Source of the DNA: Microbispora hainanensis
GTDB lineage: Bacteria > Actinomycetota > Actinomycetes > Streptosporangiales > Streptosporangiaceae
NCBI RefSeq assembly: GCF_036186745.1
Contig: NZ_CP108086.1
Span: 6,076,001 to 6,140,000 of the forward strand
DNA length: 64,000 bases
Direction: 5' to 3'
Position 1 is the stretch's first letter. Each line of letters starts with the position of its first letter. The position numbers and the translations under genes are program-made. A model generated the notes under the pieces. It was not told the origin of the DNA. It saw only the letters and a list, made by a program, of their open reading frames with translations, and did not search any database. Shown here piece by piece: positions 1 to 64,000 of this stretch.

Positions 1-453
1 CACGATGCCGACGCCGCCGCCGACCGCGATGACGGCCGACAGGATGCCGACGATCGAGGGCACCCGGGTGGCGGGGAACTCGTCGCGCACGATCCCGAAC
101 GACACGGGGAACACGGCCCCGCCGAGGCCCTGGATGATCCGGGCGATGATCAGCACGCCGACGTTGGGGGCGACGGCGGCGACGACGCAGCCGAGCGCGA
201 TGGCGGCCAGCCCGACGAGCAGCGTGCGGTCCTTGCCGATCATGTCGGCGATGCGGCCCAGCAGCGGCGTGGCGACGGACGCGGACAGCAGCCAGGCGGT
301 GAGCACCCAGGTCACCGCGCTCTGGCTGGTGTGGAGGTCGTGCTGGATGGTGGACAGCACGGGGCTGACCAGGGACTGCAGCAGAGAGAACGAGGCCACG
401 GCGGCTGCCAATGCGAGGAAGGTCAGCCGTTGCGGCGAGGTGGTGCGTGACAT
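1..453 (-). CDS. MFS transporter, N-terminal part (cut by window edge)
   Basis: The reverse strand from an ATG at 453 begins MSRTTSPQRLTFLALAAAVA and runs off the left edge after 151 residues. Hydrophobic segments alternate with the motif GRIGDMIGKDR, matching the loop 2-3 signature (GxLaDrxGrkr) of the major facilitator superfamily. The sequence AVTWVLTAWLLSASVATPLLG is typical of the DHA2/EmrB-type drug:H+ antiporters that export toxic compounds across the plasma membrane. The gene is divergent from a TetR regulator, the usual arrangement for a ligand-induced efflux pump. The substrate cannot be inferred and the C-terminal half is outside the window. Confidence 0.85.
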   Translation of the reverse strand, partial: MSRTTSPQRLTFLALAAAVASFSLLQSLVSPVLSTIQHDLHTSQSAVTWVLTAWLLSASVATPLLGRIADMIGKDRTLLVGLAAIALGCVVAAVAPNVGVLIIARIIQGLGGAVFPVSFGIVRDEFPATRVPSIVGILSAVIAVGGGVGIV

Positions 454-618
454 CGAGATCCTTCGACAGGAGGAACCGGCACGACGAGGCGCGCCGGTGA
501 CGACGCCCCGGTTGAGGGGACGGCGCATGACAAAGCGAACGATCAGGGGGCGTTGACACAGGGGGGGACGCGAACGCGAATGCCCGCCTGCTAAAGTCGA
601 GGCGTGCCTCCACATTAG

Positions 619-634
619 CGGAGGTAACCCTCCG
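619..634. promoter_or_regulatory. Perfect inverted repeat between MFS gene and tetR (putative operator)
   Basis: CGGAGG-TAAC-CCTCCG is a perfect palindrome with 6-bp arms in the divergent intergenic region, 22 bp before the TetR start codon. Another CCTCC lies just to its left, so half-sites recur. Its position suits an autoregulatory TetR operator also covering the MFS promoter. The regulator assignment is inference. Confidence 0.5.
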
Positions 635-656
635 GTTCAACCTCGGGAGGAGACCG

Positions 657-1235
657 GTGAACGAGAAGGCGGCCGAAGGCCCCCGGACGAGGGTGCGGCG
701 TCCCCAGCGCGCCGACGCGCGGCGCAACTTCGACGCGCTGCTCGCCGCCGCGCGGGAGGCGTTCGCCGAGCGCGGGACGGATGCGTCCCTGGAGGACATC
801 GCCCGGCGCGCCGGCGTCGGCATCGGCACGCTCTACCGCAACTTCCCCACGCGGCAGGACCTGTTCGACAGCGTCTACCTGGACGAGATCGACGAGCTGT
901 GCGACGCCGCGCGGCAGGCCGCCGACCTGCCGCCGTGGGAGGCGCTGGCCGCCTGGCTGCGCCGGTTCGTGGACTACGCGGCCACCAAACGGGCCATCTA
1001 CGAGGCGCTCAACCGCGACTCGGAGATGATGCGGTCGAGCCGCGTCGCGATGTACGAGGCGGGGCAGCCGCTGTTCGACCGGGCGAGGGAGGCCGGGGTG
1101 ATCCGCGGCGACGTGACCTTCGACGACGTCCTGCGGATGGTCTCCGGCATCACCGGAGCCGGGTTCGTCGACGAGGATCAGCGCGAGCGGGTGCTGGGCA
1201 TGGCCCTCGACGGCGTACGGGCCCGCCCGGCCTGA
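657..1235 (+). CDS. TetR/AcrR family transcriptional regulator
   Basis: This 192-residue protein starts at GTG 657 with a GGGAGGA ribosome-binding site 4-5 bases upstream. Residues about 20-66 form the TetR helix-turn-helix (EDIARRAGVGIGTLYRNFPT, with the diagnostic TLYRxF). The remaining helices form the ligand-binding and dimer domain (FDDVLRMVSGITGAGF). It is divergent from an MFS transporter and an inverted repeat lies in between, so it probably represses that pump and itself until a ligand binds. The ligand is unknown. Confidence 0.88.
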   Translation: MNEKAAEGPRTRVRRPQRADARRNFDALLAAAREAFAERGTDASLEDIARRAGVGIGTLYRNFPTRQDLFDSVYLDEIDELCDAARQAADLPPWEALAAWLRRFVDYAATKRAIYEALNRDSEMMRSSRVAMYEAGQPLFDRAREAGVIRGDVTFDDVLRMVSGITGAGFVDEDQRERVLGMALDGVRARPA

Positions 1236-1239
1236 ACCA

Positions 1240-1700
1240 TGCCGGGCCACTCGTAGGGGAAACTCCGGTAGATGTCGGTCATGTAGATGTACACGTCGCC
1301 GCCGGTGCTGCCGGCGAGCGGCTTGACCACCTTCAGCGCATCTGATGATGCCGGGCCGTTCGGGATCGTCACGAAGGGGCGGTCGTTCAGTCGGTCGGCC
1401 CGCCGGGGAGTGACAGGGCCTGCGTGCCGTCGGGACCCACGGCGGTCGTGGCGGAGCCCGGATTGGACAGGGTCCCGTCCAGGCCGGAGGGGAGCGGTCC
1501 TCGACGACGCCGCTCGACAGGTCGCCGTCGAAGTCGTAGTGGAGGACGAGTGCCGGTTCGGCGGCGCCGTCCGCCGGAAGGGCGTGCGCCGGCACGGCGG
1601 CGAGGAGGAGCGCGGCCGTCACGCGGACGGGGCGAGAAAGGGGGCGAGGCGTGCGCCTGCGTGCTCGCCCGGGCAAGGGTACGGCCATGCGCTGTCCCAT
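1240..1700 (-). pseudogene. Frameshifted secreted LamG/concanavalin-like protein remnant
   Basis: The reverse strand from 1700 encodes a signal peptide (AALLLAAVPAHALPADGA) and the start of a LamG-type lectin fold (LVLHYDFDGDLSSGVVEDRS). Near 1498 a base appears to be missing from a C run; the domain resumes in another frame (SGLDGTLSNPGSATTAV, QALSLPGGPTD). A second shift near 1395 moves to the frame reading RPFVTIPNGPASSDAL and then DVYIYMTDIYRSFPYEW, ending near 1240 against the tetR stop. Such domains usually sit at the N-terminus of secreted glycosidases. The three-frame continuity is my reading by eye; the original enzyme is unknown. Confidence 0.5.
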
Positions 1701-1803
1701 TCGGGCAGGGGCGCCGAGTCGTCCGCCGATCTGTCCGCCGGCCGGCCGCGCTCACCCGCGACGGCCCCCTGCCCGGTGAGTGAGGTCGGGGATCGGGACG
1801 CGT

Positions 1804-1827
1804 CGAATCGATTCGCGCACCGATTCG
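1804..1827. promoter_or_regulatory. Upstream pair of LacI-type operator-like sites
   Basis: CGAATCGATTCG (1804-1815) is a perfect 12-bp palindrome with a central CG step, immediately followed by CGCACCGATTCG (1816-1827). Both resemble the two sites at 1983-2007. They lie about 220 bp before the binding-protein gene, a spacing that would allow DNA looping between operator pairs. Binding by a LacI-family repressor is inferred from symmetry only; no lacI-type gene lies in this window near it. Confidence 0.5.
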
Positions 1828-1949
1828 ACCGGACGATAAGGGCGCTGCCGCGAACGGTCAAGCACCGGAAACCTCTCCGGCACATCGTCGTCATCATGTC
1901 GGCGCGCTCCCTCCAGGCGGGCGTCCCGGAAATCAGGCCGCGTACCCCA

Positions 1950-2007
1950 TTGACGGGTGCACCGGGGCGGGCCTATCGTCGGCGAACCGATTCGCCGAAC
2001 CGATTCG
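1950..2007 (+). promoter_or_regulatory. Promoter with tandem operator sites for the sugar ABC operon
   Basis: A TTGACG box (1950-1955) and a TATCGT box (1974-1979) are 18 bp apart, a good SigA-like vegetative promoter. Two identical 12-mers CGAACCGATTCG follow at 1983-1994 and 1996-2007, overlapping the expected transcription start. A repressor there would block initiation. A third loose copy (CTCCGATCGGG) follows. The AGGAGG ribosome-binding site and ATG 2050 come next. Confidence 0.6.
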
Positions 2008-2049
2008 ACTCCGATCGGGAACAGGCGCGTAACGCTAGGAGGTCACGTC

Positions 2050-3327
2050 ATGAGACCAGGGTCGAGCGGCCGGCGTGCGGCCGGGATGGGTGCGGTGGTC
2101 CTCGCGGCCGCCACCGGGCTGGCCGCCTGTTCGTCACAGCCCGACGGCACCGGCGCATCTTCGGCGGGTGCGAGCCAGGCCGCCGGTGGCGGGACCTACA
2201 CGATCTGGGACCCCTACCCGCAGTTCGACGACTCCTCCGACTGGGTGAAGCTGCTCACGCAGTGCGGGACCCAGGCCGGGGTGACCATCAAGCGGACCGG
2301 CTACGACACCACCGACCTGACGAACAAGGCGTTGCTGGCGGCCCAGCAGGGCAACTCGCCGGACGTGCTGATCGTGGACAACCCGGTGGTCTCGACGCTG
2401 GCCGAGGCCGGCGTGCTGACGACGACCGAGGAGAACAATCTCGACGTCGCGTCGATCGAGCCGAACCTGCTGGCGGCCGGTCAGCTCGGCGGCAAGACGT
2501 ACGGCGTCCCGATCGGGGCGAACACGCTCGCGCTCTACTACAACAAGGACGTGCTCAAGAAGGCCGGGGTGGACGCGGAGTCGGTGAAGGACTGGGCGTC
2601 GCTGACGGCGGCGCTGGAGAAGGTGAAGGCGGCGGGCAAGAAGGGCATCACGTTCGCGGGCATCGGCACCGAGGAGGGCAGCTTCCAGTTCCTGCCCTGG
2701 TTCTGGGGCGCGGGCGCGAACCTCACGAAACTGGACTCGCCCGAGGGTGTCTCCGCGCTGTCGCTGTGGGCCGACTGGGTGAAGAAGGGCTACGCGCCGA
2801 CCTCGGTCATCAACAACACGCAGACCACGAGCTGGCAGGAGTTCGCGACCGGTGACTTCGCCTTCGGGGAGAACGGCACCTGGCAGCTCGCCAACGCCAA
2901 GAAGACCGGCTTCGACTACGGCATCATCCCCATCCCCGCCAAGGACGGCGGCACCGCGCCCGCTCCGACCGGTGGTGAGTTCGTGAGCATCCCGGTGCAG
3001 TCGGACACCGCGCGTTATGCCACCTCGCAGAAGCTCGTGAGCTGTCTGACCAGCACGGACAACTCGCTGACCACCACGACCACGTTGTCGTACATCGCGC
3101 CGACGGAGGACGTGCAGGCCAAGCAGGTCGAGCAGAACGCCGAGCTGAAGGTGTGGGTGGAGGCGGTCAAGGCGGCCAAGGGCCGCACCAGTGACAACCT
3201 CGGCACGAAGTATCCGAAGATCTCCGAGCCGATGTGGAAGGCGATGCAGGCCGCGATGAGCGGGTCGCAGTCGCCGCAGGAGGCGCTGACCGCGGCCCAG
3301 GCCACGGCGGCGAGCGCGACCCAGTAA
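2050..3327 (+). CDS. Sugar ABC transporter substrate-binding lipoprotein
   Basis: This 425-residue protein is a family 1 (MalE-like) solute-binding protein that captures an oligosaccharide outside the membrane and hands it to the two permeases encoded next. Residues 1-27 are a lipoprotein signal with the lipobox LAAC and acylated Cys27. Typical blocks follow: SPDVLIVDNPVVSTLAEAGV, YGVPIGANTLALYYNKDVLK, GDFAFGENGTWQL. The start is ATG 2050, chosen for the AGGAGG at 2037-2042; in-frame upstream sequence lies in the operator region. The stop overlaps the first permease start (TAATG). No ATPase is in the operon, so a shared MsiK-type ATPase probably energises uptake. The exact sugar is unknown; the GH63-like enzyme downstream suggests an alpha-glucoside or mannoside. 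Confidence 0.9.
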   Translation: MRPGSSGRRAAGMGAVVLAAATGLAACSSQPDGTGASSAGASQAAGGGTYTIWDPYPQFDDSSDWVKLLTQCGTQAGVTIKRTGYDTTDLTNKALLAAQQGNSPDVLIVDNPVVSTLAEAGVLTTTEENNLDVASIEPNLLAAGQLGGKTYGVPIGANTLALYYNKDVLKKAGVDAESVKDWASLTAALEKVKAAGKKGITFAGIGTEEGSFQFLPWFWGAGANLTKLDSPEGVSALSLWADWVKKGYAPTSVINNTQTTSWQEFATGDFAFGENGTWQLANAKKTGFDYGIIPIPAKDGGTAPAPTGGEFVSIPVQSDTARYATSQKLVSCLTSTDNSLTTTTTLSYIAPTEDVQAKQVEQNAELKVWVEAVKAAKGRTSDNLGTKYPKISEPMWKAMQAAMSGSQSPQEALTAAQATAASATQ

Positions 3328-4370
3328 TGAGCACGAGCCGATTGACGCGAACTCCGGTGGCGCGCACCCGGCCAGAAAAGCAGGCAACAGGAAAGCGGGC
3401 TCCAGGAAAGCGGGCTCCAGGAAAGCGGGCTACGGGAGAGCAGGCGGCAGGGGAGCGGGCGCCTGGAAAGCAGCGGGCAACGGGTAGGCAGGCGACGGGG
3501 CAGTGGGCGGCATGGGCGTTCCTCGCGCCCGTCGTCGTCTATCTGCTCGCGTTCTACGTCTATCCGCTGTATCGCAACGTCGATCTGAGCCTGCGTAACT
3601 ACACGGTGCGTTCGTTCGTGCAGGGGGACGCGCCGTTCACGGGGTTCGCCAACTACGCGAAGGTGTTCGCCGATGCCACCTTCGGCCCGGCGCTGTGGCA
3701 CACGGTGGTGTTCACCGTGGTGTCGCTGGCCTTCCAGTTCACCATCGGGCTTGCGCTGGCGGTGTTCTTCAGCCGCAACTTCCGGCTGTCGGCGACGCTG
3801 CGGGCGTTGTTCCTGGTGCCGTGGCTGCTGCCGCTGATCGTGTCGTCCTCGACCTGGTCGTGGATGCTCAACAGCGAGTCGGGCGTGGTCAACGCGGCCC
3901 TGAGCTGGGTCGGCGTCGGCCCGGTCAACTGGCTGACCTCGCCGGACTGGTCGCTGTGGTCGGTGACCATCGCCAACATCTGGATCGGCATCCCGTTCAA
4001 CCTGGTGGTGCTCTACAGCGGGCTGCAGGCGATCCCCTCCCACATCCACGAGGCGGCGGCCCTGGACGGGGCGACCGGCTGGCAGCGGTTCTGGCGGGTG
4101 ACGTTCCCGCTGCTGCGGCCGGTCTCGGCGATCACGCTGCTGCTCGGGCTGGTCTACACGCTCAAGGTGTTCGACATCATCTGGATCATGACGAAGGGCG
4201 GCCCGAGCGACGCGTCCACGACGCTGGCCACCTGGTCCTACCGGCTCGGCTTCGGCAACCTGCTGCCGTCCTTCGGACCCGGCGCGGCGGTCGGCAACCT
4301 GCTGATCGTGATCGCGCTGGTCTTCGGCCTCGTCTACATCCGTACGCAGCGAAGGCAGGGCACGGCATGA
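3327..4370 (+). CDS. Sugar ABC transporter permease (MalF-like)
   Basis: This 347-residue inner-membrane permease has the binding-protein-dependent transport motif IHEAAALDGATGWQRFWRVT (EAA loop) that docks the ATPase. ATG 3327 overlaps the stop of the binding protein, so translation is coupled. Residues about 15-55 are an unusual basic, repetitive cytosolic tail built of GKRAP-like units before the first membrane helix (AWAFLAPVVVYLLAFYVYP). Six helices follow, as usual for MalF-type permeases without the large periplasmic loop. It overlaps the second permease by four bases (ATGA). Confidence 0.9.
   Translation: MSTSRLTRTPVARTRPEKQATGKRAPGKRAPGKRATGEQAAGERAPGKQRATGRQATGQWAAWAFLAPVVVYLLAFYVYPLYRNVDLSLRNYTVRSFVQGDAPFTGFANYAKVFADATFGPALWHTVVFTVVSLAFQFTIGLALAVFFSRNFRLSATLRALFLVPWLLPLIVSSSTWSWMLNSESGVVNAALSWVGVGPVNWLTSPDWSLWSVTIANIWIGIPFNLVVLYSGLQAIPSHIHEAAALDGATGWQRFWRVTFPLLRPVSAITLLLGLVYTLKVFDIIWIMTKGGPSDASTTLATWSYRLGFGNLLPSFGPGAAVGNLLIVIALVFGLVYIRTQRRQGTA
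3391..3435 (+). repeat. 15-bp tandem repeat inside permease gene (three units)
   Basis: Three units of GAAAGCGGGCTCCAG (third ends CTACGG) lie head to tail in frame and encode repeated G-K-R-A-(P/T) blocks. Degenerate further units continue to about 3500. The unit length is a multiple of three, so expansions would keep the reading frame. Confidence 0.8.
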
Positions 4371-5173
4371 GGCGGCTGAAGACCGCCGTCGGGCTGGCGC
4401 TGACGGCCGTGATGCTGTTCCCCGTCTACTGGATGATCAACGTCTCGTTCACCCGCGACCAGGACATGCGCAAGTCGCCGCCCTACTGGTTCCCGGTGCA
4501 CGGCACGCTGGACGGCTACCGCGCGGTGCTGGAGCAGCAGGGGCCCTACCTCGCCACCAGCCTCGTCGTCGGGCTGGGCACCGTGGCCCTGACCCTGGTG
4601 ATCGCGGCGCCCGCGGCATACTCGCTGGCCAAGCTGCGCCCGCGCGGCGGCGGCGTGCTGAGCTTCGTGCTGCTCATCGCCCAGATGATCCCGGGGATCA
4701 TCATGGCGATGGGCTTCTACGCCATCTTCCTGAGCACCGGCGTGCTCAACACCGTCCCCGGGCTGATCGTGGCCGACTCCACCCTCGCGGTGCCGTTCGC
4801 CGTGCTGATCCTCGCCACGTTCATGTCCGGCATCCCCGAGGAGCTGATGCAGGCGGCCCGGGTGGACGGCGCGGGCGCGCTGCGCACGTTCGTCTCGATC
4901 GTGCTGCCGGTCAGCCGCAACTCGGTCATCACGGTGTCGCTGTTCGCGTTCCTGTGGGCCTGGTCGGACTTCGTCTTCGCCTCCACCCTCGACCAGGGCG
5001 GCGCCCACCAGCCGATCACGCTCGGCATCTACCACTACATCGGCAACAACAACCAGGAGTGGAACGCCATCATGGCCACCGCCGTGGTCGCCTCCATCCC
5101 GGCCGCCGTTCTGCTCATCGTCGCTCAGCGTTACGTCGCCGCCGGGGTCACCGCCGGCGCCGTCAAGGACTGA
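4367..5173 (+). CDS. Sugar ABC transporter permease (MalG-like)
   Basis: This 268-residue permease pairs with the MalF-like protein to form the membrane channel. It has six hydrophobic segments starting at TAVGLALTAVMLFPVYWMIN and the EAA motif EELMQAARVDGAGALRTFVS followed by LP. The ATG overlaps the preceding stop (ATGA) and the glycosidase follows after 29 bp, so all four genes are probably one transcript. Length and layout are normal for the family. Confidence 0.92.
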   Translation: MRRLKTAVGLALTAVMLFPVYWMINVSFTRDQDMRKSPPYWFPVHGTLDGYRAVLEQQGPYLATSLVVGLGTVALTLVIAAPAAYSLAKLRPRGGGVLSFVLLIAQMIPGIIMAMGFYAIFLSTGVLNTVPGLIVADSTLAVPFAVLILATFMSGIPEELMQAARVDGAGALRTFVSIVLPVSRNSVITVSLFAFLWAWSDFVFASTLDQGGAHQPITLGIYHYIGNNNQEWNAIMATAVVASIPAAVLLIVAQRYVAAGVTAGAVKD

Positions 5174-5202
5174 GCCTCTTTTCGAGAAGGGACCCCCTCT
5201 TC

Positions 5203-6924
5203 ATGACCGTCGCCGCTTCAGGCCCGGTGTTCTCCCTGCGGGAAATCCCGTTCAGCTATCGCGGCTCCTGGTTCGGCTTCTCGCCGGTGGTCGCCCAGAA
5301 CACCTACGCGCGGGACGTGCATCTGGTCTCCCATCAGACCGGCATGCATCCGATCCTGCGGCTGGCGCCGTCCGCGGACAGCGAGGTCACAGCCACGCCC
5401 CACCGGCTCACCTGGAGCCGCGCGGACGGCCGGATCGACCTCGCGTACGAGAACGCCGACACGGTGCGGCTGCGTGGCCGGGGCCTCGGGCTGAGCCTCC
5501 TGGCCGCCGACCCCGTCCTGACGCCGTTCAGCGGTCCGTACTTCTACCAGGACCCGGCGGACGGCTCGTTCGTCTTCACCGTCTACCAGACCGGCCGCCG
5601 CTACCGGGTGACGGTGCTCGCCGGGCAGGCCGAGGCGCGGGGCACGCAGGCGCTCGGCACCGCGGAGCGGGGCGTCGTGCTGAGCGGCGAGTGGGAGATC
5701 GCCGTCGAGGAGTACGAGACCGCCCGCGCCCCCTACACACGTACGGACGACTTCGAGCGGGTGGCCGAGGCGGCGCGGGCCGAGTTCGACGCGTTCACGG
5801 CGGCGGTCGCCCCCTGGCGCAGCGACCGGACGCCCGCGGCCGAGCTGGCCGCCTACGTCCTGTGGTCGGCGACCGTGCGCCCCGCCGGGTTCGTCACCCG
5901 GCCGGCCGTGCTGATGTCCAAGCACTGGATGGACAAGGTGTGGAGCTGGGACCACTGCTTCAACGCCATCGCCCTCGCGGACGGCCTGCCCGGCCTGGCG
6001 TGGGACCAGTTCCGGCTGCCCTTCGACCACCAGGACGAGGCGGGCGCGCTGCCCGACTCCGTCACCCACTCGGAGATCCTCTACAACTTCGTCAAGCCGC
6101 CCATCCACGGCTGGGCACTGCGCCACCTCCCGCCCGCCGCCGAGCCGGAGAAGGTCTACCGGCTGCTGGAACGCTGGACGGGATTCTGGCTCACGGCGCG
6201 GCGCGTCCCGGGCCGCGAACTGCCCCACTACCAGCACGGCAACGACAGCGGCTGGGACAACGCCACCACCTTCGACCCCGAACGCGTCGTGGAGACCGCC
6301 GACCTGGCCGCGTTCCTCGTCCTGCAGATGCGCGAGCTGGCCCGCCGCGCCCCGGACCCGTCCGCGGCGGCCCGCTGGTCCGGCGCCGCCGACCGGATGC
6401 GCGACGCGCTGCTCGCCGAGCTGTGGACGGGGGACCGCTTCGTCGCCCGTGGAGCGCGCTCCGGGCGCACCTGGCCGAGCTCCAGCCTGCTCGACCTCAT
6501 GCCCATCGTGCTCGGCGACGAGCTCCCCGAGCCGGTGCACACGGCGCTCGCCGCACGCATCGCCGCGCACCTGACCGCGTTCGGGCCCGCCACCGAGCAC
6601 CCCGAGTCCGAGCACTACCAGGACGACGGCTACTGGCGGGGGCCGATCTGGGCCCCCTCGACAGTGCTCATCGAGGACGGCCTGCGCCGCGCCGGGCACG
6701 CCGAGCTCGCCGACGAGATCAGCGCCCGTTTCCGCGGGCTCTGCGAGCGGTCCGGTTTCGCGGAGAACTTCGACGCGCGCACCGGCGAGGGGCTGCGCGA
6801 CCGCGCCTACACCTGGACGGCCAGCGCCTACCTCATCCTCGCCGCCGCCCATGAGAGGCGACACGAGCAGCGAGGCGAACGGCGACACGAGCAGCGGGCC
6901 CAGCCGGCGGACACCCCCGCGTAG
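5203..6924 (+). CDS. GH63/MGH1-like (alpha/alpha)6-barrel glycosidase
   Basis: This 573-residue protein has no signal peptide, so it should act in the cytosol on sugars brought in by the preceding transporter. An N-terminal beta-rich domain (to about residue 190) is followed by an (alpha/alpha)6 barrel. Blocks shared with GH63 and GH37 enzymes are visible: MSKHWMDKVWSWDHCFNAIA, YQHGNDSGWDNATTFD (with the likely catalytic Asp) and YWRGPIWAPSTVLIEDGLRR. The ATG at 5203 follows a GAGAAGGG site. The C-terminal tail (ERRHEQRGERRHEQRAQ) is a short duplicated basic tail. Substrate could be a kojibiose-, trehalose- or mannosylglycerate-like sugar; family membership is firmer than substrate. Confidence 0.78.
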   Translation: MTVAASGPVFSLREIPFSYRGSWFGFSPVVAQNTYARDVHLVSHQTGMHPILRLAPSADSEVTATPHRLTWSRADGRIDLAYENADTVRLRGRGLGLSLLAADPVLTPFSGPYFYQDPADGSFVFTVYQTGRRYRVTVLAGQAEARGTQALGTAERGVVLSGEWEIAVEEYETARAPYTRTDDFERVAEAARAEFDAFTAAVAPWRSDRTPAAELAAYVLWSATVRPAGFVTRPAVLMSKHWMDKVWSWDHCFNAIALADGLPGLAWDQFRLPFDHQDEAGALPDSVTHSEILYNFVKPPIHGWALRHLPPAAEPEKVYRLLERWTGFWLTARRVPGRELPHYQHGNDSGWDNATTFDPERVVETADLAAFLVLQMRELARRAPDPSAAARWSGAADRMRDALLAELWTGDRFVARGARSGRTWPSSSLLDLMPIVLGDELPEPVHTALAARIAAHLTAFGPATEHPESEHYQDDGYWRGPIWAPSTVLIEDGLRRAGHAELADEISARFRGLCERSGFAENFDARTGEGLRDRAYTWTASAYLILAAAHERRHEQRGERRHEQRAQPADTPA

Positions 6925-7050
6925 TCGCCGCCCCGTCACGTCCTGTTCACGGGGTTCCGGCCGTTCTCACCTGGCCTGCCCGAGAGGATAGGTTGGCTCC
7001 CGATCATCAGGGGCGCGCGTGGCCATGAGGGCCATGAGGAGGTGCGGGAC

Positions 7051-8577
7051 GTGGTGCCGTCCACGCTCGGCGGGCGTTACGAGCTGGAGGAGCTGATCGG
7101 CCAGGGCGGGATGGGCGAGGTCTGGCGCGGCCGGGACCTGCGGGCGCACCGTCCCGTGGCGGTGAAGATCCTCACGCCGCAGGTCGCCGGGGTCGCCTCG
7201 CGGGAGCGCTTCGCCCGCGAGGCCAGGGCCGCCGCCCGCGTCGTCCACCCGAACGTGGTGACGGTGCTCGACGTGGGCGAGCAGGACGCGCGGCCCTACC
7301 TGGTGATGGAGCTGCTCACCGGCCGCAGCCTGGCCGCCGAGCTGCAGGACCGGGGCAGCTATGGCGTGGCGGAGGCGTGCCACCTCATGAGCCAGGCCGC
7401 CGCCGGCCTGGACGCCGCGCACCGCGCCGGGGTCGTGCACCGGGACGTCAAACCCGCCAACCTGCACCTCACCGCGAGCGGCTTGCTCAAGGTGGTCGAC
7501 TTCGGCGTCGCCCAGGTGGCGACCGAGGCGGCGCGGCTGACCATGGTGGGCACCGTCGTCGGCACCGCCGCCTACCTGGCTCCCGAGCAGATCGACGGCA
7601 GGGGCGGCGGCTCCGCCTGCGATCTCTACGCGCTGGGGTGCGTCTGCTACGAGCTGCTGTGCGGGCACCCCCCGTTCACCGGGTCGGCCCCCGAGCTGGT
7701 TTATCAGCACATCCACCAGGCCCCGGTGCCGCCCGGCCGGCACCGGCCCGACATCCCCGCCGAGCTGGAGCGCCTGATCATGGCGCTGCTGGCCAAGGAC
7801 CCCGCCGCCCGGCCCGCCGACGCCGAGGTCGCCCGCCGGATCCTCGCGGCCGTCGCCCTTTCGGCCGGACGGCCGGCGTGGGAGGCGGGAACGCCCGCTC
7901 CGCCTCCGGCACCGTACGCCGGCGGCGCGCGGGCGGGCGACACGGCGCTGCTCGACGCCCCGCTGCTCGACACCCCGCCGCCCGTCGGCCCGGCGGGCCG
8001 TACGGCGGGGATGTCGCCCGAGCGGCGCACGCTCCTCCGGCTCGGCGCTGCGGTGGCGGGACTCGCCGTGGTCACGATCGGGGTGGCGGCCCTGTCCGAC
8101 GGCGGAGGGCAGGCGGAGCCCGCGGCCGCGGCGCCCAGCCCCACCGGGACGTCACCGGGGAGGGTCTCGCCCAGCCCGACGCGGGCGACCAGGACACCGT
8201 CACCACGGCCATCCTCCGAACCATCCCCGAAACCGTCCTCGATACCGTCCCCGAAGCCGTCTCCCACGCCGCCCGCACGCCCCGTCTACCGCAACTACCA
8301 GGAGTGGCTGGCCGCCTTCGAGCACGCCCTGCAGGAGCAGGAGCGGCGGGGCGGCATCGAGCCGAGGCTGGCCCGCGACGCCCACGAGGCGATCAGGAAG
8401 ACGGCCAGGGACATGTCCAGAGGCCCGGGCAGAGGCCGGGGAGGAAACAGGAGCGACAAGGCCGCGCGGCGCGTCCGCGACATCCTGATCAAGCTCCGGC
8501 AGGCGCGTCAGGCCGGCAGGATCGCCGACGGCCCGCTGGTCGACTTCCTGAACGCCACCGGCATCAGCGGGCGGTAG
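7051..8577 (+). CDS. Transmembrane Ser/Thr protein kinase (PknB-like, no PASTA)
   Basis: This 508-residue kinase has a complete N-terminal catalytic domain: glycine loop GQGGMGEV, catalytic AVKIL lysine near residue 39, HRDVKPAN near 130, DFG near 150 and the APE motif (LAPEQ). A single membrane helix lies near residues 330-350. It is followed by a Pro/Ser/Thr-rich stalk of roughly 55 residues and a basic helical outer domain of about 95 residues. PASTA repeats are absent, so the ligand differs from PknB. GTG 7051 is chosen because AGGAGG at 7037-7042 sits 8 bases before it; GTG 7042 overlaps that site. The 3' end overlaps the convergent Lrp gene by 14 bp. Confidence 0.9.
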   Translation: MVPSTLGGRYELEELIGQGGMGEVWRGRDLRAHRPVAVKILTPQVAGVASRERFAREARAAARVVHPNVVTVLDVGEQDARPYLVMELLTGRSLAAELQDRGSYGVAEACHLMSQAAAGLDAAHRAGVVHRDVKPANLHLTASGLLKVVDFGVAQVATEAARLTMVGTVVGTAAYLAPEQIDGRGGGSACDLYALGCVCYELLCGHPPFTGSAPELVYQHIHQAPVPPGRHRPDIPAELERLIMALLAKDPAARPADAEVARRILAAVALSAGRPAWEAGTPAPPPAPYAGGARAGDTALLDAPLLDTPPPVGPAGRTAGMSPERRTLLRLGAAVAGLAVVTIGVAALSDGGGQAEPAAAAPSPTGTSPGRVSPSPTRATRTPSPRPSSEPSPKPSSIPSPKPSPTPPARPVYRNYQEWLAAFEHALQEQERRGGIEPRLARDAHEAIRKTARDMSRGPGRGRGGNRSDKAARRVRDILIKLRQARQAGRIADGPLVDFLNATGISGR

Positions 8578-9052
8578 GACCGGAAGGACGACGACTGAGG
8601 TCCTCGACCGGCCCGAGGTCGCGGGTCCACGTGCCGAGCACGAGCAGGGTCTTGGTGCCGGTCACGTCGCCCGCGCGGCGCAGGCGGTCGATGACCTGCT
8701 GGAGGTGCCCGAGGTCGCGGACCCGGACGTGGATGAGCGCGTCCGGGTCTCCGGCGATGGTGAACACCTCCTGCACCTCCGGCACGTCCGTGGCGGTACG
8801 GACGATCTTGCCGACCGGGGTCGTGCCCGGATAGCGCAGCTCGGTGAACGCCTCGATGCCCCAGCCGAGCTTGGCGTAGTCGATCCGCACGGTGAAGCCC
8901 GTGATGACGCCGATCTCCCTCAGGCGGTCGACCCGCCGCTTGACGGCGGCCACCGACAGGCCGATCTCGGCGGCCATCTCGGAGAACGTCCTGCGCCCGT
9001 CCTCGCGCAGCAGGCGCAGCAGCCGGTGGTCGATGTCGTCGATCTCCGCCAT
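8564..9052 (-). CDS. Lrp/AsnC family transcriptional regulator
   Basis: This 162-residue protein has an N-terminal winged helix (residues about 5-60: IDHRLLRLLREDGRRTFSEM, AAVKRRVDRLREIGVITGF) and a C-terminal RAM/AsnC effector domain (about 70-150). That is the normal feast-famine architecture sensing amino acids. It is divergent from the indolepyruvate ferredoxin oxidoreductase gene, 163 bp away. By analogy with Lrp-type regulators next to amino-acid catabolic genes, it probably controls that operon in response to an aromatic or branched-chain amino acid. The ligand is inference. Confidence 0.9.
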   Translation of the reverse strand: MAEIDDIDHRLLRLLREDGRRTFSEMAAEIGLSVAAVKRRVDRLREIGVITGFTVRIDYAKLGWGIEAFTELRYPGTTPVGKIVRTATDVPEVQEVFTIAGDPDALIHVRVRDLGHLQQVIDRLRRAGDVTGTKTLLVLGTWTRDLGPVEDLSRRPSGPTAR

Positions 9053-9215
9053 GGCATCTCCCTCTCCGACCCGCGCCGACGCAAAGAACCGTAGCCGCCC
9101 GAGGCGGACTTCTCCATCTTTTTGCGTCTTATCGGCCGGTTCTCGCGTGATGCTTGCGCGTACGCCCAGAGGGTTGGTGTGCTGTGGGTCACTCCCCGAC
9201 CCCAGGAGGTTCGCC

Positions 9216-12200
9216 GTGTCCAGGCCTCCCGTCACGCTCGACGACAAGTACGCCGCCGAGCGCGGCACCGTGCTGATCTCGGGCGTCCAGGCCCTCGTAC
9301 GGCTGACGCTGGAGCAGCGCCGCCTCGACGCGGAGCGCGGGCTGGACACCCGGGTCTTCGTCTCCGGATATCCCGGCTCGCCGCTGGGCGGGGTCGACCT
9401 GGAGATGGCCAGGGCCGCGCGGTTCCTCGAGGAGGCGGGCGTGGTGGCCCGGCCCGGCCTCAATGAGGAGCTCGCGGCCACGGCGGTCGCGGGCACCCAG
9501 CTCCTCGCCCAGGTGCCGGGCCGCAGGCACGAGGGGGTGACCGGGTTCTGGTACGGAAAGAACCCGGGCCTCGACCGGGCCGCCGACGCGATCCGGCACG
9601 GCAACCTCGCCGGCACCGCGCCGCTCGGCGGGGCGGTGGCGTGGATCGGCGACGACCCCGGCAGCAAGTCGTCGACCGTGCCCAGCTCGTGTGAGCCGAT
9701 GTGCCAGAGCCTGTCGATGCCGCTGCTCGCCCCCGGCTCCGTGGCGGAGGTCGTCGAGCTCGGGCTGCACGCGGTGGCGCTGTCGCGGGCCACCGGCCTC
9801 TGGGCCGGGCTGAAGATCGTCGCCGACGTCGCCGACTCCTCCGCCACCGTCGACCTCGGAGCGTTGCGCGAGACCATCCGCACCGGCGTCCCGGCGCCGG
9901 AACGCGTGGACCGCGGGGCACCGCCCACCCTGGTCGGCCCGGCCTCGCTGGAGGCCGAGCACGACATGCTCACCCGCAGGCTCGGCCTGGCCCGCGCGTA
10001 CGCCCGCGCGCACGGCCTCAACCGGGTGACCCACGACGCGCCGCGGGCCACGACGGGCCTGCTCGCGTCTGGCACCTCCTACGCCGTCGTCCTGCGCGCG
10101 CTCGCCGATCTCGGCCTGGACGAGGCCGCGATGGACCACCTCGGCCTGCGGCTCATCCGGCTCGCCATGCCGTTCCCGCTCGCGTACGACGATCTCGCCG
10201 CCATGACCGACGGGCTCGACCGGGTGCTCGTGGTGGAGGACAAGGTGCCGTTCCTGGAAGGGCACCTCAAGCAGGCGCTGTACGACACCGGTCAGCGTCC
10301 CGACGTCCTCGGCCGGGAACTGCTGACCGCGCGCGGCACGCTCGGCGCGGAGGACGTGGCCGGGGCGCTCGCCACCTGCCTCGGTCCGGACCGCCTTCCC
10401 CGGCAGGCGGCCGTCCTCACGCGCGGCCCGGCCACCGGCAGGGAGAAGCGCCGTCTGCTCCCGCTGGTCGCCGCCCGCACGCCGTACTTCTGCTCGGGCT
10501 GCCCGCACAACGCCTCCACGCGCGCCTCCGACGACACGCTGGTGGGCGCGGGCATCGGCTGCCACGCCATGATCGCCCTGGACGGGAACGGGCGCGGCAG
10601 GCAGGTCGGCATGACGCAGATGGGAGGCGAGGGCGCCCAGTGGTTCGGCCTTGCCCCCTTCACCTCCGACCGCCACTTCACCCAGAACCTCGGTGACGGC
10701 ACCTTCCACCACTCCGGTTCCCTGGCCATTCGTGCCGCCGTCGCGGCCGGCGTCTCGATGACCTACAAGCTGCTCTACAACGACGCCGTGGCGATGACCG
10801 GCGGGCAGCGCGCCGAGGGCCGCCTCGATGTCCCGGCGCTGACGCGGTCGCTGGCCGCCGAGGGCGTGCGCCGGATCGTGGTCACCACGCCGGAGCCGGA
10901 GACCTACCGCGCCGTCCGGCTGGCCCCGATCGCGTCCGTACGGCACCGCGACGATCTCGCGGAGGTGGAGAAGGAGCTCGCCGCGATCGACGGGGTGACC
11001 GTGCTGATCCACGACGATCGCTGCGCGGCCGAGGAACGGCGGCTGCGTAAACGCGGCAAACTGCCCACGCCGACGGCCAGGGTCGTGGTCAACGAGCGGG
11101 TGTGCGAGGGCTGCGGCGACTGCGGGGACGCCTCCACCTGCCTGTCCGTGCAGCCGGTGGAGACCGAGTTCGGCCGCAAGACCCGCATCCACCAGGCGTC
11201 GTGCAATTCCGACCTGAGCTGTCTCAAGGGCGACTGCCCGTCGTTCCTGCTCGTCGAACCAGGTCCCCGGACTTCGCGTCCGGTGCCCGGACCGCCGCCG
11301 GTGACGCTGACCGAGCCCGTGTCGCGCTTCCCGGACCGCTCGGTGCTGCTGCGGATGCCCGGCATCGGCGGCACGGGCGTGGTGACCGTCTCGCAGATCC
11401 TGCAGATGGCCGCCCACCTCGACGGCCTGCACGCCGCCGGGCTCGACCAGACCGGGCTGGCCCAGAAGGGCGGCCCGGTCGTCAGCGACGTGCGGATCTC
11501 GCCGCGGCCGATCACCGGCTCGGTCCGCGCCGCCCGCGGCACCGCCGACGTCCTCGTCTGCTTCGACGTGCTCGGCGCCGCCGCCGACGACACCCTCGCC
11601 GTCGCCGCTCCGGGGCGCACGGTCGCCGTGGTGAACACCGCGATCGTGCCCACGGCCGCCATGGTCACCGGCCGCGCCGCGCTCTCCGGGCCCGGGGACG
11701 CGGTCGCCCGCATCGCGTCGGCCACCGCCTCGGAGGACGTCCTGCACCTGGACGCCGGGGCGCTGTCGGAGGCGTTGTTCGGCGACCACATGCCCGCCAA
11801 CCTCGTGCTCGTCGGCGCGGCCTACCAGCACGGCTGCATCCCGATCTCGGCCGACGCGATCGAGAGCGCCATCCGCCTCAACGGTGGTTCCAGCAGTGCA
11901 GCCGTGGAGCAGAACCTGGCCGCCTTCCGCTGGGGGCGCGCCGCCGTGATCGACCACGAGGCCGTGTCCCGGGCCGCGTTCCCGGCTGTGTCCCGGGCCG
12001 CGTTCGGGGCCGGCTTCCCCCGGCAGGAGACGGCCGCGCCGCCCGTCGCCGACGGGCTGGAGGAGACCCTCGCCGTACGCATCGCCGACCTGACCGGCTA
12101 CCAGAACGCCGCCTACGCCCGCTCGTACGAAAAGGACGTGCGCGAGGTGGCCGCGCTGGCCGCCGAGCGGGCGGGGGAGGAGGCCGGCGCGCGCATCGGG

Positions 12201-12725
12201 CTCGCGTACGCCCGGGGGCTGCACAAGCTCATGGCCTACAAGGACGAGTACGAGGTCGCCCGGCTGCACCTCGACCCGGTGGAACGGGCCCGGCGCGAGC
12301 GGGAGTTCGGCCCCGGGGCCACCGTGTCGGTGCTGCTGCATCCGCCGCTGCTGCGGGCGATGGGCCTCAAGCGCAAGATCAGGCTGCGCCGGTCGGCCGG
12401 GGTCGTGTTCCGCGGGCTGCGGGCCGCCCGCGTGCTGCGCGGCACCGCGTTCGACGTGTTCGGGCACGCCGCCGTCCGCCGGGTGGAGCGTACGCTGGTC
12501 GTGGAGTATCGCGAGCTGATGCGGCGCGCGCTCGACCGGCTCACCCCCGCGACCGCCGCGGCCGTCGCGGAGATCGCCGCCCTGCCGGACCTGATCCGGG
12601 GGTATGAGGACATCAAGCTCGCCCGTGTCGCGGAGTTCCGCGACCGCGCCGCCACCCTTCTCGCCGAGCTGAACGAGCCCGCCCACGAGTCCGCCCACGA
12701 GCCCTTCCTCCAGGAGTCATCGTGA
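9216..12725 (+). CDS. Indolepyruvate ferredoxin oxidoreductase, fused subunits
   Basis: This 1169-residue fused enzyme oxidatively decarboxylates aryl 2-oxoacids (from Trp, Phe, Tyr) to acyl-CoA using TPP, CoA and ferredoxin. The order is: pyrimidine-binding domain starting FVSGYPGSPLGGVDLEMARA, TPP-binding domain near residues 445-530 (GIGCHAMIALDG, QMGGEGAQWFG, YNDAVAMTGGQ), a Cys-rich iron-sulfur segment near 629-672 (VCEGCGDCGDASTC, CNSDLSCLKGDC), and the gamma domain from about 708 (MPGIGGTGVVTVSQILQMAA). The start is GTG 9216 after CAGGAGG. It overlaps the acyl-CoA dehydrogenase by four bases (GTGA), pointing to one degradation operon. Length is normal for the actinobacterial fused form. 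Confidence 0.93.
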   Translation: MSRPPVTLDDKYAAERGTVLISGVQALVRLTLEQRRLDAERGLDTRVFVSGYPGSPLGGVDLEMARAARFLEEAGVVARPGLNEELAATAVAGTQLLAQVPGRRHEGVTGFWYGKNPGLDRAADAIRHGNLAGTAPLGGAVAWIGDDPGSKSSTVPSSCEPMCQSLSMPLLAPGSVAEVVELGLHAVALSRATGLWAGLKIVADVADSSATVDLGALRETIRTGVPAPERVDRGAPPTLVGPASLEAEHDMLTRRLGLARAYARAHGLNRVTHDAPRATTGLLASGTSYAVVLRALADLGLDEAAMDHLGLRLIRLAMPFPLAYDDLAAMTDGLDRVLVVEDKVPFLEGHLKQALYDTGQRPDVLGRELLTARGTLGAEDVAGALATCLGPDRLPRQAAVLTRGPATGREKRRLLPLVAARTPYFCSGCPHNASTRASDDTLVGAGIGCHAMIALDGNGRGRQVGMTQMGGEGAQWFGLAPFTSDRHFTQNLGDGTFHHSGSLAIRAAVAAGVSMTYKLLYNDAVAMTGGQRAEGRLDVPALTRSLAAEGVRRIVVTTPEPETYRAVRLAPIASVRHRDDLAEVEKELAAIDGVTVLIHDDRCAAEERRLRKRGKLPTPTARVVVNERVCEGCGDCGDASTCLSVQPVETEFGRKTRIHQASCNSDLSCLKGDCPSFLLVEPGPRTSRPVPGPPPVTLTEPVSRFPDRSVLLRMPGIGGTGVVTVSQILQMAAHLDGLHAAGLDQTGLAQKGGPVVSDVRISPRPITGSVRAARGTADVLVCFDVLGAAADDTLAVAAPGRTVAVVNTAIVPTAAMVTGRAALSGPGDAVARIASATASEDVLHLDAGALSEALFGDHMPANLVLVGAAYQHGCIPISADAIESAIRLNGGSSSAAVEQNLAAFRWGRAAVIDHEAVSRAAFPAVSRAAFGAGFPRQETAAPPVADGLEETLAVRIADLTGYQNAAYARSYEKDVREVAALAAERAGEEAGARIGLAYARGLHKLMAYKDEYEVARLHLDPVERARREREFGPGATVSVLLHPPLLRAMGLKRKIRLRRSAGVVFRGLRAARVLRGTAFDVFGHAAVRRVERTLVVEYRELMRRALDRLTPATAAAVAEIAALPDLIRGYEDIKLARVAEFRDRAATLLAELNEPAHESAHEPFLQESS

Positions 12726-13861
12726 CCGTCGACCGCCTGCTGCCCGGCGAGGACGCCCGGGACCTCATCGACCTGACCCGTGAGATCGCAGACAAGGAGC
12801 TCGCCCGCCGCGTCGACGAGCACGAGCGCGCGGAGACCTATCCCGAGGGCCTGTTCGCCACGCTCGGCGCCGCCGGGCTCCTCGGCCTGCCCTACCCGGA
12901 GGAGTACGGCGGCGGAGGCCAGCCGTACGAGGTGTATCTGCAGGTGCTCGAGGAGCTGGCCGCCCGGTGGGCCGCCGTCGCGGTCGCGGTCAGCGTCCAC
13001 ACGCTCTCGTGCCTGCCCCTGGCCGTGTACGGCACGCCGGAGCAGCGGGAGCGCTGGCTGCCCGACATGCTCGCCGGGCGGCGGATCGGCGGCTACAGCC
13101 TGTCGGAGCCCCAGGCCGGGTCGGACGCGGCGGCCCTGACCTGCAAGGCCGAGAAGACGGAGGGCGGCTACCGGATCACCGGCACCAAGGCGTGGATCAC
13201 CCACGGCGGCCTGGCGGACTTCTACGCGCTGTTCGCCCGCACCGGCCCCGGCCAGCGCGGCGTCTCCTGCTTCCTCGCCCCCGGTCACGCCGACGGCCTG
13301 ACCTTCGGCCGCCCCGAGGAGAAGATGGGCCTGCACGCGATCCCCACCACCACCGCCCACTGGGACGGCGTGCTGATCGACGCCGACCGCCTCATCGGCG
13401 AGGAGGGGCAGGGCCTGCCCATCGCCTTCGGCGCGCTCGACTCGGGCAGGCTGGGCATCGCCGCCTGCGCCGTCGGCCTCGCCCAGGCCGCGCTCGACGA
13501 GGCCGTGGCGTACGCCAAGGAGCGCGAGACGTTCGGCAAGAAGATCATCGACCATCAGGGGCTCGGGTTCCTGCTCGCCGACATGGCCGCCGGGGTGGAC
13601 TGCGCCCGGGCGACCTATCTCGACGCGGCCCGCCGCCGCGACGCCGGCCTGCCGTACAGCAGGCAGGCCAGTGTCGCCAAGCTCGTCGCGACCGACACCG
13701 CGATGCGGGTCACCACCGACGCGGTCCAGGTCTTCGGCGGGTACGGCTACACGCGCGAGTTCCGCGTCGAGCGCTACATGCGCGAGGCTAAGATCATGCA
13801 GATCTTCGAGGGCACCAACCAGATCCAGCGCCTCGTCATCAGCCGCCATCTCGCCCGCTGA
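12722..13861 (+). CDS. Acyl-CoA dehydrogenase
   Basis: This 379-residue flavoenzyme introduces an alpha,beta double bond into an acyl-CoA and passes electrons to ETF. Family blocks are clear: YSLSEPQAGSDAAALTC (FAD/substrate), KAWITHGG, and near the C-terminus QVFGGYGYTREFRVERYMRE and MQIFEGTNQIQRLVISRHLA, which holds the catalytic Glu (FEGT). GTG overlaps the preceding stop, so it is translationally coupled to the oxidoreductase and probably uses the acyl-CoA it makes. Which chain it prefers (isobutyryl-, isovaleryl- or aryl-acyl-CoA) is not visible. Confidence 0.93.
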   Translation: MTVDRLLPGEDARDLIDLTREIADKELARRVDEHERAETYPEGLFATLGAAGLLGLPYPEEYGGGGQPYEVYLQVLEELAARWAAVAVAVSVHTLSCLPLAVYGTPEQRERWLPDMLAGRRIGGYSLSEPQAGSDAAALTCKAEKTEGGYRITGTKAWITHGGLADFYALFARTGPGQRGVSCFLAPGHADGLTFGRPEEKMGLHAIPTTTAHWDGVLIDADRLIGEEGQGLPIAFGALDSGRLGIAACAVGLAQAALDEAVAYAKERETFGKKIIDHQGLGFLLADMAAGVDCARATYLDAARRRDAGLPYSRQASVAKLVATDTAMRVTTDAVQVFGGYGYTREFRVERYMREAKIMQIFEGTNQIQRLVISRHLAR

Positions 13862-13928
13862 GATCTACCTGCGGAGCGGGAAGCCACACGCCTCGGCCGG
13901 TGTTCTTAACGATCACGGCATACTATTA

Positions 13929-13943
13929 GGGGCGTTATGCCCC
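13929..13943 (+). terminator. Short GC hairpin after the acyl-CoA dehydrogenase
   Basis: GGGGC-gttat-GCCCC followed by GTTTCGTGATGTTTT resembles a weak intrinsic terminator 68 bp past the stop codon. It also lies in the 5' leader region of the FMN reductase gene, so a regulatory role is possible. Confidence 0.4.
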
Positions 13944-13967
13944 GTTTCGTGATGTTTTGGGGGAATT

Positions 13968-14543
13968 GTGGCTAAGCCCGTTCTGCAGATCGTCATCGCC
14001 AGCACGCGTCCCGGGCGCGTCGGACTGCCGGTGGCGGAGTGGTTCCACGAGCGCGCGGTCGCCAAGGACGCCTTCGAGGTCGAGCTCGTCGACCTCGCCG
14101 AGGTGAACCTGCCGTTCATGGACGAGCCCAACCACCCGCGGCTCCGGCAGTACGTCCACCAGCACACGAAGGAGTGGAGCGCCACTATCGAGCGCGGCGA
14201 CGCGTTCGCGTTCGTCACGCCGGAGTACAACTACGGCTTCAACGCCGTGCTGAAGAACGCCCTCGACTTCCTGCACCACGAGTGGCACTACAAGCCGGTC
14301 GGATTCGTCAGCTACGGCGGCGTCGCCGCGGGCACGCGGGCGGTGCAGATGCTCAAGCAGGTCGTCACCACGCTCAAGATGGTGCCCGTGTTCGACGCGG
14401 TCTCCATCCCCTTCGTCACCCAGTTCCTCGACGAGGAGGGCCGCCTGCACCCCAACGACGTGATGAACACGGCGGCGGACACGATGCTGGATGAACTCGC
14501 CCGGCTCGCCCCCGCGCTGCGGCACCTGCGCCCCGCCGCCTGA
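13968..14543 (+). CDS. NADPH-dependent FMN reductase (SsuE/ArsH-like flavodoxin fold)
   Basis: This 191-residue protein has the FMN-phosphate loop ASTRPGRVGLPVAEW near the N-terminus and the conserved PEYNYGFNAVLKNALDFL block with GFVSYGG, the hallmarks of NADPH-dependent FMN reductase/azoreductase-like proteins. It should reduce FMN or a quinone in the cytosol. The start is GTG 13968 behind GGGGGAA. It stands alone between operons. A paralogue with similar motifs lies at 52183-52773. The physiological acceptor is unknown. Confidence 0.88.
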   Translation: MAKPVLQIVIASTRPGRVGLPVAEWFHERAVAKDAFEVELVDLAEVNLPFMDEPNHPRLRQYVHQHTKEWSATIERGDAFAFVTPEYNYGFNAVLKNALDFLHHEWHYKPVGFVSYGGVAAGTRAVQMLKQVVTTLKMVPVFDAVSIPFVTQFLDEEGRLHPNDVMNTAADTMLDELARLAPALRHLRPAA

Positions 14544-15287
14544 TCACGTCTCCGGGTCGCGCTCGGTGAGGCAGTAGATCCCACCGGCCGGGTCGCGCAT
14601 GACGATCCAGCGCCGCCCCCGCGCCACGAACGCCGCGCCGTGCCGCTCATGCAGCGCGCGGGCGGCCTCGGGGTCGGCGCAGGCCAGGTCGACGTGGGCC
14701 GACCGGCCGGGCCCCTCGCCGAGCCGCTGCAGCAGGATCCGCACCGGCATTCCCGGCGCGGCCAGCACCGTGAACTCGGGCAGCGACCCGGGACGCGGGG
14801 ACCATCCGGTCAGCGCCGCCCAGAAGGCCACCTCCTCCTCGTACGCGCCGGGGGCGATGTCGAGGCAGACCTGGTCGAGGCGGGTGCCGGCGAAGACGGG
14901 CGGCCGCCGTGCCGATGTCGTGCCTCCTACGGGGACCTCTCCGGGGACCTCTCCGGAGACGAGACAGAACGCCCTGCCCTCCGGGGAGCGCAGCACCGCC
15001 CAGTCGCCGTGGTCGGCGGCGACGGCGGCGCCGAGCGCCTCGGCCCTGGCCACGGCCGCCCGGACGTCGCCCACCTCCAGATCGAGGTGGGCGCCGCCCC
15101 CGTCGCCCACGGCCTGGATCTTCACCCAGGCGTCGCCCGACTCGGGCAGCAACGTGGCGAACTCCCCGTCGTCGCCCCGGCGCGGGGACAGACGCGTGCC
15201 GGTCACGGCGGTCCAGAACGCCGCCGCCTCCTCGAACCGCTCGCATGGCCGGTCCACGAAGGCCAGCACCCGCCGCACCATCGTCAC
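14544..15287 (-). CDS. Two-domain VOC (glyoxalase-like) protein
   Basis: This 247-residue protein contains two tandem vicinal-oxygen-chelate domains: residues about 1-120 (FVDRPCERFEEAAAFWTAVT, LDLEVGDVRAAVARAEALGA) and about 135-247 (QVCLDIAPGAYEEEVAFWAA, DPAGGIYCLTERDPE). Such proteins act as lyases, dioxygenases or binding proteins for small molecules; most of this subgroup is uncharacterised. GTG 15287 overlaps the HAD gene stop (GTGA), so it is the last gene of the nitrilase-cluster transcript. ATG 15281 is an alternative start with better spacing from GAGGAGG. Confidence 0.82.
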   Translation of the reverse strand: MTMVRRVLAFVDRPCERFEEAAAFWTAVTGTRLSPRRGDDGEFATLLPESGDAWVKIQAVGDGGGAHLDLEVGDVRAAVARAEALGAAVAADHGDWAVLRSPEGRAFCLVSGEVPGEVPVGGTTSARRPPVFAGTRLDQVCLDIAPGAYEEEVAFWAALTGWSPRPGSLPEFTVLAAPGMPVRILLQRLGEGPGRSAHVDLACADPEAARALHERHGAAFVARGRRWIVMRDPAGGIYCLTERDPET

Positions 15288-15907
15288 GAAGCCTCCTCGA
15301 ACAGCGGGAGCAGCGCCTTCTCCAGGTCGGCCGGGGCGCGGTAGAGCAGCGCGGTCATACCGAGGGCCGAAGCCGCCCTGACGTTCTCCGGCCGGTCGTC
15401 GGCGAACAGGCAGCGCTCCAACGGCGCTCCGGCGCGACCGGCGGCGATCTCGAAGATCCGCGGGTCGGGCTTGGCCACCCCCACGTCGTAGCTGCTCACG
15501 ACGTGATCGAAGGCGTCGTGCAGCTCCAGCTCGCGCAGGTGGGCGGCCAGCTCGGAGGTCGCGTTGCTGACGAGCACGACCGGGACGCGGGCGCGTGCCC
15601 GCGCGAGCAGCGCGACGACCTCCTCGTCCACCCAGGTGCGGGCGGCCACCCATTCGGCGGCCAGCGCGCTCGCCCGTGCGGCCGAGCCAACCAGCCCGGC
15701 GAGGACGGGAACCGCCGACTCCAGCCACTCCTCGCGGGTCACCAGCCCGGTCAGGGCCGGGACCGCCAGCGCCGACTCGCCGGTCACCCGGGCCACCGTC
15801 CCCGGCTCCACCCCGTACGCCCGCTCGATCTCCGCCTGCCGGCCGAGATCGACGAACTTCAGGACTCCGTCGAAGTCGCACAGCACCGCGTCGAATTCCC
15901 TGGTCAC
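15284..15907 (-). CDS. HAD-superfamily hydrolase
   Basis: This 207-residue protein is a HAD-type phosphatase. Motif I is CDFDGVLKF (nucleophile Asp in DFDGV), motif II is VVLVSNATSE, motif III/IV are KPDPRIFEIA and CLFADDRPENVRAA. The cap is helical, as in phosphoglycolate phosphatase or epoxide-hydrolase-N-like members. GTG 15907 lies 10 bp after the glycosyltransferase stop. It probably dephosphorylates a metabolite of the cluster, possibly a sugar phosphate linked to the neighbouring glycosyltransferase, but the substrate is unknown. Confidence 0.87.
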   Translation of the reverse strand: MTREFDAVLCDFDGVLKFVDLGRQAEIERAYGVEPGTVARVTGESALAVPALTGLVTREEWLESAVPVLAGLVGSAARASALAAEWVAARTWVDEEVVALLARARARVPVVLVSNATSELAAHLRELELHDAFDHVVSSYDVGVAKPDPRIFEIAAGRAGAPLERCLFADDRPENVRAASALGMTALLYRAPADLEKALLPLFEEAS

Positions 15908-15917
15908 AAATCCGAGC

Positions 15918-17000
15918 CTAAGACGCGAGCGACTCGTACAGCGCGATGTGCCGTTCGGCGGCGGCCTGCCAGGTGTGCCGGGCGGCCAGCTCCCGCCCCG
16001 CCGTACGCCTGCGGGGATCGGGGGAGGCGAGGGCGTCGGCGAGCTCGTCGGCGAGCCCGGCGGGCGTGACGGCGAAGCGCGCGGCGCAGCCGAAGACCTC
16101 ACGCAGGACCGGCAGGTCGCGCATCACCAGCGGGACGCCCGCCGCCAGGGCCTCCATCGCGGCGAGGCCGAAGCCCTCCTTCACCGACGGGAAGGCGAAG
16201 GCGGCGGCGCCCGCAACGAGCGGCGGCAGTTCCGCGTCGGGGACCGGGCCGAGCACCAGCGGCTCGACGCCCAGCTCCGCCGCCCGCGCATCCCACCGCG
16301 CCCGGTAGTCGCGGTAGTCGAAGAGCGTCTCGCCTCCGGCGATCACCAGCCGGATGTCCGGGCGCGCGTCCCGCAGCAGCGCGTACGCCTCCAGCAGGTC
16401 GAGCGAGCCCTTGCGCGGCTCGATGCCGCCGACCGTCAGCACGTAGGCGCCCAGCCACCCGCGCCACCGCGCGACGGCCGCCGGGTCGGCGGACGCGAAG
16501 CGCTCGTACGCCACGCCGTTGGGGATCACCGTCGCCGCGATGTCCCACCCGGCCTTGAGCTCGGCCGCCACCGCCTCCGACACGCAGACGTGCGCGTACG
16601 GCGTGACGATGGCGCGCTCGTGACAGACGGCCAGCTCCGTGGTGGTGAAGTGGTCCACGTGGTGAACCGTCCGCACGCAGTGGCCCGCCGCGTTGGCGCT
16701 GATGCAGTCCTGGGCGTGCACGACGTCATAGGAGGCCGCCTCCGCGGCGAACGCCCCGCGCAGCACCGCGATCGACCGCAGCACCCGCGGCCCGACGCCC
16801 TCCCCGGGGATGTCGGGGAACGGCACGACGCGCAGCCGGACGGCGGGATCGACCGGGCGGAAGAAGCCGGAGTCGCCGCCCCGGCCGAGCGTCCACACCG
16901 TCACGTGCTGTCCCGCCGCCGCGAGCGCCTCGGCGAGGGCGAGGGTGTGCACGACCCCGCCGCGTGGCCGGGTCGAGTAGCTGAGCAGGGCGATTCTCAC
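15918..17000 (-). CDS. GT4 glycosyltransferase, MSMEG_0565 family
   Basis: This 360-residue GT-B enzyme starts MRIALLSYSTRPRGGVVHTL, the glycine-rich acceptor loop of family 4 transferases. It carries VVHAQDCISANA and, in the nucleotide-sugar-binding half, TVGGIEPRKGSLDLLEAYAL and PSVKEGFGLAAMEALAAGVP (the EX7E motif). Its resemblance is to the MSMEG_0565-type transferases that accompany nitrilase/nitrogen-starvation clusters. GTG 17000 overlaps the stop of the degenerate nitrilase (GTGA). It presumably glycosylates the product or a carrier made by this cluster; donor and acceptor are unknown. Confidence 0.88.
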   Translation of the reverse strand: MRIALLSYSTRPRGGVVHTLALAEALAAAGQHVTVWTLGRGGDSGFFRPVDPAVRLRVVPFPDIPGEGVGPRVLRSIAVLRGAFAAEAASYDVVHAQDCISANAAGHCVRTVHHVDHFTTTELAVCHERAIVTPYAHVCVSEAVAAELKAGWDIAATVIPNGVAYERFASADPAAVARWRGWLGAYVLTVGGIEPRKGSLDLLEAYALLRDARPDIRLVIAGGETLFDYRDYRARWDARAAELGVEPLVLGPVPDAELPPLVAGAAAFAFPSVKEGFGLAAMEALAAGVPLVMRDLPVLREVFGCAARFAVTPAGLADELADALASPDPRRRTAGRELAARHTWQAAAERHIALYESLAS

Positions 17001-17833
17001 GCACGCACCTCCCGGTAGACGCCCGGCCTGCGCTCGTGCAGGTGATGGAGGATCCGCCGGGCGCGGTCGATCTCGGCGGCGACGTCGAGCTCGGCCACCG
17101 CCAGCCCGGCCTTCGACCAGGTGCGGGCGAGCACGTCGCCGCCCGGCCCGACGACCTTGGCCTGGCCGAGGAACCGCATGCCGCCCATCACCCCCGTCTG
17201 GTTGGAGGAGGCGAGCACGACCTGGTTCTCGGCGGCGCGCGCCTGGTCGTACAGGTCGAACAGCCGCGACTGCCGGTCCTGGGCCATCCGGGGCGCGCGG
17301 TTGGTGACGCTGGCGGGCCAGGCCGACAGGCAGGCCAGGATCTGCGCGCCGTCGAGCGCGAGGCTGCGGGCCGACTCGGGGAAGGTCTTGTCGTAGTCGA
17401 TCAGCATGCCGATCCGCCCGGCCGGGGTGTCGAAGGCGTCGAACCGCTCGCCCGGGGCGTAGGCCGCGGTCTCGCCCGCGGGCAGGTGCACCTTGCGGTG
17501 CAGGCCGAGCACACCGTCGCCGCTGACGCACACCGCCGCGTTGTAGCGGACGTCGCCGCCGTCCTCGCAGAAGCCGACGCACACCACCATCTCGGCGGCC
17601 AGCGCCGCCACCCGCGCGATCGCCGGGTCGTCCGGCTTCAGCGCGGGCGGCAGCGCCTCGGGGTCCGGCCTGCGCAGGTCGGCGAGGTAGCCGCCGAGCG
17701 CGGCGTCGGGCAGCACGAGCAGCCGGGCGCCCGCGGCTCGGGCGTCGCCGATCAGCTTGGCGATGCGGGCCAGGTCGAAGGCGAGGTCGCGGCCGAAGTG
17801 GGCGGCCGCCGCGGCGATCCGCAGAACGCTCAC
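16997..17833 (-). CDS. Degenerate nitrilase homologue (probable pseudoenzyme)
   Basis: This 278-residue member of the carbon-nitrogen hydrolase fold is collinear with the active nitrilase beside it. Active nitrilases use Glu-Lys-Cys. Here position 43 reads LPDAALGGY (Asp for Glu), position 114 keeps HRKVH (Lys), and position 146 reads GMLIDYDKTFPE (Asp for the nucleophile Cys; codon GAC at 17398-17396). The frame is otherwise open, well conserved and without internal stops, so it appears maintained rather than decayed. GTG 17833 overlaps the stop of the active paralogue. I infer a structural or regulatory partner in a mixed nitrilase oligomer; a different chemistry is possible. Confidence 0.88.
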   Translation of the reverse strand: MSVLRIAAAAAHFGRDLAFDLARIAKLIGDARAAGARLLVLPDAALGGYLADLRRPDPEALPPALKPDDPAIARVAALAAEMVVCVGFCEDGGDVRYNAAVCVSGDGVLGLHRKVHLPAGETAAYAPGERFDAFDTPAGRIGMLIDYDKTFPESARSLALDGAQILACLSAWPASVTNRAPRMAQDRQSRLFDLYDQARAAENQVVLASSNQTGVMGGMRFLGQAKVVGPGGDVLARTWSKAGLAVAELDVAAEIDRARRILHHLHERRPGVYREVRA

Positions 17834-18684
17834 CCCGCGAGCCCCGCCGTGCCGTACGCCGTCCCGTATGCCTCCGGCCGGCGGTCGCGCAGATGGCCCA
17901 TCGACCGGCGCGCGGTCTCCAGCGCCCGCGGCACGTCGATCTCGGCGACGGCCATGCCCGGCCCGACGCCCGTGGCCGAGACGATCTCGCCGCCGGGGTC
18001 CACGACCTTGGCGCTGCCGACGAAGCGCAGCGACCCGAACGTCCCGGCCTGGTTGGCAGACAGCCACACGATCTGGTTCTCCAGCGCCCGCGCCCGGTCG
18101 AACAGGTCGAAGCGCCGCTTCCAGCGGTCGCGCTCCAGATCGGGTGCCGCGTTCGTCCGCGAGCCCGGCCAGGCCGACACGCACACCCCGATCTGCGCGC
18201 CGTCGAGGGCCAGCGCGCGGGCGGCCTCCGGGAACGCCTTGTCGTAGCAGATCATCATGCCGATCCTGCCGACGGGCGTGTCGAAGGCATGGAAGCCGTC
18301 GCCCGAGGCGTAGCTGGCGTTCTCGCCGAGCGGCTGGTGCACCTTGCGGTGGTTGCCCAGCACGCCGTCGCCGCTGACGCACACCACGCTGTTGTAGCGG
18401 GCGTCGCCGCCGTCCTCGCAGTAGCCCGCGATCACGACCATGTCACCGGCCAGCGCGGCCAGCCGCCGGATCTCCGGGCCGTCCACGGCGAGCGGGGGCG
18501 GCCCGGCGTCGGCGGCGTCGCCGTCCAGGCTGAGCAGGTAGCCGCCGAGGCACGCCTCGGGCAGCGCGAGGAGCCGTACGTCCTCGTTGCGGGCCTCCTT
18601 GACGAGGCGTTCGACGATCGCGACGTCCTCGCCGAGGTCGCGGCCGAACGCGGCGGACACCGCCGCCATGCGCAGGGCGCTCAC
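17830..18684 (-). CDS. nitC: Nitrilase of Nit1C type (sll0784/Nit6803-like)
   Basis: This 284-residue cytosolic carbon-nitrogen hydrolase has the full triad: Glu43 in LALPEACLGGY, Lys114 in GNHRKVHQPLGEN and Cys146 in GMMICYDKAFPE. It hydrolyses a nitrile to acid and ammonia, or an amide. Context with radical SAM, GNAT/AIRS and MSMEG_0572-type genes places it with the nitrilases of Nit1C clusters, which published work links to nitrogen starvation and to growth on cyanide. GTG 18684 overlaps the stop of the upstream fusion gene, and its own stop overlaps the degenerate paralogue, so equal expression of the pair is likely. Confidence 0.9.
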   Translation of the reverse strand: MSALRMAAVSAAFGRDLGEDVAIVERLVKEARNEDVRLLALPEACLGGYLLSLDGDAADAGPPPLAVDGPEIRRLAALAGDMVVIAGYCEDGGDARYNSVVCVSGDGVLGNHRKVHQPLGENASYASGDGFHAFDTPVGRIGMMICYDKAFPEAARALALDGAQIGVCVSAWPGSRTNAAPDLERDRWKRRFDLFDRARALENQIVWLSANQAGTFGSLRFVGSAKVVDPGGEIVSATGVGPGMAVAEIDVPRALETARRSMGHLRDRRPEAYGTAYGTAGLAG

Positions 18685-20126
18685 GCGGTCCCCAATCCGG
18701 TCACCGGGCCGCCGACGGCCTCCGTGACCTCTCCGTCGGGCCAGCGCAGCGAGACGCCGCGGCCGGTGGTCAACTCCCCGCACACCGCCGAGACGGCCGG
18801 TCCCGCCGGGGGCGCGGACGCGCCCGGCTGGTCCGCCGTGAGCATCGCGAAGCCGGGGAAGCAGGTGAGCCAGTCGCCCATGGAGGCGGCCGCCGGGCGC
18901 GGCACCGCGGCCACGTCCAGCACGGCCGCGCAGCCGCCCGCCTCGGCCAGCATGCCGAGCGTGCCGGCGATCCCGGCCATCGACACGTCCTTGGCGGCGG
19001 CGGGGCGGCCGGCCGCGACCGCGCCGAGCATCGCCCGCAGCTCGTCCGTACGCCGGGAGGTGGTCGAGTCCCATTGGCGGCCCCGATATCCGGCGCGCCA
19101 GCCGCCGCCGAGGTCGGCCGTGAGGCGCACGGCGTGGCCGGGGCGTCCGCCGCCGCCCGGCACGGGACGCGCGGCGCGGCCGAGGGCCGTCACCGACAGC
19201 GCGGCCGGCACCCCGAGCTGCGTGTGCCCGCCGAGCACCGGCACCCCGTACGCGCGGGCGGCCCGCGCCAGGCCGTCCAGCACCCGGGCGGCGTGCGCGG
19301 CGCCGGGGGCGGCGAGCGCGTCGAGCAGCCCCACCGGGGCGGCGCCCATCGCGGCCAGATCGTTGAGGTTGACCAGGACCGAGCACCAGCCTGCCCATTC
19401 CGGGTCGCGTTCGACCATGGACGGCACGATGGCGTCGCAGGCGGCGACCAGGTCGCCCCCGGGCACCGGCGCAGCGTCGTCGCCGACGAAACCCGGGCCG
19501 CCCAGGGCGTGCGGGCCCTGCCCGGCGAGGACGGCGAGCAGCGGCCCGAGCGCCGACTTGGCCGCTGCCGCCTGTCCCTCGATCCGGCCGATCGGGTGGC
19601 GCATCAGCACGTGCGGCGCACCCGCGACCGTCACCGGCCGCACCCGGGCCCAGCCGAGGCGGCGGAAGAACGCCTCGGCCCTGACCTGCACGGTCGCCTC
19701 GAACCGCAGCACGCCCTCCGCCTCGGCGCGGGCGCAGGCGGCCCGCACCAGCGCCGCGCCCACCCCCATGCCGCCAGATCCACGCGCCGCGACCAGCCGC
19801 CCGCCCGTCCACCAGCCGATGTCGGGGCCGTCGCAGGCCGGTCCGAGCCGAACGCCGCCGACCACCGTGCCCGCCGCGTCCCTGGCCACCAGCGTGATCG
19901 TGCGGGGATCGTCGTCCCTGTCGTCGAGGTCGTGCCCTTCGAACAACCCCTGCTCCCGGACGAACGCCTCGTGCCGCAGCCGCCGGTAGGCCCGGACGGC
20001 GGCGGCGTCGGCCTGCTCGATCCGGATGGGCGGCCGCCGGGCCAGCGTGCTGCGGTCGCCGAGCAACGCGAGGATGTCCTGCGCCTCTTCCCGTGCAGGC
20101 GCCTGGGTGTCGCCGTCGAGGAGCAT
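18681..20126 (-). CDS. GNAT acetyltransferase-AIR synthase-like fusion (MSMEG_0567 family)
   Basis: This 481-residue protein fuses two parts that are separate genes (sll0786/sll0787; nitE/nitF) in many Nit1C clusters. Residues about 33-180 are a GNAT fold (IEQADAAAVRAYRRLRHEAF, acetyl-CoA loop GGMGVGAALVRAACARA). Residues about 190-480 resemble the PurM/AIR synthase ATP-binding fold (FVGDDAAPVPGGDLVAACDA, LVNLNDLAAMGAAPVGLLDA). It probably acylates and then cyclises or phosphorylates the cluster metabolite; the reaction is not established. The start is ATG 20126, 7 bp after the radical SAM stop. Confidence 0.86.
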   Translation of the reverse strand: MLLDGDTQAPAREEAQDILALLGDRSTLARRPPIRIEQADAAAVRAYRRLRHEAFVREQGLFEGHDLDDRDDDPRTITLVARDAAGTVVGGVRLGPACDGPDIGWWTGGRLVAARGSGGMGVGAALVRAACARAEAEGVLRFEATVQVRAEAFFRRLGWARVRPVTVAGAPHVLMRHPIGRIEGQAAAAKSALGPLLAVLAGQGPHALGGPGFVGDDAAPVPGGDLVAACDAIVPSMVERDPEWAGWCSVLVNLNDLAAMGAAPVGLLDALAAPGAAHAARVLDGLARAARAYGVPVLGGHTQLGVPAALSVTALGRAARPVPGGGGRPGHAVRLTADLGGGWRAGYRGRQWDSTTSRRTDELRAMLGAVAAGRPAAAKDVSMAGIAGTLGMLAEAGGCAAVLDVAAVPRPAAASMGDWLTCFPGFAMLTADQPGASAPPAGPAVSAVCGELTTGRGVSLRWPDGEVTEAVGGPVTGLGTA

Positions 20127-20133
20127 CGTCGCC

Positions 20134-21198
20134 TCACCCGCCCGCCGCGCTCAGCACGCCGCACGCCCCGCACGCGGCGCAGCCCGCCCCCTGGTCCGCG
20201 CCGCGCATGCCGGCCGCGCGCAGCAGCGCCGCCACACCCTCGGTGACGTACGTCAGCAGGCCGGCATCGGGGGCGCCGATCCCGTCACGGGCCGCGAGCG
20301 TGCCCCGCATCGGGCGGAACGGGACCACGAAGGGGTAGACACCCCGCTGGATGAGACGGCCCGCGCCCGCGATCAGCTCGTCGGGGTCCTCACCCAGCCC
20401 CACCAGCAGGTACGTCGAGACGCGGTTGCGCCCGAACACCCGGACCGCCTCGTCCCAGGCGGCCTCGTATTCGGCGAGCGGCACCGACGACTTGCCCGGC
20501 ATCCAGCGCCGCCGCACCTCCTCGTCCAGCGACTCCACGTGGATGCCGATCGCGGTGGCCCCGGCCTCGCGCAGCGCGCCGATCCAGGCCAGGTCGCCCG
20601 GCGGCTCGCACTGCACCTGGATCGGCAGGCGCGGCACGGCGTCCAGCACGGCCCGCACGCACCGCGCCAGCGTGCGCGCGCCGCGATCGGGCCCGGTGGT
20701 CGTGCCCGTGGTCATCACCATCTGGCGTACGCCGTCGAGCCGCACCGCCGCCTCCGCCACCTCGGCGAGCTGGGCGGGCGTCTTCGCGGCGACCGTGGCG
20801 CCCGACCGCAGCGACTCCTCGATCGTGCAGAAGCGGCACCGGTCGGCCTCGCCATACCTGATGCACGTCTGCACGACGGTCGTGGCGAGCACGTCCGCGC
20901 CGTGCAGCCGGGCGATCTTCTCGTACGGCACGCCGTCCGCGGTGGTCAGGTCGTAGAACCTCGGCCGCCGCACGGGCACCAGGGAGACCCCGGTGTCCTG
21001 GTCGCCGAGCCAGACCATGCCGTCGCGCACCGTGTAGGGGCTGCCGGGATCGATGGGCAGCGCCGCGCCCACGCCGTCGACCAGGACGTGGCCGTCGCCG
21101 CTGGGCCCCGCGCCGTCCGGCCGGCGTACGGGCGTGTCGAAGGCCACGCCGCGCAGGGCCAGCTCGGCGCGGGTCATGATCCGCAGATCGACGGTCAC
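20134..21198 (-). CDS. nitD: Radical SAM protein, MSMEG_0568 family
   Basis: This 354-residue protein contains a TIM-barrel radical SAM core from about residue 100. The cluster-binding cysteines appear as TCIRYGEADRCRFC, spaced CX8CX2C rather than the common CX3CX2C. A second Cys group near the C-terminus (GCAACGACG) may bind another metal or cluster. VMTTGTTTGPDRGARTLARC and IGIHVESLDEEVRRRWMPGK fit SAM-binding strands. It would generate a 5'-deoxyadenosyl radical to modify the cluster substrate. The start is GTG 21198, 4 bp after the preceding gene's stop. Function beyond the family is unknown. Confidence 0.88.
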   Translation of the reverse strand: MTVDLRIMTRAELALRGVAFDTPVRRPDGAGPSGDGHVLVDGVGAALPIDPGSPYTVRDGMVWLGDQDTGVSLVPVRRPRFYDLTTADGVPYEKIARLHGADVLATTVVQTCIRYGEADRCRFCTIEESLRSGATVAAKTPAQLAEVAEAAVRLDGVRQMVMTTGTTTGPDRGARTLARCVRAVLDAVPRLPIQVQCEPPGDLAWIGALREAGATAIGIHVESLDEEVRRRWMPGKSSVPLAEYEAAWDEAVRVFGRNRVSTYLLVGLGEDPDELIAGAGRLIQRGVYPFVVPFRPMRGTLAARDGIGAPDAGLLTYVTEGVAALLRAAGMRGADQGAGCAACGACGVLSAAGG

Positions 21199-21202
21199 GG
21201 CA

Positions 21203-21718
21203 CTACAGCTGGTAGGTGGAGTTGATGATGGCGCCCTTGCGGGCGTAGTGGATCAGCGCGTCCTGCACGTCGAGCGGGTGGGTGGGGATCACGCCCTCGA
21301 TGAGGTCCTCCTCGCGGGCGCCGTGCAGCGACAGGCCGAACCGGCAGCAGTAGACCTTCCCGCCCTCGGCGATGAACGTCTTGAGCTGGTTGTTGATGTT
21401 GTGCTCGCCAGGGAACGCCGAGTTGCCGGTCGTCGGGAAGCCGCGGGTGGCCAGGCAGTTCAGCGAGCCCGGGCCGTAGAAGTAGATGGCGGTCTCGAAG
21501 CCCTTGCGCAGTGCCCGGGTGGCCTGCAGCACGGCCACGAAGCTGACCGACGACTCGTGCGCGATGCCGTGGACGAGCGTGAAGTACGACTCGCCGTTCT
21601 CGGCCTTGTAGTCGGGGAAGACCTTGGTCGTGCCGTAGATGGTGGAGCCCTCGGGCAGGGACGGGTGGGGGATCTCCTCGATGCTCTTCTTCTCCAGGTC
21701 GGTCATGTCGACGGTCAT
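21203..21718 (-). CDS. nitB: MSMEG_0572/sll0783 family nitrogen-starvation protein
   Basis: This 171-residue soluble protein has no enzyme motif that I recognise. Its sequence (SLPEGSTIYGTTKVFPDYKA, FYGPGSLNCLATRGFPTTG, YCCRFGLSLHGAREEDLIEG) matches my recollection of the sll0783/MSMEG_0572 family, founding members of the Nit1C cluster. In Synechocystis, sll0783 is induced by nitrogen starvation and affects polyhydroxybutyrate. A DsrE-like fold is possible from the Cys-bearing loops. ATG 21718 has AAGGAGA 5 bases upstream and is preferred over the inner ATG 12 bases on. It lies directly before the radical SAM gene. Confidence 0.85.
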   Translation of the reverse strand: MTVDMTDLEKKSIEEIPHPSLPEGSTIYGTTKVFPDYKAENGESYFTLVHGIAHESSVSFVAVLQATRALRKGFETAIYFYGPGSLNCLATRGFPTTGNSAFPGEHNINNQLKTFIAEGGKVYCCRFGLSLHGAREEDLIEGVIPTHPLDVQDALIHYARKGAIINSTYQL

Positions 21719-21746
21719 GTGCTTCTCCTTGCGTAGGTGAGCGGGG

Positions 21747-22574
21747 TCAGGTGTAAAGGGAGGCGAAGGTGCCGCGGAAGACGAGCGCGCCCAGCTCGCC
21801 GTCCCCGGCCGCGGCGCGCATCCGGGCGTGCTCGCCCGCGAAGTCGCCCCACGGCTGGTCACTGGCGAACAGCACGCGGTCGTGCCCGATGCCGCGCCGC
21901 TCGATCTCCCCGGCCAGCCAGTACGGCGCGAAGCCGATGGCCCAGGACAGATCGGTGTAGACGCGTTTGCCGGCCGCGATCCAGTCGAAGAACCGGGAGC
22001 CGGCCAGCTTGATGTGGCCGCTCATCCCGCCGCCGAAGTGCACGAGGTGCACCGGCACGCGGTCGGCGTACCACTCGACCAGGTGTCCGACCTCGTCGAC
22101 GTCCGAGGCGGCGCCGGGCGAGGTGTGCACGTGCACCACCAGCCCGTGGCGTTCGGCGGCGGCGAAGATCCGGTCGAGCCCCGGACGGCAGGCGGGGTCG
22201 GCCGGCCGTCCGCCGAGCAGGAAGCTGAGCTTCAGCGCCCGGACGCCCCGCTCGCCCGCCAGGGCGAGGGCGCGGGTGGTGCGTTCCTCGTCGCGCGGCA
22301 GCGGCGAGACCCACAGCCCCGCGCGGATCCGGTCGTCGGCCTGCGCCGCCTCCAGGACGAGGTCGTTGAGCGCGAAGGCGACCGCCGGGTCGGGCACGCC
22401 GTAGTTGGGCAGCACCAGCGCGCGCTCCGTGCCCTCCGCGTCGAGGTCGGCGATCAGCTGCTTGACCGTGGCCCGCGCGGTCACGTCGGGGTTCACCGCG
22501 GGGCCGCCGTAGAAGGGATGGGCGGGCAGCACGCCGATGTGCCGGTGCGCGTCGCAGATCATGTCGGAGGTCAT
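21747..22574 (-). CDS. Amidohydrolase family 2 metal-dependent hydrolase
   Basis: This 275-residue protein has the metal-site motifs of the amidohydrolase/ACMSD subgroup: CDAHRHIG (HxH) at the N-terminus, VHVHTSPGAASD, HLVHFGGGMSGH and FASDQPWGDF with the late Asp. It would hydrolyse or decarboxylate a cyclic or carboxylated product in the cytosol. It sits between the flavoprotein and the MSMEG_0572-type gene with short gaps, so it belongs to the same transcript. As far as I recall it is not part of the seven-gene Nit1C core, so it may define an actinobacterial variant. Confidence 0.85.
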   Translation of the reverse strand: MTSDMICDAHRHIGVLPAHPFYGGPAVNPDVTARATVKQLIADLDAEGTERALVLPNYGVPDPAVAFALNDLVLEAAQADDRIRAGLWVSPLPRDEERTTRALALAGERGVRALKLSFLLGGRPADPACRPGLDRIFAAAERHGLVVHVHTSPGAASDVDEVGHLVEWYADRVPVHLVHFGGGMSGHIKLAGSRFFDWIAAGKRVYTDLSWAIGFAPYWLAGEIERRGIGHDRVLFASDQPWGDFAGEHARMRAAAGDGELGALVFRGTFASLYT

Positions 22575-22581
22575 CGGCTTC

Positions 22582-23925
22582 TCACCCGACCGGAAGCGCG
22601 GGGGAGAGCTCGGCGGGCGCGCCGGTCAGCGCGCCGCAGACGTCGGCGAGCCGCCGCGACGCCTCGATGTGACCGGCCAGGAACTCGGCGTCCCGGCCCA
22701 CCGCCTCGAACCGGCCGGAGCCCCAGGTGTGCTGCCAGGGCAGACCGAGGAAGTACAGCCCGGGACAGCTCGTCACGCCGCGCCAGTGCATCGGATAGCC
22801 CCGGCCGTCGAAGGCGGGGATCTCGATCCAGCGGTGGTCGCGGGTGAACCCGGTCGCCCAGACGACCGAGGTGATCCCGGCCGCCGCCGGGTCGAGGGCG
22901 CGTACCGGCTCGCCCGGTTCCCACACGGGCACGTAGCGGGGCTCGGCGGGGGCGTCGATGCCGCGATCGGCGATGTACGCGTCGATGGCGTCCTTGATCC
23001 CCTCGGCCACCGCGTCGGCCCTGTCGAGGTTGTCCTTGAGGTCGTCCGCGAACTCCAGCGTGGTGCCGGTGACGCCGGTCAGCCGGCCGTACAGGCGCAT
23101 GCCGTCGCGGGCGAAGGCCCGCAGGTCGATGTCGCGCCCGCCGTCGCGTCCGGTGACGTAGTGGTTGGCCCGCAGGCGTACGGCGTCCGCGTCGTCGAAC
23201 TCGTCGATGGTCCTGGCGTAGTGGCCCATGTCGTGCAGCCACGCCACGCAGTCCCGGCCCCGGTAGAAGCGGGCGACCCGGGGCGCGCTCCCGACGGCGA
23301 GGTGGACCCGCCGCCCGGCCAGATGCAGGTCTTCGGCGATCTGGCAGCCCGACTGCCCGGTGCCGATCACGAGCACCGCGCCCTCGGGAAGTTGTCCGGG
23401 ACGGCGATACCGCGAGGAGTGGACCTGCGTGATCTCCGCGGGCAGCCGCTCGGCCAGGCGGGGTACGGCGGGCGCGTGGTAGGGGCCGGTGGCCACCACG
23501 ACCTGGTCGGCGGTCAGATCCCCGGCGGTGGTCGCGAGCTCGAACGTCCCGCTCGCGGCCCTGCGTAATCGTGTGACGCGCACGCCCTCGGCGAGCGGGG
23601 GACCGAAGGAGGCGGCGTAGTCCTCCAGATAGCGGACGATCTCCTCCCGGACCATGAAACCGTCCGGGTCGGGCCCGCGATAGGGGAAGCCCGGCAGGTC
23701 GCACTGCCAGTTGGGGGTGACCAGGCAGAAGGAGTCCCAGCGGCGCTCACGCCACTCGTGGCCGATCCGCCGTGCCTCGATGACGACATGCTCGATGCCG
23801 CGCCGGCCCAGGCAGTGGCTGATCGACAGCCCGGCCTGGCCGCCGCCGACGACCGCGACCGGATAGTGGGCGCCGGCGATCCGCGGTGTGCCGGCCGGTG
23901 TGCTGGGCTCTGCCGCCGATTCCAT
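22582..23925 (-). CDS. nitH: Flavin-dependent oxidoreductase, MSMEG_0569 family
   Basis: This 447-residue protein binds FAD (YPVAVVGGGQAGLSISHCLG, residues about 21-40) and NADPH (VLVIGTGQSGCQIAEDLHLA, near 187-206), the two-dinucleotide layout of flavin-containing monooxygenases. It is the first gene of the nitrilase cluster. GlnR-like repeats lie 57-72 bp upstream of ATG 23925. Its homologue in Nit1C clusters is called NitH and is thought to oxygenate the substrate; the substrate is unknown. Confidence 0.88.
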   Translation of the reverse strand: MESAAEPSTPAGTPRIAGAHYPVAVVGGGQAGLSISHCLGRRGIEHVVIEARRIGHEWRERRWDSFCLVTPNWQCDLPGFPYRGPDPDGFMVREEIVRYLEDYAASFGPPLAEGVRVTRLRRAASGTFELATTAGDLTADQVVVATGPYHAPAVPRLAERLPAEITQVHSSRYRRPGQLPEGAVLVIGTGQSGCQIAEDLHLAGRRVHLAVGSAPRVARFYRGRDCVAWLHDMGHYARTIDEFDDADAVRLRANHYVTGRDGGRDIDLRAFARDGMRLYGRLTGVTGTTLEFADDLKDNLDRADAVAEGIKDAIDAYIADRGIDAPAEPRYVPVWEPGEPVRALDPAAAGITSVVWATGFTRDHRWIEIPAFDGRGYPMHWRGVTSCPGLYFLGLPWQHTWGSGRFEAVGRDAEFLAGHIEASRRLADVCGALTGAPAELSPALPVG

Positions 23926-23981
23926 GACGGCTACTTCAGTCCGCCCGGATTACCGGACCACGGCATCCGGAATAAAACTCC

Positions 23982-23997
23982 GTTACCAGTGCGTCAC
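23982..23997. promoter_or_regulatory. GlnR-like box upstream of the nitrilase cluster
   Basis: On the plus strand the sequence is GTTAC-cagtgc-GTCAC; on the operon strand it reads GTGAC-n6-GTAAC. This fits the actinobacterial GlnR pattern gTnAC-n6-GaAAC with one mismatch. It lies 57-72 bp upstream of the first cluster gene. Nitrogen control would suit a nitrilase cluster, but binding is inferred from the pattern alone. Confidence 0.45.
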
Positions 23998-24020
23998 ACC
24001 GCGTGATGCCGTCCGGTGCG

Positions 24021-25172
24021 TCATGTGATCAGGCGGTGCCCGCCGGGGGTGAAGGAGTTCATGAAGAGCCGGTCTGCCCCGGGAAGGGAGGCCAGCCGGA
24101 GCATCCAGTCGCGGGCCGTGATGCGCAGGCGGCTCGGTGGCGCCATCCAGGGGAGGAAGCGGCGGCCGAACGCCTGGACGTCGGTGACGACCGGCCGCAT
24201 GCGCGCCGCGTACCGATCGAGCGCGGGGGACAGGTCACCGGAGGAGGCCGCGCGCAGCTCGCCGGCGAGCACCCACGCCGCGGCCACCGCGAGCGACGCG
24301 CCGTGCCCGGCGAACAGAGAGACCGCCTGGCAGGCGTCGCCGAGCAGGACCACCCGGCCGCTGCTCCACTGCGGCGCCTCGACCTGGGTGACCTGGTCGT
24401 AGTACAGCTCCGGTGGCTGCGGGCACCTGCCCAGGACCTCGGGCATGATCCAGCCGAGATGCCCGAAGTGCTCGCGCAGCGAGGCGGCCGGATCGGCGGG
24501 AACGGCGGGGTCGGGCTCGTGGCGCAGGAACAGCAGGGCGAGCCGGTCCTCGCCCACCGCGTAGGCGCCGGCCATCAGATGCGGCACGGTCAGCATCCGG
24601 TAGCGCGGGCCGACGAGCCGGCTGAGGTCCTCGTCCTCGACCACGTACGCGGCGACGTGGTGGCCGAGATAGCGGATGAAACGCTCCTCGGGGCCGAAGA
24701 CCAGCTCCCTGACCCGCGAGTGCACGCCGTCGGCGCCGACCAGCAGGTCCGCCTCGCGCCGGGTGCCGTCGGTCAGCTCGACCTCGACGCCGCTGTCGTC
24801 CTGCCGGACGGCCGCGACCGTCGTGCCGTACCGCACCGGCGCGCGCACCTGCTCGGCGAGCACGCGGGCGAGGTCGCCCCGCAGCAGGCTGACCACCTCG
24901 GCGAAACCGGCCTTGACGACGAGACGGCTGGTCTCCCGTCCGGAGCCGTCGACGTAACCGATCTCGTTGACGGGGTGACGGACCTCCTCCAGCCCGGGGC
25001 GTAGCCCCATCCGCTCGGCCGCCTCCAGCCCCGGGCCATAGAAGTCGATCATGTATCCGCCCTCGCGGAACACCGGGGCGCGCTCGACCAGTTCGACGCC
25101 CCAGCCGTCGCGCTCCAGGTGCCAGGCCAGGGCCGTGCCCGCTATCCCGGCGCCGCAGACGATCGCTTTCAT
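24021..25172 (-). CDS. FAD-dependent aromatic-type monooxygenase
   Basis: This 383-residue class A flavin monooxygenase has the three expected motifs: GAGIAG at the N-terminus (FAD), LVGADGVHSRVREL (DG motif) and GRVVLLGDACQAVSLFAGHG (GD motif). It resembles the TetX/PHBH-type hydroxylases that modify aromatic compounds or antibiotics. ATG 25172 overlaps the stop of the tetR gene in front of it (ATGA), so the two are co-transcribed and the regulator probably responds to the enzyme's substrate. The substrate is unknown. Confidence 0.9.
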   Translation of the reverse strand: MKAIVCGAGIAGTALAWHLERDGWGVELVERAPVFREGGYMIDFYGPGLEAAERMGLRPGLEEVRHPVNEIGYVDGSGRETSRLVVKAGFAEVVSLLRGDLARVLAEQVRAPVRYGTTVAAVRQDDSGVEVELTDGTRREADLLVGADGVHSRVRELVFGPEERFIRYLGHHVAAYVVEDEDLSRLVGPRYRMLTVPHLMAGAYAVGEDRLALLFLRHEPDPAVPADPAASLREHFGHLGWIMPEVLGRCPQPPELYYDQVTQVEAPQWSSGRVVLLGDACQAVSLFAGHGASLAVAAAWVLAGELRAASSGDLSPALDRYAARMRPVVTDVQAFGRRFLPWMAPPSRLRITARDWMLRLASLPGADRLFMNSFTPGGHRLIT

Positions 25173-25780
25173 GTCCCGCTGCCCTCCTCGTGTCGATCCG
25201 TTCGATCCGTTCGATCCGTACGCACCAGCGCCCGCAGCGGCCCGGCCAGAGCGGTGAAATCGAGATCGGGGTCGAGCCCGCGGTGCAGCATGAGGCCGTC
25301 CACCGCCGCGACCAGGACCGCGGCGACGGCGTCGGCGTCATCGGCGTGGCCGCGATCCCGCAGCCAGGAGGCGATCTGCGTGCGGGAGTCGGCGACGATC
25401 TCGTGCAGCCGGTCGCGCAGCTCGGGCAGCCGGGCGGCGGCCAGGTACATCTCGACGAGCAGCAGCGAGGCGGGATCGGTGCCCGTGTAACGGGACAGCT
25501 CGCCCAGCAGCCACTCGACGCCGGTCTCGGGATCGGGCTGCTCCGCCAGCCGCGCGGTGAGCTCCTCCAGCATCATGCGCGCGACCCCGGTCGAGGCCGC
25601 GATCAGCAGATCGGGCAGCGACGCGAAGTGGTAGTGCACCACCCCGGGGGCGACCCCGGCACGCTCGGCCACCATTCGCGTGCTGACCGCGCCCCAGCCG
25701 GCCTCGGCGATCAGGGCCGCGGCCGCGCCGAGCAGCCGTTGCCGCGTGGTCCTGCCCCGGTCCGCGGATGCCTCCGCCAT
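25169..25780 (-). CDS. TetR family regulator (co-transcribed with monooxygenase)
   Basis: This 203-residue TetR protein has its helix-turn-helix at about residues 12-58 (MVAERAGVAPGVVHYHFASL). ATG 25780 is chosen for the GGAGAG directly upstream; in-frame sequence further up runs through the repeat array and is unlikely to be translated. The C-terminus ends in TDRTDRTDRHEE, encoded by a 9-bp tandem repeat (CGATCCGTT) at about 25194-25217. It probably controls its own operon and perhaps the divergent DMT transporter through the 13-bp direct repeats between them. Confidence 0.87.
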   Translation of the reverse strand: MAEASADRGRTTRQRLLGAAAALIAEAGWGAVSTRMVAERAGVAPGVVHYHFASLPDLLIAASTGVARMMLEELTARLAEQPDPETGVEWLLGELSRYTGTDPASLLLVEMYLAAARLPELRDRLHEIVADSRTQIASWLRDRGHADDADAVAAVLVAAVDGLMLHRGLDPDLDFTALAGPLRALVRTDRTDRTDRHEEGSGT

Positions 25781-25806
25781 CTCTCCGTGCTCCCCCCTGG
25801 GCGCTC

Positions 25807-25858
25807 GCCTTGAACGATTGCCTTGGACGCTCGCCTTGGACGAATGATTTGGACGATT
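25807..25858. repeat. Four 13-bp direct repeats in a divergent promoter region
   Basis: GCCTTGAACGATT, GCCTTGGACGCTC, GCCTTGGACGAAT and GATTTGGACGATT follow one another with an exact 13-bp period (starts 25807, 25820, 25833, 25846). The core is TTGGACG. They lie between the tetR and DMT transporter genes and may be a multi-site operator. The period is not a whole number of helical turns, so successive copies rotate round the DNA. Confidence 0.75.
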
Positions 25859-25947
25859 GACCAAAACCATATCACCGGACATGAGGCCGCTGTGGCGGGG
25901 GATGGGCGGATACATGACCGCCACCGCCGCCGAGGGGAGTGACCGAC

Positions 25948-26829
25948 GTGATCGTCACGGTGCTTCTCGGCCTGGCGGCCGCGGCCCTCCTCGGCCTTGG
26001 CTGGGTCGCGCAGCAGCACGTCGCCTACACCGAGCCGCTGGGCGAGATGCTGCACGTGCGCCTGCTGTTCGACCTGGCGCGCAAACCGGTGTGGCTGGCG
26101 GGGATCGGCGCGATGGTCGGCGGGCAGGTCCTCGGCGCACTGGCCCTGCAACGTGCCGACGTGGCCTCAGTGGAGCCGCTTCTGGCGACCAACCTCATCT
26201 TCGCCCTCGCCGCGGCGGCCCTGTTCTACCAGGAGCGCCTGGGCGCGGCGGAGTGGCTGGGCGCGGTGCTGGTCAGCGGTGGCGTGGCCGCCTTCCTCCT
26301 GGCCGGCCGCCCCCAGGGCGGCGGGATATCGGCGTCGGGCTCCATGGTGTGGATCGCCGTGCTGGTCGTGGCGGGCGTGGCCGCGGGCATGGTCGCCGTG
26401 GCGCTGCGGGCGCCCCTGCAGACCAAGGCGATGCTGCTCGCCGCCGCCGCGGGGGCGCTGTACGGCCTCCAGGACGCGCTGACCCGCGGGTCCCTGCTGA
26501 CGCTCGCGGAAGGACCGGCGGCGCTGTTCACCTCCTGGGAGCCCTACCTGCTGCCCGTGATCGCCGTGACCGGCATCCTGCTCAACCAGAGCGCGTTCGA
26601 CGCCGCGCCGCTGCGGGTCTCGCTGCCCGCCACCACGGCGACCGAGCCGATCGTCGGCATCGTCCTGGGCGTCGCGATGTTCGGCGAGCGCCTGCGCGTC
26701 GATCCCCCGGCCCTCGCCGGGGAGGTCGGCGGTCTGGTGGCGCTCGTGGTGGGCATCGTGATCCTCGGCCGCTCGCCGTTCCTGGCGAAGTCGGAGCAGG
26801 GCCAGCAGGCCTCGCCCGACCCCGGTTGA
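25948..26829 (+). CDS. DMT superfamily (EamA-type) transporter
   Basis: This 293-residue membrane protein has about nine or ten hydrophobic segments in two EamA-like halves (VTVLLGLAAAALLGLGWVAQ; SVEPLLATNLIFALAAAALF; VLGVAMFGERLRV). Drug/metabolite transporters of this type export small metabolites across the plasma membrane. GTG 25948 is chosen because AGGGGAG ends 8 bases before it; GTG 25939 is too close to that site. It is divergent from the tetR-monooxygenase pair and could export their substrate or product. Confidence 0.85.
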   Translation: MIVTVLLGLAAAALLGLGWVAQQHVAYTEPLGEMLHVRLLFDLARKPVWLAGIGAMVGGQVLGALALQRADVASVEPLLATNLIFALAAAALFYQERLGAAEWLGAVLVSGGVAAFLLAGRPQGGGISASGSMVWIAVLVVAGVAAGMVAVALRAPLQTKAMLLAAAAGALYGLQDALTRGSLLTLAEGPAALFTSWEPYLLPVIAVTGILLNQSAFDAAPLRVSLPATTATEPIVGIVLGVAMFGERLRVDPPALAGEVGGLVALVVGIVILGRSPFLAKSEQGQQASPDPG

Positions 26830-27132
26830 GTCGCGCTCGAAAGGGCACCGCGGAACGACTTCACGATCAAACTGTGGGACCAGGCCCATCACGGCGCCGG
26901 CTACCTGATGGTCTATGTCACCAAGCCGGGCTTCGCCCCGACCCGGCAGGCGGTGGGCTGGAACGACCTGCAGCTGCTCACCAAGACCGGGAGGTACGCC
27001 CCCGCCGACTGTTACCCGGTCGATCTCAGCGCCTCGGGCCGCAGCGGCCGGGCCGTGGTCTGCACGATCTGGCAGGCCTCGCACCTGGACCAGACGTTCT
27101 TCTTCTGCAGCGACGTGAACTTCACGAGCTGA
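26830..27132 (+). pseudogene. C-terminal remnant of an AA10 lytic polysaccharide monooxygenase
   Basis: Directly after the transporter stop the same frame encodes about 100 residues matching the C-terminal half of actinobacterial AA10 enzymes: RNDFTIKLWDQAHHGAGYLM, VYVTKPGFAPTRQAVGWNDL and SGRSGRAVVCTIWQASHLDQ with FFFCSDVNF. The N-terminal half is missing, including the signal peptide and the first histidine of the copper brace, so the product would be inactive. A 74-codon frame from ATG 26908 remains open. The gene has probably lost its 5' end by deletion next to the transporter. Confidence 0.65.
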
Positions 27133-27146
27133 CACCCGGCGCGAAA

Positions 27147-27179
27147 CGGGCCCCGCCGGACGTCGTCCGGCGGGGCCCG
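27147..27179. terminator. Strong bidirectional hairpin terminator
   Basis: Fifteen-bp perfect arms, CGGGCCCCGCCGGAC at 27147-27161 and its complement at 27165-27179, with a three-base loop. It lies between the LPMO remnant (plus) and the M28 peptidase (minus) and can terminate both. Confidence 0.8.
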
Positions 27180-27185
27180 CGTGGT

Positions 27186-28742
27186 TCATCGCGTCGCGGC
27201 GGTGCCGCCCGCGGCGGCTGTGGTGGCCGCAGTGGTGCGCGCGGCGGCGGCGGTGGTGCGGTTGTCCGGGCCGGGCAGGTCGCGGCTGAAGGCGTAGACG
27301 GCCGCGGCGGTGGCGATCGCGCCGGTGTTCAGCGCGAGCGCCTTGTCGCTGATGTTGGCGATGGTGTCGCAGGCCTGGTGATAGCAGGGGTCGTACGCCT
27401 GGCCGGCGGTGCCGCCGAACATCGCCTGCTCCTCGGCCGTCTTGACGCCCTCGGCGCCGGTGAACGTCCCGCCGGACGGGATCCCGGCCGCGATGAAGGG
27501 CCCGTAGTCCGACCGTCCGTCGAAGTCGGTGCCGTTATGGCGCTGGTGGAGGGCGTCGAAGTACTTCTCGAAGAGCTTCTCGATCTCGGCGGAGCCCTCC
27601 GGCCCGGGACCCGCGCCGGTGGCGTCGGAGTCGTCACCGTCGTAGATCTTCAGCGCGTAGTTCGGGGAGCCGACCATGTCGAAGTTCAGGTACAGCTTGA
27701 TCTTCGCCAGGTCGGCCGGGGACAGGCTCGCGACGTAGTGCTCGGCGCCGAGCAGGCCCAGCTCCTCGGCGCTCCAGAAGGAGAAGCGCAGCTTGTTGCG
27801 GGTCGGGATCTTGCCCAGCACCGTGGCGACCTCCAGGATCGCGGCGCTGCCCGAGCCGTTGTCGTTGATGCCGGGCCCGGCGAGCACGCTGTCGAGGTGC
27901 GCCCCGAGCTGCACCACCCTGTTCGCGTCGCCCCACCGGGAGTCGGCGATGACGTTGTGGGTCGTACGGATCTCGCTGGTGGTGTCGGTCGTCACGCGCA
28001 CCGTGGTGCCGGCGGCCGACAGCTCCTGGCCGACGGCGAAGCTCACGCCCACGACGGGGATGTGCACGGTGGGCTCGCCCAGCGTGCCCTGCAGGGTGTC
28101 GGTGCGCCCGGGCTGGCCCTCGTTCATGATGATCACCGCGGAGGCGCCCGCGGCCTGCGCGTTCTCCGCCTTCACCTGGAAGGTGCAGGTGCCGCGCTGG
28201 ACCAGCGCGACCGCGCCCGCGGGGAAGCCGGCGAAGTCGCTCGTCTCGCACCCGGAGGTCGACGCGTTGGCCTCGGGCCCGGGAGGCAGCATGAGGTCGA
28301 CGTCGGCGACGGCGCCCGTGACGTCTCCCGAGCCGGAGTAGGTCATCGTGGCGAACTCGCCGACGCTGCTGCCGTCCGGCGGGGTGGGCGCGTACGTCTT
28401 GGGGGAGGGCGCGGTCCGCTGCAGGAGCGCGGTGGAGTTCTCCTTGAAGAACGGGAACTCGAACGCCTGCAGTTTCACCGTGTATCCGGCCTTCTTCAGC
28501 ACTCCGGCGACGTAGTCGCGGGAGGCCGCGAAACCGGGGGTGCCGGCGGCGCGCGTGCCGCCGTTGGCGTTCGCGATGTCCTGCAGCTTGCGCAGGTGCT
28601 TCTTCACCGCCGACGCGACCACGGTCTGCGCGATCTTCCCGGGGTCGGGATCGGCGTTCGCCGGCGCGGCCGGCAGCAGGGGAAGCACGAGGGCGGACGT
28701 CGCGATGGCGACGGCGGCCCGCATGCCGAGCGAGGCGCGCAT
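27186..28742 (-). CDS. Secreted M28 family aminopeptidase with PA domain
   Basis: This 518-residue zinc peptidase has a signal peptide ending near PAAPANA. A protease-associated (PA) insert is visible in VALVQRGTCTFQVKAENAQA. The M28 catalytic motifs follow: GAHLDSV, GINDNGSGSAAILEVA, SFWSAEELGLLGAEHYV (EE pair), NFDMVGSPNY and CYHQACDTI with the last zinc His. It resembles the S. griseus type leucine aminopeptidase and would trim peptides outside the cell. ATG 28742 is chosen for AAGGAGA upstream and because the signal peptide begins there. The Ala/Thr-rich C-terminal tail (TTAAAARTTAATTAAAGGTA) is low complexity. Confidence 0.92.
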   Translation of the reverse strand: MRASLGMRAAVAIATSALVLPLLPAAPANADPDPGKIAQTVVASAVKKHLRKLQDIANANGGTRAAGTPGFAASRDYVAGVLKKAGYTVKLQAFEFPFFKENSTALLQRTAPSPKTYAPTPPDGSSVGEFATMTYSGSGDVTGAVADVDLMLPPGPEANASTSGCETSDFAGFPAGAVALVQRGTCTFQVKAENAQAAGASAVIIMNEGQPGRTDTLQGTLGEPTVHIPVVGVSFAVGQELSAAGTTVRVTTDTTSEIRTTHNVIADSRWGDANRVVQLGAHLDSVLAGPGINDNGSGSAAILEVATVLGKIPTRNKLRFSFWSAEELGLLGAEHYVASLSPADLAKIKLYLNFDMVGSPNYALKIYDGDDSDATGAGPGPEGSAEIEKLFEKYFDALHQRHNGTDFDGRSDYGPFIAAGIPSGGTFTGAEGVKTAEEQAMFGGTAGQAYDPCYHQACDTIANISDKALALNTGAIATAAAVYAFSRDLPGPDNRTTAAAARTTAATTAAAGGTAATR

Positions 28743-28904
28743 TGGGCTCTCCTTCGGGTCCAATGACGGTCCGAACGGTCTCAGTGGCCCACCCCCCGAT
28801 GGGCACTGATCGGGAACTTAACTGGGTTTGACCGATACGGAAAGACCCTGTTTTCTGGCCCGCCGGGGTATTGCGCGCCCGCGCCCTGTTCTAGGTGGAG
28901 GGCT

Positions 28905-29792
28905 CTATGCGGAGGGCTGGGAGGTCAGGTTGTCGGTCGCCCAGTCGAGCAGCGTCTCGGCGGTGTCCCAGCGGCGGTTGGCCACGTTCTCGCCGAGGAT
29001 GATCCCGATCAGCCGGTGGCCGTTCCGGTCGGCGGCGAACGCCAGGCAGAACCCGGCGGCGTCCGTGGAGCCGGTCTTCACGCCGATCGCGCCCGGCAGG
29101 CCGAGCATGTGGTTGGTGTTGGACCAGTCGTACCGGCCGTCGTCGGTCGAGTGCTCGCTGGTCGAGGTGACCTTCTTGAACACCGGGTTCTTCAGCGCGA
29201 TCGCCGCGAGCCTGGCCTGGTCGCGCGCCGTGGAGTAGCCGTCGCCGTGGGACGTCGGGAGCCCGTCGGCGTTCACGTACAGGGTGTCCTTCAAGCCGAG
29301 CTGGCGTGCGGCGGCGTTCATCTTGTTCACGAAACCGGGCACGCCGGGGCCGTACACGCGGGCCAGGGCGTGCGCCGCGTCCGCGCCCGAGGGGAGCAGC
29401 AGGGCGTACAGCAGCTCGCTGACCGGCAGGGTGTCGCCGGCCTCCAGGTCGGCCGTCGAGCCGTCGTTGTCCCAGGCGTACTGAAGGTCCTCACGCTTGA
29501 TCGTGACCTTGTCGTCGAGCTTGGCGTCCCGCAGCACGACGTACGCTGTCATGATCTTGGTGAGGCTCGCGACCGGCATGCGCTTGCCGGCGTTCTTGTC
29601 CAGCAGGTCCTGCCCGGTCGTGGCGTCCCACAGATAGACGGCCCGCCCGTGCACGGCCGGCGCGTCCGTGAAAACGTGCTGCGTCAGGCGGGGGGAGGCC
29701 GGGGTGGGAGCGGCGAGAGCCGGTGATGCCACCCCGGTGGCCAGGGCAAAGGCGACCATGGCGACACCAAGGGAGAACTTTGGGGCGAACAT
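28905..29792 (-). CDS. D-Ala-D-Ala carboxypeptidase (S11, DacA-like)
   Basis: This 295-residue protein has a signal peptide (cleavage near ASPALAA) and a single S11 catalytic domain. The SxxK motif is SLTK (Ser76-Lys79) and the KTG motif is VKTGS (239-241). The second-site motif reads SGAD at 135-138 rather than the usual SxN; other actinobacterial members also vary here. It would remove terminal D-Ala from peptidoglycan stem peptides outside the membrane. There is no obvious C-terminal anchor helix, so it may be freely secreted. Confidence 0.9.
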   Translation of the reverse strand: MFAPKFSLGVAMVAFALATGVASPALAAPTPASPRLTQHVFTDAPAVHGRAVYLWDATTGQDLLDKNAGKRMPVASLTKIMTAYVVLRDAKLDDKVTIKREDLQYAWDNDGSTADLEAGDTLPVSELLYALLLPSGADAAHALARVYGPGVPGFVNKMNAAARQLGLKDTLYVNADGLPTSHGDGYSTARDQARLAAIALKNPVFKKVTSTSEHSTDDGRYDWSNTNHMLGLPGAIGVKTGSTDAAGFCLAFAADRNGHRLIGIILGENVANRRWDTAETLLDWATDNLTSQPSA

Positions 29793-30043
29793 GCGAATCA
29801 GCGTGCCATGAATATTCGGGCAGGTAAGGCGAAAGTTCGCAAAATATCAGCAAAGCGGCGAAACGCCTGTGACGTGAGAGATCGAAGGGAATTCTCGGAC
29901 CCGTTCCCGCTGAACTGTGGACCGCGTTCCGCCCAGGCGCGCGTCCGCGCGAAAGCGCGGGTGCGGATACGTATTCCTGCCGATGCGCCGGGCGGGCCGG
30001 GGTCTCTAGCGTCGAGGGCGCCGACGAGACCCCGAGGTGAAGC

Positions 30044-31330
30044 ATGCGCGTGCCGACCGCGTTTCTGCCTGCGTTCCTGCCCGTGTTCCTGTCCGCCCTC
30101 CTGACGACCTCCGCTCTCACCGTCACCTCCACGGCCGCCGAGGCCGCGGCCAAGCCCCCGCCGAAGTCCGCCGTCGACGTCGTCTATCAGCGGGCCCACT
30201 TCGGCCCCGGCCTGCGTGAGGGCGTGAAGGCGGGCGACACCCTGTCGTTCGCCGCCCCCGTGGGCACGACCTCCTACACCGACGCGCTCGGCACCAAGAC
30301 CTGGGAGTACGCCCGGTGGACCGGCCCCGAGCGGCCCATCGGCTTCGCCGCCACCGAGCTGGTGGCCTCCTGGAACGCCGACGTGCCCGCCGGAAGCTGG
30401 CTGCAGGTCGAGATGCGCGGCCGCCACGCCGCCGGGCAGACGAAGTGGTACGTGCTCGGCCGCTGGGCGTACGGCGACGAGGACATCCGCCGCACGTCGC
30501 TGTCCGGGCAGCGGGACGCCGACGGCACCGTCTCGGTCGACACGTTCGTGGCCGCGGCGGGCAAGGCGATCACCTCCTACCAGCTGCGCGTCACCCTCTA
30601 CCGCACGCCCGGCTCGGCCGTGAAGCCGGTCGTGCGCACGCTCGGCGCGATGGCCTCCGCGGTGCCCGACCGGGCGACCGTGCCGGTCAGTCCCGGCGGC
30701 ACGGCCTGGGGCGTCGAGCTGCCGGTGCCCCGCCGCTCGCAGAACGTCCACGAGGGCCACTACCCCGAGTGGGACGGCGGGGGAGAGGCATGGTGCAGCC
30801 CGACCTCGACCACCATGGTCCTCGGCTACTGGGGCAAGTGGCCCAGCGAGCAGGACACCTCCTGGGTGGACCCCGCCGACCCCGACCCCGAGGTCGACTA
30901 CGCCGCCAGATACACCTACGACTACGCGTACGAGGGAGCGGGCAACTGGCCGTTCAACGCCGCCTACGCCGGGCGATATGGGCTTGAGGGGTTCGTCACC
31001 CGGCTCCGCTCGCTGACCGAGATGGAGCGGCTGATCCGGGCCGGCATCCCGGTCGTCACCTCGCAGTCGTTCAAGGCCGAGGAACTGCCCGGCGCCGGAT
31101 ACAGCACCAACGGCCACCTCATGGTCATCATCGGCTTCACGGCCGACGGCGACGTGATCGCCAACGACCCCGCATCGCCGGACAACGACGCGGTGCGCCA
31201 CGTCTACCCCCGGGCCAACTTCGAGAACGTCTGGCTCCGCAGCACCGGCAGCGGCGGGATCGTGTACGTCATCCACCCGAAGAACCGCCCCCTGCCGCCC
31301 ACCACTCCGGGGCTGCCGGCCAACTGGTGA
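30044..31330 (+). CDS. Secreted C39-like cysteine peptidase
   Basis: This 428-residue protein has a signal peptide (LSALLTTSALTVTSTAAEA). An N-terminal beta-rich region (to about 210) precedes a peptidase C39-like papain-fold domain with GGGEAWCSPTSTTMVLGYWG (nucleophile Cys251), YSTNGHLMVIIGF (catalytic His near 357) and IANDPASPDN (Asp). ATG 30044 has GAGGTGA upstream. It should act outside the cell on peptides or the cell wall; the target is unknown. Secreted peptidases nearby on the other strand are not part of its operon. Confidence 0.85.
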   Translation: MRVPTAFLPAFLPVFLSALLTTSALTVTSTAAEAAAKPPPKSAVDVVYQRAHFGPGLREGVKAGDTLSFAAPVGTTSYTDALGTKTWEYARWTGPERPIGFAATELVASWNADVPAGSWLQVEMRGRHAAGQTKWYVLGRWAYGDEDIRRTSLSGQRDADGTVSVDTFVAAAGKAITSYQLRVTLYRTPGSAVKPVVRTLGAMASAVPDRATVPVSPGGTAWGVELPVPRRSQNVHEGHYPEWDGGGEAWCSPTSTTMVLGYWGKWPSEQDTSWVDPADPDPEVDYAARYTYDYAYEGAGNWPFNAAYAGRYGLEGFVTRLRSLTEMERLIRAGIPVVTSQSFKAEELPGAGYSTNGHLMVIIGFTADGDVIANDPASPDNDAVRHVYPRANFENVWLRSTGSGGIVYVIHPKNRPLPPTTPGLPANW

Positions 31331-31389
31331 CCCGCCCTACAGCCCGGCCCATTGGGGACCCGCCCTATAGTGAGTCGGGTGACTGACTC
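31329..31389 (+). promoter_or_regulatory. Leaderless promoter with repeats before tetR
   Basis: TATAGT at 31366-31371 ends seven bases before GTG 31379, the spacing of a leaderless actinobacterial promoter; no ribosome-binding site is present. GACCCGCCCTAyAG occurs twice, at 31329-31342 and 31357-31370. GAGTC-n8-GACTC (31372-31389) forms an inverted repeat over the start codon. These are candidate autoregulatory sites. Confidence 0.5.
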
Positions 31390-31963
31390 GACGAACGCCC
31401 GGGTGCGGGCCGCGAGCGCCAAGCGGCGGCGGCTGACGGCCGCCGCCGCCGAGGTCGTGCACCGGCAGGGCGCCGAGCGCACGACCATCGCCGACATCGC
31501 CCGCGCCGCCGACGTCCCGGTCGGCAACGTGTACTACTACTTCAAGACCAAGGACGAGCTCGTCGCCGCGGCGCTGGACGAGCACGCCCGCCACCTGCGG
31601 GATCTCACCGAACGGCTGGAGCGGCTGCCGGACCCCCGGGAGCGGCTCAAGGGCCTCGTGGAGACCTGGGTCGGCCAGCGTGACGTCGCGGCCCGCTACG
31701 GATGCCCGACCGGCACGCTCGCCGCCGAGCTGGACAAACGCGACGAGGGCGGCCTGGACGCGGAGGCGGGCAGGGTCATCCGGCTGCTGCTCGACTGGGT
31801 CGAGCAGCAGTTCCGCGAGCTCGGCCTGCCCGAGCCCGACGGCCTCGCCCTGACCCTGGTGGCCGGCTATCAGGGCATGTCGCTGCTGGCCAACGCCCTG
31901 CGCGACCCCGAGATCATGACGCGCGAGGGCGCCCGGCTGATCGGCTGGCTCGACTCGCTGTGA
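31379..31963 (+). CDS. TetR/AcrR family regulator
   Basis: This 194-residue regulator has its helix-turn-helix at about residues 32-60 (TIADIARAADVPVGNVYYYF). The C-terminal domain contains WVGQRDVAARYGCPTGTLAAELDKR, typical of regulators of reductase or dehalogenase genes. GTG 31379 is taken as the start from the TATAGT box seven bases upstream, with no Shine-Dalgarno. It stands alone after the C39 gene; the downstream gene is convergent, so the target is probably itself or elsewhere. Confidence 0.87.
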   Translation: MTDSTNARVRAASAKRRRLTAAAAEVVHRQGAERTTIADIARAADVPVGNVYYYFKTKDELVAAALDEHARHLRDLTERLERLPDPRERLKGLVETWVGQRDVAARYGCPTGTLAAELDKRDEGGLDAEAGRVIRLLLDWVEQQFRELGLPEPDGLALTLVAGYQGMSLLANALRDPEIMTREGARLIGWLDSL

Positions 31964-31971
31964 TGCCCACC

Positions 31972-32007
31972 GCGATACTCACTGCGATACTCACTGCGAT
32001 ATCCACC
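31972..32007. repeat. 12-bp tandem repeat (three units)
   Basis: GCGATACTCACT is repeated at 31972 and 31984, with GCGATATCCACC at 31996, filling the short space between two convergent genes. No hairpin terminator is evident there. Confidence 0.75.
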
Positions 32008-32024
32008 GCGCCGCCCGGGGAGGC

Positions 32025-33710
32025 TCATCCGGCGTCCGAGCCTGCCGTACGCTTCGCGAGCAGCGTGGTCAGGGCCGTGGTCCGCGCGTCGTCCCACCCG
32101 TCCGGCGGGGCGATCCGCGCCCACGCCGCGATCACCTCGCCGTCGTAGTCGTGGCCGTGCCCCGGCGGCGCGTCGAGGGAGAAGACCAGGTCTGCCGTGA
32201 TCTGCCAGAACGTCACGAACGGATACCACCGCATCCAGGGCAGCACGTCGTCGCCGCGCCGCTCCTCCAGCCAGTCGGGCCGGGCGAGGATGAGCCGGGG
32301 CGTCCACCACACGATCGGGTCGGAGGGATGCTGCAGGTAGACCACCCGCGGCGCGTTCCAGGGCGACGCGGGCGCGTCCAGGTCGGAGGGACGGTTGGCG
32401 AAGCGCACGGTCTCGCCGTTCCGGTAGACGGGCAGCGTCTCCCCGCTGCCCGGGTCCCGGTCGTCGACGAGCCGCCGCCACAGCGCGCTGCTGTCCGGCG
32501 GACCGACGAGCAGCGCGCCGTCGGTGCGCTCACGCAGGTCCCGGTCGCCGTCGAACGCCGACTCCGCGCCGAACGCCCCCAGGCTCTCCCCGAAGACCAG
32601 CAGCTTGGGCCGGTGCCCGGCGGGCAGCGCCGACCAGCGGGCGTACACCTGGTCGAACAGCTCGCGCCCGGCCGCCCTGGCCCGCTCGCGGTCCACCAGG
32701 AACGACAGCCAGCTCGGCAGATAGGAGTACTGCATGGAGACCAGCGCGGTGTCTCCGCCGTACATGAACTCCAGGGCGGCGGCCGCCTGCGGGTCCACCC
32801 AGCCGGTGCCGGTCGTCGTGATCACGCAGAGCACCTTGCGGCCGAACGCGCCGGTGCGCTCCAGTTCCCGTACGGCCAGGGCGGCCCTTTGGCGTACGGT
32901 CGCGGCGGAGTCGAGCCCCGCGTAGACCCGGATCGGGGGAACGGCCGGCCGCCCCGTGAACTGGCTCAGCTCGCCCACCGTCGGCGCCTGCGCGACGAAG
33001 GCGCGGCCCTCCAGACCCAGGGACGCCCAGGAGGCCAGTGAGGAGGGGCTGCCCGACAGCGTGGCGGCCGTCGGCGGGGTGATGCCGGGAGCGGTCTCGG
33101 TGTTGATCGCGGCGAAGCTGTGATCGGCCCCCTTGAGCAGGGCCTCGGTGAGGATCCCGTCGGTCAGCAAGACGGCCAGCACGCCCACCCCGAGACCGGC
33201 GGCGAACCGCGCGGCCGTCGCGGGGAACCGCCGCCCGAGGAGGCGGCCCAGCGCCCGCGCCGCGATCCGCAGCGCCCGGGCGGCGGCCAGCAGGGCTAAG
33301 AACAGGGCCGCCGCGATCAGCGGGACGCCCAGGTAGTTGAGCCGTTCCGGCGGCTTCAGCCCCATCAGCACGTAGATGTCCCGCTGCGCGCGCACACCCA
33401 GGACCAGCGAGACCGCGCCGAGACCGCAGCCGAACGTCGCGACCAGCCGCCGGACCCGCCGCCTTCCCGTGCGCTGCCATGCCGCGCGCCACCGCGCCGG
33501 GAGCCGGGTCGCGGCCGGGCGTACGAGTGCGGCGGCGAGCACTCCCACCAGATAGCCGGTGGCGGCGAGGACGCCCGCGATGATCCCCTGCAGCGTCCAG
33601 GGCCGGGGCAGCAGCGACGGCGTGAGAGACAGGGAGAAGAAGGCGGCGGCGAGGACGATCCCGGCCGTGTCCAGCGGCGCGTTGAGACGCAGCCGCTGTC
33701 GTTCCCCCAT
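32025..33710 (-). CDS. Integral-membrane alpha/beta-hydrolase family protein
   Basis: This 561-residue protein has about five N-terminal membrane helices (AGIVLAAAFFSLSLTPSLLP, IIAGVLAATGYLVGVLAAAL, YLGVPLIAAALFLALLAAAR). A C-terminal alpha/beta-hydrolase domain contains PKLLVFGESLGAFGAESAFD, whose GESLG is a nucleophile elbow with Ser. This architecture matches an actinobacterial family of membrane hydrolases of unknown function. The C-terminal domain has HPSDPIVWW and a PGHGHDYDG block that could supply the Asp and His. ATG 33710 follows GGGGAGC; an in-frame ATG at 33731 is possible. The substrate is unknown. Confidence 0.8.
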   Translation of the reverse strand: MGERQRLRLNAPLDTAGIVLAAAFFSLSLTPSLLPRPWTLQGIIAGVLAATGYLVGVLAAALVRPAATRLPARWRAAWQRTGRRRVRRLVATFGCGLGAVSLVLGVRAQRDIYVLMGLKPPERLNYLGVPLIAAALFLALLAAARALRIAARALGRLLGRRFPATAARFAAGLGVGVLAVLLTDGILTEALLKGADHSFAAINTETAPGITPPTAATLSGSPSSLASWASLGLEGRAFVAQAPTVGELSQFTGRPAVPPIRVYAGLDSAATVRQRAALAVRELERTGAFGRKVLCVITTTGTGWVDPQAAAALEFMYGGDTALVSMQYSYLPSWLSFLVDRERARAAGRELFDQVYARWSALPAGHRPKLLVFGESLGAFGAESAFDGDRDLRERTDGALLVGPPDSSALWRRLVDDRDPGSGETLPVYRNGETVRFANRPSDLDAPASPWNAPRVVYLQHPSDPIVWWTPRLILARPDWLEERRGDDVLPWMRWYPFVTFWQITADLVFSLDAPPGHGHDYDGEVIAAWARIAPPDGWDDARTTALTTLLAKRTAGSDAG

Positions 33711-33918
33711 CAAGCTCCCCGATCCACGCATCTGTTCAATGGCCTACCGCATGGCTCATCGGAGCAGGCAGGTTATCAAGGTCACGAACGGGTCACGTTG
33801 CGGGCGTCCCTGCGTGAGCGGCTCCGCCGCCGTGCTGATCGGCCTCGCGGCGCGGTACGCGTTGCACGCCGAGACCGGCCGGTTCCCCCCGACGAGGTGC
33901 TCGTGGTGCTCCCAGCCG

Positions 33919-34845
33919 TCAGCCCCACCGGGGGAGCAGCGTCGTGGTGATGGCGACCTGCACGGGGTCGAGCGCCGTCCTGCCGTCATCGACGTCCCAC
34001 AGCGCGTTCTGCAACACGCGTCCGAGGGTCCAGCCGGCCGCCCGAGTACGGTCGAGCCCGACGACCTCGGTCAGCAGATCGAAGCGGCGCAGCACCGCGC
34101 GGGAGACATCGCCGGTGGCCGCCACCTCGTCCCAGCGGTTGCGCAAGGCGGGCAGCAGTTCGAACCCGGGATCGCCGGCCAGCGGTTCCGGATCGATGGC
34201 GAGCCACGGCTCCCGTTCCCCGGCGAGGATGTTGTCGTAGTGGAGGTCCCAGTGCAGCAGGCGGTCGCCGGGCTCGCCCACCAGCTCGGCCACGGCGGAC
34301 GCGCAGACGCGCACCAGCCGCCGCTCGGCCGGGTCGTGCAGCGCGCGTACGGCACGCGGGACCTGGTCGAGCATGGCGGCGGCGACCCCTGCCAGCCCCC
34401 GCATCCCCTCGGGCGCGGGCACCGCGGTCAGACGGGCCAGCAGTTCGGCCAGGATCCGCAGGGCCGTGAGGTCGTCGGCCACCGCCGACAGGGGCAGGGC
34501 CGAGTCGAGCCGTTCCAGCAACTGCGTGCCGGTCCGCTCGTCGTGGTCGAGCAGGCGTACGACGCCGTCGCCGTTCCACGCCCGCAGGCCGGCGGCCACA
34601 CCGGCGGTCGCCTCCCGGGGCCGCTGAAGCTTGAGCACCGCGGGTGTCCCGTCGGCCCGGATCACGGGCAGGGCCAGGGAGGCCATGCCATGGGCCGCCG
34701 CGCCGTCGGGTCTCAGTCGCCAGCGTTCCAGGAACTCGCCCCCCACGCGGGGAAGCTCCGCGATCCAGGCACGCTCCTCGGCGCCGCGCCCGCCGTAGGA
34801 CGCGGCGAACGCGTCGGGAACGTCGATGCGATAGGAGACGGTCAT
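33919..34845 (-). CDS. Streptomycin 6-kinase-like aminoglycoside phosphotransferase (APH(6) family)
   Basis: This 308-residue protein has the phosphotransferase catalytic motif LLHWDLHYDNILAG (HxDxxxxN) and the metal-binding block LAIDPEPLAGDPGFELLPAL, which match the aminoglycoside/hydroxyurea resistance kinase family (StrA/APH(6)). The ATP-binding lysine is in AVLKLQRP. The N-terminal ALPVIRADG block is also typical. It could inactivate an aminoglycoside in the cytosol, or be a housekeeping kinase of this family; the sequence does not decide. A TTGACA box (34879-34874, minus strand) lies about 30 bp upstream. Confidence 0.82.
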   Translation of the reverse strand: MTVSYRIDVPDAFAASYGGRGAEERAWIAELPRVGGEFLERWRLRPDGAAAHGMASLALPVIRADGTPAVLKLQRPREATAGVAAGLRAWNGDGVVRLLDHDERTGTQLLERLDSALPLSAVADDLTALRILAELLARLTAVPAPEGMRGLAGVAAAMLDQVPRAVRALHDPAERRLVRVCASAVAELVGEPGDRLLHWDLHYDNILAGEREPWLAIDPEPLAGDPGFELLPALRNRWDEVAATGDVSRAVLRRFDLLTEVVGLDRTRAAGWTLGRVLQNALWDVDDGRTALDPVQVAITTTLLPRWG

Positions 34846-35179
34846 CGGGGCCCGATCATCGGGCAGACGTCTGTGTCAAGGCATCCCCTCACCCTGCCGA
34901 GCGGCACCGGGCAGCCTATCGCCCGTCGCGGGTGCCGGGCCGGCGGCGAGGATCGCATTGCGCCCGTTGCCCCACGCGTCGGCGACCTCGACTCCCGCGC
35001 CCTCGTCGATCACCGGACACGCATGGCAGAAAACCTTCTAGTGGACGCCCTGCGTCCCTGCCGCTGCTCGTCCCGCCGCCCGCAACCGGACGGAGCCCAG
35101 CATATTGGCGCCCCTTTCCGGGGGCGTGCTGCGTTGCTAGATTCCGAAGCGAGAATTCATTTCAGTTCTGGGAGGTGTG
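34846..35179. other. Intergenic region between aph and iclR genes
   Basis: This stretch carries the aph promoter on its left and the IclR promoter on its right. The last 30 bases are unusually AT-rich (GAGAATTCATTTCAGTT) and contain TTCCGAAGCGAGAATTC, a loose inverted repeat that could be an IclR site. A GCGCCCC-TTTCC-GGGGGCG hairpin lies near 35109-35127. No protein remnant was recognised. Confidence 0.4.
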
Positions 35180-36061
35180 ATGACCGCTCTCCATGCCGAG
35201 GAGGCGGCGACGCCCGCGCCGCTGCCGCAGTCGATGGTCGAACGGATGACGTTGATCATGGACGCGTTCACCGGTCGCTCCACCCGCCTCACCCTTGAGG
35301 ACGTGGCCCGTCGCACCCACCTCCCGCGCTCGACCGCTCATCGCATCCTCGACCAGCTCGTACGGCTCGACTGGCTGGACCACACGTCGTCCGGCTACAG
35401 CCTGGGCAAACGGGCGCTCGGCCTCGGCGGCCGGGACGGCGGCCACGGCGAGATCCGCGAGGCGGCCGCGCCGCTGCTGCACCGCCTGCAGATCAGGACC
35501 GGGATGGTCGTGCACCTCGCCGTGCTCGACGGCGCCGAGGTCTACTACCTGGACAAGGTCGGCGGGCGCTTCGCCCTGTCGGTGCCGACTCGCGTCGGAG
35601 GCCGGGCACCCGCCCATTTCACCGCGCTCGGCAAGGCGATGCTCGCCTGGCTGGAACCCGAGCAGGTGGAGGCGCTCATCGACGGGCACATCAGCCGCCT
35701 CACCAACCGGACGATCGGCGACATCGGCACCCTGCATCAGGAGCTCAACCGCATCCGGCAGCGCCGCGGGCTCGCCTTCGAACGGGGGGAGCGCTTCCCC
35801 GGCATCTCCTGTGTCGCCGCGGCCGTACGCGGTCACGAGGGGCCCGTGGCCGGCATCTCCCTGGTCGGCGACGCCCGCACCCCGCTGGAGCAGGTGGCCC
35901 CGCTCGTGGCCGACGCCGCGCGTCAGGTCTCGCTCGCCCTGTTCCCCGGCCTGGCGTCCCAGCGCAGGGCCCGCGCCCTCCACCGGGTGGCCGATGAGAC
36001 CTGGTCCTCCGGGCCCATGAACCGCCTGCTCGCCGTCGCCCAGAACGGCGACTGGCTCTGA
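35180..36061 (+). CDS. IclR family transcriptional regulator
   Basis: This 293-residue regulator has the winged helix at about residues 20-75 (LEDVARRTHLPRSTAHRILD) and the IclR effector domain from about 90 (GMVVHLAVLDGAEVYYLDKV, APAHFTALGKAMLAWL, GISCVAAAVRGHEGPVAGIS). ATG 35180 is chosen because GGGAGG is five bases upstream; GTG 35177 is too near. IclR proteins usually control catabolism of aromatics, sterols or small acids. No target lies immediately beside it. Confidence 0.92.
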   Translation: MTALHAEEAATPAPLPQSMVERMTLIMDAFTGRSTRLTLEDVARRTHLPRSTAHRILDQLVRLDWLDHTSSGYSLGKRALGLGGRDGGHGEIREAAAPLLHRLQIRTGMVVHLAVLDGAEVYYLDKVGGRFALSVPTRVGGRAPAHFTALGKAMLAWLEPEQVEALIDGHISRLTNRTIGDIGTLHQELNRIRQRRGLAFERGERFPGISCVAAAVRGHEGPVAGISLVGDARTPLEQVAPLVADAARQVSLALFPGLASQRRARALHRVADETWSSGPMNRLLAVAQNGDWL

Positions 36062-36407
36062 TCCACACGCCCGCTGATCTGCACGCGCTCCGACCCGCAC
36101 GGCCTTTGATCTGCGCGGCCTTTGATCTGCACGGCCTTTGACCTGCACGACCCAGTGCGAGCCGGCCCCGGTCCGGCACACCAGTCCGGCTCCGTACAGA
36201 CGCGCAGCCGCCGAGCCCTGCGGCGCGCGTCGCCCGGGCCTGCCCTGTGCGTTGCCCACTGTGGCTCCCGCCTCACGCCCGCAGCCTCCGGGGCCTGTCC
36301 GTTCGTCGCCCGGGCAGGCCCGTGCGTCGCCCACCCCGTGCCTCCGGCCTTACTCGCGTAGTCACCGGGCCTGTCCGCGCGTCGGCCCACCTCTCCGTGC
36401 CCCCGCC
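36062..36407. repeat. Repeat-filled intergenic region
   Basis: A 16-bp unit GCACGGCCTTTGATCT is tandemly repeated at 36097, 36113 and 36129 with one or two changes each. From 36222 on, three diverged longer copies recur, each with a CCGGGCCTGYCC-type block followed by GCGT(C/T)G-CCCAC and CGCCTCACTCGCG. No gene is seen. The region separates the IclR gene from the convergent HNH gene. Confidence 0.7.
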
Positions 36408-39341
36408 TCACTCGCGCGGCCGCCTGCTCCCGATCCGGTGGTAGGTGAAGGCCCAGCGGTCTTCGCCTTCTTTGCGGCGGGTGTAGCGGTCGGGGTGCTG
36501 GTAGCGGTCGCGGTTGTGGAACTGGCAGGCCGGGCCGAGGAGCTTCAGGTCGGTCAGGCCGCCGGTGCTCCAGTTGTCGGCGTGGTCGATCTGGCACATG
36601 GTCGCCGGGAGTGGGCAGCCGTCGATCCAGCAGGTGGCGTACCGGGCGTAGATGGCCCGGCGTTGGGCGGGGGTGGCCAGGCGGACCTTGCGGCCCATGT
36701 CCAGCACCTGTCCCTCGGCGTTCATGACGATCCGCACCAACGTGCTGGTGCGGGCGAGGCGGTGCACGCTGGAGAGCGGGAGCACCTGCCCGGTCGCCGG
36801 CAGCAACCCCGGCGCTGTCCCCGGTGCCATCCCCAACGACGCACCCAGCAGCGTGCCTGCCGACGCTCCCAGCGCCGACCCCAGGATCGCCCCGGGCATC
36901 GTGCCCGCCGACGCACTCGGAGCCGCTCCCTGCGCAGCCTCCTGCGCCGTCCCGGGGAGCGTGCCTGCCGCCCCTCCCGGAGCTGCTCCCGATGACGCCC
37001 CCTGCGCCGCTGCTTGCGCCGTCCCCAGCGTCCGACGCCCGGCTCCCGGTGCTGTTCCTGATGCCCTCCCGGGTGGTGTCTTCTGCTCCGGTCCAGGTCC
37101 GCCGGGTGTCGCTTCCGACAGTCCCGGCGTCCCCGGCGCCTGCGTCGCGTAGGGACAGTGCGCTTCGCTGTCGCACCGGTAGGTGCTCTGGCCATGCCGG
37201 TAGTCCCCCGCAGGCCGAGGCCCGGCGTGGGTGTGATGTGCGGAGGCGTCCTCGGGAGGAGGATCCGGCCACGCCGCCTCCGGCGGGTCGCACTCCCCGG
37301 GCCGCCGTTCGCGAGCCCTACGCTCACCGGTTCCACAGCCGCGAAACTCCTCATCGAGAAGTCGGGTCGCGGCGTAACCGGAGCCGGAGCCAGGGGAGGG
37401 GCCGGTGACAGGCGCGGTGGCGGAATCAGTGGCGGGGTCGGCCGCGGCTTCGCGCACGTCACCGAGGCCGGTCTGTGCGGGCTCGCGAGCGTCGTCGGTG
37501 CTTTCGGCACTGGCGTGCGCAGCGCTTGGGGCAGCGGCATCGTTTCCCGCACCGGCATCGCTTCCCGCACTGGCATCTGCCTCGGTCCCGGCCTTGGCAG
37601 TGGCGAACTCCTCCGGGGTGTCGAGGTCGTCGGCGTCAGCGGGCGTCGGGTCGCCCGTGTCGTCCTGGCCTTCCTCGAAGTCCTCGGCGTCCCGCGCGTC
37701 TTCGGCGTGGTCGGCGGTGTCGTCGGCCTGGCTCGGCTCGTCAGTGCTTCCGGCGGGGTCGGGGACGTAGTCGCTGGGGGCGCTGTCGCCGAGGTCTGAG
37801 AAGTGGTCGCTGACCTCGTCGTCGGCGGCAGGGTCAGCAGGGTCTTCGGTGGCCGGGTCGGTCTCTTCGGTGGCCGGGTCGGCGGGGTGTGGGTTGTCGT
37901 CGGTGGGGTCGGTGGGGTTGGTGGGGTCGGTGGGGAGGGATTCGGCGCTGACCACGACGAGGAGTTCGGCGGCGATCTTCTGCTCCAGCAGGGCGATCAG
38001 CGCGTCGGCCTGGCGCACCGTCAGCGGGCGGTCATCACCCTGTGCCCTCAGCTTGGCGTACGCCTGCAACAACGCCATCAACCGGGCGCCGGCCTCACGC
38101 GGCAGGTAGAACTCTCCTTCCACGCCGCCGCCCTTGCCCGGGCGGACCCGCAGGAACCGCCTCCCGTAATCGGCCCGCTCATCGCGTTCTTCCCCATCGG
38201 GGTCGAGCACCGCCCGCAGGTGGCGGCCGGCCTTGGCGACCTCCGCCGCCCCGGCCTTGCCGGCCAGGTCCACCAGGATCGGCTCCGCCAGGCCGGCCTG
38301 CTCGTCGGTTAGTCCGGCGACAGCGGCGCAGATGGCCTCCACCACCCCCGCCGCCAACTCACCCGCAGCGAACTTCTCCCGCACGACGGGGAGGCGGGGC
38401 AGTTCCGCGCCGAGGGTGAGCAGGCGGCCAGCTCCGCCCACCGTCATCCCGGCGGCGGTGCGTAGCCAGCAGCGGGTGGAGGCATGCCCATGCTGCCTGG
38501 CCTGCCCCGCACGATGCACCCGCCCCACCCGATCGGCCAGGGCGCTGGTGATCCGATCCCGGGCGAACAGCAACTCCTCCGCCTCGGCCAGGCACACATC
38601 CACGTCATCGGGAAGCGGCGTCAGCGCCAGCTCTTGGGCCACCTCACGAACCGACCCCACCACCACCCACGACGACCGCACACCACCCCGACCCCGACCA
38701 CGGCCACGATCACGCCCACCCACACCGCCGGAAGCACCCGCACCTGCGCCCGCACCCGAGCCAGAGCCGCCCGCGCCAGAGCCGGCCGCGCCAGTGCCAT
38801 CCGCGCTAGCGCCAGAGCCGGAGCCATTCGCACCGGCGGGAGTCGCGTCCTCGGCAGTCTCACGGGCGGCATTCGCGCTAGCGCCGTTCGCGCCACCCAC
38901 ATTCGCACCGGCGAATGCCGCACTGTCGGCGGCCCCGCGCGCGGCGTGCGCGCGAGCGCCATCCGCGCCAGCGGCGTCCGCACCGGCGGCAGCCGCACGA
39001 TCGGCAGCCCCGTGGGTGGCACCTGTGTCCGATCCCGCGCTGTTGGCAGTCCAGCGCGCGGCGTTCGCGCCAGCGGCATTCGTACCGGCGGCAGCACCTC
39101 TTGTGGGATCCGCGCCGTCGTTAGTTGCGCTGCCGGTATCGGTGCCTGGGGCGTCCGTGCTTGCGGCGCGGGACGCGTTGGCGGGCTGCCGGGGCGCAAA
39201 GTTGATGATCGGGAAGGGCTCGCGGGCGGACGAGCCGTCGGACGACCACAGCGGCGAATTGGCGACCAGACGGTCCCACCAGCCGTCATCAGGGCCGTTC
39301 GAATGACGAAGGCGCTCAGGATCGATGTCGAACAGATCCAT
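36408..39341 (-). CDS. DUF222-HNH endonuclease with large low-complexity inserts
   Basis: This 977-residue protein belongs to the 13E12/DUF222 plus HNH family. After a short N-terminus (MDLFDIDPERLRHSNGPDDG) comes an Ala/Gly/Asp-rich stretch of about 150 residues. The DUF222 helical domain follows (DVCLAEAEELLFARDRITSA, AAGMTVGGAGRLLTLGAELP). A second, acidic Asp/Pro/Ala-rich insert of about 180 residues and a Gly/Ala/Thr/Pro-rich insert of about 100 come next. The C-terminal HNH nuclease reads CWIDGCPLPATMCQIDHADN then LGPACQFHNRDRYQ. Usual members are roughly 400-550 residues, so the inserts about double its length. ATG 39341 is chosen; sequence upstream is repetitive and not coding-like. 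Its role is unknown, often linked to mobile DNA. Confidence 0.82.
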   Translation of the reverse strand: MDLFDIDPERLRHSNGPDDGWWDRLVANSPLWSSDGSSAREPFPIINFAPRQPANASRAASTDAPGTDTGSATNDGADPTRGAAAGTNAAGANAARWTANSAGSDTGATHGAADRAAAAGADAAGADGARAHAARGAADSAAFAGANVGGANGASANAARETAEDATPAGANGSGSGASADGTGAAGSGAGGSGSGAGAGAGASGGVGGRDRGRGRGRGGVRSSWVVVGSVREVAQELALTPLPDDVDVCLAEAEELLFARDRITSALADRVGRVHRAGQARQHGHASTRCWLRTAAGMTVGGAGRLLTLGAELPRLPVVREKFAAGELAAGVVEAICAAVAGLTDEQAGLAEPILVDLAGKAGAAEVAKAGRHLRAVLDPDGEERDERADYGRRFLRVRPGKGGGVEGEFYLPREAGARLMALLQAYAKLRAQGDDRPLTVRQADALIALLEQKIAAELLVVVSAESLPTDPTNPTDPTDDNPHPADPATEETDPATEDPADPAADDEVSDHFSDLGDSAPSDYVPDPAGSTDEPSQADDTADHAEDARDAEDFEEGQDDTGDPTPADADDLDTPEEFATAKAGTEADASAGSDAGAGNDAAAPSAAHASAESTDDAREPAQTGLGDVREAAADPATDSATAPVTGPSPGSGSGYAATRLLDEEFRGCGTGERRARERRPGECDPPEAAWPDPPPEDASAHHTHAGPRPAGDYRHGQSTYRCDSEAHCPYATQAPGTPGLSEATPGGPGPEQKTPPGRASGTAPGAGRRTLGTAQAAAQGASSGAAPGGAAGTLPGTAQEAAQGAAPSASAGTMPGAILGSALGASAGTLLGASLGMAPGTAPGLLPATGQVLPLSSVHRLARTSTLVRIVMNAEGQVLDMGRKVRLATPAQRRAIYARYATCWIDGCPLPATMCQIDHADNWSTGGLTDLKLLGPACQFHNRDRYQHPDRYTRRKEGEDRWAFTYHRIGSRRPRE

Positions 39342-39518
39342 CACACCCGCCTCGATTGATTCGAACTGATGTATGGATTCTCTCACACTCCGTGAGCGAG
39401 TGGCAACCGTGCGAAGCGAACGGTTGGGGCCGCAAGTTATCCAGGGAAGGGGGTGTCGGCCGTCTGAGGGCCTCCCCGAAGGCGGTGAAGATGCTGCTCG
39501 GAATCGGGCGACAACGGC

Positions 39519-39592
39519 GCATTCGACGACGCTTATGCGTATTCGACGGTGCGCAGGTCCGTTCGATAACGCGGAGGTGCGTTCGACGGCGT
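39519..39592. repeat. Four TTCGA motifs with exact 20-bp period
   Basis: GCATTCGACGACGC, GTATTCGACGGTGC, CCGTTCGATAACGC and GCGTTCGACGGCGT start at 39519, 39539, 39559 and 39579. The constant core is TTCGA-n3-GC/GT. Twenty bp is about two helical turns, so a protein binding each copy would sit on one face of the DNA. The array is about 180-250 bp upstream of the HNH gene. Confidence 0.7.
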
Positions 39593-39798
39593 GCGGTGTG
39601 CGGACGAGTTCGGCCGCCCGTCGGTGAGGGGGGAACGGGCGCTGCTGCTGGCGGTGCACCACTGCTGTGGCCTGCATGATGCGCTGCGCGTCCGCCCGGC
39701 GAGGCAAGCGGGGCAAAGGGGCTGTTGAGGTCGGCGCAGCACCTACCGCGCCCTGCACCAAGTGGCGGGGGGCGCCTGTCAGGAGAGGTGGGGTACGG

Positions 39799-39993
39799 CT
39801 GCTGCCTCCGCACCGCCTGCCATGACCCGCATCATGCGGCCCGTGAGGGATATCCGTACGGCGAGGCGGGGCGAGGCGAGGCGAGGCGGGGCGCAGCTGC
39901 TGCCCGGCACCGCTCGCCATGACCTGCGTCATACGGGTGAGGGGCGCTCGGCCGGCACCGCGCGCGCCACGGACTCGTGTCATGCGGCTTGGG
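39799..39993. repeat. Three diverged copies of a CATGAC/TCATG repeat
   Basis: Blocks near 39799, 39896 and 39953 share the order GC-rich leader, CACCG, GCCATGAC-n6-TCAT(G/A)CGG and a G-rich tail. In the first copy CATGA and TCATG form an inverted repeat around CCCGCA. Only parts of the third copy are conserved. Confidence 0.5.
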
Positions 39994-40073
39994 GTGCTCG
40001 GCCGGCGAGGCGGGTGCGGGTCGTTGAAGAGGGGGTGCGGCTCGCTGTATGGGCCGTAGAGAAGAGGGGATCA

Positions 40074-40646
40074 TCAACCCCAATGGTCGCCCCAGCCCCA
40101 CAGGTTGGGGCCGAGGGCGGCGGCCGGGTCGTCCTGGTCGAGGCCGAACCGGCCGCGGAAGAACAGCATGGGGCGCTGCTCGGTGACGACGGGTTCGAGC
40201 TCGTTGACGTGGCCGATGACCACGTCGTGGTCGCCGGCGACGTGCACGTCGCGGATCTCGCCGTGGACGCGCAGCAGCACTCCCCGCAAGGACGGGGTGC
40301 CCCATCGCGACAGGTCCCAGTCGAGGCCCGCGAACTTCGCGCCCGTACTGGACCCGAACCGGCCGCAGAGATCGACCTGGTCCTCCCCGAGCACGTTCAC
40401 GCAGAAGCGGCCCGACCTCCTGATGCGCGGCCAGGCGCGGCCTCTGTGGTCGGCGCAGAAAAGGATCAGAGGCGGTTCGAGGGACACCGACGCGAACGAC
40501 TGGCAGGCGAAACCGGCGGGCTCGCCGTCGTCAAGGCCCGTCACCACGGTCACACCGCTCGCGAACATGCCCAGCGCGCGCCGGAACTCGGCGGGTGTGG
40601 GCGGTGCCGGCTCGGTGAACTCGGGGTCGGCGGGTACAGCGGTCAT
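40074..40646 (-). CDS. hsaB: Flavin reductase, HsaB-like
   Basis: This 190-residue flavin reductase-like (HpaC/HsaB) protein supplies reduced flavin to a partner monooxygenase. Blocks resembling HsaB of steroid degraders are present: FRRALGMFASGVTVVTGL, GFACQSFASVSLEPPLILFC, RSGRFCVNVLGEDQ, KFAGLDWDLSRWG and RPMLFFRGRFGLD. ATG 40646 follows GAGGTGA; further upstream codons lie in the promoter. It is divergent from remnants of HsaD- and KstD-like genes, and an HsaA-like oxygenase lies at 53721, so a steroid-pathway role is likely. Other two-component partners are possible. Confidence 0.8.
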   Translation of the reverse strand: MTAVPADPEFTEPAPPTPAEFRRALGMFASGVTVVTGLDDGEPAGFACQSFASVSLEPPLILFCADHRGRAWPRIRRSGRFCVNVLGEDQVDLCGRFGSSTGAKFAGLDWDLSRWGTPSLRGVLLRVHGEIRDVHVAGDHDVVIGHVNELEPVVTEQRPMLFFRGRFGLDQDDPAAALGPNLWGWGDHWG

Positions 40647-40877
40647 GGACTCACCTCGCGTGCGTGTCGATGCCTCAGGTGACGAACTTACAAACCCCCT
40701 CATGTGCGGCCCGCAAGGGGATCCCGGTCAACCGAAGGCACGTACCGGCGGGAGCGTGGTCCGGGCAGGTCACCGAGCCTGCCTGTCCCGATCTCGCTCA
40801 TCGGGATGATCGCCCTATTCGGTGTGTCTGTCCAGTTAGCGTCACGAGTCCGGCACTCCGGTGATTCGGCATGGACC

Positions 40878-41024
40878 ATGACGGAGCTGACCTATGAGTC
40901 GACCCTACGGGAACTCACGACCGAGCACGGCGTGCTGCACTCCGAGCGGGAGATGCTCCCCGCTGCGAAGCCGGACACCCCGCCCTGCTGGTCGCGGGGC
41001 AACACGCGGAAGGAGGAGCGGTGA
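40878..41024 (+). pseudogene. N-terminal stub of an HsaD-like meta-cleavage hydrolase
   Basis: A 48-codon frame starts MTELTYESTLRELTTEHGVL. This resembles the N-terminus of HsaD/MhpC-type C-C bond hydrolases, where a His-Tyr-His-Glu segment and the oxyanion-hole HGxGPG should follow; both are missing. The frame ends in unrelated sequence (PDTPPCWSRGNTRKEER) and its stop overlaps the GTG of the next gene (GTGA). I infer a deletion that removed nearly all of the hydrolase but kept the operon coupling. The match is short, so confidence is moderate. Confidence 0.4.
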
Positions 41025-41515
41025 CCGCGTGGGATGAGGAGTTCGACCTCGTCATCGTCGGCAGCGGGGGCGGAGGCATGGCCGCCGCGCTGGCCGCGTA
41101 CGACAGCGGGCCGTACGCACCCGGCCGGGGAGACGATCGCGCTGGTGTCCGAGCGGTGCATCCCGCCGTCGATCATCGTCTCGGCGGACGGCAGGAGGTT
41201 CACCGACGAGTCCGTGCCGTACGTGAACTTCGTGCACGACCAGGGCGCGGGCGGGCACGTCCCGGCCTGGTTCGTGATGGACGCCTAGGCACGGGCGCGT
41301 TATCCGTTCGCGCAGATCATGCCGGGCATGCCGGTGCCGCAGGAGTTTCTACGGCCAGGGCATCGCTTTCCGGGCGGACACCTTCGCCGAGCTGGCGGGC
41401 CGGATCGGTGTCCCGGCGGGCGCGCCGGCCGAGACCGTCGAGCGCTTCTACGCCTTCGCACGCACGGGCAGGGACCTGGACTTCGGCCGCGGCGACAGCG
41501 CGTCAGGCCTGGGCG
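41021..41515 (+). pseudogene. KstD-like 3-ketosteroid dehydrogenase remnant
   Basis: GTG 41021 starts MTAWDEEFDLVIVGSGGGGM, the FAD-binding N-terminus of KstD/fumarate-reductase-like flavoproteins. After about 30 residues the sequence jumps, in another frame, to the late part of the family (IIVSADGRRFTDESVPYVNF, PAWFVMDA, then RYPFAQIMPG past a stop). A third frame gives GQGIAFRADTFAELAGRIGV, ETVERFYAFARTGRDLDFGR and GDSAS. Roughly 300 central residues are deleted and at least two frameshifts are present, so no enzyme can be made. The end abuts the EF-hand remnant on the other strand. Confidence 0.72.
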
Positions 41516-42097
41516 AACATCTGGTCGTAGCCGCCGGAGTGCCGGCGGCCCGCCATGAAGCCGAGGAACCGGCGGACGAACTCACCCCGGGTCAGCCGCC
41601 CGTCATCATCGTCGTCGCCCGAGTCGTGGTCGAACGCCGTACGGAAGAGAGACCGGTACTCCTCACATCGATGGTCTGGTCGTCATCGGTGTCGGTGACG
41701 TCGAACAGTACCTCGGCGATCCTGATGAGCGCCGGGCCGGCCAGGGCGGCGGAGGCCGCGGCGTACTCGTGGCCGGTGATGCGTCCGTCGCCGTCGGTGT
41801 CCAGCTCCTGCTGCAGCTCCCGCCACCAGTCGGCGAAGGCCGCGAACAGGCGGTCCTCGTCCTGAGTCTCCAGGTCGAGGCGGGTGGCGATCTCCCTGGC
41901 CATCGCGGCGAGGTCGGGCCAGTCGAGGTGGCCGTCGCCGGTCTGGTCGAGGACCTCGGAGAAGAACCGCGCGGCGGATCGTACGGCGGAGCCCCCGGCG
42001 GCGGCCGCGGAGGTGGTGGCGGTGCCGGCCGCCTCCGGGCCGGGTGTGAGGAGGCGCAGGAGCGCCCCCGCCTTGGGAGCCTGCCCCCGTAGGGGTC
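41504..42097 (-). pseudogene. Frameshifted EF-hand calcium-binding protein
   Basis: The reverse strand encodes EF-hand loops DQTGDGHLDWPDL and DTDGDGRITGHEY, then DTDDDQTIDV. There a single missing G near 41665 shifts the frame; the coding continues as EEYRSLFRTAFDHDSGDDDD then GRLTRGEFVRRFLGF and ends at 41504. Four loops fit the four-EF-hand calcium sensors found in actinomycetes. No start codon remains; the 5' end is joined to the DUF2236 remnant by a frameshift near 42085. It is probably a gene fusion created by deletion. Confidence 0.6.
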
Positions 42098-42532
42098 CAT
42101 GAGGGTGAGGAACGACTGGAACTCGGCGTACAGCCTTTCCAGGACCGGACCGTCGAGGGACTCGCCGCTCAACCGGCACATCGTGACCGTGGACTCGAAC
42201 AGCGTCGCCACCACCCAGGCGCGCGCCTCGGAGTCCGCGGCGTTGAACGGGCGGCCCTCGGCGTCGGTGCCGGTGATGCGCGCGTGGAGGCGGTTGAGCC
42301 GGGCCGCCTCCCGCTGCCGCACCCGGATGTCGGGGTCCACCATGCGCTGCGCGCTGAGCACGGTGTTGCGCAGCCGGCGCCACGGGTGCGCGACGAAGGT
42401 CGAGTTGGTGATCAGCGCCGCGCCGATCTGCGGGTGCGCGGCCTCCAGGACGATGGCCCGGGTCGCCACCAGCCCCCAGCGCGTCTGCCGGGTCAGCTCG
42501 TGGAGCATGGATCCCGGTGCTGCGTCACTCAT
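42098..42532 (-). pseudogene. Truncated DUF2236 (MpaB/Lcp-like oxygenase) gene
   Basis: ATG 42532 starts MSDAAPGSMLHELTRQTRWG and runs for about 145 residues with family features (LEAAHPQIGAALITNSTFVA, HARITGTDAEGRPFNAADSE, HPWRRLRNT). DUF2236 proteins are heme oxygenase-like and usually near 280-300 residues. Here the C-terminal half is gone: after FLTLMDPYGG the frame turns into Arg/Pro-rich nonsense, while the neighbouring frame continues as the EF-hand remnant. ATG overlaps the stop of the cis-prenyltransferase remnant (ATGA). Confidence 0.6.
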
Positions 42533-43012
42533 CGACGTCCCTTTCCTGTCGGTGTCGGTGCCGAGACCGGTGCCGAGACCGGTGCCGAGATCGGTGCCGG
42601 TGTGGCGCCGAACCGGCGGTGGCGCCGCCGGTAGATCTCCAGGCGCTCCCAGAAGTGCCCGGCACGGAAGTCGGGCCACAGCACCCGGGGGGAAGACCCA
42701 TTCGGCGTACGCCACCTGCCAGAGCATGAGGTTGGAGATGCGCTGTTCGCCGGAGGTGCGGATGACGAGGTCGACCTCCGGCATGTCGGGGTGGGGCAGA
42801 CGACGGGCGAAACTCTCCTCGGTGACCTGCTCGGGCGGCACGCCGTCGCGGATCAGCGACCTGGCGGCCTCGACGATGTCGCGGCGGCCGCCGTGGACAG
42901 CGGTCTCGGCCGCCCGATGCCCCTCGGTGCGGGGCAGGGACCGCTGCGCGGCCCACCTGCCGTTCCCGTCCATGACGCACGCCACATGACGGGGGACGCT
43001 TCTCACCCTCAC
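42529..43012 (-). pseudogene. Internally deleted isoprenyl (undecaprenyl) diphosphate synthase gene
   Basis: GTG 43012 starts the cis-prenyltransferase hallmark VACVMDGNGRWAAQRSLPRT with the catalytic Asp and reaches GHRAAETAV. It then jumps in frame to HGGRRDIVEAARSL, a block that normally lies about 100 residues later. DLVIRTSGEQRISNLMLWQV and YAEWVFPP follow, then an extra G near 42686 shifts the frame to VLWPDFRAGHFWERLEIYRR. The C-terminus (APVSAPVSAPTP) is a 12-bp repeat. Missing middle and shifted end make it inactive; a functional UppS must be elsewhere. Confidence 0.78.
42557..42592. repeat. 12-bp tandem repeat (three units)
   Basis: GGTGCCGAGACC is repeated at 42557, 42569 and 42581 (last unit ends ATC). 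It lies at the end of the prenyltransferase remnant and encodes SAP-V repeats on the minus strand. Confidence 0.8.
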
Positions 43013-43137
43013 GGCGACGAGGCTTGCACAGTCGGTGAGAGATCGACTACTTACCGTTGTTAGCCACGGCCCTTACTTCAAGCGGGTCCGGACCAGGTGC
43101 TGCCGCGTTGTGCCAGGTAAAGGCGTGTTTTGTCCTG

Positions 43138-43167
43138 TTTACACCATTCTGGTGAATTGTGTACCTT
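43138..43167 (+). promoter_or_regulatory. Promoter of the riboswitch-muramidase transcript
   Basis: TTTACA (43138-43143) and TACCTT (43162-43167) are 18 bp apart. The expected start, about 43174, falls at the first base-paired element of the riboswitch, which supports the assignment. Confidence 0.5.
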
Positions 43168-43173
43168 TAGGGC

Positions 43174-43382
43174 ACACGGTATGGGGTAACGACCCGCCTC
43201 CGGCGACCCATCCCTTGCCGTGTCGTTGCCCGGTCCGCGTGGTCCCATGACCGCGCGGCCGCCGAATCCGCGTCATGTGGAGCCGGGGACCCACTCTCTT
43301 TGGGGTGAATCGGAGCGCAGGCCCCCAGATGCGCCCGTAGGGCACTTCCTGCCCGAACCCGTCAGCTAACCCGGTAGGCGGC
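43174..43382 (+). promoter_or_regulatory. c-di-AMP riboswitch (ydaO-yuaA type)
   Basis: The leader contains, in order, conserved ydaO-class segments: GGGGTAACGACCCG, GGAGCCGGGGACCCA, GGGGTGAATCGG, and the highly diagnostic GAACCCGTCAGCTAACCCGG followed by TAGGCGGC. These match the actinobacterial ydaO riboswitches that sit before peptidoglycan hydrolase genes (for example rpfA). It ends 26 bp before ATG 43408. Binding of cyclic di-AMP is known for the class and usually turns expression down. Confidence 0.87.
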
Positions 43383-43407
43383 ATGGAAGCAAGGAGTCAA
43401 CCTCGTC

Positions 43408-44133
43408 ATGTCCACCCATCGGCTCTCCCTCGGGGGCCGGCACTCGCGCCGGCGCCTGCGCTCCGCCCTCGCGGCGGCGACCCTCGCGGTCTCGGCCGCC
43501 ACGGCCGGCATCACCGCGGCCGTGGCTCTGCCCGCCGCCCCGGCGTACGCGAACCCGCACACGTACGGTCAGGACGTCTCCGGCTACGAGGCCGACCACG
43601 ACTGGATGAACAGCCGCGCGCAGTTCGGCTTCATCAAGGCCACCGAGGGGACCGACTGGGTCGACTCGTCCTTCCCCCGGCACTGGCGGGAGCTGGCCAA
43701 GAAGGGCATCGTCCGCGGCGCCTACCACTACGGCCACCCCTCCAACGACCCCATCGCCGAGGCCGACCACTTCCTCAGCGTGGTGAACTCGCAGCCGAGC
43801 AAGCCCGGCGACATCCTGGTCCTCGACCTGGAGACCGCGGACGGCGAGTCCGTCGAGCAGGTCAACAAGTGGGCCAAGACCTGGCTGGAGTATGTGACGG
43901 CCAAGACCGGCACCAGGCCGATGTTCTACAGCGGGTGGAACTTCGCCAACAAGTACGGCCGCGGCCTCGGCCAGTACCCGCTGTGGGTGGCCCACTACAG
44001 CAAGGCGCCCGGCGACATCACGCCGCCCGCCGACTGGAAGACCTGGGCCATCCACCAGTACACCGATGAGCCCATCGACCAGAACGTCTCCTCGCTGACG
44101 CCCGCCCAGCTGCGCGCGCTCGGCCGCCGATAA
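43408..44133 (+). CDS. Secreted GH25 muramidase (lysozyme)
   Basis: This 241-residue protein has a long signal peptide (to about residue 48, ALPAAPAYA) and one GH25 domain. YGQDVSGYEADHDWMNSRAQ starts the barrel, FIKATEGTDWVD and RGAYHYGHPS follow, and the catalytic acidic pair is in ILVLDLETADG (Asp140, Glu142). It cleaves the MurNAc-GlcNAc bond of peptidoglycan outside the cell. ATG 43408 follows AAGGAG. The preceding c-di-AMP riboswitch ties it to osmotic or cell-wall control. There is no extra wall-binding domain. A strong hairpin terminator lies downstream. Confidence 0.95.
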   Translation: MSTHRLSLGGRHSRRRLRSALAAATLAVSAATAGITAAVALPAAPAYANPHTYGQDVSGYEADHDWMNSRAQFGFIKATEGTDWVDSSFPRHWRELAKKGIVRGAYHYGHPSNDPIAEADHFLSVVNSQPSKPGDILVLDLETADGESVEQVNKWAKTWLEYVTAKTGTRPMFYSGWNFANKYGRGLGQYPLWVAHYSKAPGDITPPADWKTWAIHQYTDEPIDQNVSSLTPAQLRALGRR

Positions 44134-44173
44134 CGCCGCCGATAACGCCGCTGGCAGCGCCGCCGACAGCCCG

Positions 44174-44212
44174 GCGTCCCCCCGGGGCGGATCGCCCGCC
44201 CCGGGGGGACGC
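44174..44212. terminator. Strong bidirectional hairpin between muramidase and secDF
   Basis: Seventeen-bp perfect arms (GCGTCCCCCCGGGGCGG at 44174-44190 and its complement at 44196-44212) enclose a five-base loop. It lies between two convergent genes and can end both transcripts. Confidence 0.85.
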
Positions 44213-44231
44213 GCCGGGAGCCGTACCGGCC

Positions 44232-46478
44232 TCAGACCACCGCGCCGGAGTCGTCGCGGCGTACGGGCCTGACCCGGGGCGCGGCGGGAGCCGGCGGCGC
44301 CTGGCCGGAGCGCCGCTCCAGCGCGATCGCCACCGGCCCGGCCACGAACGACGACGACAGCGTGCCGGCGACGATGCCGATCAGGAGGGCGACGGCGAAG
44401 TCGCGCAGCGAGTCGCCGCCGAACACCGCAAGCGCCGCCAGGATGAACAGCGCCCCGAGCCCGGTGTTGACCGTGCGCGGCGCGGTCTGCAGGATCGCGG
44501 CGTTCACCACCCGGCCGAACGGCTCGCGGCGGCGCACCGGCCACAGCTCGCGCACCCGGTCGAACAGCACGACCTTGTCGTTGACCGAATAACCGATGAT
44601 CGTGAGCATCGCCGCCAGGAACACCCCGTCGATCGGCCTGCCCATCCAGGCGAACGCGCCGACGACGACGGCCGCGTCCACGAACAGCGCCGCCACGGCC
44701 GCCGTGCCGAACGTCCACCGGAACCGGAACGCCAGATAGACGAGCTGTGCGGCGAGCGCGACAGCGAGCGCGATGATCGCGTTGCGGCGCAGCTCCTCGC
44801 CCAGGCTCGGCCCGATCAGCTCGTCGCGCTGCTTGGCGACCTCGCCCACGCGCCGGTCGAGCGCCTCCTCCATGCGGACCACGTCGTCGGCGCTGATCTG
44901 CCCGGTGCGCACCGAGAGCGCGTCGTCCGACCGCTGCACGACGGCCGAGGGGAACCCGGCGTCCGCCACCGCCTGCCTGGCCGCCGCGACGTCCACGGGC
45001 CTGCTCGTGCCGAACTCCACGATCCGGCCGCCGGTGAACTCGACGCCGTAGTTGAGGCCGCGGGTGACCAGGCCCGCGCCCGCGACCACGAGCAGCCCGG
45101 CCGCGACGGCGAGCCACAGCCGCCCGCGCCGCATCAGGTCCGGGTCGCGCCGCGTCAGCCACGTCCTGACCCGGCCGATCGAGCCGATGCCGGACGCCCG
45201 CGGGCCGATCCTGCCGATCAGCGCGGCGGTGAGCACCCGGGTGATCAGCATGGCCGAGACCAACGAGGCCAGCACGCCGATGGCCAGCGTCACGCCGAAG
45301 CCCTTCACCGGCCCCGAGGCCAGCCAGAACAGCAGCCCGGCGGCGAGCAGGGTGGTGATGCCGGAGTCGGCGATCGCGCTCCAGGCGTTCTTGAAGCCCC
45401 GGTCGAGTGCCGCCTTGAGGCCCCGCCGGGGCGCGTCGCCGAACTCCTCTCTGGCCCGTTCGAAGACCAGCACGTTGGCGTCCACCGCCATGCCGATCGC
45501 CAGGACGAACCCGGCCAGGCCGGGCAGCGTGAGCGTGGCCCCCATGGCCACGAGCCCGGCGTACGAGATCAGGCCGTAGCAGGCGAGCGCGACCGCGGCC
45601 AGCACGCCCACCAGCCGGTAGACCATGCCGATGAACACCGCGGTCAGGATCACCCCGGCGACGCCGGCCTTGGCGCTCGCCGCGATGGCGTCGGCGCCGA
45701 GGGTCGGGCCGACCGTACGCTGCTCGACCAGCTCAAGCGGCACCGGAAGCGAGCCGCCCTTGATCAGCACCGCGAGGTTCTGCGCCTCCTGCGGGGTGAA
45801 CGACCCGGTGATCTGCGTGGTGCCGCCGCCGATCCCCACCCCGCAGGCGATCGACTCGTCCACCTGCGGCGAGGAGATGATCTCGTTGTCGAGGACGATG
45901 GCGACGCGGCGCTTGTGGTCGCCGAGCGGCGCGCAGGCCGCCTCGCCGGTCAGCTTCCGCCAGGGACCGGGTTCCTTGAAATCGATCGTGACGAACCAGC
46001 CCGGCCCCGCCTGGGGGTCGCTGCGCGCGGCGGCGTCGGCGACACCGGCCCCGCTGAGCGCGACCGGCCCGAGCTTCAGCTTCCGGCCGCTCTCGTCCGC
46101 GATCGCGTCCGTGTCACCCTCCTCGGCGGCGCTCAGCACCGGATGGAAGTTGAGCTGGGCGGTCTTGCCGATGACCGCGGCGGCCTCGCGCGGGTCGAGC
46201 ACGCCGGGCAGTTCGACGATGATCCGCTTCTCGCCGGAGCGGACCAGGGTGGGATCGACGACTCCGAGGGCGTCCGCCCGGCGCCGGAGCACGTCGAGGG
46301 CACGGTCGGCGGCGTCGGCGTCCGCCTTGACCGTGGGAGAGTCTCTCGTCTCGAAGACGAGCTGGGTGCCGCCGCGCAGGTCGAGGCCGAGGCGCGGCGC
46401 AATGGTGAGAGCGAGCAGCAGTGAGATCGCGATGACGGCGAGCGCCGCCACCGCGCGCCACAGGGGCGCACGGGACAT
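44232..46478 (-). CDS. secDF: Fused protein translocase subunit SecDF
   Basis: This 748-residue membrane protein joins SecD and SecF, which use the proton gradient to help pull exported proteins through SecYEG. The SecD part begins with the LGLDLRGGTQLVFE signature, a large outer P1 domain, and helices with LPGLAGFVLAIGMAVDANVL. The SecF part starts near residue 470 (GLNYGVEFTGGRIVEF) and includes DAAVVVGAFAWMGRPIDGVF and MLTIIGYSVNDKVVLFDRVR. Most actinobacteria also carry separate secD and secF genes, so this fused copy may be an extra set. The gene stands alone. Confidence 0.93.
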   Translation of the reverse strand: MSRAPLWRAVAALAVIAISLLLALTIAPRLGLDLRGGTQLVFETRDSPTVKADADAADRALDVLRRRADALGVVDPTLVRSGEKRIIVELPGVLDPREAAAVIGKTAQLNFHPVLSAAEEGDTDAIADESGRKLKLGPVALSGAGVADAAARSDPQAGPGWFVTIDFKEPGPWRKLTGEAACAPLGDHKRRVAIVLDNEIISSPQVDESIACGVGIGGGTTQITGSFTPQEAQNLAVLIKGGSLPVPLELVEQRTVGPTLGADAIAASAKAGVAGVILTAVFIGMVYRLVGVLAAVALACYGLISYAGLVAMGATLTLPGLAGFVLAIGMAVDANVLVFERAREEFGDAPRRGLKAALDRGFKNAWSAIADSGITTLLAAGLLFWLASGPVKGFGVTLAIGVLASLVSAMLITRVLTAALIGRIGPRASGIGSIGRVRTWLTRRDPDLMRRGRLWLAVAAGLLVVAGAGLVTRGLNYGVEFTGGRIVEFGTSRPVDVAAARQAVADAGFPSAVVQRSDDALSVRTGQISADDVVRMEEALDRRVGEVAKQRDELIGPSLGEELRRNAIIALAVALAAQLVYLAFRFRWTFGTAAVAALFVDAAVVVGAFAWMGRPIDGVFLAAMLTIIGYSVNDKVVLFDRVRELWPVRRREPFGRVVNAAILQTAPRTVNTGLGALFILAALAVFGGDSLRDFAVALLIGIVAGTLSSSFVAGPVAIALERRSGQAPPAPAAPRVRPVRRDDSGAVV

Positions 46479-46520
46479 GAAGCCTCCACAGGCGTACGAG
46501 TGGGACGAGTGAGAGCGGTC

Positions 46521-46943
46521 TCAGTACGCCGTGGAGGGAGGGGCGCGGGCCGCGGCGGCGCGACGCGTGCGCTGGGCGGGCGGGCCGTCGTGACGCGGAC
46601 CGGCCCGGGTGACCCGGGTGCCGCCGCGCGGCACCGCGGGGTTGGGCAGCACGACCGGCCCGCCGGTGGCGCCGGAGCCGGCCCCGCCCGTCCGGACGCG
46701 GGCCGGATCACCCTGAGCCGGCCGCGTGGCGTGGGCAGGGGCGCAGACGCGCGTGCCCATGAGCCGTGTGTGCGTGAGCCGTGCCCTGTCACGCGCCGGT
46801 GCCGCCACGACGTGGCGGGCGGCGGGGCGATGAACCGTCCCCCACGCCGGCGCGTGCGCCGACGCTGACGCCGGCGTGCCGCCGGAGGTCAGGAGGATCG
46901 CGTGCAGCAGGAGCAGCAGCGCGGCGGTCAGCCCACGTCGCAC
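46521..46943 (-). CDS. Small secreted hypothetical protein, Arg/Pro/Ala-rich
   Basis: GTG 46943 lies six bases after GGAGGGGGAG and encodes 140 residues. The N-terminus is a clear signal peptide (GLTAALLLLLHAILLTSGGT, cleavage near ASA). The mature part is basic and Pro-rich (HAPAWGTVHRPAARHVVAAP) without a recognised domain. It lies 42 bp downstream-of-start side from secDF and is divergent from another small exported protein at 47099, suggesting a related pair. Function is unknown; coding evidence is the ribosome site and signal peptide only. Confidence 0.5.
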   Translation of the reverse strand: MRRGLTAALLLLLHAILLTSGGTPASASAHAPAWGTVHRPAARHVVAAPARDRARLTHTRLMGTRVCAPAHATRPAQGDPARVRTGGAGSGATGGPVVLPNPAVPRGGTRVTRAGPRHDGPPAQRTRRAAAARAPPSTAY

Positions 46944-47018
46944 GACGGTCTCCCCCTCCCGCGTCCGCCCGGTCTTGCGGCCACCGTAGCCGGTTCCGGG
47001 TGAGCGTGCCCGCGGGAG

Positions 47019-47090
47019 ACGGGCCCAGGAACGGGCCCAGAAACGGGCCCAGAAACGGGCACAGAAACGGGCACAGAACACGGGCGCAGG
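47019..47090. repeat. 12-bp tandem repeat (about six units)
   Basis: Units of ACGGGCCCAGAA / ACGGGCACAGAA repeat at 47019, 47031, 47043, 47055 and 47067, with a last degenerate copy to 47090. They sit in the divergent promoter region of the two small exported protein genes. Confidence 0.85.
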
Positions 47091-47098
47091 AAACGCGG

Positions 47099-47500
47099 AT
47101 GACCGTTTCGCGAAGGTGGGTTATGGTCGGTCACATGGCGACCTTGCGACGTGGCACGTGCGGGTCCACCGCCTTCACGTTGGTGGTGGGCCTGCTGATG
47201 CTCGCCCTCGCACTGGTCGCCTCCACGCCCGCCTGGTATGGCGGCGATCCCGCCCAGCGCGCGCCGCAGGCCGCCGCCGAGGTGTGGACGCCGGGGGCGT
47301 GGACGCCGCAGTCGGCGACCCTGCCCACGAGCGCCGCCGGTGCCGAGCACCTGCCGTTCCCGTTCCGGCCGCGCGTCGCCGTGGCCGCGGCACCCGTAAC
47401 CCCGCCGGGGCCCGCCCGGCATCACGAGGACATCGTCCTCAGCCCCCAGCAGACCGGTCATCGCACCGCCGGCTCGCGCAGCCCGCCACAGGCCATCTGA
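47099..47500 (+). CDS. Small membrane-anchored or secreted hypothetical protein
   Basis: This protein of up to 133 residues has one N-terminal hydrophobic segment (STAFTLVVGLLMLALALVAS) followed by a Pro/Ala-rich, probably extracellular tail (TPGAWTPQSATLPTSAAGAE, HEDIVLSPQQTGHRTAGSRS). No domain is recognised. Three in-frame ATG codons compete: 47099 (AGGAAA upstream), 47123 and 47135. The last would be leaderless behind TATGGT (47122-47127). It is divergent from the small secreted protein at 46521. Confidence 0.5.
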   Translation: MTVSRRWVMVGHMATLRRGTCGSTAFTLVVGLLMLALALVASTPAWYGGDPAQRAPQAAAEVWTPGAWTPQSATLPTSAAGAEHLPFPFRPRVAVAAAPVTPPGPARHHEDIVLSPQQTGHRTAGSRSPPQAI

Positions 47501-47717
47501 GACAAGCGCTGTAATCCGCGCCCTGTGACATGAGCGCTGCGACACGGGATTTCGCGTAGCCGCGCCCTGTCACGGGCGAAGCCTTCCCATCACCGTCGTA
47601 CGCGGGCCGTTCCCGCGTACTCGTCTCGCGTACTCGTCTCGCGTACCGGCAGCCCCGGTGCGCCGAAGGCGCGCGCCCGCGCGCCCACATCATCTTTCAC
47701 CTGGAGTGATGCCGCCT

Positions 47718-48002
47718 ATGGCAGAGATCAGGTCGCCGCGTCTCCTCATGGAGGAGTGCCGGCGGTATTCCGCGCAGATGTCCGAGCTGCGCACGCTGCT
47801 CGAGGAGCGGCTCCACGCCGCCGTGGGCGAGGCCGCCACGATCGAGGTCGCCGAGATCGAGGCGGCTCTGGAGCGGATGGAGCGCGGCCTCTACGGCACC
47901 TGCACCCGATGCGAGGCGTTCCTGCCGCTCGACCGGCTCCGGCGCATGCCGCACGTGCAGGTCTGCGCGTCATGCGCCGGAGAGACCCGGTTGTCGGCAT
48001 GA
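47718..48002 (+). CDS. DksA/TraR-type C4 zinc-finger protein
   Basis: This 94-residue protein has an N-terminal coiled-coil-like helix pair (MEECRRYSAQMSELRTLLEE) and a C-terminal zinc finger with CTRC near residue 65 and CASC near 86, plus the linker ALERMERGLYGTC. It is the DksA/TraR fold, which inserts into the RNA polymerase secondary channel in other bacteria. ATG 47718 is chosen because GGAG lies 11 bases upstream; ATG 47709 overlaps it. A paralogue follows 37 bp downstream. Confidence 0.87.
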   Translation: MAEIRSPRLLMEECRRYSAQMSELRTLLEERLHAAVGEAATIEVAEIEAALERMERGLYGTCTRCEAFLPLDRLRRMPHVQVCASCAGETRLSA

Positions 48003-48039
48003 CGGCCCACAGTCGAGAACACTCGAAAGGACCTCGACG

Positions 48040-48378
48040 ATGACCACCAGTGACGAGTTCACCGCGATCAGCGAGCCGCAGACGCAGGCCATGCGCGCGG
48101 ACCTTGAAGAGCAGCTCCAGTGGCGGGAGGTGCAGCTGCGCGACCTGCGGGCCGCCGTCGACGGCGGCAACGACGACACCGCGAGGCTCGCCCTGCTCGC
48201 CGACGTCGCCGCCACCGAGCGGGCGGTCGCCGAGCTGCGCAGGGCGCTGGAGCGGATCGAGGAGGGCAGCTACGGCCGGTGCGCCGACTGCGCCGGGGCC
48301 ATCCCGTTCGGCCGCCTGAAGATCCGGCCCCTGGCCCGGTATTGCATCGCCTGCCAGCGGCGCCACGAGACCCGGTGA
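48040..48378 (+). CDS. DksA/TraR-type C4 zinc-finger protein, paralogue
   Basis: This 112-residue protein has the same design as its neighbour: a helical N-terminus (ADLEEQLQWREVQLRDLRAA), the linker ALERIEEGSYGRC and the zinc finger CADC with CIAC. AAAGGA precedes ATG 48040. The two genes are close and co-directional, so they probably share a transcript. Possible roles are modulation of RNA polymerase during stress. The acidic coiled-coil tip residues that DksA uses are not obvious, so the target could differ. Confidence 0.88.
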   Translation: MTTSDEFTAISEPQTQAMRADLEEQLQWREVQLRDLRAAVDGGNDDTARLALLADVAATERAVAELRRALERIEEGSYGRCADCAGAIPFGRLKIRPLARYCIACQRRHETR

Positions 48379-48487
48379 CCCGGCGGGACTCCCACTGAGC
48401 GGGAGGGCGGGGGCGGCCGGGCGCGGGTTCTGCCACGGTGGGATCGGCGCTCGGCCTCCCGGCCCGCAGATGGGATTGAGCACAGGT

Positions 48488-48610
48488 GACGCTCATCCGA
48501 GGCCGGGCCGCCCGGAGGACATCGCCGGGACCATCGCGTACGCCGCCTCGGCGGACGGCGCCTACCTCAACGGCGTGGAGGTCCGCGTGGACGGCGGTTC
48601 ACACAGCTGA
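48488..48610 (+). pseudogene. C-terminal fragment of a short-chain dehydrogenase
   Basis: The plus strand reads GRPEDIAGTIAYAASADGAY then LNGVEVRVDGGSHS and stop, the characteristic C-terminal end of classical SDR enzymes. No start, Rossmann motif or Tyr-x3-Lys is upstream; the preceding sequence is intergenic. The last part overlaps the 3' end of the ABC gene on the other strand, so that gene's C-terminal tail may be read from this alien DNA. Confidence 0.65.
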
Positions 48611-50442
48611 CCGCTCCGGCCGGGCCCCGGGGAGCCGGGCCCGGGGAGCTGGGCCCCGGGAAGCTGGGCCCCGCGAAGCTGGGCCCCGGGAAGCTGCGCG
48701 CGATACAGCCGGGCGTACGCGCCGTCCGCCGCGAGCAGTTCGTGGTGCGTGCCCTGCTCGACGATCCGTCCCTCGTCCATCACGAGGATCAGGTCGGCGT
48801 TCCTGATGGTCGACAGGCGGTGGGCGATGACGAACCCGGTGCGTCCGGCCCGCAGCGAGGTCATGGCCCGCTGCACCAGCACCTCCGTGCGGGTGTCGAG
48901 CGCGCTGGTGGCCTCGTCGAGCACCAGGATCGGGGGATCGGCCAGGAACGCGCGGGCGATGGTGACGAGCTGCCGCTCACCCGCGCTCAAACCCTCGCCG
49001 TCGTCGTCGACCACCGTGTCGTACCCGTCGGGCAGTGTGCGCACGATGTGGTCGACGCCCGTGGCCCTGGCCACCTCGACGATCCGCTCGCGCGGCACGT
49101 CTCCGGCGCCGTACGCGATGTTGCCGGCGATCGTGCCGTGCCGCAGCCAGGTGTCCTGGAGCACCATGCCGATCCGCGTCCGCAGCTCCTGCCTGGGCAC
49201 CCGGGCGATGTCCACCCCGTCCACCGTGATCCGCCCGCCCGTGACGTCGTAGAAGCGCATGAGCAGGTTGACCAGCGTGGTCTTGCCCGCGCCGGTCGGG
49301 CCGACGATGGCGATGGTCTGCCCAGACTCCGCGACCAGGGACAGGTCCTCGATGAGGGGCCGGTCCGGCACGTACCGGAACGAGACGTTCTCGAACGTCA
49401 CCCGGCCGGTGGCCGTGGCAGGCAGGTGGACGGGGTCGGCGACGGGCTCCTCCTCCTCCTCGTCCTCGTCGAGCAGTTCGAAGATCCGCCCTGCAGAGGC
49501 GAGCACCGACTGCAGGAGGGTGGACATCGACGTGACCTGGTTCACCGGCTGCCCGAACTGCAGGCAGTATTGGACGAACGCCTGCACGTCGCCGATCGAC
49601 AGCGAGCCGGCCGCCACCCGCAGGCCGCCGATGACCGCGACGAGCACGTAGTTGAGGTTCATGACGAGCGACATCGACGGGCCGATCAGGCTCGACAGCA
49701 GCTGCGCCCGGAACCCCGCGCGGAACACCGCGTCGTTGCGCTCGCCGAACTCGCGCACGGCCTCGCGCCGCCGGCCGAAGACCTTCACGAGGGCGTGCCC
49801 GGTGTAGGTCTCCTCGACGTGCGCGTTGAGCCGGCCCGTGGCCGCGAACTGCTCGGCGAACCGCGGCTGGGCCCGGCCGCCGACCACCCTGGCCGCCACG
49901 ACGGACAGCGGCACCATGAGCACCGACACCAGGGCGAGCAGCGGCGAGGTCCACACCATCATCACCAGCACGCCGGCGAGCGTGAGCAGCGCGGTGACCA
50001 CCACGCTGAGCACCTGCTGGAGCGTCTGACCGACGTTGTCGACGTCGTTGGTGGCGCGGGAGAGCAGGTCGCCCCGCTCCCGCTCGTCGAAGTAGGCCAG
50101 CGGCAGCCGGGCGAACTTGGCCTGGGTCCGCTCCCGCAGCCGGAACACCAGCCGCTGCGCGATGGCCGCGGTCGTCCGCTGCTGGGCGAGGGTGAGCAGG
50201 AACGCGGCCAGGTAGCAGGCGAGGGCGGCGAGCAGGATCCGGCCGGTGGCGGCGAAGTCCACCTGACGGTGCCCGGACACGGCCGGCAGCACCAGGTCGG
50301 TGGCCGCGCCGAGCAGCCGGGGGACCGCCACGCTCAGGGCCACGGCGGCGGCCGCGCAGGCCAGGGCGGCCACGGCGAGCGGCAGTTCGGGGCGGGCCGT
50401 CTCCAGCAGACGCCGGACGGTTCCACGGCTGGGGGCCGTCAT
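48562..50442 (-). CDS. ABC exporter, fused membrane and ATPase subunit (canonical Walker B half)
   Basis: This 626-residue half-exporter has six helices (to about residue 320) and an ATPase with Walker A GPTGAGKTT, Walker B ILVLDEATSALD with the catalytic Glu, and the H-loop IAHRLST. Its signature is LSAGERQ instead of LSGGQ. The partner gene has the opposite pattern, so the two form a heterodimeric exporter with one active and one degenerate site, as in TM287/288. ATG 50442 overlaps the partner's stop (ATGA). After residue 580 an unusual tail of AQLPG/AQLRG repeats leads into sequence antisense to an SDR fragment, so the original stop was probably lost. The substrate is likely a drug or lipid. 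Confidence 0.92.
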   Translation of the reverse strand: MTAPSRGTVRRLLETARPELPLAVAALACAAAAVALSVAVPRLLGAATDLVLPAVSGHRQVDFAATGRILLAALACYLAAFLLTLAQQRTTAAIAQRLVFRLRERTQAKFARLPLAYFDERERGDLLSRATNDVDNVGQTLQQVLSVVVTALLTLAGVLVMMVWTSPLLALVSVLMVPLSVVAARVVGGRAQPRFAEQFAATGRLNAHVEETYTGHALVKVFGRRREAVREFGERNDAVFRAGFRAQLLSSLIGPSMSLVMNLNYVLVAVIGGLRVAAGSLSIGDVQAFVQYCLQFGQPVNQVTSMSTLLQSVLASAGRIFELLDEDEEEEEPVADPVHLPATATGRVTFENVSFRYVPDRPLIEDLSLVAESGQTIAIVGPTGAGKTTLVNLLMRFYDVTGGRITVDGVDIARVPRQELRTRIGMVLQDTWLRHGTIAGNIAYGAGDVPRERIVEVARATGVDHIVRTLPDGYDTVVDDDGEGLSAGERQLVTIARAFLADPPILVLDEATSALDTRTEVLVQRAMTSLRAGRTGFVIAHRLSTIRNADLILVMDEGRIVEQGTHHELLAADGAYARLYRAQLPGAQLRGAQLPGAQLPGPGSPGPGRSGQLCEPPSTRTSTPLR

Positions 50443-52181
50443 GCGGCCACCTCCTGACCTGTCTGGGAGAAGACGATCTCGCGGTAGGCGGGGCACGAGG
50501 CCATCAGCTCCTCGTGGGTCCCCTCTCCGGCGACGCGGCCCTCGTCGAGCACGACCACCCGGTCGGCGTGCCGGGCCGAGGAGATCCGCTGGGCGACCAG
50601 GACGACGGCGACGTCGCTGGTCTCGCGTGCCAGCGCGTCGGCGAGCGCGCGCTCGTTGATCGGGTCGAGGGCGGAGAACGGGTCGTCGAGGAGCAGCACC
50701 CGGGGACGGGCGACCAGGGCCCGCGCCACCGTCAGGCGCTGCCGCTGGCCGCCGGACAGCGAGGCGCCCCCCTGGCCGAGCGGCGTCTCCAGGCCCTCCG
50801 GCAGCGCCTCCACGACGTCGCGCGCCTGCGCCACCTCCAGCGCGTGCCACAGCTCGGCGTCGGTCGCCTCCGGCCTGCCGTACCTGAGGTTGGCGGCGAC
50901 GGTGCCGGAGAACAGGTGCGGCCGTTGCGGCACCAGCGCGACGACGCCGGCCGGCTCCTCGGGCGGCAGCGACGCGAGGTCCGTCCCGTCGAGGAGCACC
51001 CGCCCGGCGGCCGGGCCGACCAGCCGGGCCACGAGGTTCAGCAGGGTCGTCTTGCCCGAGCCGGTGGAGCCGACGACCGCGACGGTCTCGCCGGGGCGGA
51101 CGCGGAGGCGCACGCCCCGCAGCACCGGCTCTTCGGCCCCCGGATAGCGCACGTGCGCGTCGCGGACCTCCACCTCGCCCATCCAGATCCGGTCCCGCCG
51201 GGCGGGGCTGCTGTGAGCCGGTGACGCGTCCGGCTCTGTCCCGGTCTCCAGCACCTCCCGCACCCGTACGGCGGAGACCCGGGCGCGCGGCACGGCCAGG
51301 ACGGTGAACGTCGCGAGCAGGGCGGAGCCCAGGATCACGGCCAGGTAGTTGAGGAACGCCACCAGCGAGCCCACCGGGGTGACGCCGTCGCCGACGAGAT
51401 GCCCGCCGAACCAGACCACCGCCACGCCGCACAGGTTGCCGATCAGCATCCCGGCGGGGAACATCAGGGCCACCAGCCGCGCGGCGCGTACGGCGAGGCC
51501 CAGCAGCGCGTCGTTGGCCTCGGCGAACCTGGCGCTTTCGCGGTCCTCGGCGGCGAAGGCCCGCACGACGCGGACGCCGGTGATCTGCTCGCGCATCAGC
51601 CGGTTGACCTGGTCGACGCCGTGCTGGGTCGCCTGCCACAGCGGGGTGAGCCGGTGCAGGATCACCCACAGGACGGCCGACAGCGCGGGCAGCGCGACCA
51701 GCAGCAGCGTGGACAGGCGCAGGTCCTGGCGCAGGGCCATGACCACCCCGCCGAGGAAGATCATGGGCGTGCCGGCCAGGCCGGTCAGCCCCATGAAGAC
51801 GAGCGTCTGCACCTGCTGCACGTCGCCGATCGTCCGGGTGATCAGGGACGGCACCCCGAAGCGGCCCACCTCCCGCGAGGAGAACGACTGGACCTTCGCG
51901 TAGACGGCCGCGCGCAGCTCGTGACCGACGGCGGCGGCGGTCCTGGCCGCGAGCGCGCCCACCACGGCCGAGCACAGGACCTGGGCCAGCGTCCCGGCCA
52001 CCATGACGCCGCCCAGACGCAGGATGAGCCCGGTGTCGCCGCGCAGCACGCCGTCGTCGATCAGCGTGGCGTTGATCGTGGGCAGCAGGAGTGCGGCGAG
52101 CGCCTGCGCGATCTGGAGCACGCCGATCAGGGCGACCGCGCCGCGATGCGGGCGCAGGCCGGAGCGGAGCAGGGAACCCAT
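50439..52181 (-). CDS. ABC exporter, fused membrane and ATPase subunit (degenerate Walker B half)
   Basis: This 580-residue half-exporter has six helices (RGAVALIGVLQIAQALAALL first) and an ATPase with Walker A GSTGSGKTT, canonical signature LSGGQRQR, and Walker B VLLLDDPFSALD, where Asp replaces the catalytic Glu. The switch region reads VAQRIS instead of the usual H-loop His. These changes define the non-hydrolysing site of heterodimeric exporters. It starts one base after the FMN reductase stop and overlaps the next gene. The operon is divergent from a TetR gene with four operator-like repeats, typical of drug-inducible efflux. Confidence 0.93.
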   Translation of the reverse strand: MGSLLRSGLRPHRGAVALIGVLQIAQALAALLLPTINATLIDDGVLRGDTGLILRLGGVMVAGTLAQVLCSAVVGALAARTAAAVGHELRAAVYAKVQSFSSREVGRFGVPSLITRTIGDVQQVQTLVFMGLTGLAGTPMIFLGGVVMALRQDLRLSTLLLVALPALSAVLWVILHRLTPLWQATQHGVDQVNRLMREQITGVRVVRAFAAEDRESARFAEANDALLGLAVRAARLVALMFPAGMLIGNLCGVAVVWFGGHLVGDGVTPVGSLVAFLNYLAVILGSALLATFTVLAVPRARVSAVRVREVLETGTEPDASPAHSSPARRDRIWMGEVEVRDAHVRYPGAEEPVLRGVRLRVRPGETVAVVGSTGSGKTTLLNLVARLVGPAAGRVLLDGTDLASLPPEEPAGVVALVPQRPHLFSGTVAANLRYGRPEATDAELWHALEVAQARDVVEALPEGLETPLGQGGASLSGGQRQRLTVARALVARPRVLLLDDPFSALDPINERALADALARETSDVAVVLVAQRISSARHADRVVVLDEGRVAGEGTHEELMASCPAYREIVFSQTGQEVAA

Positions 52182-52182
52182 C

Positions 52183-52773
52183 TCAGCCCCCGTACGGCCG
52201 CGCCGCCCGCGCCTGGCGCAGGGCCCGGCCGAACCAGACGAGCTCGTCGATCATGACCTTGGCGGCGCCTTCCGGGCCCGCGGGGTCCTTCGGCCAGTTC
52301 CCCTCCGCGTCGAACAGCGTCCAGGGGCTCTGGAAGGCGACGGAGTCGCGGATCGTCACCGCGTGCAGCTCGGCGAAGACAAGCCGGAGCTGCTCGACGG
52401 CCCGCAGGCCGCTGGACATGCCGCCGTAGCAGACGAATCCGACGGGCTTGGCCGCCCACTCCCGGTGATAGCTGTCGATCATCAGTTTGAGCGCGGCGGG
52501 GAAGCTGCGGTTGTACTCCGGGGTCACGACGACGAAGGCGTCCGCCGCCTCCACCCGGGGCCGCAGCCCGACGACCTCCTCCGGCTTCTCGCCGCCGAGG
52601 TGCCCGCGCAGCCCGTCGGGGAGCCGGGTCTCGGCCAGGTCGATGACGTCGAGCGCCACGTCGTCGCGCCGCTCGGCCTGAGCGGCGAACCAGTTCGCGA
52701 CGAGGGGCGCGACCCTCCCGTCCCGGACGCTGCCGATGATCATTCCCACGTTGAGCCGGTCTTCTCCGGACAT
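52183..52773 (-). CDS. NADPH-dependent FMN reductase
   Basis: This 196-residue flavodoxin-fold protein has the FMN-phosphate loop MIIGSVRDGRVAPLVANW and the PEYNRSFPAALKLMID block with GFVCYGGMSSG. It should reduce FMN, quinones or a drug-like compound with NADPH. ATG 52773 follows GGGAGGA. It leads the ABC exporter operon, so it may detoxify or modify the compound the exporter removes. It is a paralogue of the protein at 13968. Confidence 0.9.
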   Translation of the reverse strand: MSGEDRLNVGMIIGSVRDGRVAPLVANWFAAQAERRDDVALDVIDLAETRLPDGLRGHLGGEKPEEVVGLRPRVEAADAFVVVTPEYNRSFPAALKLMIDSYHREWAAKPVGFVCYGGMSSGLRAVEQLRLVFAELHAVTIRDSVAFQSPWTLFDAEGNWPKDPAGPEGAAKVMIDELVWFGRALRQARAARPYGG

Positions 52774-52790
52774 GATTCCTCCCGAGGTGA

Positions 52791-52860
52791 GTACGCCGTA
52801 CGCGGCGGGTACACCGTACGCGCAGATGCGTACGATGTACAAGTCCGAGTACGATGTACA
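52791..52860. promoter_or_regulatory. Four GTACnnnGTAC operator-like sites
   Basis: GTACGCCGTAC, GTACACCGTAC, GTACGATGTAC and GTACGATGTAC begin at 52791, 52809, 52830 and 52849. The last two are identical 12-mers (GTACGATGTACA). They fill the 111-bp divergent region between the exporter operon and tetR. Spacings of 18, 21 and 19 bp place sites about two helical turns apart, suited to TetR dimers. Confidence 0.65.
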
Positions 52861-52884
52861 CAGCGAAGCGGGAGGAGCACGACG

Positions 52885-53691
52885 ATGGCCGGGAACAAGA
52901 CGGACGGCGTTGACGACGTGACCGGCGCGGTCCGCGAGTCCATCTGGGAGCGGATGGAGCGCCCCGCCCGGCCTCCCCGCGCGGCGCTGACCCACGCGCA
53001 GATCGGCGCGGCGGCCGTGGAGATCGCGGACACCGAGGGGCTCGACGCGGTCTCCATGCGCCGCCTGGCCGAGCGGCTCGGCGTCGCCACCATGGGCCTC
53101 TACCGCTACGTGCGCGGCAAGGACGACGTGATCGAGCTGATGGTCGACAGGGTCTACGCCGAGGAGGCGCGAGCCGGTGAGGGCGGCGGTGAAGGCGGCG
53201 GTGAAGGCGGCGACTGGCGGGAGGTCCTGCGCGTATCCGCCCTGCGGCTGCGCGCCCTCATCCTGCGCCATCCCTGGCTGGTGGACACCACGGCCGGCTC
53301 CGGGCCGCTGACCCCCAACTTCGTCGCGCGCCTCGACCGGCTGCTCGCGTCGCTGGACGGCCTCGGCCTCGACGCCGACACCGCGATGACCGTCATCGGC
53401 ACGGTCACCGCGTTCGTCACCGGGGCGACCACCTCGCGGATCAGGATGGACAGGCTGATGCGCAAGGAGGGCGCGGAGAAGATGGACGACCTGCGCACCC
53501 TCTACTCGTCCCGGATGAGGTGGCTGCTGGATTCGGGCCGCTATCCCGCCTTCGAGCGCTACATCCGCCAGGGCGTCAGGAAGGACGACGACGACTGGCA
53601 GTTCGAGCTCGGTCTGGACAGCGTCCTCGACGGCATCGCCGCCCGGCTGCGCGTCGGAGAACAGGGCACCGCCATCATGGACGGCAACTGA
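52885..53691 (+). CDS. TetR family regulator (TetR-C type) of the efflux operon
   Basis: This 268-residue regulator has its helix-turn-helix at about residues 50-80 (LAERLGVATMGLYRYVRGKD) and a TetR_C-like ligand domain (MRWLLDSGRYPAFERYIRQG) as in tetracycline-type repressors. A Gly/Glu repeat (GEGGGEGGGEGG, from a 12-bp tandem repeat) lies near residue 100. ATG 52885 follows GGAGGAG. It most likely represses the divergent FMN reductase-ABC operon through the GTACnnnGTAC sites. The HsaA-like gene follows 29 bp on in the same direction. Confidence 0.9.
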   Translation: MAGNKTDGVDDVTGAVRESIWERMERPARPPRAALTHAQIGAAAVEIADTEGLDAVSMRRLAERLGVATMGLYRYVRGKDDVIELMVDRVYAEEARAGEGGGEGGGEGGDWREVLRVSALRLRALILRHPWLVDTTAGSGPLTPNFVARLDRLLASLDGLGLDADTAMTVIGTVTAFVTGATTSRIRMDRLMRKEGAEKMDDLRTLYSSRMRWLLDSGRYPAFERYIRQGVRKDDDDWQFELGLDSVLDGIAARLRVGEQGTAIMDGN

Positions 53692-53720
53692 CCGACGAGC
53701 GTGACACGGAGAACTCCCCC

Positions 53721-54887
53721 ATGAGCAACGAGGTCATCGACGCGGTTCGCACGCTGCTGCCGAAGATCGCCGAACGGGCCCGGTCCACCGACGAGGACCG
53801 CCGGGTCCCCGCCGAGTCGATCACGGAGCTGGCCCGGGCCGGGGTGTTCCGGATGCTGCAGCCCAAGAGGTACGGCGGCGCGGAGAGCGACCCGGTGAGC
53901 TTCTACGAGGTGGTCAGGGAGATCTCCGCGGTGTGCGGGTCCACCGGCTGGACCGTCGCCGTGCTCGGCGTGCACCCCTGGCAGCTCGGCCTGTTCGACG
54001 AGGCCGCCCAGGACGAGGTGTGGGGGAGCGACCAGGACGCGCTCATCTCCTCGTCGTACGCGCCGGTCGGGCGGCTCGTGCCCGCCGAGGGCGGCTACCG
54101 GCTGTCCGGCAGGTGGCGGTTCTCCTCCGGCTGCGAGCACGCGTCGTGGGCGATGCTGGGCGGCCTGGTCCTCGGCGACCAGGGCAGGCCGGTGGACTTC
54201 CTGACCGTGCTGGTGCCCCGCTCCGACTACGTGATCGAGGACGTGTGGGACGTCATCGGCCTGCGCGGCACGGGCAGCAACGACATCCTCGTCGAGGACG
54301 CCTTCGTGCCCGCCCACCGCGTGATGCGCAACCACGACATGGCGCAGCTGCGCGGCCCCGGCCAGAAGGTGAACACCGGCCCGCTCTACCGCATCCCGTT
54401 CGGCACCGTGTTCACCACCACGATCACCGCCCCGGTCATCGGGATGGCCGTCGGCTGCTACCGGTCGTACGTGACCGCGATGCGCGACCGCGTACGGCTC
54501 AGCCTGGGCGGCGGCCGGTTCGCCGAGGACCAGTTCGCGCAGGTCGCGGTCGCCCGGGCGGCGTCGGAGATCGACGCGGCGATCCTGCAGACCGACCGCA
54601 ACGTGCGGGAGGTGTACGAGCACGCGGTGCGGGGCGAGACGATCCCGGCCGAGCTGCGGCTGCGGGTGCGCCGAGACCAGGTGCGCGCCACCGAGCGGGC
54701 GCTGGAGGCCATCGACATCCTGTTCAAGACCGCCGGGGGCAACTCGCTCAGCCGCGGCAACCCGATCGAGCGGGCCTGGCGCGACGCCCACGCGGGCAGC
54801 GTCCACGTGGCCAACGACGTCGAGCGGGCACTCGCGATGTACGGCAGGGGCGAGTTCGGCCTGACCGTCGAGGACAACCTGATCTGA
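53721..54887 (+). CDS. hsaA: HsaA-like flavin-dependent monooxygenase
   Basis: This 388-residue protein has the acyl-CoA dehydrogenase fold used by two-component flavin monooxygenases. It closely follows HsaA, the oxygenase that hydroxylates 3-HSA in steroid ring degradation: SVCGSTGW-like block (SAVCGSTGWTVAVLGVHPWQ), ALISSSYAPVGRLVPAEGGY, WRFSSGCEHASWAMLGG, IGLRGTGSNDILVEDAFVPA and HAGSVHVANDVERALAMYG. It needs reduced flavin, which the HsaB-like reductase at 40074 could give. It lies between two TetR genes. DszC-like sulfur oxygenases are a less likely alternative. Confidence 0.82.
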   Translation: MSNEVIDAVRTLLPKIAERARSTDEDRRVPAESITELARAGVFRMLQPKRYGGAESDPVSFYEVVREISAVCGSTGWTVAVLGVHPWQLGLFDEAAQDEVWGSDQDALISSSYAPVGRLVPAEGGYRLSGRWRFSSGCEHASWAMLGGLVLGDQGRPVDFLTVLVPRSDYVIEDVWDVIGLRGTGSNDILVEDAFVPAHRVMRNHDMAQLRGPGQKVNTGPLYRIPFGTVFTTTITAPVIGMAVGCYRSYVTAMRDRVRLSLGGGRFAEDQFAQVAVARAASEIDAAILQTDRNVREVYEHAVRGETIPAELRLRVRRDQVRATERALEAIDILFKTAGGNSLSRGNPIERAWRDAHAGSVHVANDVERALAMYGRGEFGLTVEDNLI

Positions 54888-54921
54888 GGGCATTCCCGGG
54901 CGTCTGACCGGCCCGTACGTC

Positions 54922-54943
54922 CCACTGAGTGGTATGGACCACT
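54922..54943. promoter_or_regulatory. Overlapping CCACT/AGTGG inverted repeats before tetR
   Basis: CCACT-g-AGTGG (54922-54932) overlaps AGTGGT-atgg-ACCACT (54928-54943), so three half-sites share one centre. It lies 63 bp before GTG 55006 and 35 bp after the hsaA-like stop. It is a likely operator for the following TetR. It does not match the KstR site pattern (TnnAACnnGTTnnA). Confidence 0.55.
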
Positions 54944-55005
54944 GGCGGCCGGGGAAGCTCCGCTGTGTATCGTCGTCGCGACGGACGAAGGACCAGGGGG
55001 GAGAC

Positions 55006-55635
55006 GTGCCGAGGATCGCCGAGGTCAGGGCGCCGGCCGAGCCGAGCTCACCCGAGCAGCGCGCCCGTCACCTGCGCATCCTGCGCGCCGCCGCCCGGTT
55101 GGGCGCGGAAAAGGGACTGGAGCGCGTCCAGATGCACGAGGTGGCCAAGGAGGCCGGCGTGGCGATCGCCACGCTCTACCGCTACTTCCCTTCGAAGACG
55201 CATCTGTTCACCGCGGTGCTGGCCGAACAGGTCGACAGGTTCGGCGAGAGCCTCCCGCGGCCCGAGCCGGGGATGACGCCCGAGGACGCCGTCGGCGAGG
55301 TGCTCGTGCTCGCCAGCAGGCGGCTGCTGCGCCGCCCCGCGCTCGCCACCGCGATGCTCCAGTCGGCGAGCGCCGCCAACGCCGCCGCGGTGGCCGACGT
55401 GGGCCGGATCGACCGGACGTTCCGGAAGATCGTCCTGCGCACGCTCGGCGTCGCCGAGCCCACCGTCACCGACGTCACGCTGATCCGGCTGCTGATGCAG
55501 TGCTGGTATGGCGTGCTGCAGATGAGCCTCAACGGCAGGGCGTCGGTCACCGACACCGAGAGCGACATCCGGATCGCCTGCCGGCTCCTGCTCGCGCCCC
55601 GGTCGAACGCGGCGGCCGGCCCAGTTTCCCCCTGA
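55006..55635 (+). CDS. TetR family regulator, KstR-like
   Basis: This 209-residue regulator starts at GTG 55006 behind GGGGGGA. The DNA-binding part (QRARHLRILRAAARLGAEKG, VQMHEVAKEAGVAIATLYRY, FPSKTHLF) is close to KstR, the repressor of cholesterol catabolism genes in mycobacteria. The C-terminal half (RRPALATAMLQSASAANAAA, VADVGRIDRTFRKIVLR) also follows it. Steroid-like genes nearby (HsaA, HsaB, FadA5 homologues) support a sterol-CoA ligand. No KstR consensus box was seen in the window, so it may have a diverged site. Confidence 0.84.
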   Translation: MPRIAEVRAPAEPSSPEQRARHLRILRAAARLGAEKGLERVQMHEVAKEAGVAIATLYRYFPSKTHLFTAVLAEQVDRFGESLPRPEPGMTPEDAVGEVLVLASRRLLRRPALATAMLQSASAANAAAVADVGRIDRTFRKIVLRTLGVAEPTVTDVTLIRLLMQCWYGVLQMSLNGRASVTDTESDIRIACRLLLAPRSNAAAGPVSP

Positions 55636-56068
55636 CCGATCGGCTCCGGGCACATACGCTGCAGACGTGGCGCCGGAGATCCTCACGTACCTTTTCGCGG
55701 GGTTCGGGCTCGGCTCGATGGTGCTCGCGGCGGCCGTCGCCGCTCCCGTCCTCACCGCCCGCGCACGACGTTCCGTACGCGGGTGAGGCTCTCGGCGTGC
55801 CGCGAATGACCTGGTAGAAGGTTTCGGAGGTGAAGCGCGGCCGGGGCTGGTCGTTCCAGCCGATCTCGGCGGCCCGGCGCCGGATCGCTTCGCCGGCCGC
55901 GGCGGCGGCCTCGTCGTCGTCGAAAACGGCGATCGACAGGCCGTTGCCGGTGGCCGGGTCCAGCAGATGGTAGGTGGCGCGCACCCCGGGGACGGAGGCG
56001 GCGGCTTCGACGACCCAGTCACGGTCGTCGGTGGGCATGGGTTCCCACCGTGCGACTCTGGCGATCAC
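55547..56068 (-). CDS. Small ABM-like/stress-type protein with run-on C-terminus
   Basis: GTG 56068 starts MIARVARWEPMPTDDRDWVV and the first 92 residues look like a small dimeric alpha/beta-barrel protein (SVPGVRATYHLLDPATGNGL, AEIGWNDQPRPRFTSETFYQ, VIRG). Homologues I recall end here, but the frame runs on for about 80 residues of Arg/Gly-rich sequence, antisense to a small plus-strand gene and to the tetR end. A stop codon was probably lost. The core is most likely 55790-56068. Function is unknown. Confidence 0.6.
   Translation of the reverse strand: MIARVARWEPMPTDDRDWVVEAAASVPGVRATYHLLDPATGNGLSIAVFDDDEAAAAAGEAIRRRAAEIGWNDQPRPRFTSETFYQVIRGTPRASPAYGTSCAGGEDGSGDGRREHHRAEPEPREKVREDLRRHVCSVCARSRSVRGKLGRPPRSTGARAGAGRRSGCRSRCR
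55667..55786 (+). CDS. 39-residue single-helix membrane microprotein
   Basis: GTG 55667 encodes MAPEILTYLFAGFGLGSMVL followed by AAAVAAPVLTARARRSVRG and stop: one membrane helix and a basic tail that should face the cytosol. TACGCT (55655-55660) ends six bases before the start, the layout of a leaderless promoter; there is no ribosome site. It overlaps the run-on part of the minus-strand gene, which argues that that extension is not coding. Function is unknown. Confidence 0.4.
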   Translation: MAPEILTYLFAGFGLGSMVLAAAVAAPVLTARARRSVRG

Positions 56069-56099
56069 GCGGTTCTCCGATCAGGCGGTTGGACGGGAC

Positions 56100-56447
56100 T
56101 CAGGCCGGCTGAGGTGCCCGGCGGCCGACGGCGAGCAGAACGATCGCGGCCGCGGTGACCGCGATCGCGATCCCGATGACGATCTTCGACCAGTCCGGGG
56201 CGTCGTCCGCCCAGTAGACCGGCAGGCCGAGCAGTGCGGAGACGACCCGGGAGCCGATCACCACAGGGATCGCGCCGCGCCGCCGGGCGAGCGCCGCGGC
56301 CACGATCGTGATGACCCCGACCACCCCGCCGCCGATCGCGAGCGCGGCCGGGGGTCCTTCGTCGGCCCACAGACCGGACACGCCGGCGATGTCCAGCAGG
56401 CCCAGCAGTACGGCGAGGGCGAGGCCCCACTTGAGGGTCGGGTTCAT
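56100..56447 (-). CDS. Small integral membrane protein of unknown function
   Basis: This 115-residue protein has about four hydrophobic segments (WGLALAVLLGLLDIAGVSGL, LAIGGGVVGVITIVAAALAR, IPVVIGSRVVSALLGLPVYW, IVIGIAIAVTAAAIVLLAVG). ATG 56447 follows GGGAGC. The stop is 31 bp before the ABM-like gene, so the two may be co-transcribed. It is divergent from the large LuxR regulator, which could control it. No family assignment is possible from sight. Confidence 0.75.
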   Translation of the reverse strand: MNPTLKWGLALAVLLGLLDIAGVSGLWADEGPPAALAIGGGVVGVITIVAAALARRRGAIPVVIGSRVVSALLGLPVYWADDAPDWSKIVIGIAIAVTAAAIVLLAVGRRAPQPA

Positions 56448-56600
56448 GGCAGCTCCCGGTCGACGGAACGGTCATCCATGCCGGGACCGTAGGTCGCACG
56501 GAGCCGGGTGGTCGTCCGGGAAAACACTCATCCGGCATACTCATTCGACGTACTGATTGGACACATCATTTCGGCGGCCGGCTGCCCGTACGGTATTCGT

Positions 56601-59396
56601 GTGACGGAGCTTGTCGGGCGTGGGCGTGAGCTGGCCGAGGCGGAGACCCGGTTATCCGGGGTGCGGGCCGGATCGGGCACCGTCGTCCTGGTCGAGGGCG
56701 AGGCCGGCGCCGGGAAGACCGCGTTCGCGAACGCGCTGACCCGGCGCGCACGAGCCGCCGGGCACGCCACCGCCTGGGGGTCCTGTCTCGAAGTCGAGCC
56801 GGGCGCGCCGTTCCGGCCGTGGCTGCAGATCCTGCACGCCATCCGGGCCCCGGCCACCGGCCTCGACGAGCCCGCCGACGCCTCGGTCACCCGATATCGG
56901 CGGTTCGACGCGGTCGTGGAGGCGCTGCGCGACCGGGCCACCGGTGACGGCCTGCTGCTCGTCCTGGACGACCTGCACGCCGCCGACCTCGGCTCGTTAC
57001 GCCTGCTGCAGCATGTCGCGTCCGAGGCGGCGGACCTGCCGCTGATGCTGCTGGCGCTGTTCCGCGACGGGCAGGCCGGCACGGACCGGCACGAGGTGCT
57101 CAGCGCGGTGGGCCGGGAGCGCGGGGCGCACCGGATCCGCCTCGGCGCGCTCGCCGCCGGCGACGTCACCGAACTGGCCACCAGGGCCGCGGCGGGCCCG
57201 CTGGACGCGGCGACGCTGCGCGCGATCGGCGAACGGTCCGGTGGCAACCCGCTGTTCGTGGTGGAGCTGGCCCGGCTGGCGGGCACCGGCGAGCGGCTCC
57301 CACGCGGGATCCGCGCGACGATCGGCCGGCGGCTGGACGCGCTTCCCGCCGATACCCGGTTCCTGCTGCGCCGGGCCTCCGTACACGGACGGGAGTTCGA
57401 CGCGGCCACCCTCGCCGCGACCGTGCGCCTGACGCGCGACGAGACGGTCACGCGGCTGGGCCCCGCCCTCGACGCCGCCCTCGACGCCGCCCTGGACGCC
57501 GGGGTGCTCGTCGCCGACGGGCCCGTGCTGCGCTTCGACCACGTGCTCACCCAGGAGGTGCTCTACGCCGAGCTGGGGCCTGCCGACCGGCAGGAGCTGC
57601 ACGCGCGCGCCGCTGCGGCGGTCGCCGACGGCCCGATCGAGACCGTGGCGCATCACCTGCGCCAGGGCGGCGAGGCGGAGGCGCTGACGGTCACGCTGCG
57701 CGCCGCCGAGCGGGCCCGGGGCCGGCTCGCGTACGAGGACGCCGCATACCAGTATCGGGCCGCCCTCGGCCTGCTTCCCCGGGCGGACGACGGAACCCGG
57801 GCCCGGCTGCTGCTCGACCTCGCCGGCTGCGAGTTCCGCGCCGGGGCGGTGGACGCCGCCTGGCGCTGCTGCCAGGAGGCCGCCGACCTGGGCCGGGCCG
57901 CGGGCGACGCGGCCGTGCTCGCGGACGCGGCAACGGTCCTGCGCGGGGTCACCGACTCCTCGGTCACCCCGCGGATCCACGCCTTGTGCCGGGCGGCGCT
58001 GCCGCTGCTCGGCGACACCGAGCCGGTGCGCCGCGCCCGGGTCCTCGCCCAACTGGTCGTCACCGCCGACCCGTTCGGCCCCGGCCCGGAGGCGACGTAC
58101 GGCGGCGAGCCGGACGTGGGGCGCCGCGCGCTGCAGCAGGCCGAGGCGTGCGGCGACCCGGACGCGGTGTTCCTCGCGTTGCAGGCGCGCGGCACCGAGC
58201 TGACCGGGGCGGGGCACGTGCTGGAGCGGCTCTCGCTCGGCGAGCGCGCGGTGCGGCTGGGCCGCGAGGTCGGCCGCCCGGAGTACGCGGCCTGGGGCCA
58301 TCTGTGGCGGCTGGGCGCGTTCGCCGAGCTGGGCCGCCGGGTGCCCTTCGACACCGAGCTGGCCGAGTTCGCGGGCGCCGTCGACCAGCTGCGCGAGCCG
58401 CTGTGGACGTGGCGGCTGACGCTGGTGCGTGCGTCCGTCGCGTTCAGCGAGGGCCGGCTGGCCCTGGCCGCCGAGCTGATGGCGGAGGGGCAGGCGCGGG
58501 GCCGGCGCGCCGGGCACGAGGGGGCCGAATTCTTCCACCTCATCTATGCCGATGCGCTCGCGCAGCTCACCGGCGAGGGATACGAGCCGGTGGAGCGGGC
58601 GGTGCGCGCGTTCACCGAGCAGGGCCCGTTCCTGTCCCGCGCCTGGCACGTGAACGTGCTGACGCACATGGGCCGCATCGACGAGGTGCGGGCGATGTGG
58701 CCGTCGCTGGTCCCGCACCTCGGCGCGTTCCCGCGGCACGCCCGGGAGTGGGTCGTCGCGATGTCCGGGATGGCGGACGTGTGCGTCGCGCTCGGCGACC
58801 GGGAGACCGGTGCGTGGGTCTACACGCAGTTGCTGACGTTCGCCGACCGGCAGGTGATCGCCGATCCGCTGGGCCCCGGGCTTGGTCCGGTGGCACTGCG
58901 GCTGGGCCGGCTCGCCCGGCTTCTCGGCGACGCGGAGGCCGCCGGGGAGCACCTGCGCGTCGCGCTGGCCACGAGCCTCGCACTGGGGTTCGCGCCGGCC
59001 ACCGGACACGTCCACCTCGAACTGGCCCGCGCGGCGCTTGACCAGGGTGACCGGGCCGCCGCCCGCGAGCACCTCGACGCCGCCGGTGACCTGGCGCGGC
59101 GGCTGGGGCTGGCGACGCTCCAGGCGGCGGTCGAAGCGGTGGCCGAAAGGGCGGCAGAAGCGGTGGCCGAAGTGGTGGTCACGCCGCCGGCCGGCCCGCT
59201 GACCCCGCGCTGGGGGCAGATCGCCGCCCTGGTGGCCGAAGGGCTGTCCAACCGGCAGATCGCCGAGCGGCTCTACCTGTCCGTGCGCACGGTCGAGAAC
59301 CACGTCGCGCACATCCTGGTGAAGCTCGGCTTCGAGTCGCGGGCCCGGATCGCCTCCTGGCACACGGAGAGGGCACACGGAGAGGGCACACGATAG
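56601..59396 (+). CDS. Large ATP-binding LuxR-type regulator (LAL/MalT-like)
   Basis: This 931-residue regulator has an N-terminal AAA/STAND ATPase (Walker A GEAGAGKTA near residue 34, Walker B LLLVLDDLHAADLG), a long helical repeat sensor region (about 350-850), and a C-terminal LuxR helix-turn-helix (VAEGLSNRQIAERLYLSVRT, VENHVAHILVKLGFESRARI). GTG 56601 is preferred because TACGGT ends six bases upstream, giving a leaderless start; the frame extends to 56508 without a ribosome site. A 12-bp repeat (LDAALDAALDAG) lies near residue 295. Targets may be the adjacent small genes on either side. Confidence 0.9.
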   Translation: MTELVGRGRELAEAETRLSGVRAGSGTVVLVEGEAGAGKTAFANALTRRARAAGHATAWGSCLEVEPGAPFRPWLQILHAIRAPATGLDEPADASVTRYRRFDAVVEALRDRATGDGLLLVLDDLHAADLGSLRLLQHVASEAADLPLMLLALFRDGQAGTDRHEVLSAVGRERGAHRIRLGALAAGDVTELATRAAAGPLDAATLRAIGERSGGNPLFVVELARLAGTGERLPRGIRATIGRRLDALPADTRFLLRRASVHGREFDAATLAATVRLTRDETVTRLGPALDAALDAALDAGVLVADGPVLRFDHVLTQEVLYAELGPADRQELHARAAAAVADGPIETVAHHLRQGGEAEALTVTLRAAERARGRLAYEDAAYQYRAALGLLPRADDGTRARLLLDLAGCEFRAGAVDAAWRCCQEAADLGRAAGDAAVLADAATVLRGVTDSSVTPRIHALCRAALPLLGDTEPVRRARVLAQLVVTADPFGPGPEATYGGEPDVGRRALQQAEACGDPDAVFLALQARGTELTGAGHVLERLSLGERAVRLGREVGRPEYAAWGHLWRLGAFAELGRRVPFDTELAEFAGAVDQLREPLWTWRLTLVRASVAFSEGRLALAAELMAEGQARGRRAGHEGAEFFHLIYADALAQLTGEGYEPVERAVRAFTEQGPFLSRAWHVNVLTHMGRIDEVRAMWPSLVPHLGAFPRHAREWVVAMSGMADVCVALGDRETGAWVYTQLLTFADRQVIADPLGPGLGPVALRLGRLARLLGDAEAAGEHLRVALATSLALGFAPATGHVHLELARAALDQGDRAAAREHLDAAGDLARRLGLATLQAAVEAVAERAAEAVAEVVVTPPAGPLTPRWGQIAALVAEGLSNRQIAERLYLSVRTVENHVAHILVKLGFESRARIASWHTERAHGEGTR

Positions 59397-59470
59397 GGCA
59401 CACGGATAGGTACCGCGGATGAGTGGTCGCACGGATGCCCGGCGCCGGTCCCGGCCATAGCGTGCGGGCC

Positions 59471-59758
59471 ATGCACGCGGTTGTAGGGATCTGGTCCGCC
59501 GACGAGAGCCGGCGGGCCGAGCAGGAACAGGCGCTGCGCGCCGCCGTGGTGCCCGAGACCGCCGCGCGGCCGGGCTTCGTCAGCGGCTATTGGATGCGGG
59601 ACGCGCAGACCGGCAAGATGCACACGGTCGCGGTCTTCGACACCGAGCCGCACGCACGCGCGTTCAAGGACCACATCGCACAGGCCACCCAGGCGGCCGC
59701 CCGCGTCGGCGTGACCGTCGACGTGCTCGCGATGGTGGAGGTGTCCGCTCATGCCTGA
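59471..59758 (+). CDS. Antibiotic biosynthesis monooxygenase-like small protein
   Basis: This 95-residue protein has the ABM-type ferredoxin-like fold (MHAVVGIWSADESRRAEQEQ, GFVSGYWMRDAQTGKMHTVA, VFDTEPHARAFKDHI). Such proteins are cofactor-free oxygenases, isomerases or simply stress proteins. TAGCGT (59458-59463) is seven bases before ATG 59471 and no ribosome site exists, so a leaderless message is likely. It follows the LuxR-type regulator, possibly as its target. Its function cannot be told. Confidence 0.75.
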   Translation: MHAVVGIWSADESRRAEQEQALRAAVVPETAARPGFVSGYWMRDAQTGKMHTVAVFDTEPHARAFKDHIAQATQAAARVGVTVDVLAMVEVSAHA

Positions 59759-59837
59759 CTCCGGTCCCTGTTTCGCGATCGCGGGCACGCACCACTGAGC
59801 GGGACCTGGACGTGTCCGCACCGGAGAAGATTTCTAG

Positions 59838-61028
<1,191 letters not shown>

Positions 61029-61039
61029 GCAACCGGATC

Positions 61040-61151
61040 GGAAAGCGCTCTCCCGAGTGGTCTTGGCTCCCGGCGGCGGCATGACAGGTGTCAGATGCCT
61101 ATTGACGGGTGGTCAGTTAACAGTAAAGTTACATGTCTGAGAGCGCTCTCA
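61040..61151 (+). promoter_or_regulatory. Promoter and LacI/CebR-type operators of the GH64 gene
   Basis: TTGACG (61102-61107) and TAAAGT (61124-61129) are 16 bp apart. TGAGAGCGCTCTCA (61138-61151), a perfect 14-bp palindrome, covers the expected transcription start. A second site with one mismatch, GGAAAGCGCTCTCC, lies at 61040-61053. Both resemble the TGGGAGCGCTCCCA site of CebR/CelR, LacI-family repressors released by beta-glucan oligosaccharides, which suits a beta-glucanase gene. Confidence 0.75.
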
Positions 61152-61191
61152 CAGCTCGTCTACGCCCTTCACCCCCCAGAGGAGCCGAGAG

Positions 61192-62817
61192 ATGCACATG
61201 TCGTCGCGGCGATGGCGGCGCGCCCTGCTCGCCGTCGTCCTGCTGGCCCAGGCGGTGGTCCTCGCCGCCGGGCAGCGGGCGAACGCCGCCGTCACGCAGT
61301 TGCCCTTCACGATCACCAACAACTCCGGCCGTGGCGACGCGACGTACGTCTACGTCGTCGCCCGCAACTCGATCACCGGTCAGCAGGGCTATGTGGACGC
61401 CTCGGGAACGTGGCGCGCCTACTCCTTCCCCTCGTCGATCCCCAACGGGCCGGTTCCCGCGCCGGACATCGCGATCCCCGGGCCGGGCACCGGCGCCCGC
61501 ACGACCGTCACGCTGCCGCCGAACCTGTCCGGCGGCCGCGTCTACGTGTCGATGGGCGCGAAGCTGCGCTTCTTCCTCACCACGAACGGGCTGGTCGAGC
61601 CCGCGCCCTGGGTCGACAGCGACCCGAACGCCGGCATCCTCTACGACTGGGCCGAGTTCGCCCGGACGAGCAACGGCGGCGCGGGCATCTTCATCAACTC
61701 CACCACCGTCGACATGTTCGGCTTCCCGCTGACGGTCGGCGTCACCGACGCCTCCGGCAACACCCAGACGCAGGGCATCGCCGGCGACCGCGCCGCCATC
61801 CTCAACGCGTTCGCCGGCCTGGGGTCGCCGTGGTCGGCCCTGACGACGACCCGGGCCTCCGACGGCCTCCCGCTGCGCGTGCTCGCACCCGTCCACGCCA
61901 TCGCCAAGGGCCTGTTCCCCTCGACGTACCTCGACTCCTACGTGAACGGCGTGTGGTCCTACTACGAGACGCGTCCGCTGACCGTGCAGACGTCGCTGGG
62001 CACCTTCACCGGCACCACAAGCGGCGCGAACTGGACGTTCCGCAACGCGTCCGGCGCCGTCATCGGCACGCTCACCAAACCGGCCACGAGCGACGTCTTC
62101 GCGTGCGCCGGCGGCATGCAGCCGCCGAACCAGCCCGACCAGGCGGCCATCCTCGCGGTGGGCGCGCGGGTCTGCGCCGCGCTCAACCGCGCGACGCTCT
62201 CGACGACCGGCCGGGTCATGTACGACACCCAGCCGACGACGGACGCCACGAAGTTCTACGGCCAGTCCGCGTCGAACCTGTTCAGCAAGACGATCCACGC
62301 CCACTCGCTGAACGGCCTGGCCTACGGCTTCTCCTACGACGACGTCGGCGGGTTCGCCCCGGTCATCGACCAGCCCAACCCGTCGTCGGCCGGGATGACG
62401 ATCGGGAGCTTCGGCGGGGGCACGGGCGGCCCGTCCGGCGCGAACATCATCGGCCCCGGCGGCAAGTGCGTCGACGTGGCGGGCGACGACACCGGCGGCA
62501 ACGGCGCGGCGGTGCAGCTGTGGGACTGCCAGTCCTACGCCAAGGACCAGTTCTGGACCTGGAGCGGGCAGACGCTGCGCACCCTCGGCCGCTGCCTCGA
62601 CGTGCGGTCGGGTGGCACCGCCAACGGCACCCCGCTGCAGCTCTACGACTGCAACAACACCGGCGCGCAGAACTGGGTGCTGCGGGCCGACGGGTCGATC
62701 CAGAACCCCCAGTCGGGCCGGTGCGTCGACTCGCCCGGCGGTGCGACCGGCAACGGCACCCGCCTGCAGATCTACGACTGCAACGGCACCGCGGCCCAGC
62801 GCTTCGTCATGCGGTGA
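61192..62817 (+). CDS. Secreted GH64 beta-1,3-glucanase with ricin-type lectin (CBM13)
   Basis: This 541-residue protein has a signal peptide (ALLAVVLLAQAVVLAAGQRA, cleavage near NAA). The GH64 domain spans about residues 36-405, with PFTITNNSGRGDATYVYVVA, GILYDWAEFARTSNGG and STTVDMFGFPLTVGVTDASG around the catalytic Glu and Asp. A ricin-type beta-trefoil follows (about 415-541) with three units containing CVDVAG, CLDVRSGGTANGTPLQLYDC and QRFVMR. It degrades fungal or plant beta-1,3-glucan to oligosaccharides. ATG 61192 is seven bases after AGGAG. A strong terminator follows, so it is a single-gene unit under LacI-type control. Confidence 0.93.
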   Translation: MHMSSRRWRRALLAVVLLAQAVVLAAGQRANAAVTQLPFTITNNSGRGDATYVYVVARNSITGQQGYVDASGTWRAYSFPSSIPNGPVPAPDIAIPGPGTGARTTVTLPPNLSGGRVYVSMGAKLRFFLTTNGLVEPAPWVDSDPNAGILYDWAEFARTSNGGAGIFINSTTVDMFGFPLTVGVTDASGNTQTQGIAGDRAAILNAFAGLGSPWSALTTTRASDGLPLRVLAPVHAIAKGLFPSTYLDSYVNGVWSYYETRPLTVQTSLGTFTGTTSGANWTFRNASGAVIGTLTKPATSDVFACAGGMQPPNQPDQAAILAVGARVCAALNRATLSTTGRVMYDTQPTTDATKFYGQSASNLFSKTIHAHSLNGLAYGFSYDDVGGFAPVIDQPNPSSAGMTIGSFGGGTGGPSGANIIGPGGKCVDVAGDDTGGNGAAVQLWDCQSYAKDQFWTWSGQTLRTLGRCLDVRSGGTANGTPLQLYDCNNTGAQNWVLRADGSIQNPQSGRCVDSPGGATGNGTRLQIYDCNGTAAQRFVMR

Positions 62818-62833
62818 CCCGGCAGAGGTGAAA

Positions 62834-62864
62834 GAGCGGCCCGGCGGCAACCGCCGGGCCGCTC
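62834..62864 (+). terminator. Hairpin terminator after the glucanase gene
   Basis: GAGCGGCCCGGCGG (62834-62847) pairs perfectly with 62851-62864 around a CAA loop, 17 bp past the stop codon. Confidence 0.85.
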
Positions 62865-62911
62865 GCTCGTTCACGTCCTCGCCCGCAGCCCTTCCCCTCG
62901 CGGCAAAAATT

Positions 62912-62937
62912 CGTTATAACAACCTAACGATGTAACG
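62912..62937. promoter_or_regulatory. AT-rich operator-like repeats before the second sugar-binding gene
   Basis: CGTTATAAC (with the palindrome GTTATAAC) is followed by CTAACG and GTAACG, so the TAACG half-site occurs several times in both directions within 26 bp. CGTTA and TAACG form an inverted repeat (62912-62929). In a GC-rich genome such an AT-rich cluster is a likely regulator site, but the family (LacI, GntR or other) is open. Confidence 0.45.
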
Positions 62938-62982
62938 ACGCCCGGTCGGCGGCGGCGTACAGCGGGGAGGAGGCAGACCCCC

Positions 62983-64000
62983 TTGAGAACTGTCGGAGCG
63001 ATCTCACTAGGTGCCGTGCTGGCGCTCGCGCTCGCCGGATGTGGCGGCTCAGCGGACAACGGAGCGGCCGGCGGACCGCAGACGATTTCATTCCTTACCC
63101 ACTGGGGACCCGAACAGGTGACGGCGCTCAAGGCCGCGGCCGCCGCGTTCCACACCAAGAACCCCGATGTCACGGTGGACATCCGGGCGGTCCCGTTCGC
63201 GAACCTGCTCAGCACGCTGAGGACGCAGGGCGCGAGCCCCAACGGCCCCACCATCGCGGGCATCTACGACCTCTGGCTGCCCGAACTGGTGCGGGACGGC
63301 CTGGCCGCCCCCGCCCCCTCGGACGTGGCCGCGGACGTCAAGGCCGCCTGGCCGGGCAACATGGTCGACGACGTCACCAAGCAGGGCCAGGTGCGCGGCT
63401 ATCCGAACGAGGTCGACCTCTACGCGCTCAACTACAACAAGAAGCTGTTCGCCGAGGCGGGCATCCCCGCGCCGCCCAAGACCTGGGACGAGCTGAAGGC
63501 CGACGCCGTTAAGCTGACCAAGCGCGACGGCGGCAAGGTGACGCAGCAGGGCTTCGGCGTGATCACGAGCTGGGCCTCGGGCGCCGTCCACCCCTGGCTG
63601 TCGCTGGTGGACTCCAACGGCGGGCAGCTGCTCGACGGCAGCACGCCCAAGCTGGACGACCCGAAGGTCGTGGCCGCCGCGCAGCTCTACGCCGACCTGA
63701 TCAAGAGCGGCGCCACCCAGCCGTCCATGAGCAGCGCCAACGCCAACACCACCGGGCCCTACCTCGACAACTTCGTCAACGGCAAGACCGGCATGATCAT
63801 CATGGCGAACTGGTGGCAGAGCGCGCTCAAGCAGGCCATGGGCGACCGCTACTCCGACGTCGGCGTGGCGCCGGTGCCGGTCGGTCCGGACGGCACGGCC
63901 TCGGCGGGGGTGTCCTACTCCTGGCTGACGATGGTGAACGGCAAGGCCTCGCCCGCCAAGCAGGACGCGGCGTGGAAGTTCCTCCAGTTCCTCAACGGAC
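62983..64000 (+). CDS. Extracellular sugar-binding lipoprotein of an ABC importer (partial)
   Basis: TTG 62983, nine bases after GGAGGAGG, begins a frame open to the window edge (339 codons). The N-terminus is a lipoprotein signal (VLALALAGCGG, lipobox LAGC). Family 1 binding-protein blocks follow: SFLTHWGPEQVTALKAAAAA, FHTKNPDVTVDIRAV, EVDLYALNYNKKLFAEAGIP, PKTWDELKADAV and MIIMANWWQSALKQAMG. Permease genes probably lie beyond the edge. The TTG start makes the gene easy to miss. The sugar is unknown. Confidence 0.88.
   Translation, partial: MRTVGAISLGAVLALALAGCGGSADNGAAGGPQTISFLTHWGPEQVTALKAAAAAFHTKNPDVTVDIRAVPFANLLSTLRTQGASPNGPTIAGIYDLWLPELVRDGLAAPAPSDVAADVKAAWPGNMVDDVTKQGQVRGYPNEVDLYALNYNKKLFAEAGIPAPPKTWDELKADAVKLTKRDGGKVTQQGFGVITSWASGAVHPWLSLVDSNGGQLLDGSTPKLDDPKVVAAAQLYADLIKSGATQPSMSSANANTTGPYLDNFVNGKTGMIIMANWWQSALKQAMGDRYSDVGVAPVPVGPDGTASAGVSYSWLTMVNGKASPAKQDAAWKFLQFLNG

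Follow-up and report, generated by a model that had tools for sequence, protein, structure and literature searches.

Why a bacterium should keep, side by side, two members of the nitrilase superfamily of which one lacks the catalytic cysteine is the question raised by a locus in Microbispora. Two collinear CN-hydrolase genes, nit1 followed by nit2, occupy positions 16997-18684 on the minus strand of the window, the whole 64,000-nucleotide stretch of DNA that was analysed (Table 1). Their proteins are 59% identical, and both match PF00795 (CN_hydrolase) above its gathering score, with E values of 2.7e-39 for nit1 and 7.5e-34 for nit2. A previous interpretation, the sequence-only reading, had described two collinear homologues overlapping as GTGA, with Glu/Lys/Cys at residues 43, 114 and 146 of the upstream protein and Asp/Lys/Asp in the downstream one; both open reading frames, the overlap at 17830-17833 and all of these residues are indeed found when counted on the sequence. 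The E-K-C triad of a competent nitrilase-superfamily enzyme is therefore present in nit1 and missing from nit2 (D43/K114/D146).

Table 1. Features of the nit1-nit2 locus, in window coordinates
Feature	Position	Strand	Remarks
MSMEG_0565 family glycosyltransferase (TIGR04047)	15918..17000	-	GTG start overlaps nit2 stop as GTGA
nit2, Cys-less paralogue	16997..17833	-	D43, K114, E121, D146; 278 aa; GTG start
nit2 codon 146 GAC = Asp, nucleophile position	17396..17398	-	read from sequence
nit2 codon 114 AAG = Lys, kept	17492..17494	-	read from sequence
nit2 codon 43 GAC = Asp, general-base position	17705..17707	-	read from sequence
GTGA stop/start overlap nit1-nit2	17830..17833	-	read from sequence
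nit1, active-type CN-hydrolase (amidase/carbamoylase-like)	17830..18684	-	E43, K114, E121, C146; 284 aa; GTG start
nit1 codon 146 TGC = Cys, nucleophile	18247..18249	-	read from sequence
GNAT + AIR-synthase-like fusion, MSMEG_0567 type (TIGR04045 + TIGR04050)	18681..20126	-	stop overlaps nit1 start as GTGA
MSMEG_0568 family radical SAM protein (TIGR04043)	20134..21198	-	family profile match
MSMEG_0572/Sll0783 family nitrogen-starvation protein (TIGR04044)	21203..21727	-	family profile match
amidohydrolase (PF04909)	21747..22574	-	Pfam match
MSMEG_0569 family flavin-dependent oxidoreductase (TIGR04046)	22582..23925	-	first cluster gene of run
GlnR-box-like site (match only), upstream of run	23982..23997	-	exact match to consensus

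The exchange of two catalytic residues could be taken to mean that nit2 is a decaying duplicate, or that the sequence is in error. A single sequencing error is ruled out for D146, since TGC to GAC requires two base changes, and nit2 recurs with an open frame and D146 across actinobacterial families, in one genome of another class and on Rhodococcus plasmids. The pair is found in 8 of the 15 genomes of the genus (this one included) and in 35 of 200 genomes in a family survey, where nit2 was found in 36, and so can hardly be a product of chance or artefact. Among the best 80 of at least 488 candidate loci, a sample chosen as best matches to nit2 and therefore leaning towards nit2-like genes, D146 was present in all 80 and an intact E-K-C nit1 lay beside it in 79. 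Two distant paralogues in this Microbispora genome (L003 and L004) were left out of all counts.

The sequence-only reading had proposed that dN/dS of the degenerate copy be calculated and residues 43, 114 and 146 tabulated in relatives. Median dN/dS for nit2 in five genera is about 0.13-0.15 (0.135, 0.143, 0.128, 0.152 and 0.130), in each case below the nit1 value for the same genus (0.172, 0.205, 0.133, 0.165 and 0.146), and in 5982 of 6529 genome pairs the two nit2 proteins resemble each other more closely than the two nit1 proteins do. Of the 125 distinct sequences that BLAST labelled nit2, 124 have Asp at position 146, and all 134 complete, distinct nit1-labelled sequences retain E-K-C; the full set of 261 also includes two fragments of the nit1 gene that is split in L181. 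The lone nit2-labelled exception, L145, has E-K-C; the tree places it beside L143 and not in the nit2 clade, grouping it weakly with nit1 (86/48). Position 43 is less constant, being G in seven, Q in one and H in one of the 124 D146 sequences. After thinning of rows at least 84% alike and omission of those that aligned to less than about 250 residues of the query, all D146 rows, 34 in number, form one clade (100/96) in a tree rooted only at its midpoint, since no hit from the intended outgroup, L003 and L004, passed the threshold for entry.

By these measures nit2 is an old and tightly conserved gene under purifying selection, and not a dying one. Decay or error was rejected on spread, fixation of D146, the single clade and dN/dS, and we regard its probability as close to nil. 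The idea of a maintained pair has thus held up, in that nit2 is not unique to this genome, does not evolve under relaxed selection and shows no restored cysteine within its clade. Rejected too was a tandem duplication special to this genome, the genes lying apart in other families and each forming a clade of its own. We explain nit2 best as an old nit1 paralogue in which, to judge from the chemistry of the family, hydrolysis was lost a single time, through E43 to D and C146 to D, when these actinobacterial clusters were young; the pathway would have retained it ever since in a non-hydrolysing role.

The same earlier reading had assigned the locus to a Nit1C cluster. The surrounding genes bear this out in part, the Sll0783/MSMEG_0572 protein, radical SAM, GNAT, AIR synthase and flavoprotein of the Nit1C set all scoring over cut-off (TIGR04044, TIGR04043, TIGR04045, TIGR04050 and TIGR04046), but two Nit1C families are missing. 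TIGR04048, the Nit1C nitrilase, gives 36.1 bits with nit1 and 27.1 bits with nit2 against a cut-off of 502.6 and finds nothing in the genome at E<=1e-20; TIGR04042 (the MSMEG_0570 family), which we take to be the second small hypothetical protein of Nit1C, has no hit there at E<=1e-5. Canonical NitC was over cut-off in none of 17 genomes of this kind and below cut-off in four. All other parts of a gpr-type operon, the MSMEG_0565, 0567, 0568, 0569 and 0572 families plus two CN-hydrolases, are present, with the MSMEG_0570 family missing. Judged by its profile matches, the cluster belongs with the mycobacterial MSMEG_0565-0572 ("gpr") operon and not with Nit1C proper, because TIGR04048 is absent.

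The M. smegmatis gpr operon, MSMEG_0565-0572, holds the same gene families according to the consulted parts of its description (PMC6039565), though in Microbispora the gene order differs, MSMEG_0570 is absent from the genome and an amidohydrolase is added. The two CN-hydrolase-type genes of the operon are annotated there as 'hydrolase, carbon-nitrogen family' (0571) and 'aliphatic amidase' (0566) in the sections available of PMC4222082 and PMC4617892, and those sections, like the parts of PMC6039565 consulted, do not mention a missing catalytic Cys in either. Going by gene order, MSMEG_0566 should be nit2, and if so its suggested contribution to nitrogen assimilation as an amidase (PMC6039565, in part) needs revising; the available portions of the gpr literature yielded no established pathway for the operon. 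As far as it is described in the parts consulted of PMC1199592, the Nit1C cluster with its NitC/Nit6803 nitrilase shares with Microbispora a homologous hypothetical protein 1 (MSMEG_0572/Sll0783), radical SAM protein, GNAT, AIR synthase and flavoprotein; it differs in its single nitrilase, which belongs to another family (TIGR04048), in a second hypothetical protein of ~100 aa, and in its separate GNAT and AIRS genes. The two proteins of Microbispora, one of them Cys-less, come from a different branch of the superfamily. The accessible portions of open-licence papers described no nitrilase-superfamily subunit pair with a Cys-less member, and those of PMC11049912 do not mention actinobacteria.

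With decay set aside, the explanation that we prefer, at a probability of roughly 0.45, is that nit2 serves nit1 as a partner subunit that does not itself hydrolyse, acting in the same pathway. In the class survey, nit1 accompanied nit2 in 32 of 33 nit2-bearing genomes and occurred without it in 16 of 49, and this habit of nit2 nearly always being found with nit1, with nit1 often alone, is the one-sided dependence expected of an accessory subunit. The radical SAM family was detected in 54 of 394 genomes of the class, 48 of which were also found by the nit1/nit2 search; the other six have a more distant, split cluster, with no nit1 or nit2 match in the stretches fetched. That said, the 16 genomes with nit1 alone also weigh against the partner reading, and one genome (G231, locus L085) has a D43/K114/D146 nit2 although neither nit1 (at E<=1e-50) nor the MSMEG_0568 radical SAM protein gave a match there, which is unexpected of an obligate partner. 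Nor is partnership forced by gene order, since four genes separate nit1 from nit2 in four of five loci of one family (f4).

Translational coupling, which had been offered as a sign of partnership, fares poorly. GTGA also joins the preceding gene to nit1 (stop at 18681) and nit2 to the following gene (GTG at 16998-17000), so that the arrangement is operon-wide here, and it is absent where nit1 and nit2 lie apart. A 4-base overlap was found in 54 of 110 nit1/nit2 pairs and a spacing of -20 to 60 bases in 96, taking the nearest start codon in loci L099-L128 and L149-L228, a set in which some genomes appear twice without de-duplication. GTGA coupling was rejected as evidence of stoichiometric partnership, AIRS/nit1 and nit2/glycosyltransferase being joined alike.

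The AlphaFold2 model of nit2 has a mean pLDDT of 90.0, with a less sure loop at residues 171-190 (pLDDT 68-72), and the nitrilase superfamily fold, aligning to N-carbamoylputrescine amidohydrolase of M. truncatula (MtCPA) with TM scores of 0.82-0.85 by query length. Calling the proteins nitrilases agrees with one solved relative, 3ivz, which is so titled, but most of the best ones are amidases and carbamoylases. Among the best fold and sequence matches are MtCPA (5h8i-5h8l) and the P. horikoshii amidase PH0642 (1j31, 6ypa), at 26-28% identity in fold alignments; their E-K-E-C layout is that of nit1, and nit2 retains the K and the second E. The natural enzymes have Cys, the Cys-less entries being, by their titles, laboratory variants (C158S, C146A). 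No protein of the nitrilase fold is known to us to use Asp as its nucleophile, and the solved relatives, going by their names, include no evident case.

Catalytic-floor sites were mapped by alignment from MtCPA (PMC4812014, in part), and the nit1 group was compared, both here and for the constant sites given below, without six basal E-K-C rows (L143-L148). Sites 49, 114, 118, 121, 147 and 149 are the same in nit1 and nit2, with Y49, K114, P118 and K149 in 34 of 34 nit2 rows and E121 in 33, and 43, 146 and 150 are exchanged. The CPA pocket residues 183, 184 and 187 align to sites 175, 176 and 179, within the less sure loop of the nit2 model, CPA Tyr130 falling in a gap. At site 176, 46 of 51 nit1 rows have R and 33 of the 34 nit2 rows V, I or L; at site 179, R marks 31 of the 34 nit2 rows, most nit1 rows having P or A instead. 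To judge from these alignments, the catalytic floor is retained and the pocket mouth is different between the two proteins.

How the partner reading might work follows from known members of the fold, where dimerisation occurs at the A surface (PMC4700190, sections consulted) and, in CPA, adjacent subunits wall the mouth of the pocket (PMC4812014, likewise). The nit1 protein, with E-K-E-C, would be a working amidase or carbamoylase; nit2 would pair with it across the dimer surface used by nitrilase-fold proteins and contribute to the mouth of its pocket, the Cys-less pocket of nit2 would hold a substrate-like ligand, and the activity or specificity of nit1 may be tuned as a result. The difference at the mouth, taken together with the stronger conservation of nit2, also fits a ligand or an activity of nit2's own.

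One such alternative gives nit2 an enzymatic activity of its own, independent of cysteine, on a different pathway intermediate; D146 would be the nucleophile or the general acid/base, K114 and E121 being still in place. The constancy of the floor residues, the fixation of D146 while position 43 varies, the R179 signature at the mouth, the stronger conservation than that of nit1 and the persistence of nit2 alone in G231 all lend themselves to this account, yet the residues found at position 43 mean that no fixed general base is required there, and the solved relatives offer no evident precedent for an aspartate nucleophile. We consider it rather unlikely, less so than any other competitor of the partner reading. 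Doubtful is the further notion that nit2 founds a nitrilase-fold class with aspartate for cysteine, keeping Lys and the second Glu and bearing Arg at the mouth, for a step of the actinobacterial gpr/Nit1C-like pathway; what nit1 or the flavoprotein produces might, for example, undergo acyl transfer or a lyase or isomerase reaction.

The altered mouth also shifts some weight from the partner model to one in which nit2 holds or senses a ligand without binding nit1, for example as a partner of the MSMEG_0569 flavoprotein. In several families the flavoprotein gene directly precedes nit2, the order nit1-flavoprotein-nit2-glycosyltransferase being seen among the fetched loci in four of family f26, the cluster locus of f28 and two of f17. 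The flavoprotein is present in 38 of 42 fetched nit2 loci (two of the other four being cut-off contigs) against 2 of 16 nit1-only loci, and the nit2-specific residues at 176 and 179 would suit such a role. However, 14 of the 16 nit1-only loci come from two f17 genera (g112 and g129), seven tree rows forming one clade, so few independent events are involved, and another monooxygenase-like gene takes the flavoprotein's place in all eight g112/g129 loci examined. Moreover, the flavoprotein occurs in L083 and L084 although nit2 does not, and in L089 nit2 is accompanied by the other monooxygenase-like gene, so that a tie between loss of nit2 and loss of the flavoprotein holds only partly. This account seems to us improbable.

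The nitrilase superfamily is thereby shown to contain a subfamily in which Asp has replaced Cys and is maintained by selection; its members are labelled 'carbon-nitrogen hydrolase' in the records. The pair offers a clean system in which to distinguish an enzyme/pseudoenzyme partnership from new chemistry on the nitrilase fold, within a nitrogen-starvation operon. Expression of the gpr operon responds to nitrogen starvation and is GlnR-dependent (PMC6039565, in the parts consulted). By comparison, a GlnR-box-like site precedes the Microbispora run too, and is found at the same place in five of six Microbispora loci. This site (23982-23997) is an exact match to a GlnR-box-type consensus, and over the whole window such sites are not enriched (24 observed against 27.4 expected, allowing at most one mismatch).

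Two smaller observations concern the proteins themselves. Five sites discriminate the nit1 of nit2-less clusters, with 161, 195 and 198 on or at helices behind the nucleophile; this was not counted as remodelling of nit1, the seven rows being one clade and the nit2-less L083 and L084 being unaffected. Nine sites are constant within nit1 and nit2 but differ between them, and three of these (188, 191 and 201) lie on helix 187-203 of the nit2 model, a pattern that may speak for the partner reading but is weak and post hoc.

The two CN-hydrolase genes lie on the chromosomal minus strand of the window (G000:C1:6076001-6140000; the closest named relatives are Microbispora) in a run that reads MSMEG_0569 flavoprotein, amidohydrolase, MSMEG_0572 family protein, MSMEG_0568 radical SAM protein, MSMEG_0567 GNAT-AIR synthase fusion, nit1, nit2 and MSMEG_0565 glycosyltransferase. 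The products of nit1 and nit2 are 59% identical and both match the CN_hydrolase domain. Positions 43, 114 and 146 (general base, lysine and nucleophile) read E-K-C in nit1 and D-K-D in nit2, just as the sequence-only reading had them. That reading also took a GTGA overlap as translational coupling of the pair; the overlap is real, but GTGA likewise joins nit1 to the gene 5' of it and nit2 to the gene 3' of it, which makes the coupling a feature of the whole operon and not specific to the pair. A GlnR-box-like site upstream of the flavoprotein gene suggests possible control by nitrogen starvation, as reported for M. smegmatis. It is retained in 5 of 6 Microbispora loci, and such sites occur in 6 of 73 upstream regions over all loci versus 6 of 1460 random stretches.

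Coordinates of features in the window and of the orphan nit2
Feature	Location	Strand	Remark
nit1	window 17830-18684	minus	active-type CN-hydrolase
nit2	window 16997-17833	minus	Cys-less paralogue
GlnR-box-like site	window 23982-23997		GTGAC-N6-GTAAC
Large reading frame	window 8892-12725	plus	resembles indolepyruvate ferredoxin oxidoreductase
Acyl-CoA dehydrogenase (Pfam)	window 12722-13861		overlaps the end of the large reading frame
Orphan nit2	locus L085 (genome G231) 9341-10202		D43/K114/D146

The cluster had been assigned to the Nit1C type, with which it has five gene families in common, but the Nit1C nitrilase is absent here and so is the small second hypothetical protein of Nit1C (as identified by the author); the cluster is of the gpr type, that of the M. 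smegmatis MSMEG_0565-0572 operon. Gene order varies among relatives. Within the same family nit1 mostly adjoins nit2, while four loci of family f26 and the cluster locus of f28 have the order nit1-flavoprotein-nit2-glycosyltransferase. In 4 of 5 loci of family f4 the order is MSMEG_0572 family-nit1-flavoprotein-radical SAM-GNAT-AIR synthase-nit2-glycosyltransferase, which equals that from MSMEG_0572 to MSMEG_0565, and from gene order alone we infer that MSMEG_0571 is nit1 and MSMEG_0566 is nit2. Excerpts from three papers list the latter as an "aliphatic amidase" (PMC4222082, PMC6039565, PMC4617892).

The altered residues of nit2 are widely shared. Among 261 distinct sequences, labelled by best BLAST match, the 125 called nit2 comprise 115 with D-K-D, 7 with G-K-D and one each with Q-K-D, H-K-D and E-K-C, the last (L145) being placed outside the nit2 clade; all 134 called nit1 have E-K-C, and two further sequences are pieces of a split nit1. 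When 91 thinned rows were placed in a maximum-likelihood tree, all 34 D146 rows, including the distant copy of genome G899, formed one clade (support 100/96), which is most simply read as a single loss of the Cys. The nit1 rows of the class, with G899, form a second clade of 51 rows (97/91). Under the midpoint root, the only rooting used, E-K-C rows diverge before nit2, and E-K-C is thus the older state. Two E-K-C proteins of family f82, L143 (genome G651) and L145 (G671), have nit2-like Q188, A201, L222 and L262, and are possibly relics of the state that preceded Cys loss.

The sequence-only reading had regarded the Cys-less copy as a maintained one, and its median dN/dS (pairwise NG86, within genus) is 0.128-0.152 in five genera, below that of nit1 in each: 0.135 against 0.172 in Microbispora (21 pairs), 0.143 against 0.205 in Herbidospora (6), 0.128 against 0.133 in Acrocarpospora (10), 0.152 against 0.165 in Amycolatopsis (36) and 0.130 against 0.146 in Streptomyces (190). 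Over 115 distinct pair-bearing loci, nit2 was the closer in 5982 of 6529 comparisons (median distance ratio 0.78), which share ancestry and are non-independent; 26 pairs with both genes above 95% were excluded.

In the genus survey 8 of 15 genomes have nit2, and every one of these has nit1 as well. In the family survey nit2 occurs in 36 of 200 genomes, 35 of which also have nit1; the other, G046, has a 12-kb contig that misses the middle of the cluster. At class level, 49 of 394 genomes had a nit-type match (E<=1e-50), 33 with nit2, residues being read for all of them, and 16 with nit1 only. Matches occurred in 9 of 396 genomes of the phylum, where G899 is the sole genome outside the class with the pair (E-K-C and D-K-D); the E-K-C form by itself turns up, also outside the class, in three f82 genomes and one f61 genome. 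In a scan of 84,980 species, one genome each, the best 80 of at least 488 candidates, ranked by match to nit2 and hence not a neutral sample, all encode D146 nit2, and 79 have an intact nit1; in the remaining one (L181) nit1 is broken into pieces. These 80 include Microbispora, Streptomyces, Amycolatopsis, Saccharopolyspora, Paractinoplanes, Kutzneria, Lentzea and others. Four Rhodococcus plasmids also matched, and the two opened both carry E-K-C and D-K-D. Since most genomes lack the genes, and plasmids carry them too, transfer and loss have shaped their distribution; strict vertical descent is not claimed. The orphan nit2 of L085 lies in a genome with no nit1 match at E<=1e-50 and no match to the MSMEG_0568 radical SAM protein, next to a frame that resembles an aldose 1-epimerase.

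The AlphaFold2 model of nit2 (mean pLDDT 90.0, pTM 0.90) best matches the Medicago truncatula N-carbamoylputrescine amidohydrolase (MtCPA) and the PH0642 amidase. When pocket residues named in excerpts on MtCPA (PMC4812014) were mapped by alignment onto 51 nit1 and 34 nit2 rows, Y49, K114, P118 and K149 were invariant, E121 was found in 51/51 and 33/34, and Y147 in 51/51 and 32/34. Position 43 changes from E to D (31/34 nit2 rows), 146 from C to D (34/34) and 150 from A (48/51) to T (33/34). At the mouth, site 176 is R in 46/51 nit1 rows versus V, I or L in 33/34 nit2 rows, and site 179, the place of the MtCPA Glu187 that orients substrate (same excerpts), is mostly P or A versus R in 31/34. 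Judged from these aligned residues, the pocket floor is held save for base and nucleophile, and the nit2 mouth has its own conserved signature. Sites 188, 191, 201, 222, 262 and 267 are also constant within each group and different between them.

In superfamily chemistry, as the available text of PMC4812014 describes it, the carbon is attacked by the Cys; of the two Glu residues the first accepts a proton and the second assists, and the Lys donates a proton and helps to form the oxyanion hole. A protein in which Asp takes the place of the Cys, and Asp, Gly, Gln or His that of the base, should be incapable of this chemistry. Dimerisation is common to known functional members (PMC4700190, in part), and neighbouring subunits wall the pocket mouth of MtCPA (PMC4812014, in part). 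The simplest reading, to which we give a probability of about 0.45, is that nit2 would be a non-hydrolysing subunit paired with nit1; an activity of nit2 based on Asp is somewhat less probable, and a separate ligand-holding role for nit2 is the least probable of the three. No described enzyme-pseudoenzyme pair of this kind was found among the matches listed in open-licence PMC text.

The pair keeps company with other cluster genes: nit1, nit2, flavoprotein and radical SAM occur together in 37 of 58 retrieved loci, 36 of them also with the glycosyltransferase. On the linear Rhodococcus qingshengii plasmid pLP1 (L230), typed mobilizable, the eight-gene cluster is flanked by a pair of IS3 transposase genes that share one protein accession, and may move as one unit; both CN-hydrolases there are annotated "carbon-nitrogen hydrolase family protein". 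Streptomyces lincolnensis L4 has nit2 at two separate loci (L156 and L162, 86-87% identity to the query) and thus carries the pair twice. Fourteen of the 16 nit1-only loci belong to two genera of family f17, and in all 8 examined another gene, FAD monooxygenase-like by eye, replaces the MSMEG_0569 flavoprotein between nit1 and the glycosyltransferase (L071, L073-L075, L077, L082, L086, L087); in L089 such a frame, also judged by eye, replaces it between nit1 and nit2. A selenocysteine reading of the UGA that ends MSMEG_0571, extending it through MSMEG_0569, is proposed in an excerpt of PMC6039565. In the Microbispora locus L149, nit1 ends in TAG and is followed by nit2, which speaks against such recoding as a general feature.
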